A DNA stretch of 34,439 bases, taken from positions 1-34,439 of the forward strand of contig JAILFT010000108.1 in the NCBI GenBank assembly GCA_024697425.1, written 5' to 3'. This DNA is from Butyrivibrio sp. (GTDB lineage Bacteria; Bacillota; Clostridia; Lachnospirales; Lachnospiraceae). The notes under the pieces were generated by a model, which had not been told where the DNA came from, searched no databases, and saw only the letters and a program-made list of their open reading frames with translations. A program made the translations under genes and the position numbers. Shown in pieces: positions 1 through 34,439 of the stretch; positions within the stretch are counted from its first letter, which is position 1; every line of letters begins with the position of its first letter.

Positions 1-246
1 ATTAAAGCGTATACATATTCAGTATACCCTGTATGGACATTACAGTCTACATTTTTCTGAACGTTTGTTCGCCTTTCTGCCTCATGTTTATAAGTTTTTT
101 AGAATTTCAACATTATTTCACTCGGGGATTTTAAACATGAAATTAAAAATCTAAACAGAAAATTAACACCGGATTAATGCCATATTAAACCTTCTAAACT
201 TTGTGATTTTCTATAGATTTTATGATTTTCAGGGAGTAAGATGCCA

Positions 247-264
247 CTTGTGTTGTTTCACAAG
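247..264 (+). promoter_or_regulatory. 5' UTR hairpin CTTGTG-ttgttt-CACAAG upstream of the surface protein gene
   Basis: Perfect 6 bp inverted repeat with 6 nt loop about 30 nt before the start codon. Confidence 0.35.
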
Positions 265-294
265 AGGAAAAAAATTTCAAGGGAGACTTAAGAG

Positions 295-3099
295 ATGAAA
301 AAGAAAATCGTAAACAAAAACCTGGTACGTGCAATGGCAATCGGTCTTAGTGCAGCGATGGCAGCTACACCTGTTACCGCTTTTGCCGCTGAGGGAGATG
401 AGAACTTAAATACAGACGCTCCCGCCACAGAGGTTCCTACAGAAGAAAGCTCCAGGGAGCCTGAGGAAATCGTTGCAGAGTATCAGGAAGCAACCGAGGA
501 AGTGAATGAAAAAGTTGAGGATGTAAACGAAGCTGTTGATGCGGTTCTTAATGAGGGGATTGAGACTGACAACAAAAAGATCGATGGGGAAAGAGCTGAG
601 CTTAACACCGCAAACGATGCGATCGCAGCCGGTGACAATAAGCTCGCAGGGGATGTTCAGAAGCTTGAAGAGATAAATAACGACATTGAAAACGGAATTG
701 TTGATGCATTAAACGCAGCATCAGATGCACAGAATCTCAATGATGAGACTCAGAAGAAGCTTGAGGAGAAATCAACCGAGATGTCCGAGGCAAAAGAGGC
801 TGTGGATAACTCCAAGACAATCGCCGATGCCAACGAGAATCTCGAGAAGGCAAAAGAGATTGCTACTGAGGCCGAGAAGACTTATGAGGATGCAGTTGCA
901 AAGTCTGAGGAGATCAACACAAAATACGAGGAAGCCAAGGCAGCCGTAGAAAAGGCTCAGGCAGATTATGAGAAGGCAGCCGCCACAGCTGATGCTGATC
1001 TTTCCGAGGCCGAGGAGAACCTTAAGCTTGCGCAGATGACTCTTTCCAATCTTGAGACACAGGCAAACAAGGCTAAGGAAGATGCCAACACCCAGCTTGA
1101 GAATGCAGAGAAAACTGCAGATGAGAAGGTTGACGCTGCAAAGGCCGCTTACGATGAGGCCGCTGATGAGCTTGAGAAAAAAGAAGCTGCTGCCGACAAG
1201 GCACAGCAGGAATATGACAAGCTCAAGAAGCAGGCTGATATTGCAAAGACAAAAGTTGAGAACCTTAAGAAGGCCATTGAAAAGAGCGAAGGCGACACAG
1301 CCAAGATTGAGGCTGAGCTTGCAAAGCGCCAGGCTGAGTATGATGCAATCAACACAAAATACGAGGCTGCCGAAGCCGAGTTAAGCAAGGCATCTCAGGA
1401 GTACAATGCAGCAAATGAGACTATGGAGACCAGCTGCAATGAGTTCATCGATGCCATGAACGAGGCTATAAAGTACAGCGGTTATTCAAGAAAGGCCATT
1501 GCCGGCTATATCAACGACTGTGAGGATGAGAAGGCCTACTACAGCGGAAATCTCGAAACTATCGATGCTTTGATCTCAACCGGTGAGCAGGCAATTGAGC
1601 AGGCAAACAGCAAAATTTCCGGATATAATGAGGATCTCAAGGCCGCTCAGTATGAGAAGGATGCGGCTGTTATGAAGAGAGCAATTGCCGGTCAGAAGTG
1701 GAAAGAAGCTAAGATGTCCGGTGCAAGCCGCAGAGAGCTTCAAAGACTTGAAAACGAGTACTGGGCTGCCAACGATGAAATCGGTGTTGCTGAGCAGAAG
1801 ATCAGAAATATCAACTATGCAATAAATCAGACACAGAAAGATATCACTGAGATCGATAAGGGTATCTCAAAGCTTAATGACTATAAAGAAGAGACACAGG
1901 AGTATATCAGCACTCTTGATGATGAGATCAGCAAATCCACACAGCTTATTTCAGACATCGACACAGCATATAACAACTACTACACCAAGAAGGATGCCTA
2001 TGCACGTTCTCTTTACGATTTAGAGGTTAAGGGTGCCGCTTATCAGGATGCAAGCGATACCTACTCATACTATTCAGATCTTGAAAAGGCCAAGGCTGCA
2101 CAGGTAGCAACGATTCAGGAAAAACTGGAGAAGAAGGAAGGCAACACAGCAAAGCTCAAGGCAGAACTTGAGACTGCAAAGACAGAACTTTCCGACATCG
2201 CAGCTAAAAAGGATGCCGCAGCACAGGCCAAGGAAGAAGCAGCAAGGCAGAAGCGTGAAGCTGACAAGGCTGAGACAGCAGCAAGACATGACTACCAGGA
2301 TGCTAAAAAGAAAGCTGCTGCCGATAAGAAAGCTGCAAGAGCAGAATATGCAAAAGCTGTAGAAGCCTGCAACGACCTTACAGACGCAGTAAAGGAAGCA
2401 CAGGCAGCTGTTACAGATGCCCAGAATAAAGTAAATGAGATTGAAGAGGCCATCAGCGACCTTGACAGAAAGCACACCATCGACGGTAAGGTTATTTCTC
2501 CCGACACACTTATCCTTGACCAGCTCAAGAGACAGCTCGATGAGGCCAAGGAGGATCTTACAGGCAAAAAGCAGATCCTTGACGAGATAAACGACCAGCT
2601 GGATCAGGCTCAGAAGTCAAGGGATGCTATTGTTAAGAGACTCACTCCAAAGCCTTCAGTAAAGCCTTCTGATTCCGAGACAAGCGAGAACAACGACAGT
2701 ACTCCCGCAGCACCTGCTGTAGTAAGAACTGTTACAACAACTACTGCCGATACAGCAAACGCAGACGCTGCAGTTCTGGGAGCAAAGAGATCCGTTAAAG
2801 CATCTTCATCCAAGAAGGATGTTGCAGTTACAGAAAGCGATGCAGCAGATACTCAGGAGACAAAAGACATCACTGCTCCGGTTGCAGGTGATCAGAACAA
2901 GGAGACTGCAGCCGTAGAAAGCAAGACCAATGCTTCTCCTGACACTCAGGATATCGCAGACGAAGAGACCCCTCTTGCCGGTCAGATTCCTGACGGAAGA
3001 AAGGGCCTCGTAGGTTGGCTCATCGCACTTCTTGCAGTACTTGGTATTTCCACAGAAGAAGTTATCAGAAGAAACAATAATAAGAACAAAGCTGAGTAA
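295..3099 (+). CDS. Secreted, membrane-anchored alanine/glutamate-rich coiled-coil surface protein
   Basis: 934 aa ORF with N-terminal signal peptide (KKKIVNKNLVRAMAIGLSAAMAATPVTAFAAEG), long coiled-coil, Ser/Thr-rich region, and C-terminal DEETPLAGQIPDG + hydrophobic segment + RRNNNKNK tail. GGGAG ribosome-binding site upstream. Confidence 0.85.
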   Translation: MKKKIVNKNLVRAMAIGLSAAMAATPVTAFAAEGDENLNTDAPATEVPTEESSREPEEIVAEYQEATEEVNEKVEDVNEAVDAVLNEGIETDNKKIDGERAELNTANDAIAAGDNKLAGDVQKLEEINNDIENGIVDALNAASDAQNLNDETQKKLEEKSTEMSEAKEAVDNSKTIADANENLEKAKEIATEAEKTYEDAVAKSEEINTKYEEAKAAVEKAQADYEKAAATADADLSEAEENLKLAQMTLSNLETQANKAKEDANTQLENAEKTADEKVDAAKAAYDEAADELEKKEAAADKAQQEYDKLKKQADIAKTKVENLKKAIEKSEGDTAKIEAELAKRQAEYDAINTKYEAAEAELSKASQEYNAANETMETSCNEFIDAMNEAIKYSGYSRKAIAGYINDCEDEKAYYSGNLETIDALISTGEQAIEQANSKISGYNEDLKAAQYEKDAAVMKRAIAGQKWKEAKMSGASRRELQRLENEYWAANDEIGVAEQKIRNINYAINQTQKDITEIDKGISKLNDYKEETQEYISTLDDEISKSTQLISDIDTAYNNYYTKKDAYARSLYDLEVKGAAYQDASDTYSYYSDLEKAKAAQVATIQEKLEKKEGNTAKLKAELETAKTELSDIAAKKDAAAQAKEEAARQKREADKAETAARHDYQDAKKKAAADKKAARAEYAKAVEACNDLTDAVKEAQAAVTDAQNKVNEIEEAISDLDRKHTIDGKVISPDTLILDQLKRQLDEAKEDLTGKKQILDEINDQLDQAQKSRDAIVKRLTPKPSVKPSDSETSENNDSTPAAPAVVRTVTTTTADTANADAAVLGAKRSVKASSSKKDVAVTESDAADTQETKDITAPVAGDQNKETAAVESKTNASPDTQDIADEETPLAGQIPDGRKGLVGWLIALLAVLGISTEEVIRRNNNKNKAE

Positions 3100-3121
3100 A
3101 GACAGTTATCTCTTGTCTTTA
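3097..3121. terminator. Inverted repeat TAAAGACA-gttatctct-TGTCTTTA between convergent genes, possible weak bidirectional terminator
   Basis: Perfect 8 bp arms spanning both stop codons (TAA at 3097-3099 on +, TAA at 3106-3108 on -). Confidence 0.4.
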
Positions 3122-4050
3122 TCAATGCGCTCCAGCAGGAATGTTGCTATCAATATATAGGCAAAAGCCCAAAAGAGGAGCCATTCCCAGCAGCGTACAA
3201 GAATATCAATATTGAAATCATAATCGGGATTCCGGTTCTGCTCTGCAGTTTGCATGAGGATATCATCTCTTAAGTCGTTCTCCTCTATATACTGCAGCAC
3301 ATGCAGGACCGGTTTTTCTCCGTCTACATCTATATCTTTCATCTTCACAGCACTGTTCCATACACTCACCATTGGAAGTGAATTATAATCACCCTGGGTA
3401 CACAGCGCGGTAAGCCCCCACTTAGTAGCAGTCAGGTTTGTAAGTGGCATGGCTGCTTCGGGGAGATTGAAAAAACCTCCTGAAAAAATAAGCTGCACAA
3501 TAAGCAGGAAGGGCATTATTGTCATAGCCGCCGTTGTCGTCCTGGCAAAAGAAGATACCAGAAGAGCCAGCATATCCGCAGCAAAGGTAACAAAGAACAG
3601 GGTTATCCCTATATCCACAATCGGCCAGGGAGTCACAAGGCTCTTTTGCGGCATTGCTACACCCATACTGATGCAGACAAACAGCATTATAATAACCTGC
3701 AGCACACACAGAATTGCCTGATAGATCACATGGGCAGCCATATAGGCACTGATGTGGAGTCCGGATCTGTGCTCTCTTTTTACGATGGCTCTTTCTCTGC
3801 AGATCACCTGAATCGAGTTAAAAAAGCCGTTCCAGATGCATACACAGGCAAGGGCGAAGGTTCCCGTCAGAGTACCCTCCATGGTCTTATAGATATTGGA
3901 TCCCACGGCAAAAGCCACAAGGCCTGCAACTATGGCTGACATGGGAAGCACCTTCCAGTCATTCTGGAAGAGGAACATTCTGAAGAGCTTACCCAGATAA
4001 ATAAAGGTCTGTGACAGACGTCCTTTGCGTCTTATTCTTCCTGTATTCAT
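3106..4050 (-). CDS. ABC transporter permease (ABC-2/ABCG-like)
   Basis: 314 aa with several hydrophobic segments, ABC2-membrane style. Immediately downstream of an ABC ATPase gene. Confidence 0.8.
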   Translation of the reverse strand: MNTGRIRRKGRLSQTFIYLGKLFRMFLFQNDWKVLPMSAIVAGLVAFAVGSNIYKTMEGTLTGTFALACVCIWNGFFNSIQVICRERAIVKREHRSGLHISAYMAAHVIYQAILCVLQVIIMLFVCISMGVAMPQKSLVTPWPIVDIGITLFFVTFAADMLALLVSSFARTTTAAMTIMPFLLIVQLIFSGGFFNLPEAAMPLTNLTATKWGLTALCTQGDYNSLPMVSVWNSAVKMKDIDVDGEKPVLHVLQYIEENDLRDDILMQTAEQNRNPDYDFNIDILVRCWEWLLFWAFAYILIATFLLERIDKDKR

Positions 4051-4056
4051 AATCCG

Positions 4057-5376
4057 TCACCCCACCCTTTCTCTCATATAGTCTGCGTACTTCTCAACGA
4101 ATTCGTCTGCTCTGCCTTCTCCGCCTTCATCCTTCTGGTTAATGGAAAGAAGTATCTCCTCCATGGAAGACTTCCCAAAGAATTCATATGCCTCTTTTAC
4201 CGGGCCGTAATAGGCAAGCCGGCCGGTTCTTCCGGCATCCTTTGCAAGAACAATGACGTCGTCAAAAAGATCTATGACTCTGTCCGGAGTGTGGGTTATA
4301 ACCACTACTATTTTTCCCTCATCAGCGATAGACCTAAGCTTCTCGAAAAGCCCTCTGGCAACTACACCGTCAAGTCCGGAATCCGGCTCATCCAGGATAA
4401 AAAGTGACGGATCCGAGATAAATTCCATGGCTATTGAAAGCCTCTTTCTCTGACCGCCGGAAAGCTTCTCCACAAGACTGTTCTTTACTGCCGTGAGTCC
4501 GAACTGCTCAAGGACCTGTGAAATACGCTCGTTTTTCTCGGCAAATGAAACACTGGTGGGGAGGCGCAGGGTGGCTGCATCTGACAATGTAAGCGCCACC
4601 GTATCATTGCCCCTCATGAGATCCTGCTGAGGAACAAAACCGATATCATACATCATCTTGTCGTAATCCTTGTAGATATCGTTATCTCCGAGAGTAATAC
4701 TGGCATCAGCTTTTTCATATCCTGTCACGGCATTGAGGTAAGTTGTCTTACCCGCTCCGGAGCCTCCAAGAAGCAGCACCATGTGGCCTTTGGGGATACG
4801 CATATGAATGTCCTTAAGAAGAATTTTCTTTTTAAAAAGATCTATCACTGACCGCTCGTTTATGTTGACGGTAAGGCCGTCCTTGATGTTATCAACGTCA
4901 GTGCCAAGGGTCTTGGCCTGCCCGGAAACATCGAGGGATTCTATCTTTCTTACAGGAATAAACTTCTTCGATACTCCCCAGTAACATATTGTCACAGCCT
5001 CAAAGAGCACCATTAAGACAACCCATTTCTTGGAACGACCGAAGGTTTCCGTAAGGCCTGTGTAGATTCGCGTTGTGTAGATTAAATTGGCAATGGCAAA
5101 TGACACAGCCATTATCAGAGCCATCAAAACAAGAACCGGATCCTGCAAATTGGCGTAGGTTACTATTGTGCCAAACACAAAGGAGATAACAGAAATATAC
5201 ATGTATTTCCTGCCATCCTCTTCTCTGTCAGCACAAAGGGCGATATGGTACTCTCTTGCCAGCGGCACCAGAGCCCAGTATTTCTTTATCCCGCATTTTC
5301 CAAAGATCTTCCAGTACCCTATAGTTGTAAGTACCAGTGTGATAATCCTCAATCCGCTCGTAAGGTCAAATCTCAT
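4057..5376 (-). CDS. ABC transporter ATP-binding protein (ABCG-like) with N-terminal multi-TM domain
   Basis: Walker A GGSGAGKTT, signature LSGGQRKRLSIAMEF, Walker B LFILDEPDSGLD. N-terminal membrane segments (GYWKIFGKCGIKKYWALVPLAREY). Start placed at MRFDLTS preceded by GGAGG; ORF track extends to 5403. Confidence 0.85.
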   Translation of the reverse strand: MRFDLTSGLRIITLVLTTIGYWKIFGKCGIKKYWALVPLAREYHIALCADREEDGRKYMYISVISFVFGTIVTYANLQDPVLVLMALIMAVSFAIANLIYTTRIYTGLTETFGRSKKWVVLMVLFEAVTICYWGVSKKFIPVRKIESLDVSGQAKTLGTDVDNIKDGLTVNINERSVIDLFKKKILLKDIHMRIPKGHMVLLLGGSGAGKTTYLNAVTGYEKADASITLGDNDIYKDYDKMMYDIGFVPQQDLMRGNDTVALTLSDAATLRLPTSVSFAEKNERISQVLEQFGLTAVKNSLVEKLSGGQRKRLSIAMEFISDPSLFILDEPDSGLDGVVARGLFEKLRSIADEGKIVVVITHTPDRVIDLFDDVIVLAKDAGRTGRLAYYGPVKEAYEFFGKSSMEEILLSINQKDEGGEGRADEFVEKYADYMRERVG

Positions 5377-5484
5377 ATGGTCCTCCTGCAAATCCCGGGG
5401 CAAGCAAAAAAATCAGATGTAGTCAAATATACTCTGTATATTCATTGTATATCCGTTCTTTGGGAAGTACAATCTTGAGCCAAT

Positions 5485-5721
5485 TTACAGGTTAAAAGAG
5501 TCATAGGTATAGACCATGTCCTGCTCGATGACAAAGTCATCGTCCAATACGCCGTAGTCATCATGGTTTCTGCCAAGAAGCCTTGTGGTGCACATGGCAG
5601 CCGTAGCCTCTCCCTCAGGAATAACCTCGGGACCGGAATCACCCTTGAGAAAGCTTCCAAGCCCAAGGATTACCACCAGGGCAATAAATATGATCACGAA
5701 AGTATATACAAAAATCAGCAT
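5485..5721 (-). CDS. Small single-pass membrane protein
   Basis: MLIFVYTFVIIFIALVVILGLGSFLKG followed by a short soluble tail. Located between kinase and ABC genes. ORF track start is 5763; the internal Met at 5721 is an alternative. Confidence 0.55.
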   Translation of the reverse strand: MLIFVYTFVIIFIALVVILGLGSFLKGDSGPEVIPEGEATAAMCTTRLLGRNHDDYGVLDDDFVIEQDMVYTYDSFNL

Positions 5722-5734
5722 CTTATCTCTCTTT

Positions 5735-6787
5735 CTACTTTTCAAATTCGCTGCGGACATCAATATAATCTTTGTTCACTGCGTTGATGTCCCTATCATT
5801 TATGGCATTCCTTATGCGGATTCCTGCATTTCCAAGCCTCTCCTTCACTGCAGGGATACGCTGCCTTGCATCCTCAGCGGCGTAACTTCTTACGGTGTCG
5901 TAGTGATTTACCGCGGCTGTAACTCCAAGAGCCAGAACTGCAGCTATTATCGCGGCCTTTGCTCCCATCAGCAGCCTTCTTATTGCAACTGCTCTCGGGT
6001 ATCGGGCCAGAGCTCTGTCAATCTCCCTGCAGCTTCCGAATCTGTCATCTCTGTCAGGCCTGGTGCACTTCTCAAGGATCTTCTTTAATTCCGGTGAAAC
6101 AGGTCTTGCCGTTACCGGCCTTCCTGCTTTCCCTCTACTTTTGCTGCCTGCCTTTTCGCTTCCTGCCATCATCTGCAGCATCGTTCTCCCAAAGCAGTAG
6201 ATATCTGTCCGCACGTCAGTCTGTCCAAGGCTTCCGTACTGCTCCGGGGCCGCAAAGCCGCAGGTTCCCAGATTCAGCGTATCCGCTCCAACGCCCGGGC
6301 TATACTCCCTGGCTGCTCCGAAATCTATCAGTGCCACATGGCCGTCGGGTTTCACAATGATATTTGCAGGCTTTAAATCCCTGTAGATAACCGGGCTCTT
6401 TAGCCCATGAAGATAGGACAGCACCTTAAGTATCTCTTTTCCCATCTGCACCGCAGTTTTCTCAGGAAGTGCCCCTTTAGCCTTAAGCACCTTCTCCATG
6501 GAGTTCCCGTGAACGTGCTCCAGCACAAAGGCATTCTCATAAACCGCCACAACCTTTGGAATCGCAGGGTGATCCAGCTTTTGCAAAAGAGCTGTCTCCT
6601 CCTCCACTGCCTTTTTGGTGTCCCCTAATGAAAGTACTCCTTCCTTAAGCACCTTGACTGTCACGGCTTTCCCGGTTTCCTTATCATGCCCCATGTAAAC
6701 CACGCTGCTGCCGCCCTCACCAAGCTTTCGCAGTATGCGGTATCTGTCCCTGTAAAGGCTCTCATTTGTCAATTCATTTCTTTTCAT
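5735..6787 (-). CDS. Membrane-anchored serine/threonine protein kinase without PASTA repeats
   Basis: Glycine loop LGEGGSSVVYMG, VTVKVL lysine, catalytic loop YRDLKPANI, IDFGAA, GTCGFAAPEQYG. One TM segment after the kinase domain. Confidence 0.92.
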   Translation of the reverse strand: MKRNELTNESLYRDRYRILRKLGEGGSSVVYMGHDKETGKAVTVKVLKEGVLSLGDTKKAVEEETALLQKLDHPAIPKVVAVYENAFVLEHVHGNSMEKVLKAKGALPEKTAVQMGKEILKVLSYLHGLKSPVIYRDLKPANIIVKPDGHVALIDFGAAREYSPGVGADTLNLGTCGFAAPEQYGSLGQTDVRTDIYCFGRTMLQMMAGSEKAGSKSRGKAGRPVTARPVSPELKKILEKCTRPDRDDRFGSCREIDRALARYPRAVAIRRLLMGAKAAIIAAVLALGVTAAVNHYDTVRSYAAEDARQRIPAVKERLGNAGIRIRNAINDRDINAVNKDYIDVRSEFEK

Positions 6788-6799
6788 AACCGTCTCCCA

Positions 6800-7582
6800 T
6801 CAGTATTCCAGGCACATGGCCGCCACTGAGATGTTATCCTCCTCTTTCCTGGACCACGCCGTTTCCGCAAGTTTCCTGCACTCCTCCAGCATATCCTCCG
6901 GAGTTACGCACATCTGCGGACACAGCTTGTCATGAAGCTCTGTTTTCTCCAACGTTCTCCAGAATCCGTCGCTGCAGGCAACCACCGTGACATCTCCCCT
7001 GAACTCCCCTCTTGTAACCTGAGGCTCAACTCCCCCGGAACTGCCAATGCTCTGCAAAAGAACATTTCTCTCAGGGTCCGAGGAAACATCCTCCGGCTTA
7101 AGAAGCCCTCTGTCCAGCTTATCCTGAATCACACTCTGATCCCTGGTAATGGCTGCGGCGGAAGCTCTGTCTATGACATAGAGCCTTGAATCTCCCACAT
7201 TAAAGGCAAGATACCTGTGTCCAATCTGCAAAAGAGCTGTGAGAGTGGTTCCAAGGTTTATGCCCCGGTGTTTACCGTAGCGCCTTATCTCTCCGCTGGT
7301 CTTGGCAATGAGCCTTCGCAGTGACACCTCTGCGGTATCCCACAGCTTCTCCTCACACATATTCTGCATAAGGGGCAGCTCCTCACAAAACCAGTTCTCC
7401 AGAGCTCTAATGGCCTTGCAGCTGGCCACTTCCCCTTTTGAAAGTCCTCCCATTCCGTCACATACTGCAACAAAAGAGATCCTTCCATGCCTTCTGGTAC
7501 CCGCAACCTTTATCATGGCTGCATCCTGATTGACACGACGCACTTTGCCCCTGTCGGTAAACACACAAGCTTTTACATTCAT
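6800..7582 (-). CDS. PP2C-family protein serine/threonine phosphatase
   Basis: Motifs RRVNQDA, VCDGMGG, NVGDSRLYVI, ACSDGFW, EEDNISV. Adjacent to the kinase. Confidence 0.93.
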   Translation of the reverse strand: MNVKACVFTDRGKVRRVNQDAAMIKVAGTRRHGRISFVAVCDGMGGLSKGEVASCKAIRALENWFCEELPLMQNMCEEKLWDTAEVSLRRLIAKTSGEIRRYGKHRGINLGTTLTALLQIGHRYLAFNVGDSRLYVIDRASAAAITRDQSVIQDKLDRGLLKPEDVSSDPERNVLLQSIGSSGGVEPQVTRGEFRGDVTVVACSDGFWRTLEKTELHDKLCPQMCVTPEDMLEECRKLAETAWSRKEEDNISVAAMCLEY

Positions 7583-7604
7583 TGTTAATTCTCCTGAAAA
7601 TATT

Positions 7605-7630
7605 GTCCGAATCGGACCGTGAAAATCACG
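7605..7630. promoter_or_regulatory. Two abutting palindromes upstream of the phosphatase gene
   Basis: GTCCGA-A-TCGGAC at 7605-7617 and CGTGA-AAA-TCACG at 7618-7630, just before the RBS and start. Confidence 0.4.
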
Positions 7631-7645
7631 AAATAATAATTAAAA

Positions 7646-7681
7646 GAAAAAGACTGTGCCACATATCCGTGACACAGTCTC
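7646..7681 (-). terminator. Rho-independent terminator after the S41 protease gene
   Basis: Minus strand reads GAGACTGTG...CACAGTCTTTTTC: stem followed by T-run. Confidence 0.8.
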
Positions 7682-7725
7682 AAATAATACACTTATTCTT
7701 TTATGATGTCAACAATCTTTTTTGA

Positions 7726-9069
7726 TCAGTTGCCCATGAGCTCCTTCATAACCTCGATGCCCTTCTCAAGCTGAGTATCCGTCTTGTCCTTAGCATAGGC
7801 GTCGGGATCGTATTCCACCTCCACATCGGGAGCAATTCCCACACCGTGGATATTGGTTCCGCTGGGGGTGTAATAGTCGCTTACAGTGAGCTTAACAGCT
7901 GTTCCGTCGTTGAGGTCGAAGATTCTCTGGACGATGCCCTTACCAAAGGTGGTAACGCCCACAAGCTTTCCAAGATTATAGTCCTTAATGGCGCCTGCCA
8001 GAATCTCGGATGCGCTGGCGGAATACTGGTTGGTGAGGACCACCACGGGGATGTCAATCTCGTGTCCTCCGTCGCACTTATAATCCTCTCTGTTTCCGTC
8101 CCTGTCCATGGTGTATACGATGATTCCCTTGGGAAGAAGCTGCCTTGCCACATCGCAGACGGCCTGGAGGCTTCCGCCGGGATTACTTCTAAGGTCGATG
8201 ATAAGTCCCTTGATATTGCTCTCCCTGAGCTCAGCAAGGCCTTCCGTGAACTGATCCGGTGTAACCTCATCAAACTCGGTTATCTGCAGATATCCAATTT
8301 CCTCGTTGTCCCCCAGAAGCTTAGTGGTAACTGTGGGAACAACTACAGCAGATCTCTCAACATCCACCTCCACGGTATCCTTCTTGGACCCGCGAAGAAG
8401 TGTCAGATGAACCTGGGTGCCTTCCGGTCCCTTTATCAGGGATACCACTTCGTTGAGCTCCATTCCCTCAGTGGAAACATGGTCAACTTCAAAGATAATG
8501 TCATCGGTCTGAAGCTCCGCCCTCTCTGCGGGAGTTCCGGGCATAACTCCGGAAATCCTGGGAAGCCCCATGTCGGTGTCTATACTCACATAAGCTCCGA
8601 TACCATAGTAGATACCGGCGGTATCGTTCATGAGCTCCTCAAGCTCTTCCTGGGTGTAGTAAACAGAGTATGGATCTCCAAGGGAATCCAGAAGTCCCTT
8701 ATACATTCCGTCTGCCTCTGTTTCCTTGTCCACATCCGTCTTGTAGTAATAGGTCTCTATCACATCATCAAGAGCTTCCAGCTTGGTGACAGTGTCATCG
8801 TTCATCAGCTCTTCATAGGTATTATCCGTAGGAAGTATCGGGGTCAGAGCGCCAAATCTTCTGCCGATGATTCCGAAGATAAGAAGTCCTCCCACAACTG
8901 AAGCCGATATAAGTATTCCCAGGAAAAGCCCTGCGATAAAGCGCCATCTGAGTTTCTTTTTCTGAGCCTTCTCGGGCTCTCCCATCGGCATCATGGGTGG
9001 CATCTGAGGCGGCACCTGAGGAGGTACCTGTCCGTAAAAATTATTGCTGTTGTTATAATTATTATCCAA
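7726..9069 (-). CDS. S41-family carboxyl-terminal processing protease with PDZ domain
   Basis: TM segment, PDZ region, IKGLIIDLRSNPGGSLQAV and TNQYSASASEILAGAI catalytic Ser motif, FGKGIVQ. Confidence 0.93.
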   Translation of the reverse strand: MDNNYNNSNNFYGQVPPQVPPQMPPMMPMGEPEKAQKKKLRWRFIAGLFLGILISASVVGGLLIFGIIGRRFGALTPILPTDNTYEELMNDDTVTKLEALDDVIETYYYKTDVDKETEADGMYKGLLDSLGDPYSVYYTQEELEELMNDTAGIYYGIGAYVSIDTDMGLPRISGVMPGTPAERAELQTDDIIFEVDHVSTEGMELNEVVSLIKGPEGTQVHLTLLRGSKKDTVEVDVERSAVVVPTVTTKLLGDNEEIGYLQITEFDEVTPDQFTEGLAELRESNIKGLIIDLRSNPGGSLQAVCDVARQLLPKGIIVYTMDRDGNREDYKCDGGHEIDIPVVVLTNQYSASASEILAGAIKDYNLGKLVGVTTFGKGIVQRIFDLNDGTAVKLTVSDYYTPSGTNIHGVGIAPDVEVEYDPDAYAKDKTDTQLEKGIEVMKELMGN

Positions 9070-9084
9070 AATACTGCGCTCCTA

Positions 9085-10308
9085 TCACTTAAGATAATTC
9101 CAGGGGCTCACATAAGCTCCGTTGAGTCTGACACCAAAGTGCAGATGATTACCTGTGGATCTTCCCGTGGTTCCTACCGCACCGATCTTGGTGCCGGCGG
9201 TAACATCGGTTCCCTTGGACACGTAGAGGGCTGAACAGTGCATGTAGATGGTGTAAAGTCCGCCTCCATGATTGATCATGATATAGTTGCCCATGGTAGA
9301 GTTGTAATCCGCTGCAACAACAGTACCGTTATAGGCAGCCAGGATAGCCGATCCTCCCGGCGCAGCCAGGTCGATACCGTTATGCATCTTGGTGATTCCA
9401 AGTGTGGGATGAACTCTGTTTCCGTAGTCATCTGAAATTCTGGTGTAGCCGGGGCATGGCCATGTGAACATGCCACCGTCATAAGTATATCTGCTGTAAA
9501 GAGCTGCCTTGTCAGCCGCAACCTCTTTTTCCAGAGCTGCGATAGCAGCATTCTCAGCCTTGATCTCCGCCTCGTACTCGGCAATAGCCGCTTCCTTGTT
9601 GGAAATATCCGCCTGAACGCTGTTCAGCTCCTTGCTCTTGGTGGAAAGCAGTGACTCCAGATTAGCCTGCTCCTCCTGGCGGACCGACTTGGTCTCGTCC
9701 AGGGTTTCCTTCTCCTCCTCCAAAGCCTCTTTTGTCAGCTTGATAAGCTCTGTGGTGGAGATGTACTCGTTGAGCTTGTTCCTGTCGTAGTCCGAGAGCT
9801 TCTCAATATACTCGGCCTTGTTGAGCATGTCCGAGAAATTGCCGGATTTTAAAAGAAGCTCCAGATACAGCATGTCGCCGCGTTCATACATGAACTTGAT
9901 GCGCTTCTTCATAGCCTCGTACTGAGCCTGCTGAACTGCCTCCGCCTCCTGAAGTTCCGCAGTGGTTATGTCAATCTGCTGCTCCTTCTGTGCTATCTGC
10001 TCTGTGAGCATGTCAACCTTCTGCTGAATGTCCGTCAGCTGCCCGTCCAACTCCTTGATGTAGTTGTTCAGGTCAGACTTACTTTTCTCCAGCTCCTTCT
10101 TGACCTTCTCCAGATCGGTTTTGGCATTCTTTAAGCCATCTCGTTCTTTCTTTGCTTCGCTGATCTGTGCTTCTTTGGCCTTGATACTCTCCTCAGTGGG
10201 GGTGGCAAAGACAGGCAAGCCCGTCTGCATAAACATGGCACCCACCATAATAAGGCACAGGAGTATATTGAATATTCTGTTGATACGTCTACCAAAAACT
10301 CTGTCCAA
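9085..10308 (-). CDS. M23-family murein hydrolase (EnvC-like), coiled-coil plus LytM domain
   Basis: Signal peptide, long coiled-coil, HNGIDLAAPGGSAILAAYNGTVV, NHGGGLYTIYMHCS, GNHLHFGV. Confidence 0.92.
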   Translation of the reverse strand: MDRVFGRRINRIFNILLCLIMVGAMFMQTGLPVFATPTEESIKAKEAQISEAKKERDGLKNAKTDLEKVKKELEKSKSDLNNYIKELDGQLTDIQQKVDMLTEQIAQKEQQIDITTAELQEAEAVQQAQYEAMKKRIKFMYERGDMLYLELLLKSGNFSDMLNKAEYIEKLSDYDRNKLNEYISTTELIKLTKEALEEEKETLDETKSVRQEEQANLESLLSTKSKELNSVQADISNKEAAIAEYEAEIKAENAAIAALEKEVAADKAALYSRYTYDGGMFTWPCPGYTRISDDYGNRVHPTLGITKMHNGIDLAAPGGSAILAAYNGTVVAADYNSTMGNYIMINHGGGLYTIYMHCSALYVSKGTDVTAGTKIGAVGTTGRSTGNHLHFGVRLNGAYVSPWNYLK

Positions 10309-10334
10309 AATTCAAACGATCCCTTTGCTGTGCT

Positions 10335-11231
10335 TTATACGTGCAGGTGCTTTCTTACAGTTATGAAACTTCCGAAGAAACCAATGCCGATACCGATGAT
10401 CAGCGAAATAGGAATCAGGTTGTTATAAACCGTCTCTACAGGCAGGAAATTCAGCAGTGAACTGAGCATTGTGAATCTGCTTGCCACATAGGCGATAACA
10501 TGGGTGTAAACAAAGTAGATAATGATCAGCGGGATGATGGATCCTATAAGGCCGATCAGAATACCTTCAACCACAAACGGGGCACGGACAAAAAAGTCTG
10601 TGGCTCCGATATACTTCATGATATTGATCTCATCCTTTCTTACGGCAATACCCATGGTTACGGTATTGCTGATAAGGAATACGGATACCAGCAAAAGAAC
10701 TATGATGATGCCGGCAGATATGTAAGCTATCAGGAGATTGAGTCCGCTCAAAGTAGTAGCTGTTACCTCGGAGCGGTTTACTTCTCTGACAACCGTGATG
10801 CTCTCTATGTAGGAAACCAGTGCCGGCTGCATGGATACGTCATTCAGATAAATCTGAAGGTTTGCTGACTCCGCAAGGGGATTCTCCGTAAATCCGTCGG
10901 CATATTCTCCAAGGTACTCCTCCTTGAAGCCTTCCCATGCCTCATCGGCTGAGACGTAAACTATCTCTCTTACTTCAGGTCTTTTTTCCAGGTCGCTCTT
11001 TACTGCCAGGATCTGCTCCTCGGTTACTCCCTCGTTGAAGAATACTGTTACGGAAACGCCTTCCTCGGCGGTCTTAACTACGTTCTGGAAATTGGTGATT
11101 ATTGAATAAAACAGTCCGAACAAAAACAGACAGGCGGTGATGGTGGCGATGGATGCCAGTGTATACCATTTATTTCTGCCTAAATTCTTAAATCCCTGTC
11201 CAATGGTGTAAAAGAAACTACTAATCCTCAT
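10335..11231 (-). CDS. ftsX: Cell division protein FtsX
   Basis: Four TM layout, N-terminal GQGFKNLGRNKWYTLASIATI, downstream of and overlapping ftsE. Confidence 0.93.
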   Translation of the reverse strand: MRISSFFYTIGQGFKNLGRNKWYTLASIATITACLFLFGLFYSIITNFQNVVKTAEEGVSVTVFFNEGVTEEQILAVKSDLEKRPEVREIVYVSADEAWEGFKEEYLGEYADGFTENPLAESANLQIYLNDVSMQPALVSYIESITVVREVNRSEVTATTLSGLNLLIAYISAGIIIVLLLVSVFLISNTVTMGIAVRKDEINIMKYIGATDFFVRAPFVVEGILIGLIGSIIPLIIIYFVYTHVIAYVASRFTMLSSLLNFLPVETVYNNLIPISLIIGIGIGFFGSFITVRKHLHV

Positions 11232-11961
11232 CGATGTACATACCCTCTTCTTCGTCTTCTATGATGACGCCCTTCTTCATGGTGATAACACGTTTCTTCA
11301 TGGCGTTAACGATCTCTCTGTTGTGGGTTACCACGATGACCGTCGTGCCGTTCTCGTTTATCTGCTCCATGAGCTTCATGATCTCCCATGAATTATTGGG
11401 ATCCAGGTTACCCGTGGGCTCATCAGCCAGCAGAATAGTGGGCTTGTTAACAAGGGCCCTGGCAAGGGCAACTCTCTGCTGTTCACCTCCGGAAAGCTGA
11501 TTTATCTTGTTTTTGTACTTGCCGGCCAGATTAACCGTGGCCAGTATTGATGGAACGTTTCGCTTGATCTCTCTTGTGGGAGTCTGCACAATGCGCTGTG
11601 CAAAAGCAACGTTCTCGTAGACATTTCTATCCTTGAGAAGTCTGAAGTCCTGGAACACAATGCCCAGATTTCTTCTGAACTTGGGAATCTTGCTGTGCTT
11701 GATCCTCTTTAGGTTGTAGCCGAGGACCGTTATCTCGCCGTCTGTGGGAACCAGTTCCCTAAGAAGCAGTTTGATCAGGGTTGATTTGCCGGAGCCGCTG
11801 TCGCCCACAATGAAAACAAATTCACCCCTTTTGATATGGAGCGTCACACCGTTTAAAGCCGGCGCTCCGGTCGAATATGATTTGGTCACATTCTCCAGCG
11901 TTATGATCTCATCGCTGGGAATCTGCCTGCTTGTCCTTCTTCTCCTGTATCCTCTTTCCAT
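11221..11961 (-). CDS. ftsE: Cell division ATP-binding protein FtsE
   Basis: GDSGSGKSTLIK, LSGGEQQRVALARALV, LLADEPTGNLDP. Start placed at MERGYRRRR (RBS GAGGAG). The ORF-track extension to 12039 runs into a structured intergenic element. Confidence 0.93.
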   Translation of the reverse strand: MERGYRRRRTSRQIPSDEIITLENVTKSYSTGAPALNGVTLHIKRGEFVFIVGDSGSGKSTLIKLLLRELVPTDGEITVLGYNLKRIKHSKIPKFRRNLGIVFQDFRLLKDRNVYENVAFAQRIVQTPTREIKRNVPSILATVNLAGKYKNKINQLSGGEQQRVALARALVNKPTILLADEPTGNLDPNNSWEIMKLMEQINENGTTVIVVTHNREIVNAMKKRVITMKKGVIIEDEEEGMYIDED

Positions 11962-11980
11962 AATTCTCCTCTTGTTGCAG

Positions 11981-12124
11981 GTGATATACGGATCGCTCCG
12001 CTTAGCGTTCGCAATCCTGCATACATTCGGATTCCACACTATCGTGCTCCATCCTCATGTATGTTCGGTCTTCAAGGTCACATTCAAGCATGCGTGTGAA
12101 TGTGACTTTGAATCCCTATATCAC
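11981..12124. repeat. Structured intergenic element E1 (multi-hairpin closed by a long-range stem)
   Basis: Outer arms GTGATATACGGAT (11981-11993) / ATCCCTATATCAC (12112-12124), 12/13. Inner hairpins CATACAT/ATGTATG (12020-12063) and TTCAAGGTCACATTCA/TGAATGTGACTTTGAA (12071-12112). Confidence 0.65.
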
Positions 12125-12128
12125 TCAC

Positions 12129-13211
12129 TTATGTGAACCTCTCCATGTACTTCATATATCTTACAACCATAAGTGCGATTTTAAAAGTAATGGCATCGTC
12201 GAACACTCTAAGGTCAAGTCCGGTGCTCTTCTGGAGCTTGTCCAGTCTGTACACAAGAGTATTTCTGTGGATAAAGAGCTGTCTTGAAGTCTCCGATACA
12301 TTCAAGCTGTTCTCAAAGAACTTGTCGATGGTGGTAAGAGTCTCCTGATCAAACTCGTCGGGATTCCTTCCCCCAAAGATCTCCTTGATGAACATCTTGC
12401 AAAGAGGGATGGGAAGCTGATAGATAAGTCTTCCTATACCCAGCTCGCTGTAGCAGATGACCTTTCTCTCGTCAAAAAAGATCTTGCCGACATCCAGAGC
12501 CATCTTGGCCTCCTTGTAGGAGCGGCTCACTTCCTTGATCTCGGAAACCACTGTGCCATATGCAATCCTGACTCCCGTCAGGCCCTCTTTTTCCAGATTC
12601 TGCAGGATATCCTCGGCAACTCTGGTGATCTCGCTGTTCTTGCCAAAGTCGCTTACATCCTTGACAACTATAACATTGTCCTCGTCAACCTCTGTGACAA
12701 AGTCTGTTCCGTTGCCGATGCAGGTCCTTGTGATCTCAAGGGCATTGCTGTCCCTGCCGCTGGCGCACTCAATGATCATGGCCACTCTCTTGGCATCACT
12801 CTGGATATGAAGTTTCTTGGCTCTGCTGTAGATATCTACCAGAAGCAGATTGTCCAGAAGGAGGTTCTTGATAAAGTTATCCTTGTCAAATCGCTCCTTG
12901 TAGGCCACAAGAAGGCTCTGTATCTGATAGGCTATCATCTTGCCAAGCATGTAGTTATTGTCGCCGCTGCCGGTGCAGATAAGGATATACTCCAGCTGCT
13001 GCTCGTCGTATATCTTGAAATACTGATAACCCTGGATCTCCTGTGAATCAGCAGGAGATTCCACAAAATCTCTGGCCACGGAAGCTACGTTGCCAATGTC
13101 GTTGGCAGTGGAAGCAACCTCCTTGCCGTCAGTATCCAGCACGCAAAGATCCACATGTGCTATGTTCTTGAGTCCGTCGATTGTGTTCTGCAAAATCTGA
13201 TTCGATATCAT
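12129..13211 (-). CDS. PucR/CdaR-family transcriptional regulator (C-terminal HTH)
   Basis: C-terminal LNVSETSRQLFIHRNTLVYRLDKLQKSTGLDLRVFDDAITFKIAL matches the PucR-type HTH. N-terminal sensory region. Confidence 0.85.
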   Translation of the reverse strand: MISNQILQNTIDGLKNIAHVDLCVLDTDGKEVASTANDIGNVASVARDFVESPADSQEIQGYQYFKIYDEQQLEYILICTGSGDNNYMLGKMIAYQIQSLLVAYKERFDKDNFIKNLLLDNLLLVDIYSRAKKLHIQSDAKRVAMIIECASGRDSNALEITRTCIGNGTDFVTEVDEDNVIVVKDVSDFGKNSEITRVAEDILQNLEKEGLTGVRIAYGTVVSEIKEVSRSYKEAKMALDVGKIFFDERKVICYSELGIGRLIYQLPIPLCKMFIKEIFGGRNPDEFDQETLTTIDKFFENSLNVSETSRQLFIHRNTLVYRLDKLQKSTGLDLRVFDDAITFKIALMVVRYMKYMERFT

Positions 13212-13472
13212 GTAGCACTCTTTCTTGCACGGTGTGCATAATATTGATAATAGGATTATGAAATAAACCTATTTAACAGTTTAATACAAATGTACAAAAA
13301 AATCTAGCTTTAACAAGGCGTTTTTTGTTCATTTTTTAAATTTTGTGGTCAAAAGTCACAAAAAAGAGCTCTTGTTTTTGCCACGGATTGTAGCCTGTTG
13401 GGATTATCTTTTCTAATATCCGAGACGATATATAAGATAGGGTGAAGTATATTCATACACAAGGAGGTGCCT

Positions 13473-13661
13473 ATGGATATTCCTGCATTGTCGATGGCAT
13501 TGTCACAGAACAAAGTCCTGAATGATGTTGGCATTGCCATGCTTTCCAAGAGTCTTGGTGATCTGCAGGACATGGGAGAAGCAATGGTTGAATCTATGGA
13601 TGCTTCTATGGAGTTATCTGTTAACCCGAACCTCGGGGCCAACTTCGATATCAGGATTTAA
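13473..13661 (+). CDS. YjfB-family putative motility protein
   Basis: MDIPALSMALSQ...ELSVNPNLGANFDIRI. AAGGAGG RBS before the ATG at 13473. Confidence 0.8.
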   Translation: MDIPALSMALSQNKVLNDVGIAMLSKSLGDLQDMGEAMVESMDASMELSVNPNLGANFDIRI

Positions 13662-13697
13662 GACACCATCGCCCGAAGAGCGCCCGTAAGGCGCACG

Positions 13698-13731
13698 AAA
13701 AGCCCGCTGCAGGCTCTGCAACGGGCTTTTT
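13698..13731. terminator. Terminator downstream of yjfB-like gene, possibly bidirectional
   Basis: AAAAGCCCGCTGCAG-gct-CTGCAACGGGCTTTTT. Confidence 0.85.
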
Positions 13732-13765
13732 GTCATTAATCCTTTTTGTTATTAGTCTGTTATTC

Positions 13766-14599
13766 TCAGATCTTTACTATGGAATCGGACTTTATCTCGA
13801 TCCTGCCTTCCTTCAGCAGCCTTCCCACAGCTCTTTTGAACTCGTTCTTGCTCATGCCGGTCTTCTCCCTTATAAGCTCGGGAGCAGCCTTGTCATTAAA
13901 GGGAAGCTTGCCGCCGCCATTCTCAATAAGCTCCATGAGAGCCTTTGCATCGGTATCCATCTGAATATAAGCCTTCTCTCTTATGCTGAGGTTCAGCTTG
14001 CCGTCTTCCTTGACCGATACCACTCTTGCGGATACGGTGTCTCCGATTCTGATATCCCCGTAGATCTCCTTCTTGGGGATAAGTCCCGAATAAATATCAT
14101 CAACAGCCACAAAAGCACCAAAGTTGCCGCTCATCTCGTATACGGTACCTGTGACCCTGTCATCCTTCTTGTAAGGACTGTTCTGGGAAAGATACGGATA
14201 TACATTCATGGTAACGCAAAGACGGTTGCTCTTGTCAATGTAGAGGGCACAGAGCACCTCCTCACCGGGGCTTACCTTCCTGGTCTGCTGCTTGAAGGGT
14301 AAAAGAAGATCCTTCTCCAGCCCCCAGTCCATGAACGCGCCGATCCTGCCTGTATCCTTGACCTTGAGCATCCTCACATCGCCAAGTATTATTCTGGGCT
14401 CATTGGTGGTGGCGATCAGCCTGTCATCGGAATCCTTGTAGATAAAGACTTCGATGCTGCTGCCTATGTCTGTTCCCGCAGGTACCTGCTTGCCGGGAAG
14501 CAGCACCTTTTCCTCGTCGCCCTGCTTCTCAGAGAGGTAAACTCCGAATTCAACCTTTTTTACTACTGTAAGTGTCTGTTTTTCTCCTAATCTGATCAT
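13766..14599 (-). CDS. S1 RNA-binding domain protein, CvfB-like
   Basis: S1 repeats (GRIGAFMDWGLEKDLLLPFKQQ; GNFGAFVAVDDIYSGLIPKKE) and C-terminal winged-helix-like FKRAVGRLLKEGRIEI. Confidence 0.85.
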   Translation of the reverse strand: MIRLGEKQTLTVVKKVEFGVYLSEKQGDEEKVLLPGKQVPAGTDIGSSIEVFIYKDSDDRLIATTNEPRIILGDVRMLKVKDTGRIGAFMDWGLEKDLLLPFKQQTRKVSPGEEVLCALYIDKSNRLCVTMNVYPYLSQNSPYKKDDRVTGTVYEMSGNFGAFVAVDDIYSGLIPKKEIYGDIRIGDTVSARVVSVKEDGKLNLSIREKAYIQMDTDAKALMELIENGGGKLPFNDKAAPELIREKTGMSKNEFKRAVGRLLKEGRIEIKSDSIVKI

Positions 14600-14662
14600 A
14601 GTGTCCTCCGTTTCAAAAGAGCTGTCTAAGCCCTGTCCATTGTTGCCTTCATCAGCAACAGT

Positions 14663-15409
14663 TTAAAAGTTAAGTTCTACCGTGCAGACGGATTTGCCCT
14701 CCGCATCGATAAGATCCACGATACGCATCTGCCCCTGAGCCTGCTGCCCGTCCTCGCCGGCAGCGACATCGTTGTAAACAAGGGGATACAGTACATCTCC
14801 GAGAACCGCCTGTTTCTTGTACTCGGCTCTCATACCTCTTACCTTGTCTTCAAGATCGGAACATGCGTCTATAGCCATTCTAACATATTGGCCGTTGTTA
14901 ACGTGATAATTGGTATCAAGATGGTGCTTTCTTACCACTATCTCATCGCCCTTTACAGGCTGTACACCCTCAGGCACAACTATCTTCCTTCCGGCGTAGT
15001 TCATCTCAAGCTTCTCGCCCATAGGGTAAGTCTCAAGCATCTCCGGAGTTACCCTGGCGGGAAGGCCCTTTTCGAAATTGAAGAGGGTCCACACAGAGTT
15101 GGCAACCGCAAGTCTCTCACCGTCTTTGGTATCCATAAAGAAATTTCTAAGGCCGAAGAAGCCCTTCAGTTCATAGGGGACAGTTCCGATGGTCACGTCC
15201 TCGCAAAGCCTTGGGTACCTCATTATCTCAATCTGCCAGGAGACCAATACCCAGGCGATGTTCCTCTTCTTCATGAAGTCAATATCCGCTACGCCCTCCT
15301 GGGTCTGGAAGGTGGAGCAGTCCTGGAAATAATCTATAAGGGACTCCAGGGTAAGCGTCCCGTCCTTATCAATCTCGCTGTATCTGATCCTGGAATCAAA
15401 GGTATACAT
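14663..15409 (-). CDS. Acyl-ACP thioesterase (hotdog fold)
   Basis: MYTFDSRIRYSEIDKDGTLTLESLIDYFQDCSTFQ, VLVSWQIEI, HHLDTNYHVNNGQYVRMA. True start taken at 15409 (AAAGGA RBS). The ORF-track extension to 15589 is translated repeat DNA. Confidence 0.88.
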   Translation of the reverse strand: MYTFDSRIRYSEIDKDGTLTLESLIDYFQDCSTFQTQEGVADIDFMKKRNIAWVLVSWQIEIMRYPRLCEDVTIGTVPYELKGFFGLRNFFMDTKDGERLAVANSVWTLFNFEKGLPARVTPEMLETYPMGEKLEMNYAGRKIVVPEGVQPVKGDEIVVRKHHLDTNYHVNNGQYVRMAIDACSDLEDKVRGMRAEYKKQAVLGDVLYPLVYNDVAAGEDGQQAQGQMRIVDLIDAEGKSVCTVELNF

Positions 15410-15420
15410 GTAGGTCCTTT

Positions 15421-15463
15421 CTGCATGCAAGCATGCACAGACATGTTTCTGCATGGCTCTGCC
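15421..15463. repeat. 43 bp direct repeat, copy 1 (partial duplicate of E2)
   Basis: ctgcatgcaagcatgcacagacatgtttctgcatggctctgcc, matching 15545-15587 with one substitution. Confidence 0.85.
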
Positions 15464-15469
15464 TGTCGC

Positions 15470-15596
15470 CCGCGTTATGGCAGACGCAAACTCGAAAGCT
15501 TCGCTTTCTCGTTCGCGTAGCTCGCCATATAGAAACATATCTGTCTGCATGCAAGCATGCACAGACACGTTTCTGCATGGCTCTGCCATAACGCGG
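15470..15596. repeat. Structured intergenic element E2 (three-way-junction-like)
   Basis: Perfect 15 bp outer stem CCGCGTTATGGCAGA (15470-15484) / TCTGCCATAACGCGG (15582-15596). Inner hairpins ACGC..GAAAGC-ttc-GCTTTC..GCGT and AGAAAC..TGTCTGCATGC-aa-GCATGC-ac-AGACA-c-GTTTCT. Confidence 0.75.
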
Positions 15597-15604
15597 AAAA
15601 AAAG

Positions 15605-15632
15605 AAGCGAGATTGGATATCCAATCTCGCTT
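15605..15632 (-). terminator. Terminator of tRNA-Gln
   Basis: Perfect 28 nt palindrome AAGCGAGATTGGATATCCAATCTCGCTT, followed by a T-rich tract on the minus strand. Confidence 0.8.
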
Positions 15633-15637
15633 AAAAG

Positions 15638-15710
15638 CTGGGCTAGTAGGATTCGAACCTACGTAATGACGGAGTCAGAGTCCGTTGCCTTACCGCTTGG
15701 CGATAGCCCA
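15638..15710 (-). tRNA. tRNA-Gln (anticodon CUG)
   Basis: Minus strand TGGGCTATCGCCAAGCGGTAAGGCAACGGACTCTGACTCCGTCATTACGTAGGTTCGAATCCTACTAGCCCAG folds as a cloverleaf. Anticodon loop CTCTGAC. Confidence 0.95.
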
Positions 15711-15723
15711 CCGACAAGATTGT

Positions 15724-15752
15724 ATTATACGTAATGTTTTTATTAATTGCAA
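15724..15752 (-). promoter_or_regulatory. Sigma-70-type promoter for tRNA-Gln
   Basis: Minus strand TTGCAA-N17-TATAAT ending 13 nt before the tRNA 5' end. Confidence 0.75.
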
Positions 15753-15784
15753 GTACTTTTTCAAAATTTTTATAAAAAATAAAT

Positions 15785-15815
15785 CCACTCTCAAACCGGT
15801 ATGGTCTGAGAGTGG
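15785..15815 (-). terminator. Terminator of glutamine synthetase gene
   Basis: CCACTCTCA / TGAGAGTGG stem followed by ATTTATTTTTT on the minus strand. Confidence 0.7.
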
Positions 15816-15831
15816 GAAAAATCGCTTAAAA

Positions 15832-17943
15832 TCAGCCTTCGAAGAGGAGATCTGCGTATGTGGGGAAAGGCCAGTCTTTTTTATCAACCAGCATTTCCAG
15901 CTTGTCTGCAGGAGCTCTTAAAGCATCCATAGCAGGTCTTACGCTGTCTTTGTAGAAGTAAGCAAGCTTTCTGGCATCGGTGATCTTCCTTGCCTTGTTC
16001 TCCTTCTCCTTGAGGACATCAAGAGCCTTCTTCATCTTGGTGAGCTCTCCCGTGATTTCCTTGAGCTCGTCAAGAAGGGCAGACTCATCAGCGCCTGCTG
16101 CCTTTACCTCATTCACATCCTTGGCAAGTCTTCCTGCATACTTCATAACTGCAGGGATGATCTGCTTGGATGCCATGTCGATCATGGTAAGAGCCTCGAT
16201 ATTGATGGTCTTGGCATAGTTCTCGAATATGATCTCTTTTCTGGATTCCAGCTCAGTCTTGGTATATACGCCGAAATCTGAGAAAAGCTTAACTGCTTTC
16301 TTGGTTGTAAGGGTATCCGCAGCCTCGATGGTGGACTTGATGTTGGGAAGTCCCCTTCTCTCAGCTTCCTTAAGCCATGCATCGGAATAACCGTCTCCGT
16401 TGAAGATGATCCTCTGATGCCTGGTGAGATACTCCTTCATAAGGTCGTGAACAGCTACGTCAAAGTCCTCTGCCTTCTCAAGAATATCGGCAGCCTCACA
16501 GAAAGCTTCTGCCACAATGGTGTTAAGTGTGGTGTTGGAGCTTGCCATGGAATCTGAGGAACCAACCATTCTGAACTCGAACTTGTTTCCGGTGAAAGCA
16601 AAGGGTGATGTTCTGTTTCTGTCTGTAGCATCCTTCTCAAACTGAGGAAGTGTTGATACGCCGGTCTTGAGTTTGCCGCCGCGCTTACTGGATTTGGCAA
16701 CACCGGTCTCGATAAGCTGTCTTACAACGTCCTCAAGCTGTTCTCCAAGGAATACGGAGATAACTGCGGGAGGAGCCTCGTTGGCGCCAAGTCTGTGGTC
16801 ATTTCCTACATCTGCAGCACTCTGTCTAAGAAGATCTGCATGAGTATCAACAGCTTTTAAAATGCATGCGAGAATAAACAGGAACTGAACGTTCTTGTTG
16901 GGTGTATCGCCGGGATCAAGAAGATTAACCCCGTCATCTGTGCAAAGAGACCAGTTGTCATGCTTACCTGAGCCGTTAACACCGGCAAAGGGCTTCTCAT
17001 GGAGCAGGCATCTCATATGATGATGCTCTGCCACTCTCTTCATGGTCTCCATAATGATCTGGTTGTGGTCTACCGCAATGTTGGCTGTCTCATAGATGGG
17101 AGCCAGCTCGTGCTGTCCCGGAGCAACCTCATTGTGCTGTGTCTTGTCAGGAACACCGAGTTTCCAAAGTTCCCTGTTAAGGTCCTTCATGTACTCTCCG
17201 ACTCTCTCACGGATAACGCCGAAGTAGTGATCCTCCATCTCCTGACCTTTAGGAGGCATTGCTCCGAAAAGTGTCCTTCCGGTAAAGATAAGGTCCTCTC
17301 TCTTCATGGACTTGTCCCAGTCAACCAGGAAGTATTCCTGCTCTGGACCTACGGATACATTGACCTTTGTGGCTCTGTCGTTGCCGAAGAGCTTAACAAT
17401 CCTGAGAGCCTGCTTGTTTACAGCCTCCATGGATCTTAAAAGAGGTGTCTTCTTATCAAGAGCCTCTCCTGTGTATGAACAGAAAGCAGTGGGTATGCAA
17501 AGAGTAACGCCCGCTCCGGACTCCTTCAAAAAAGCAGGGGAAGTAATATCCCAGGTTGTATAACCTCTTGCCTCAAAGGTTGCACGAAGTCCGCCTGAAG
17601 GGAAGGATGACGCATCCGGTTCTCCCTTTATCAGCTCTTTTCCCGAGAAGGAAGTGATCATCTTGCCGTCCTTGTCAGCACTTGCCACAAAAGAGTCGTG
17701 CTTCTCGGCTGTAATACCTGTGAGAGGCTGGAACCAGTGAGTGTAATGGGTCGCCCCATTCTCCATAGCCCATTCCTTCATGGCGTTAGCCACAACATCA
17801 GCGGACTCCTTGGAGAGCTCACCTCCGTTGTCGATCACATTTACAACCTCTTTGTAGACGTTCTTGGGAAGACGCTCTCTCATCTTGGAAATGGTAAAGA
17901 CGTTCTGCCCGAAGATCTCCTCAATATTTACCTTGTCACTCAT
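15832..17943 (-). CDS. glnN: Glutamine synthetase type III
   Basis: 703 aa; [79 protein letters not shown]. Confidence 0.95.
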
Positions 17944-18022
17944 GAATGTACCCTTTCTGCCACTTTAATCCTAAATTTGTTCTATAGTGTACATCATTCA
18001 CAAAAAAACTTGAAGTATTTTT

Positions 18023-19255
18023 TTATGATTTTTCTGTGCTCACACGCAGAATATCGTACATTCCCGCAGGTTCCGAAAGGTCGAGATAGATTATCTGCTT
18101 GGAGTGAGGGCAGGAATCAACAGCATTTCCTTCTTCGTCATACATGCCGTTGACCTTGACTTTAACATCAGTTCCGTCAGGCTTCATGATCTCAATCTCG
18201 TCCCCGACACTGAACTTGTTCCTCTGCTCTATCCTTGCAAATCCCCTCTCATCCACATCGTAAACGATGCCCAGGTAGATATATTCGTTGATATAAGTGT
18301 TATTATCGTAGATCTGCGCCTCTTCGCTGGGCTTACCGAAGTAGAAGCCCGTGGTGAACTGGCGGTAGGTACATCTTGCAATCTGATCCAGGTACCAGGG
18401 CATGTTCTGCCTGTACTTCTCCTCAGATTCAAAGTAGTCGTCGATGGCCTTTCTGTAGGTTCTTGCCACAGTTGCTACATACAGAGCAGTCTTCATTCTG
18501 CCCTCTATCTTGCAGCTGTCAACGCCGGCATCCACCAGCTCCGGAATGTGCTCTATCATGCACAGATCCTTGGAGTTGAAAATATAGGTTCCCCTGTCGT
18601 TCTCATAGACAGGAAGGTATTCACCGGGTCTTTTCTCCTCAACCACAGCATATTTCCACCTGCAGGGATGAGTGCAGGCGCCGTGATTGGCATCCCTTCC
18701 GGTAAAGTAGTTGGACAAAAGACATCTTCCGGAATAGGAAATGCACATGGCTCCGTGAATGAAGCACTCCATCTCAAGGTCCTCAGGGATTTTCTCCTTG
18801 ATTTCCCTGATCTCGTTCATGGAAAGCTCTCTTGCGGCAACAACTCTTTTGGCGCCGAGATCGTGCCAGAAGTTGTAGGTCTCATAGTTGGTGTTATTGG
18901 CCTGAGTGGACACATGGATGTCGATCTCAGGGCAGATCCTTCTTGCCTTCATGAAAATTCCGGGATCTGCGATGATCAGAGCATCGGGTTTCAGCTCTTT
19001 TAACTCATGAAGATAAGTCTCCACGCCGTCAAGATCGTAGTTGTGCGCCAGAATGTTCACGGTCACATGAACCTTCACTCCGTGCTCATGGGCAAAAGAA
19101 ATACCTTCTTTCATTTCCTCTTTGGAGAAATTCTTGGCCTTTGCGCGAAGGCCGAAGGCATCGCCTCCGATGTACACTGCATCTGCGCCAAATATTACCG
19201 CGGTCTTAAGTACCTCAAGACTGCTGGCAGGTATAAGTAATTCAGGTTTTTTCAT
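18023..19255 (-). CDS. U32-family peptidase-like protein, probable tRNA prephenate-dependent hydroxylation protein (TrhP-like)
   Basis: KPELLIPASSLEVLKTAVIFGADAVYIGG, ECFIHGAMCISYSGRCLLSNYFTGRDANHGACTHPCRWKY. Adjacent to a TrmR-like methyltransferase. Start at MKKPELL preferred (RBS GAGGT); ORF track extends to 19282. Confidence 0.88.
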   Translation of the reverse strand: MKKPELLIPASSLEVLKTAVIFGADAVYIGGDAFGLRAKAKNFSKEEMKEGISFAHEHGVKVHVTVNILAHNYDLDGVETYLHELKELKPDALIIADPGIFMKARRICPEIDIHVSTQANNTNYETYNFWHDLGAKRVVAARELSMNEIREIKEKIPEDLEMECFIHGAMCISYSGRCLLSNYFTGRDANHGACTHPCRWKYAVVEEKRPGEYLPVYENDRGTYIFNSKDLCMIEHIPELVDAGVDSCKIEGRMKTALYVATVARTYRKAIDDYFESEEKYRQNMPWYLDQIARCTYRQFTTGFYFGKPSEEAQIYDNNTYINEYIYLGIVYDVDERGFARIEQRNKFSVGDEIEIMKPDGTDVKVKVNGMYDEEGNAVDSCPHSKQIIYLDLSEPAGMYDILRVSTEKS

Positions 19256-19310
19256 TTCGTACCTCGATATATCATCTTCCACGCCTTCATCAACAGGTGA
19301 CTTGGGCTGT

Positions 19311-19979
19311 TTACAGTTTCACTGACAGGGTCATTCCGTCTCCCACCGTAAGGATCACAGTGTTCAAAGCCTCGTTGTGCTTGAGCTCATAGAGGTATTC
19401 CCTCATCCTTGCATGGATGGTCCTGTCACGCCTTGTTACGGCAAACCTTGATTCCATCACGTCTCCATCCTGGAGCACGTTGTCGGAAACCAGAAGGCCG
19501 CCTTTATTCAGGATGCGAAGACAATCCGGCAGGAAATTGATGTACTGCCCCTTGGCCGCATCCATAAAAATAAAATCATACCCCGGTGAAAGGCTCTTTA
19601 AAATATCCAGCGCATCCCCCTCCAGAAGTGTGATTTTATGGTCGGTGTCGTATTTGGCGAAATTCTCTCTGGCAACAGGGATCCTTTTCTCATACTTCTC
19701 GATGGTGGTGATCTTCGTCTCAGGGCTGCTGTACCTTGCCATCAAAAGAGCCGAGAACCCAACTGCGCATCCAACCTCAAGAATATTTACAGGCCTGTGC
19801 TGTGCCATTAAAAACTTAAGAAGTGCCTGAGTATCCTTGCGGATTATAGGCACTTCGTCTGCTAACGCTACTCTCTCAAGCTCATCCAGGAACGCGTCGT
19901 TCCCGGGATCCAGAGAGTTTATAAATGATATGATTCTTTCCTGTTCAACCACCGCTTGAGTCCTCTCCGGATTCGGCAT
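19311..19979 (-). CDS. trmR: Class I SAM-dependent O-methyltransferase, TrmR/YrrM-like
   Basis: ILEVGCAVGFSALLMARYS, YDFIFMDAAKGQYINFLP, LLVSDNVLQDG. yrrM-type neighbourhood. A GTG at 19952 may be the real start. Confidence 0.8.
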   Translation of the reverse strand: MPNPERTQAVVEQERIISFINSLDPGNDAFLDELERVALADEVPIIRKDTQALLKFLMAQHRPVNILEVGCAVGFSALLMARYSSPETKITTIEKYEKRIPVARENFAKYDTDHKITLLEGDALDILKSLSPGYDFIFMDAAKGQYINFLPDCLRILNKGGLLVSDNVLQDGDVMESRFAVTRRDRTIHARMREYLYELKHNEALNTVILTVGDGMTLSVKL

Positions 19980-20364
19980 CGGATCCGCCTTCCTCCGTCT
20001 CTGAGCCTCCGGACATGATGGCCAGCATCTCGTCCGGTGTCATTGCTGTGCTAAGTTCATAGGTTCCGGGCTTCTCCTTGCCGTGATACTCGGAAAATCT
20101 CTCCTGGAGCCTGAACAGTGTCCTGTCGGTTATAAGACCGACGCTGGAGAGGTTGTCGGCTATTGTTGAAACCGAATCTCCCTGCCCCACCTTAAAGGTA
20201 ACGGTTCTGCCGGTGCCGGAAGAAACCGCAGTCTGGTTAAAAATATGGTAACCGTAATTGTAGGCAAGCTTTGAATACCTCATTATCAGCATCACGACGA
20301 TGATGACAAAGACTATCTTGACTGTGGCATCCAAAAGCCCAAGCCCAAACTTCCTAAGATTCAT
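19945..20364 (-). CDS. Short MltG/YceG-like membrane protein lacking the catalytic domain
   Basis: 139 aa: TM segment then LysM-like VGQGDSVSTIADNLSSVGLITDRTLFRLQERFSEYHGKEKPGTYELSTAMTPDEMLAIMSGG, as in the MltG N-terminal half, then a low-complexity tail. Confidence 0.7.
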   Translation of the reverse strand: MNLRKFGLGLLDATVKIVFVIIVVMLIMRYSKLAYNYGYHIFNQTAVSSGTGRTVTFKVGQGDSVSTIADNLSSVGLITDRTLFRLQERFSEYHGKEKPGTYELSTAMTPDEMLAIMSGGSETEEGGSDAESGEDSSGG

Positions 20365-20386
20365 AATATTTTCTCCCCAAAAGACA

Positions 20387-22066
20387 TCAGTAGGTGGTGT
20401 CCATTATTATAGGCATGATCATGGGCCTTCTCTTTGTCTTTTTCCAGATGTAATCACTTAAGTCATCCTTGACTATGTTCTTGAGTCTGGTCCAATCGGT
20501 AATGCCCTTATCCAGTGCTTCCGTAACATCATCCAGCACCAGATCCGTTGCGTCGTCAATGAGCTTATCCGACTCTCTGACATACACGAATCCTCTTGAA
20601 ACAATGCTGGGACCGGAAACCAGCTGATGTGTGTCCTTGTCGATTCCGAACACAACTATTACTATACCATCTTCTGCAAGATGCTGTCTGTCCCTTAAAA
20701 CCACATTTCCAACATCTCCGACGCCAAGGCCGTCCACAAGGATAGCTCCCACGGGAACCTTGCCTGTTACTTCCGCAGAATTGTCATCTACGGAAAGGAC
20801 CTCGCCGGAGTGAAGGATAAATACGTTCTCCTTGGGTATTCCAAGGTCTCTTGCGATCCTGCTCTGGGCGATGAGGTGTCTGTACTCACCGTGAACGGGA
20901 ACTGCATACTTGGGCTTAACCAGTGTATAGATAAGCTTGATATCCTCCTGACAGGCGTGGCCTGATACGTGTACATCCTGGAAGATAACGTCAGCGCCCT
21001 TCATCTGAAGCTCGTTGATGATGTTTGTAACCGCCTTCTCGTTGCCGGGAATCGGGTGGGACGAAAAGATAACAGTATCTCCGGCACTGATCTTGATCTT
21101 CTTGTGCTGTCCGTTGGCCATTCTGCTGAGGGCAGCCATACTCTCGCCCTGGCTTCCCGTGGTGATGATAACGGTCTTGTTGTCAGGGTAGTTCTTGATC
21201 TGATCTATGTCCACAAGAGTGTTTTCAGGGATCCGAATACACTCAAGCTTCTGAGCAATGTCAATTATGCTGACCATGCTGCGGCCTTCCACAACAACCT
21301 TTCTGCCGCATTTGTGAGCAATGTTGATGATCTGCTGAACACGGTCAACGTTGGAGGCAAAAGTAGCCACGATGATACGGGAGTTCTGATGCTCCTCAAA
21401 GAGGAAATCCAGAGCCCTTCCAACGGTTCTCTCGGAAGCTGTAAAACCGGGTCTCTCTGCGTTTGTGGAGTCGCACATAAGGGCAAGAACACCCTTCTTG
21501 CCAATCTCAGCAAAACGCTGAAGGTCTATGGGGTCACCGAATACAGGTGTGTAGTCAACCTTAAAGTCTCCTGTGTGGACCACTGTTCCTGCCGGTGAAT
21601 AAATAGCAAGAGCGGCAGCATCAACGATGGAGTGGTTGGTTCTGATAAACTCCACTCTGAACTGTCCAAGGTTTATGGACTGGCCGAACTTTACCACCTT
21701 TCTCCTTGTCTTTTTCAGGAGATTGTGTTCCTCCAGCTTGTGCTCGATGATGCCCATGGTAAGGCGGGTAGCGTAAACCGGAACGTTCAGCTCATGAAGA
21801 ACATAAGGCAGCGCGCCGATATGGTCCTCGTGTCCGTGGGTGATGACAAAGCCTTTTACCTTGTCGATATTTTCCTGTAAATATGTGATGTCCGGGATTA
21901 CAAGATCGATTCCCAGCATGTCATCATCGGGAAAAGACAGACCGCAGTCCACCACAATAATACTGTCTTCATACCTGAAGGCAGTGATGTTCATTCCAAT
22001 CTGCTCAAGACCTCCCAAAGGGATGATCTGCAGCTTGGATCCGTTTTCATTTTTCTTTTTATTCAA
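20387..22066 (-). CDS. rnj: Ribonuclease J
   Basis: Metallo-beta-lactamase/beta-CASP: HGHEDHIGALPYVL, NHSIVDAAALAI, HTGDFKVD, TTGSQGESMAALSRMA, VHVSGHACQEDI, VPVHGEYRHL. Confidence 0.94.
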   Translation of the reverse strand: MNKKKNENGSKLQIIPLGGLEQIGMNITAFRYEDSIIVVDCGLSFPDDDMLGIDLVIPDITYLQENIDKVKGFVITHGHEDHIGALPYVLHELNVPVYATRLTMGIIEHKLEEHNLLKKTRRKVVKFGQSINLGQFRVEFIRTNHSIVDAAALAIYSPAGTVVHTGDFKVDYTPVFGDPIDLQRFAEIGKKGVLALMCDSTNAERPGFTASERTVGRALDFLFEEHQNSRIIVATFASNVDRVQQIINIAHKCGRKVVVEGRSMVSIIDIAQKLECIRIPENTLVDIDQIKNYPDNKTVIITTGSQGESMAALSRMANGQHKKIKISAGDTVIFSSHPIPGNEKAVTNIINELQMKGADVIFQDVHVSGHACQEDIKLIYTLVKPKYAVPVHGEYRHLIAQSRIARDLGIPKENVFILHSGEVLSVDDNSAEVTGKVPVGAILVDGLGVGDVGNVVLRDRQHLAEDGIVIVVFGIDKDTHQLVSGPSIVSRGFVYVRESDKLIDDATDLVLDDVTEALDKGITDWTRLKNIVKDDLSDYIWKKTKRRPMIMPIIMDTTY

Positions 22067-22125
22067 ATTCCTTCCTCCATTTTATTTTGCGAAGGACGCA
22101 GAAAAAGATACTAACCAGTTGCCCG

Positions 22126-22398
22126 TTAGATATCCAGATCTACGCCGTCCTCGGAGAGCAGCTTACGAAATACACCTGCAACAGCTTCAAGCTCCAGGTC
22201 ATCGTCCACAATAGTGTAAACCGCCTCTTCATCTTTAATATCGGAGTCATCGCGCAAAATCAGCGCTTCTCCGTCACCATCTTCTTCATCTGTGACCAGA
22301 AGATAAGTCTTAGCTCCGATCACAGTCTGCTCAAGGCAATAAAATTCTACCGGCTCTTCTCCGTCCGGACTGAAAATAATCTTTTCCAAATTGTTCAC
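22126..22398 (-). CDS. DUF1292 domain protein (YrzB-like)
   Basis: FYCLEQTVIGAKTYLLVTDEE..., positioned downstream of ruvX as in yrzB loci. Confidence 0.8.
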   Translation of the reverse strand: MNNLEKIIFSPDGEEPVEFYCLEQTVIGAKTYLLVTDEEDGDGEALILRDDSDIKDEEAVYTIVDDDLELEAVAGVFRKLLSEDGVDLDI

Positions 22399-22402
22399 CC
22401 GA

Positions 22403-22822
22403 TCACTTCTTGTTGTCCAGATAATCCTGGAGGATTATCTGAGCGGCTATCATATCTACGTACTCTTTTCTCTCGCGGCCTTTAATTCCGACTTCATCCA
22501 TTATGGCATCAGCCTCAACCGTAGTGAGACGCTCATCCAGCATCTCCACGGGAATTCCCGTTCTTCTCTCTATCTTATCCTTGAATTCAAGACATAGTTT
22601 TGAGCGCTCAGAGGGGGATTCATCCATATGTACGGGGAGACCCAAAACGATCTTCTCAACCCCGTATTCCTGAATGAGTTCCTCAATGCGCGCCAGTGTC
22701 TTTCTGAGTTTATTCTCTTCTTTTCTGCGGATTATCTCTTTCGCCTGGGCTGTCAGCAAAAGCTCATCGCTTATGGCAACTCCGACAGTCCTGGATCCGT
22801 AGTCAAGTCCCATGATCCGCAT
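22403..22822 (-). CDS. ruvX: Holliday junction resolvase RuvX (YqgF family)
   Basis: MRIMGLDYGSRTVGVAISD, VLGLPVHMDESPSERS, DERLTTVEAD. Confidence 0.93.
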   Translation of the reverse strand: MRIMGLDYGSRTVGVAISDELLLTAQAKEIIRRKEENKLRKTLARIEELIQEYGVEKIVLGLPVHMDESPSERSKLCLEFKDKIERRTGIPVEMLDERLTTVEADAIMDEVGIKGRERKEYVDMIAAQIILQDYLDNKK

Positions 22823-22826
22823 AGGA

Positions 22827-23102
22827 TTACCTGCGTTCCCAGTTGTTGCTCTTGATATACTCTGTGAGCATCTCCTCTACAAGTTCGTCTCTTTCAACCT
22901 TCATGATAAGGCTTCTTGCGCCCTTGTGGCTTGTGATGTAGGTGGGATCCCCGGACATGATGTAGCCGACAATCTGGTTTACCGGATTATAGCCCTTCTC
23001 AAGAAGCGCATCGTAAACAACAGAAAGTACTTTCTTAACACCGGTCTCAGGTTCAACCTCAACCTTGAAAAATTGGGTATTTCCTAAATCCTGATCTGCC
23101 AT
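22827..23102 (-). CDS. IreB-family regulatory phosphoprotein
   Basis: [15 protein letters not shown]...[37 protein letters not shown]. Confidence 0.9.
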
Positions 23103-23195
23103 CCTAGCTGTCTCCAATCGTGATATATTTAATTAATTTTACACCACTAAAGTTAAATAAGCAACGCTCCCGCCCCATACAGGCGCCTGTAATCA

Positions 23196-24548
23196 TCATA
23201 CCAGAAGCGTTTCCTCATTGAGAAATCCTGTGGGTATTACCCTTGTGACTTCTCCCGACACCGCGCCTTCAAAGGCCTTAGTACCCTCGCAGACAGCAAC
23301 TCTTACGTATCTGTCGGTATGTCCGATCATATAGTTCCTGCCGCCGTGCTTCTCCATGTCTTCCCAGAGAACATCAAGCGCTTCTCCAACGAAGGTCTTA
23401 CGATAACACTCGGACTGGGTCTTTGTCAAATCCAGCAGCACATCGCTCCTTGCACTCTTCTGTCTGTCGGTGAGCTGGTCCTTCATGCCTGCTGCCACCG
23501 TGCCCTTTCTGGGAGAGTACTTGAAAACATGCATCTCGTAGAAAGCAACTGCCTCAACAAAGCTCCTGCACTCCTCAAACTCCTCATCGGTCTCCCCCGG
23601 GAATCCGACTATGACATCTGTGGTAATAGCGGGTCTGTCAAAAGCCTCCCTGAGGAGTTTGACGCTCTCCATAAACTCCGCTGCAGTGTAGTGCCTGTTC
23701 ATCCTCTTTAAAACGGAATTGCAGCCGCTCTGAAGAGACAAGTGGAAGTGGGGACAGAGCTTTTTTATCTTCGCCAGCCTATCCACATTTTCACGGGTTA
23801 TCAGCCTGGGTTCTATTGACCCCATTCTTATCCTGTCGATGCCCTCTATGTCATTTATCTTTTCCAAAAGAGATATCAATGCAGGCTCGCCTTTATCGAT
23901 GCCGTAGGAGCCAACGTGAATACCCGTGATGACAACTTCCTTGCATCCCTTGGAGGAAAGATGGCTGATCTCTTTAAGGATATCCTCCTCGTCCCTGCTG
24001 CGGACCCTTCCTCTTGCATAGGGAATGACGCAGTAGGTACAGAACTGATTACAGCCGTCCTGGACTTTGATGTAGGCCCTGGTGTGCTCAGGAAGAGTTG
24101 TTAGGCTCATCTCCTCATAGGGACAGGGTTTATTGATATCAATAATGGTAGTTCCACCAAGAGTGTTGTCCGGTTTTTCGTTTCTGATGGCCAGGAACTC
24201 ATCCAGTATCTCTGCAATCTGGGACTTCTTGTTGTTACCGATGGCAAGGTCGATGCACTCGTCCTTTTTGACGCCCTCAAGTCCCGTCTCAACATAGCAG
24301 CCCACGGCCACTACAACAGCCTCTGGATTTTCCTTCCGAGCCCTGTGCAGCATCTGTCTGGACTTTCTGTCCGCAATGTTAGTAACGGTGCAGGTGTTGA
24401 TGATATACACGTCAGCTTCGCTGTCGAAGGGCACGATCTCGCTTCCCGACTCCCGAAGCTTCTGCTCCATTACGTCAAGTTCATAACTGTTAACTTTACA
24501 ACCAAGGTTATGTAGGGCAACCTTTAAACCCTTAACGTTATTTAGCAT
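23196..24548 (-). CDS. mtaB: tRNA t6A37 methylthiotransferase MtaB (radical SAM)
   Basis: VALHNLGCKVNSYELD, INTCTVTNIADRKSRQ, QDGCNQFCTYCVIPYARGRVRSR. Start MLNNVKG preferred (RBS GAGGAT); ORF track extends to 24578. Confidence 0.92.
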   Translation of the reverse strand: MLNNVKGLKVALHNLGCKVNSYELDVMEQKLRESGSEIVPFDSEADVYIINTCTVTNIADRKSRQMLHRARKENPEAVVVAVGCYVETGLEGVKKDECIDLAIGNNKKSQIAEILDEFLAIRNEKPDNTLGGTTIIDINKPCPYEEMSLTTLPEHTRAYIKVQDGCNQFCTYCVIPYARGRVRSRDEEDILKEISHLSSKGCKEVVITGIHVGSYGIDKGEPALISLLEKINDIEGIDRIRMGSIEPRLITRENVDRLAKIKKLCPHFHLSLQSGCNSVLKRMNRHYTAAEFMESVKLLREAFDRPAITTDVIVGFPGETDEEFEECRSFVEAVAFYEMHVFKYSPRKGTVAAGMKDQLTDRQKSARSDVLLDLTKTQSECYRKTFVGEALDVLWEDMEKHGGRNYMIGHTDRYVRVAVCEGTKAFEGAVSGEVTRVIPTGFLNEETLLV

Positions 24549-24564
24549 ATAGATTAAATCCTCA

Positions 24565-24593
24565 TTGACTTTTGTCAATCTTGCGTATACTAT
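24565..24593 (+). promoter_or_regulatory. Promoter of HPr-like gene
   Basis: TTGACT-N17-TACTAT upstream of AAGGAGG RBS. The -35 lies in a TTGAC-tttt-GTCAA palindrome (24565-24578). Confidence 0.55.
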
Positions 24594-24619
24594 AAAGAAA
24601 AGAAGGAGGTACTAGCGCA

Positions 24620-24850
24620 ATGAAGACCGTTAAAATTTCTTTAAATTCAATCGATAAGGTTAAGTCTTTTGTAAACGATATTACGAAGTTCGATTATGAT
24701 TTCGATCTCGTTTCCGGAAGATACGTTATCGATGCCAAGTCTATCATGGGAATCTTTTCACTGGACCTTTCAAAGCCCATTGATCTTAACATCCATGCTG
24801 AAGACGACGCAGATGAGGTTCTCGAAGTTCTGAAGCCTTACATGGTTTGA
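24620..24850 (+). CDS. HPr-family protein lacking the His phosphorylation site
   Basis: DAKSIMGIFSLDLSKPIDLNIHAEDDADEVLEVL matches the HPr C-terminal half. N-terminal region lacks the HxRPA motif. Confidence 0.85.
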   Translation: MKTVKISLNSIDKVKSFVNDITKFDYDFDLVSGRYVIDAKSIMGIFSLDLSKPIDLNIHAEDDADEVLEVLKPYMV

Positions 24851-24885
24851 TCCCTACGGGTCAGACCCATTAAAAAGATTATTAC

Positions 24886-24916
24886 AGACCATCCTGAGCG
24901 ATCAGGGTGGTCTTTA
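24886..24916 (+). terminator. Terminator of the HPr-like gene
   Basis: AGACCATCCTGA-gcga-TCAGGGTGGTCTTTATATTT. The single non-WC pair is U.G on the plus strand. Confidence 0.8.
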
Positions 24917-25032
24917 TATTTGAGCAGAGCACTTGGTGAGGTATTATCGAACCTAGTGCGAGCCATGGGTGGACACCTGACGAGGTTCTTCACGAGTCTG
25001 GTGGAGCATCCCAGCGCAGAGCACCTCAGAGC

Positions 25033-26244
25033 TTATTTCTTTATATCAATCACTTCATCAGTTTCAATTGCAACTCTTACCAGCTCATCAATTTTCTCAT
25101 AGAGATTTTCCTTCTCGTGCCTTTCGATAACATCAAGCCTGGGCTTTGTAACAGGATGCTTGGCAACGAAAATCGTGCAGCAGTCCTCGTAGGGCAGGAT
25201 TGATGTCTCATAGGCATCGATCTTAAGGGAAATATCAACGATATCCTGTTTATCAAAAGCGATAAGAGGCCTGTAAACGGGCATATCCTTGACCACCTCT
25301 CCTGTGCACATCAGGCTCTGCATGGTCTGGGAGGCCACCTGTCCGATGCTCTCTCCGGTGATAAGTCCCATACAGCCGGACTGATTAGCCAGAATGTCTG
25401 CAATCTTCATCATATATCTTCTCATGATGATGGTGAGCTCATCGTGAGGACACTTCTCATAGATGTACATCTGAATATCTGTAAAGTTGATGACATGGAG
25501 TTTAACACGTCCCGTGTACTTTGCAATGATCCCTGCAAGGTCCACAACCTTCTGCTTGGCCTTCTCGCTGGTATACGGGGGCGCATTGAAATAAACCGCC
25601 TCGATCTCAACACCTCTCTTGGCCACCATGTATCCGGCCACGGGAGAATCGATTCCTCCGGACAAAAGAAGCATCGCCTTACCGGCAGTTCCTATGGGCA
25701 TTCCTCCGGGTCCGGGAAGGATCTCGGAGAAGATGTTCAGCTTCTCTCTAAGCTCCACGTTAACAAGGATCTGGGGCTCATGGACATCAACCTTAAGGCC
25801 CTCGCTCTCGAAAGCCCCAAGAAGCTTTGCGCCAATTTCTGCGCCAAGCTCCATGGAATCCATGGGATAGCTCTTATCCACACGGCGAACCTTTACCTTA
25901 AAGGTCTTGTTCCTGTCAGGATATACTCCCGCAAAGAAGTCAACCACTGCCTTGCAGAGGTCCTCCACCTCAGGAAGCTTGCCCTCTCCGTTTCTTTCTA
26001 TTGTAACCGCAGGACAGATTCCTGTGATTCCGAATACTGTCTGAAGAGCAGAAACCGTCTCGTCAAAATCAAACTTCTCTGCCTCGATATAGATTCTTCC
26101 GGCAACTCTGGATACGCCAAACTCACCGTCACACTTTGCGAGAACTCTTTTAATCTGCCTGACCAGGGCATCCTCGAAGATATATCTGTTCTTGCCCTTA
26201 AGTCCTATCTCTGCGTATTTGATAACAAAAGCATGATACTGCAT
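25033..26244 (-). CDS. thiI: tRNA 4-thiouridine sulfurtransferase ThiI
   Basis: KYAEIGLKGKNRYIFE, MLLLSGGIDSPVAGYMVAKRGVEIEAVYFNAPPYTS, ITGESIGQVASQT. Confidence 0.95.
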   Translation of the reverse strand: MQYHAFVIKYAEIGLKGKNRYIFEDALVRQIKRVLAKCDGEFGVSRVAGRIYIEAEKFDFDETVSALQTVFGITGICPAVTIERNGEGKLPEVEDLCKAVVDFFAGVYPDRNKTFKVKVRRVDKSYPMDSMELGAEIGAKLLGAFESEGLKVDVHEPQILVNVELREKLNIFSEILPGPGGMPIGTAGKAMLLLSGGIDSPVAGYMVAKRGVEIEAVYFNAPPYTSEKAKQKVVDLAGIIAKYTGRVKLHVINFTDIQMYIYEKCPHDELTIIMRRYMMKIADILANQSGCMGLITGESIGQVASQTMQSLMCTGEVVKDMPVYRPLIAFDKQDIVDISLKIDAYETSILPYEDCCTIFVAKHPVTKPRLDVIERHEKENLYEKIDELVRVAIETDEVIDIKK

Positions 26245-26255
26245 ATGTTTCTCCC

Positions 26256-27413
26256 TTATCTTCTGTAAAACTTCCTCATGGTGTCCACCTGAGACTTAAG
26301 TGTATCAATCAGATAATCTATCTCCTCTTTGGTGGTCTCCAGTGACATGCTGATACGAATTGTCGACTCCAAAAGATCCTTATCAAGACCGATTGCCCGC
26401 AAAGTATCGGAAACATGCGGGTTATTGGAGGTGCAGGCGCTTCCCGCAGACACATAGATTTCCTTGCTGCTGAGCATGTTAAGCACCGTCTCCGCTCTAA
26501 GGCCCCTTATGGAGAGACTCACAATGTGGGGCGCTCCCTTATAGCACTCAGGCCCGTTGAGCTTTATATCTGAAATTCCCGCCTCAAGGCTGTCCATAAG
26601 GTACTTCTTGAGCTCGTAGAGATTCCTGATCTTCTCGTCAAAATTCTCATAGCACATCTTTGCCGCAAGAGCCATTCCCGCGCAGCCCGGAACATTCTCG
26701 GTTCCGGATCTCATACCCTTTTGCTGGCCTCCGCCGTAGCAGATGGGGCTTATCTTGGTTCCCTTTTTGATGTAGAGGAATCCCACGCCCTTAGGGCCAT
26801 GGATCTTGTGAGAGCTTACCGACATAAGGTCTATGTTCATGGATCTTGGGCGAAGCACCAGTTTGCCATAGCCCTGGACCGCATCCACATGGAATACAAT
26901 ATCCTTCCTGAATGCCTTTATCAGCTTGCCGGCTTCCTCCAGAGGCTGAACCGAACCGATCTCATTGTTCACCGCCATTATGGAAACCAGGATGGTGTCC
27001 TCCCTGAGGGCCGCCTTAAGATCCTCAAGCCTTATAACGCCGTATTCATCCACCGGAAGGTATGTAATCTCAAATCCCTGTCTCTGCAGTTCTGCGCAGG
27101 TCTCTGAAACCGCCGGGTGCTCGATGGAGGTTGTTATGATGTGCTTACCCCTCCAGGCATTGGCCTTGGCTGTTCCAAGAATTGCCAGATTGTCCGACTC
27201 AGTGCCGCCGGAGGTAAACAAGATCTCCGAGGGATCAACCTTAAGTGTCCCCGCTATTATCTCCCTTGCGGAAAAGAGCCTGCTGTCAGCCATGGTTCCC
27301 ATATGATGGACGCTGGAGGCGTTTCCGTATTCTTCTGTCATGACTTTGGCCACCAGCTGTGCGACCTCGTCAAAGGCCCTTGTGGTGGCTGAATTATCCA
27401 AATATGCTTTCAT
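26256..27413 (-). CDS. Cysteine desulfurase (NifS/IscS-like)
   Basis: YLDNSATTRAFDEV, FTSGGTESDNLAI, SSHKIHGPKGVGFLYI, VSAGSACTSNNPHVS. Confidence 0.93.
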   Translation of the reverse strand: MKAYLDNSATTRAFDEVAQLVAKVMTEEYGNASSVHHMGTMADSRLFSAREIIAGTLKVDPSEILFTSGGTESDNLAILGTAKANAWRGKHIITTSIEHPAVSETCAELQRQGFEITYLPVDEYGVIRLEDLKAALREDTILVSIMAVNNEIGSVQPLEEAGKLIKAFRKDIVFHVDAVQGYGKLVLRPRSMNIDLMSVSSHKIHGPKGVGFLYIKKGTKISPICYGGGQQKGMRSGTENVPGCAGMALAAKMCYENFDEKIRNLYELKKYLMDSLEAGISDIKLNGPECYKGAPHIVSLSIRGLRAETVLNMLSSKEIYVSAGSACTSNNPHVSDTLRAIGLDKDLLESTIRISMSLETTKEEIDYLIDTLKSQVDTMRKFYRR

Positions 27414-27421
27414 AATATCTT

Positions 27422-28177
27422 TTATCTCTCAAAATGGTACATGAGCCAGGAGATAATGGTGAATCCCGCTGTCTCAGTCCTTAATATTCTTCTGCCCAGG
27501 GTAATGGGCTTAATGTCATTGTCCATGCAAAGATTTATCTCATCCTCTGAAAAACCTCCCTCTGGACCTATAAACACAGCTACGCTCTGGCCCGGCTCAA
27601 TACCGTCGATAAGAGCTCTTGTCACGGAGATGTCCTCTGCATTCTCATAGGGGATCATTTTAACATCTATCCCCTCACTTTTACAAAGCTCGATAGCCTG
27701 CTTCATGGTAACAGGCATGGAAACTTCAGGGATGATGGCGCGCTTACTCTGCTTGGCCGCAGCTTCCGCTATGGCCTGCCACCTGCCAACCTTGCTCTTT
27801 GCCTTCTTCTCATCAAGCTTGACGATGCATCTTTTGGTAGACATGGGGATCACCTTGTAGGCACCCAGTTCTACGGCCTTCTGGATTATCAGCTCCATCT
27901 TGTCCACCTTGGGAAGCCCCTGGAAAAGATATATCTTTGAAGGAAGCTCCCTGCCCTGCTCCTCGATGAAGCAAAGCTTTCCAAGAACGCTCTCGGGAGT
28001 GATCTCTTCTATCTCGTAAAAGAGCTCCCGGCCGTCCCCGTCTCTTTCGCTGACGGAGAACTGCTCTCCCTTCTGCATGCGAAGGACATTCGCGATATGA
28101 TTGTAATCGGCTCCGGTTATCTCAACCGTCTTGCAGTCTGCGGAAATCTGACTGCTGTCCACAAAAAAATGATACAT
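27422..28177 (-). CDS. rsmE: 16S rRNA m3U1498 methyltransferase RsmE
   Basis: NHIANVLRMQKGEQF, KAVELGAYKVIPM, AVFIGPEGGFSEDEI, LGRRILRTETAGF. Confidence 0.93.
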   Translation of the reverse strand: MYHFFVDSSQISADCKTVEITGADYNHIANVLRMQKGEQFSVSERDGDGRELFYEIEEITPESVLGKLCFIEEQGRELPSKIYLFQGLPKVDKMELIIQKAVELGAYKVIPMSTKRCIVKLDEKKAKSKVGRWQAIAEAAAKQSKRAIIPEVSMPVTMKQAIELCKSEGIDVKMIPYENAEDISVTRALIDGIEPGQSVAVFIGPEGGFSEDEINLCMDNDIKPITLGRRILRTETAGFTIISWLMYHFER

Positions 28178-29214
28178 TAGTTTTTCCTCGAAGTGATGGA
28201 AACCCAGTCGCCCTGATGATGGATCTCCAGGATCTCAAGGCCTGCATCCAGATGTGCCTTTTTGACCTCTTCTTCCTTGGTATTGATGATACCGGAGGTG
28301 ATGTAGATGCCGCCCTTCTTGAGCTGTCCCAGGATTACGGGAGTGAGGGGCACCAGCACGTTAGCCAGAATATTGGCCACTACAATATCATATTTATCGT
28401 AACCGACAGTGTCCTGAACAGTCTTATCATCAATGATATTTCCTATCATCATGTCAAACTTATCGGGAGCAATGCCGTTGTTTTCCATATTTTCCTTAAC
28501 GGCGGGAACGGCACACTTATCAAGATCCGTACCGACAGCATGTCTGGCTCCGAACATAAGGGCAAGTATGGAGAGAACTCCGCTTCCTGTTCCCACATCC
28601 AAAAGCTCGGTTTCGGGAGTGACATACTTCTTGAGCATGCGGATACAAAGCTGTGTTGTCTCATGCATTCCGGTTCCGAAAGCAGTTCCGGGATCGATGT
28701 GCAGCACCATGGAAGCCTTATCTTCGTCCTCAGCGCTCTCTTTTTCCCATGAAGGAATCACAAGTATATCATCAATATAGAATTTGTGGAAGTACTGTTT
28801 CCAGTTATTGATCCAGTCTATGTCCTCGGTAACATCCACAGAGATGGTTCCGTCACCGATATCGGAAAATTCCTTGAGTTCATCGAGCTTCTCTCTTATA
28901 GCAGCCTGCATCTCCTCCGGAGTCTTAAGTACTTTCTCGTATTCTCCCTCATCATTTGGAAGTTCAACGGTGAGCATGTTGTTGTCATCTATCTCCAGGA
29001 AAAAGTTAAGATAGGCAACACCGCTCTCAATCTTAGGTCCGTTGTCGTCCGGCTCAAGCTCGGGAGCATCAATGAACATCTGCTCCTTGTCCTGGGCGGT
29101 AAGAGGAGCGTTGTCCTCTATCTGAGCACCCTCAAGGCCAATGTCCTCAAGGTAGCTGACAATGATATCCTCGGACTCTTCGTTGGTGCGAACTCTAAAT
29201 CTCATCCATTTCAT
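28177..29214 (-). CDS. prmA: Ribosomal protein L11 methyltransferase
   Basis: LHIDPGTAFGTGMHETTQLCI, LLDVGTGSGVLSILA, VVANILANVLVPL. Confidence 0.94.
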   Translation of the reverse strand: MKWMRFRVRTNEESEDIIVSYLEDIGLEGAQIEDNAPLTAQDKEQMFIDAPELEPDDNGPKIESGVAYLNFFLEIDDNNMLTVELPNDEGEYEKVLKTPEEMQAAIREKLDELKEFSDIGDGTISVDVTEDIDWINNWKQYFHKFYIDDILVIPSWEKESAEDEDKASMVLHIDPGTAFGTGMHETTQLCIRMLKKYVTPETELLDVGTGSGVLSILALMFGARHAVGTDLDKCAVPAVKENMENNGIAPDKFDMMIGNIIDDKTVQDTVGYDKYDIVVANILANVLVPLTPVILGQLKKGGIYITSGIINTKEEEVKKAHLDAGLEILEIHHQGDWVSITSRKN

Positions 29215-29244
29215 AAGTCATATTCCTCTTTATATACGCACTAA

Positions 29245-29375
29245 ATCGCGTAAAGCTGACACGCCCTCGCAAATGCCTGACATTTACGAGCACGTGTTAA
29301 ACGTCATATGATCACCGGCCGGCTTTTGTGCAAACACACGCCTGCCGGTGCCCCCATGACTTAGCTTCACGCGAT
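29245..29375. repeat. Structured intergenic element E3 (three-way-junction-like)
   Basis: Outer arms ATCGCGTAAAGCT (29245-29257) / AGCTTCACGCGAT (29363-29375), 12/13, with the mismatch G.U in minus-strand RNA. Inner hairpins ACACGCCCTCGCAAATG/CATTTACGAGCACGTGT and ACCGGCCGGC/GCCTGCCGGT. Confidence 0.65.
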
Positions 29376-30553
29376 CATTCCCAAAACTTCTTTTTCTTTT
29401 TGCCGCCTGATCCACCGGGATCCTTGCTGTCGCCGCTTCCCATCACACGCTCTGCTGCAGTGAGGGAATCACCTGTCTTCTCATCAAACTTCTTAAGAAG
29501 ATCCTTGGCCTCCTTTGAGAGTTTCTCGGGAACCTGAACCACCAGAGTAACATAGTGGTCGCCTCTCTGATCCTTGTCCCTGAGGGAAGGTACACCCTTG
29601 CCCCTTAATCTTACCCTTGTATCGGTCTGGGTTCCGGCCTTAACATCGTAGGCAACCTTGCCGTCAACTGTATCAATAAGAACAGTTCCGCCAAGAGCTG
29701 CAATAGCAAAGGATACGGGAACCATTGAGTAGATATTGTAGCCGTCCCTCTGGAAAATAGGATGATCGGATACAATAACCTCAACAAGAAGGTCTCCTCT
29801 TGGTCCGCCGTTCACACCGGGCTCACCCTTATCCCTTATCCTTACGCTCTGTCCGTTATCAATTCCTGCAGGAATGGTGACCTTGATCTTCTTTCTGCTG
29901 GCAATATATCCGCTTCCGTGACAGTCTGTACACTTCTCCTTGATGACCTTACCTGTGCCTCCGCACTCGGGACAGGTCTGAACATTTCTTACTGTTCCGA
30001 AGAAAGACTGCTGTGTATATACAATCTGTCCCTTACCGCCGCACTTTGTACAGGTCTGAGCCGTTGTTCCGGGCTTAGCTCCTGTTCCGTGGCAGGTAGG
30101 GCAGGGATCCTTCATGGTAAGTTCCAGCTCCTTCTCGCAGCCGAATACAGCCTCAAGGAAGGTGACTCTTACGCTGGCTCTTAAGTTTGCGCCCTTTGAA
30201 GGTCCGCTTCTGGCGCCGCCTCTTGAACGACCGCCGCCAAAGAAATCACCGAAGATATCACCAAAGATATCGCCGAAGTCAGCACCGCTGAAGTCAAAGC
30301 CTCCGAATCCGCCCTGACCACCTTCAAAAGCAGCATGACCGAACTGATCGTACTGGCGCTTCTTCTCCGGATCACTAAGAACCGCATATGCCTCTGAAGC
30401 CTCTTTAAACTTCTCGGCAGCTGCATCATCTCCGGGGTTCATATCAGGATGATACTTCTTGGCCAGGACTCTGTAGGCTTTCTTTATCTCTTCCTCCGTG
30501 GCGTTCTTGCCAACACCAAGGACCTCGTAATAATCTCGTTTCTGTTCTGCCAT
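29375..30553 (-). CDS. dnaJ: Chaperone DnaJ
   Basis: J domain ([30 protein letters not shown]), G/F region, four CxxCxGxG zinc motifs. Confidence 0.96.
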
Positions 30554-30578
30554 AAATGTTCCTCTGTATTAATCTCCT

Positions 30579-30610
30579 ATTAGCCAGACGGCATACACCG
30601 CCTGGCTAAT
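30579..30610 (-). promoter_or_regulatory. dnaK-dnaJ intergenic hairpin without T-tract
   Basis: Minus RNA ATTAGCCAGGCGG-tgtatg-CCGTCTGGCTAAT: 13 bp stem with one G.U. Confidence 0.7.
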
Positions 30611-30637
30611 AATTATAACATCTTTTTGAGAAAATGC

Positions 30638-33279
<2,642 letters not shown>

Positions 33280-33300
33280 ACCAAATGCCTCCTTATCCTG

Positions 33301-34332
33301 CTATTCCTTTTTATATAGATCATCAAGCGCATGTCGCATATTTTTCAAAGTTGAGATAACCTTGTCATAATCCATTCGCTTAGGTCCGATGATTCCTACG
33401 GTACCCTTCATGCCATCACCCAGTTCATAGGTTGCAGTTACAACGCTGCAGTCCTTCATGGCCTGAACAGGAGTCTCGTTTCCGATGTACACCTGAATGC
33501 CTGTCTCTCCGCTCTCAGCAGAAAGAGTGTTCTCTACGATACTGGACAGATCGCTTGTATCCTCAAAGGTGCTAAGGAGCTCACTTGCCTTGGCATTGTC
33601 TGTAAGCTCAGGATACTTAAAGAAGTTTGTTGTACCGCTTGTATATATCTGAAGATCTTCATCAGCTGTGATTGATTCTGCAGCTGCATCGATCACGTTA
33701 CCTATGATCTCACTGTGGATACCGGCCTCCTGCTTGACTGCGGCTATAAGGCCAAGATTGATATCCTCAACTGCCAGTCCGTCAAGCCTTGTATTCAAAA
33801 GAATATTGAGCTTGAGCATTGTGGCATCATCCAAAATCTCTTCAACGGTTATGATCTTGTTCTTGATAACATTGCCTTCTATGACGATAGTTGCAAGAAG
33901 ATGTTCATCGTCCACCTTGGAGATCTGGATGAACTTAAGCTTGTTCTTGCGGATCTGTGGAGCTGAGATCATTGTGGCGTAATTGGTATCAACTGCCAGG
34001 GTCTTAGCCACCTGTTTAAGGAGATTCTCAAGCTTCTCTTCCTTATCAAGAAGCATCTCCTTCATATTCTCAACTTCCTGCTCCTTTTCCCTCAGCATCT
34101 CATCTACATATACTCTGTAGCCCTGATCTGAAGGGATACGACCAGCTGAAGTGTGGGGCTGCAAAATAAGCCCCATCTCCTCAAGGTCTGCCATCTCATT
34201 TCTGATGGTGGCTGAGCTAAGGTTAAGATCCGTGTATTTGGAGATCGTCCTGCTGCCTACCGGCTCTCCGGTCTCCAAATAGTTCTTAACTATTGCATGA
34301 AGTATGATCCGTTTTCTTTCGTCAAGTTCCAA
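33301..34332 (-). CDS. hrcA: Heat-inducible transcription repressor HrcA
   Basis: RKRIILHAIVKNYLETGEPVGSRTISKYTDLNLSSATIRNEMADLEEMGLILQPHTSAGRIPSDQGYRVYVD. Confidence 0.96.
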   Translation of the reverse strand: MELDERKRIILHAIVKNYLETGEPVGSRTISKYTDLNLSSATIRNEMADLEEMGLILQPHTSAGRIPSDQGYRVYVDEMLREKEQEVENMKEMLLDKEEKLENLLKQVAKTLAVDTNYATMISAPQIRKNKLKFIQISKVDDEHLLATIVIEGNVIKNKIITVEEILDDATMLKLNILLNTRLDGLAVEDINLGLIAAVKQEAGIHSEIIGNVIDAAAESITADEDLQIYTSGTTNFFKYPELTDNAKASELLSTFEDTSDLSSIVENTLSAESGETGIQVYIGNETPVQAMKDCSVVTATYELGDGMKGTVGIIGPKRMDYDKVISTLKNMRHALDDLYKKE

Positions 34333-34385
34333 ACTGCACCTCTTCCTCTGTTAACCGGTTTTCATCGGAATGGTTCTTTGGGATG

Positions 34386-34412
34386 TTAGCACTCGCCTCT
34401 TTCGAGTGCTAA
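34386..34412. promoter_or_regulatory. CIRCE operator of the hrcA-grpE-dnaK-dnaJ operon
   Basis: Exact TTAGCACTC-N9-GAGTGCTAA. Confidence 0.97.
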
Positions 34413-34422
34413 CATCTTCTGT

Positions 34423-34428
34423 ATCATA
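34423..34428 (-). promoter_or_regulatory. Likely -10 box (TATGAT) of the hrcA operon promoter
   Basis: Minus-strand TATGAT just upstream of CIRCE. The -35 would fall beyond the window. Confidence 0.45.
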
Positions 34429-34439
34429 AAATATCACTA

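Follow-up and report, generated by a model that had tools for sequence, protein, structure and literature searches.

Among the described repeats with which the present element can be compared, ERIC-type repeats are hairpin-forming sequences of roughly the same size that lie in transcribed intergenic regions. In E. coli, REP elements located within 15 nt of a stop codon have been reported to lower translation (PMC12306157). The closest described family is the Clostridiales-1 RNA (Rfam RF01699), which, in the portion of the original paper available to us, is presented as a probable RNA that is not cis-regulatory and that occurs in Clostridiales and in human gut samples (Weinberg et al., 2010; PMC2864571); the same portion makes no mention of mobility, of terminal repeats with target-site duplications, or of a position at stop codons. 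In our literature search this was the only paper to treat the family, and none was found that assigns it a function, while a search on repeats of Butyrivibrio returned nothing relevant.

The window, a stretch of 34,439 nucleotides from the draft genome of a Butyrivibrio sp. (contig JAILFT010000108.1), holds two copies of this family, here called E1 and E2. E1 is a real element and a member of RF01699, scoring 80.1 bits on the minus strand over model positions 1-166, where the gathering score for membership is 48 (cmscan, Rfam 15). The match spans exactly 11981-12124, where an earlier note on this DNA had placed a multi-hairpin element. Its minus-strand fold reaches -65.5 kcal/mol (z = -7.9 against shuffles), and fold and Rfam alignment together give the complete layout of the family, in which a closing helix, P1, encloses three internal hairpins, P2, P3 and P4. 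The features are as follows, in the order in which the minus strand is read for the genes and E1, with E2 last.

12129..13211, minus strand: PucR-type regulator gene, upstream of E1 (Pfam HTH_30 and GGDEF_2)
11981..12124, minus strand: E1, Clostridiales-1 (RF01699), of the tail-less stop-codon lineage (cmscan, fold, tree)
12117..12124, minus strand: 5' strand of P1, GTGATATA (fold and Rfam alignment)
12067..12116, minus strand: P2, a long hairpin with variable arms and the conserved tip GCATGCTTG (fold)
12020..12063, minus strand: P3, a compound hairpin with conserved internal loops (fold and Rfam alignment)
11990..12017, minus strand: P4, a hairpin bearing the motif common to E1 and E2 (fold and pattern search)
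11981..11988, minus strand: 3' strand of P1, TATATCAC (fold and Rfam alignment)
11966..11972, minus strand: AGAGGAG, probably the ftsE ribosome-binding site, in the gap between E1 and the ATG (sequence reading)
11221..11961, minus strand: ftsE (ABC_tran), downstream of E1 and followed by ftsX (FtsX domains)
15475..15591, minus strand: E2, shortened and P3-less relative in RF01699, following the terminator of tRNA-Gln (cmscan)

The RNA strand of E1, to which the earlier note had assigned no strand, is the minus strand, in sense with both of its neighbours. The stop codon of the pucR-like gene (12129-12131) is followed after 4 nt by the start of the element, whose end lies 19 nt before the ATG of ftsE (11961). 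P1 consists here of the common sequence GTGATATA/TATATCAC, with the pucR-like stop 4 nt outside it. A consensus scan found neither a promoter nor a terminator at E1, although other promoter types can escape such a scan. In Butyrivibrio sp. FCS014, where the PucR-type protein is identical, the same site holds the same element (109 bits), and the P2 tip of E1 is 8 nt shorter than the one found there.

The compound hairpin described in the earlier note at 12020-12063 is P3 in the fold, and the two motifs that the note saw in both elements are real, GCTYCGCTT..CGTTCGC being the conserved P4 hairpin and CAAGCATGC the conserved tip of P2. The outer stem of 12/13 bp has the complementarity described, but both the fold and Rfam assign only its outer 8 bp to P1, and P2 and P4 compete for the inner GGAT/ATCC. 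Between E1 and E2, a minus-strand gene at 13766-14599 encodes a CvfB-type S1-domain RNA-binding protein.

As a member of the family, E2 is weak and shortened (52.3 bits, model positions 1-166; cmscan), and its minus-strand fold gives z = -7.5 against shuffles. It does not sit on a stop codon and is preceded by a terminator-like site at 15632-15605 that belongs to tRNA-Gln. The view that E1 and E2 share the same architecture holds only in part, as E2 lacks P3; their assignment to one element family is borne out, since both score above the gathering threshold and the genome holds 21 such copies. A P3-less subtype (AGCAGAGCCATG...CGAGTTTGYGTCTGC) comprises E2 (L020, C158:15475-15591) and one other copy of the same genome (L021, C114:6753-6876), and both sit behind a T-run resembling the end of a terminator. 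A hairpin arm of E2 of about 43 nt (15545-15587) recurs almost exactly at 15420-15463, just downstream on the minus strand, as a tandem partial copy that precedes an acyl-ACP thioesterase gene.

The 21 copies above the gathering score lie in a 3.03-Mb draft of 232 contigs. At the level of motifs, the P4 pattern (up to 3 mismatches) occurs 12 times in this genome as opposed to once for a reversed control, so that the shared motifs exceed background and the first refuting check named in the earlier note does not refute its reading. RF01699 was found in all 37 genomes of the genus that were searched, this one included, with 1-32 copies each, and at least one copy was found in 65 of 120 genera of the wider family and in 2 of the 24 genera that were sampled outside this family but within its order. 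Three-copy head-to-tail tandem arrays were seen in two other genera (L462, L468 and L447, G126:C5:256720-257222; G133:C4:52186-52702). The draft itself carries two RNase P RNA genes of unequal length (353 and 480 nt, on contigs C116 and C107), and because of this difference contig C107, on which 3 of the 21 copies lie, may belong to a different strain. RNase P RNAs of 470-481 nt occur in some Butyrivibrio as opposed to about 350 nt in others (L347, L348, L353, L355), and the extra 120-130 nt or so gave no RF01699 match where scanned.

Evidence for mobility comes from relatives that exceed the Rfam model in length. Near-identical copies in four other Lachnospiraceae genomes continue for about 30 nt beyond the model, as far as CCTTTTGACCCCTACATC. 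This sequence repeats the 5' end GATRCCAGGGTCAAAAGG imperfectly in inverted orientation, and the total comes to 183-212 bp with terminal inverted repeats of about 18 bp. The flanking direct repeats are exactly 7 bp in 23 of the 35 tailed copies with a scored repeat, and one copy splits the tnpA of an IS200/605-type element, the site being empty in an intact relative. The RF01699 body of these other Lachnospiraceae lies inside a mobile element. Tailed copies also exist in Butyrivibrio, with duplications of 7-8 bp and mixed orientation; most copies of this genus are without the end piece that bears the 3' repeat. In a tree of 163 copies, a tail-less lineage of 66 copies from 18 genomes is recovered with a support of 0.986. 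In 60 of these copies the upstream stop codon falls within -13 to +10 nt of the 5' end, in sense and typically between genes of an operon, and none is tailed; the rest of the tree (97 copies) contains 18 at stops and 39 with tails. A direct repeat of at least 6 bp was found around none of the 66 tail-less copies, and the 3' terminal repeat and the target-site duplication by which a MITE is recognized are both absent from E1 and from this lineage; the route by which the tail-less copies spread is one that we infer.

No mobilizing enzyme for RF01699 elements was found among the Y1_Tnp loci and the 20 regions searched. A RAYT/Y1 transposase was considered and rejected, as Y1_Tnp is missing from two genomes rich in copies and occurs in genomes with few; only one of 20 Y1_Tnp loci scanned has a neighbouring RF01699 element, which is the copy that splits tnpA. 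An autonomous parent element was looked for as well, and no transposase lay between matching ends in 20 regions from three genomes (G102, G174, G066). Elements of about 36-70 bp that contain little beyond the two inverted repeats were also seen (L432:852-920, L433:575-610, L437:1436-1471), and two open reading frames near these repeats (L427 from 776; L433 5311-5994) share the N-terminal sequence LPPDxYGLLRTLCSRN, perhaps a repeat-derived coding sequence.

The position of the copies relative to genes is far from uniform. Among 119 copies that were placed (21 from this genome and 98 from relatives), 92 lie between two genes that are both on the strand of the element. In 72 of these 92 the upstream stop codon falls within -13 to +10 nt of the first base of the element, where an even spread over the gap would give 17.6 within 10 nt, although single cases may be wrong because a simple gene caller was used; none of the 92 comes to within 10 nt of the start codon downstream. 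In this genome the flanking genes are classic operon pairs, such as rplL|rpoB, atpE|atpF, frr|uppS, thyA|folA and gyrB|gyrA-type, together with fliE|fliF, rseP|ispG, rmlB|rmlA and thiolase|crotonase, named by eye from the protein sequences (the pucR-like|ftsE pair by Pfam). The remaining copies lie elsewhere, several of them directly after terminator T-runs, as E2 does after tRNA-Gln. Tail-less copies begin at the stop codon of the first gene and commonly leave 20-90 nt ahead of the start of the next, a gap that often contains a ribosome-binding site. The same habit is found for tail-less copies of five further genera, for example with a P1 that starts TAAGCCC or TGATCAC, where the stop of the gene is the first codon of the helix.

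The closing helix follows the end of the host gene. In stop-proximal copies, P1 is paired in 92-100% of cases at its seven innermost positions, as opposed to 19-34% when the partner is slid; the match fades over positions 8 to 13, beyond which it is at background. The stop codon lies wholly inside P1 in 37 of 78 such copies, 14 of these with TAA or TAG. The 5' strand of the helix is host sequence that is already present in empty sites. For example, rseP ends in cgaggTAAT in G004 and G031, where the site is empty, and the filled site of G000 carries ATTACCTCG on the 3' side. At atpE, the last codons and stop differ among four species and the 3' strand differs to match, with cagTAACA paired to TGTTACTG, ctacaaTAA to TTATTGTAG and, in two species, cagTGATA to TATCACTG; for gyrB in G016, gacgtaTAA is paired to TTATACGTC. 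The 3' strand of P1 thus matches the host gene end species by species at atpE and gyrB. At the pucR-ftsE site itself, gcgatacta pairs with TAGTATCGC in G026, and this is also seen in the remnant of G027.

Selection may maintain such a matching strand, or the strand may be a product of template switching, a process that has been proposed to create and repair hairpins (PMC8794818). In the latter case, the gene end would be copied as its reverse complement and would replace the tail, and matched P1 stems could arise without selection as a mutational by-product. This fits the composition of the stems, in which the inner eight positions hold 903 Watson-Crick pairs, 4 G-T and 4 A-C, counted without favouring G-T in stem finding, and it fits the gradual fading of the match to 13 nt. 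It leaves the sense placement on stop codons unexplained, and the 92-100% inner pairing that persists after divergence suggests upkeep. We regard this origin of the match as a serious possibility that falls short of an even chance.

Evidence at the level of RNA comes from wobble pairs. With one conserved A-C mismatch set aside, isolated G-U pairs outnumber isolated A-C mismatches on the annotated strand by 46 to 10 (p = 1e-6, a value that overstates independence because the copies are related). This excess fits and supports selection on the annotated strand as RNA, to which a mutational strand bias could add. With that mismatch retained the ratio is 46:51, as for a DNA-level palindrome without selection on RNA; this candidate was rejected, as most of the A-C cells trace to that single conserved position at the foot of P2. 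G-U pairs make up 1.8% in the RF01699 copies and are rarer than in RNase P RNA of the same genus (9.7%).

Comparison of orthologous sites in relatives, for pucR-ftsE and eight other sites of this genome, revealed empty sites, full copies, internal deletions, remnants and tandem amplification, and the element-sized presence and absence sought by the earlier note is therefore seen. A profile search over 127 site-by-species cases gave 15 full copies, 5 partial copies and 107 without a match, the last figure being an upper bound since the search misses short remnants visible by eye. Eighteen upstream genes have the same site filled in between two and four species. Taken together with the remnants and internal deletions, the 107 cases without a match indicate that there is no strong selection to keep the element at most sites. 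These data, the tandem partial copies and the clear mobile relatives are what would be expected of a neutral or selfish repeat without function that survives only where it is harmless, just after stops, and then decays. Random survival in gaps does not predict, however, a stop codon at the element edge in 72 of 92 copies with none at the next start, nor 60 of 66 tail-less copies in sense, nor a wobble excess on one strand, and we consider this explanation somewhat unlikely.

Starting from what is established, namely family membership, copy number, mobility of the tailed relatives, presence and absence at orthologous sites, position and orientation at stop codons and species-specific complementarity of P1, the most likely role of E1 would be that of an intercistronic mRNA structure linked to translation termination. 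In this proposal, E1 would be transcribed within a pucR-like-ftsEX mRNA and would fold directly behind the pucR-like stop codon. As P1 of many copies takes in the final codons of the upstream gene together with its stop, a ribosome reaching the stop would have to open it, and a stable intercistronic structure would open and close with translation termination. Terminating ribosomes that open the element may affect the 3' end of the upstream message, the coupling to the next gene, or both, and the structure may in this way separate or rebalance expression of the two neighbours, an action that has been reported for REP elements close to stop codons in E. coli. Against this termination-linked reading for E1 stands the position of its own stop outside P1. 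We lean modestly towards the broader statement that E1 is an RF01699 repeat that is, or derives from, a non-autonomous mobile element, and belongs to a stop-codon lineage acting locally on operon neighbours; the interpretation in the earlier note is, as a whole, partly supported. A bolder version, in which Clostridiales-1 homes to stop codons in sense and rebuilds P1 from the last codons of its host to yield a per-gene switch opened by terminating ribosomes, is speculative and on balance improbable.

Two further explanations fare worse than local action on operon neighbours. The Rfam type label ('Gene; sRNA') would make E1 an independent, multi-copy, trans-acting sRNA gene, in keeping with the conservation of structure and of unpaired positions and with the scoring of the family as RNA and not cis-regulatory in the available part of its description (PMC2864571). 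With no promoter or terminator seen at E1 in the consensus scan, a beginning only 4 nt after a stop codon, a sense position inside operons and a high turnover, this is very improbable. An ftsE-specific cis-regulator, such as a ligand- or protein-responsive leader, is scarcely credible, as 26 of 30 ftsE sites are without a profile match and the same element occurs in high copy number ahead of unrelated genes, even though several species carry a full copy at ftsE.

Mobility, and placement at stop codons with a host-matched closing helix, are strongly supported here and were not found in the literature searched. These findings suggest a partly transposable nature for an orphan Rfam 'sRNA' family, which would account for its uneven copy numbers, and they provide a clean natural case in which the stem of a repeat includes the stop codon of its host and tracks host sequence across species. 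Two questions are thereby opened to test: whether repeats located between operon genes serve to set protein ratios, as at rplL|rpoB and atpE|atpF, and whether RNA-like covariation can arise from template switching of DNA.

As compared with the known systems, ERIC-type repeats belong to other hosts, and we know of no P1-like helix that they share with a host gene. With MITEs, the tailed relatives have in common their size of 183-212 bp, terminal inverted repeats of about 18 bp, duplications of mostly 7 bp and near-identical copies, whereas E1 and the tail-less lineage differ in having neither 3' terminal repeat nor duplications, and no transposase lay between matching ends in the 20 regions. 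The Clostridiales-1 RNA is the family to which E1 and E2 belong by score, and E1 resembles it in its P1-P4 layout and in its host group. REP/BIME elements of enterobacteria are likewise palindromic intergenic repeats, many of them near stop codons, a feature present in 72 of the 92 copies here; the RF01699 elements, for which no link to a Y1/RAYT transposase was found, differ in being larger, in their three hairpins and sense orientation, and in a helix that includes the end of the gene.

Follow-up and report, generated by a model that had tools for sequence, protein, structure and literature searches.

A dispersed three-way-junction RNA element between terminators and Shine-Dalgarno sequences in mRNA leaders of Butyrivibrio

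The window we analysed is a stretch of 34,439 nucleotides of a Butyrivibrio sp. genome (contig JAILFT010000108.1), and the element under study, E2, lies there in the mRNA leader of an acyl-ACP thioesterase gene (Table 1). Read on the minus strand, which is the functional, sense strand of E2, a tRNA-Gln gene and its intrinsic terminator come first, followed by the element, a truncated second copy and the thioesterase coding sequence. The first-pass annotation, which was made from the letters alone, had stated that E2 fills the gap between the terminator and the thioesterase leader, and the coordinates bear this out. The end of the truncated copy overlaps the thioesterase Shine-Dalgarno sequence AAAGGA (15415-15420).

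Table 1. Features at the E2 locus and related elements in the window (R1, covariance model for the E2-type; RF01699, Clostridiales-1 RNA of Rfam)
Feature	Coordinates	Strand	Evidence
E2 element, E2-type sister of RF01699, three-way junction in acyl-ACP thioesterase mRNA leader	15470..15596	-	fold z -9.3; R1 124.8 bits; RF01699 52.3 bits
P1 5' arm (sense strand), including CGCG and GCAGA core	15582..15596	-	
P2 tall hairpin, variable covarying stem, CUUG tetraloop cap	15524..15581	-	
Conserved junction GAGCNA	15518..15523	-	alignment
P3 hairpin, tandem G-A (CGAG/CGAG), GC-GAA-GC cap	15485..15517	-	
P1 3' arm (sense strand)	15470..15484	-	
Truncated second copy (5' half of element)	15417..15463	-	47 nt, 96% identical
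tRNA-Gln intrinsic terminator	15597..15632	-	stem 15605-15632; poly-T 15597-15603 directly adjoins E2
tRNA-Gln(CTG), upstream gene of read-through unit	15637..15710	-	
Acyl-ACP thioesterase gene, downstream of E2, ATG at 15409	14663..15409	-	Pfam PF01643/PF20791; start common to orthologues
Second E2-type element, between dnaJ stop codon and prmA Shine-Dalgarno	29245..29375	-	R1 80.7 bits; PrmA PF06325
Canonical RF01699 element	11981..12124	-	80.1 bits; context; Pfam

The two arms that close E2, CCGCGTTATGGCAGA (15470-15484) and TCTGCCATAACGCGG (15582-15596), are 15 nt long and 100% complementary, with 97 nt between them, so that the perfect closing stem claimed at first is indeed there with all 15 of its pairs. 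The predicted fold is a three-way junction in which this stem encloses two hairpins, again as had been described. Its minimum free energy was -64.2 kcal/mol, compared with -33.0 +/- 3.4 for dinucleotide shuffles (z -9.3), and none of the 200 shuffles folded as well. We ruled out an intrinsic terminator, because the poly-T precedes E2 and belongs to the tRNA-Gln terminator. A tRNA was also rejected, and so was a known riboswitch, as the element gave no match to any such family and the aptamers sit upstream of the copies. The microRNA-type matches in Rfam were below cut-off and are palindrome noise.

Thus, of the statement that E2 belongs to no recognised class, the part concerning terminators, tRNAs and known riboswitches stands, but the rest has to be amended, since Rfam matches E2 on the minus strand to Clostridiales-1 RNA (RF01699) with a marginal 52.3 bits, the curated gathering cut-off being 48 bits. 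A match to a known Rfam family had been named beforehand as counting against the proposal; the one found is only marginal, no function is known for the family, and the majority of E2-type copies score below the cut-off (only a handful of those in the loci scanned pass it, at 49.4-58.2 bits). Furthermore, the alignment of RF01699 to E2 skips around 50 model positions, which are the middle hairpin. The four-way junction with this middle hairpin is absent from E2, and the E2-type consensus is a three-way junction composed, in order, of GCAGAGYCATG, a variable tall hairpin, TATATGRCGAGCNACRCGAACGAGRAA, a short hairpin and CGAGTTTGYGTCTGC. As judged from the alignments, E2 and its nearest relatives are a distinct and simpler two-hairpin sister subfamily of the three-hairpin RF01699, which we name E2-type.

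Regarding its distribution, the covariance model R1, with matches taken at E <= 1e-8, found the E2-type in 48 of the 79 genomes of the genus, with 0 to 13 copies per genome, and the DNA search of E2's own genome that the first-pass annotation had proposed gave 5 matches including E2 itself. We analysed 58 distinct copies, all of them above 60 bits and from Butyrivibrio; the weakest R1 matches (around 46-60 bits), which may include canonical elements, were left out. RF01699 itself has 21 matches in the genome of E2 and from 1 to 32 in each of the 36 relatives of the genus searched (36/36). An exact 27-base core pattern occurs in 20 stretches in GTDB, all from Butyrivibrio or unnamed Lachnospiraceae MAGs, and outside the genus only weak matches were found, in three other genera of Lachnospiraceae. 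Two distant relatives in another genus of the family (L246 and L250, G149) start right after or near a -10-like TATAAT/TAAAAT, which resembles the 5' end of a transcript. In the literature searched we found nothing on the function of RF01699 and nothing on repeats in Butyrivibrio.

Two further elements lie in the window. The second E2-type element, ahead of prmA, has a P3 without the tandem G-A, and G074 has a homologue in the corresponding position (L156). The canonical RF01699 element is located 4 nt past the stop codon of a gene for a PucR-type regulator and just ahead of the Shine-Dalgarno sequence of a gene for an FtsE-like ABC ATPase; another genome (G026, L030) also has a canonical element before this same ATPase gene.

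A structured RNA or DNA element had been suggested at first, and the structured-RNA reading is supported because the copies exist and the covariation is overwhelming. In a 14-sequence alignment that was not fitted to the model, 28 of the 48 pairs had compensatory double changes. Among 63 distinct copies, 93.8% of the pair cells were standard-paired and 692 cells were double changes, versus 196 +/- 12 after shuffling and at most 125 with the partners slid; this second alignment was fitted to the model and leans towards the structure, although the un-fitted one agrees with it. Compensatory changes were also found between species at one and the same site, namely 22 pairs at purO, 17 at metK, 13 at trpD, 11 at tpiA and 9 at the thioesterase gene. 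As for the motifs, the P2 cap is CUUG or CUCG in 44 of the 63 copies, and the tandem G-A mismatch of P3 has its GA on the 5' strand in 55/61.

We assigned the strand from the G-U pairs of P3, the tandem G-A and the gene orientation. In P3, columns 117-158 and 124-149 contain 62 G-U cells; were the other strand the functional one, these would read as C-A mismatches. A G-U plus C-A step in P2 was dropped as strand evidence, because it reads alike on both strands. Comparison of the copies lends strong support to the E2-type fold as a structure-conserved RNA.

In three copies (L078, L127 and L154) the tandem G-A of P3 is swapped for perfectly paired sequence, an apparent palindrome-templated correction, and G027 (L072) retains the G-A form at the locus of L078. 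These P3 stems 'corrected' to a perfect palindrome suggest that template-switch correction occurs at E2-type sequences; the mismatched form prevails despite it, which argues for selection on RNA shape. The element in the ileS leader of G074 (L165) is reduced to P1 and P2 and is palindromic enough to match the model on both strands.

The position of the copies within transcripts follows a rule. The poly-T of a terminator ends at the first base of the element, or a few bases off, in 44 of the 58 E2-type copies, and a recognisable hairpin stands ahead of the abutting poly-T in 35 of them. Random positions in the same loci gave 3.2% for the poly-T and 0.8% for the poly-T with hairpin, and only 1 of 48 canonical RF01699 copies adjoins a poly-T. 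Downstream, a co-directional Shine-Dalgarno sequence with a start codon follows in 43/58 copies, at a median of 23 nt from the element end. Only one of the 58 is inverted (L139), in the purO leader of G009, between the terminator of the ZTP riboswitch and the purO Shine-Dalgarno sequence. These counts should be read knowing that many copies share a locus by descent, so that there are around 15 different downstream genes. They include trpD, trpE, purO, metK, ileS, pheS, tpiA, prmA, rplJ and an ECF-type transporter gene (names read from N-terminal sequences, except for the window genes, which were tested against Pfam). Upstream of the copies Rfam finds the ZTP riboswitch (purO), SAM (metK), TPP (the transporter gene), T-boxes (several genes) and tRNA-Gln (thioesterase), and T-box motifs stand ahead of the pheS copies. 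At tpiA and prmA there is no terminator and the element adjoins the upstream stop codon. Some other copies stand behind the ordinary terminator at the end of a gene, with no other gene nearby.

The canonical RF01699 copies abut a stop codon in 36 of 48 cases, some of these stops being supplied by the element itself, and have a downstream gene in sense in 31/48 and in antisense in 2/48. Two of them (L020, L032) lie directly past the stop of an apparent rplL, and two others (L024, L044) past the stop of another gene with terminator-like sequence further downstream; all four may be 3'-UTR placements. The location between a terminator poly-T and the next Shine-Dalgarno sequence is undescribed for RF01699 in the literature searched. 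Neither did we find there the E2-type subfamily or its placement rule, although repeated structured RNAs of the Clostridiales-1 type were already known.

At orthologous sites the elements come and go. In most relatives the tRNA-Gln poly-T is separated from the thioesterase Shine-Dalgarno sequence by only around 25 nt or by a short piece of unrelated sequence, whereas the element is there in G000, G074 (in tandem), G003 and G063, with apparent remnants in G004 and G031. The metK slot is empty, full, in tandem or occupied by deletion derivatives that retain the closing stem, and in the genome of E2 it holds a decayed copy (L217). At the thiolase-crotonase junction the canonical copies are full, cut down to one hairpin or absent. 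Since many Butyrivibrio have no element at a given leader, it is dispensable there. A different palindromic repeat occupies the same slot after the poly-T in other species, in metK leaders (L209, L211) and thioesterase leaders (L088, L106), with a hairpin such as TTTTTTCATGG...CCATGAAAAA followed by CGCTCCGCGAGGATGCGCA...

There are thus multiple dispersed copies that are present or absent at orthologous sites, as in MITE and REP elements, and the suggestion of a mobile palindromic repeat is partly supported because of this dispersal and this gain and loss. Of its other hallmarks, we saw no target duplication, no terminal repeats of fixed sequence and, for the Y1 family examined, no enzyme that would mobilise it. 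The flanks of the empty sites were too diverged to read a target-site duplication. A Y1/RAYT transposase (PF01797) was considered as the mobiliser and rejected; it is present in 6 of the 6 genomes tested, but the copy number does not track it and no element match lies near it at the eight loci examined.

We give an even chance to the reading of E2 as one copy of a cis-acting RNA cassette that is dispersed over leaders and intercistronic regions of Butyrivibrio and probably acts as a barrier governing the stability or processing of read-through mRNAs. As to the mechanism, we infer that the element is transcribed with the downstream gene, with the minus strand as sense. It sits where a transcript that has read through a riboswitch, T-box or tRNA terminator, or past a stop codon, comes near the next Shine-Dalgarno sequence. 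Only read-through or polycistronic mRNAs would carry it, because at empty sites the poly-T and the Shine-Dalgarno sequence lie too close together for a promoter to fit in. Processing of the leader or of the tRNA by RNase Y, RNase J or tRNA-processing enzymes may then expose the element, whose stable stem would form a 5' barrier that protects the end of the mature downstream mRNA, defines it, or does both; expression could thus be tuned after the attenuation decision. In B. subtilis, RNase Y cuts the leaders of riboswitches and T-boxes (PMC3542257), and RNase J1 is impeded where the 5' terminus forms a hairpin (as stated in PMC3386247). Against the cassette count the dispensable copies, the inverted purO copy, the copies at plain gene ends and a prediction that showed no simple insulation of the Shine-Dalgarno sequence, as well as the fact that palindrome-templated mutation can mimic covariation and that three P3 stems look so corrected.

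The main rival, and a serious one, is a selfish REP/MITE-like element kept at safe sites, where insertion targets, or is tolerated only at, the junction past a terminator poly-T or a stop codon. Then it would have no function for the host mRNA and the sense orientation would come from the insertion mechanism. We consider this possible, though rather doubtful. The wide variation in copy number (0-13 for the E2-type, 1-32 for canonical elements in the genus) is what such an element would give, and so is the state of orthologous sites, where copies are gained, lost, doubled in tandem, reduced to deletion remnants and, in one case, inverted; the exact abutment on the poly-T resembles target choice, and some copies are at plain gene ends. 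Nevertheless, the terminal stems covary instead of being fixed repeats, the tandem G-A is kept in nearly all copies although template correction would erase mismatches, and compensatory change continues at fixed sites. Attenuator leaders also look over-represented among the terminators used, as judged from the loci of the copies themselves, and the Y1 transposase behaves as described above. The literature searched held nothing usable on terminator-targeted insertion or on stop-codon-proximal REP elements.

A bolder version of the cassette reading, which we regard as unlikely, is a new post-attenuator RNA class, a structured cassette dispersed to sites right behind riboswitch, T-box and tRNA terminators, which would decide how the read-through mRNA is processed and how stable it is, perhaps by letting the 5' CGYG form either of two mutually exclusive pairings. 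Still more improbable is a ligand- or protein-sensing switch in which this 5' CGYG would change partners between the internal CRCG and the 3' CRCG. The 5' CGYG/CAUG does match the internal CRCG/CAUG in nearly all copies (23 CGUG-CACG, 22 CGCG-CGCG and 3 CAUG-CAUG), including the short variants without the competing P3 strand. However, nearly all short variants have CGCG on both sides, therefore shared ancestry may explain the match; moreover, conservation past the short junction motifs does not look like a ligand pocket and the downstream genes have no common pathway. We see similarly little chance for a structural insulator that prevents base pairing between the attenuator leader and the Shine-Dalgarno sequence of the next gene. 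A self-contained closed structure between the two would suit that role, but the predicted accessibility of the Shine-Dalgarno sequence was alike with the element (0.48), with it deleted (0.50) and with it shuffled (0.46). Finally, a stand-alone small RNA gene, in line with the Rfam type of Clostridiales-1 ('Gene; sRNA') and with the 2010 description, which marks it as a candidate RNA that is not cis-regulatory and gives no function (PMC2864571), is hardly credible, as the thioesterase, metK and purO slots have no room for its own promoter and the copies are nearly always co-directional, tens of bases ahead of a start codon.

Returning to the cassette, canonical copies at stop codons and E2-type copies at attenuator terminators are both in sense and usually just ahead of a ribosome-binding site, which makes the function directly testable. 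It also suggests that in attenuator-controlled genes of Butyrivibrio (metK, purO, trpD, ileS, pheS and others) the riboswitch decision has come to be followed by one more RNA layer.

A mechanistic likeness is seen in the thrS T-box leader of B. subtilis, where the processed read-through mRNA starts at a stable hairpin located between leader and coding sequence; this mRNA is cleaved, and stabilised by the 5' attenuator hairpin (as stated in PMC3386247). In thrS the terminator hairpin itself acts, whereas the E2-type is an extra, dispersed element past the terminator; the likeness is an analogy only. The REP/BIME, ERIC and Correia-type repeats, which have documented effects on mRNA stability (PMC2267715), are like the E2-type dispersed, intergenic, palindromic and located within mRNAs, although the comparison with Rfam found no sequence relation. 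Unlike them, the E2-type folds into a three-way junction with RNA-style covariation, keeps its loop and mismatch motifs conserved, is confined to a strict slot and is strongly oriented.

The closest relative by structure is Clostridiales-1 itself (RF01699; Weinberg et al. 2010, PMC2864571). Both have a variable, covarying closing stem, a tall P2 hairpin with a YGCUUGCR-type loop and a 3' hairpin with a G/A-rich internal loop and a GNA cap, and they occur in the same genomes, often just ahead of a Shine-Dalgarno sequence. The E2-type differs in having no middle hairpin, in its own conserved junction and P3 (GAGCNACRCGAACGAG...CGAGUUUGYG), in scores mostly below the RF01699 cut-off and in its position, since it adjoins the terminator poly-T whereas the canonical copies adjoin stop codons.
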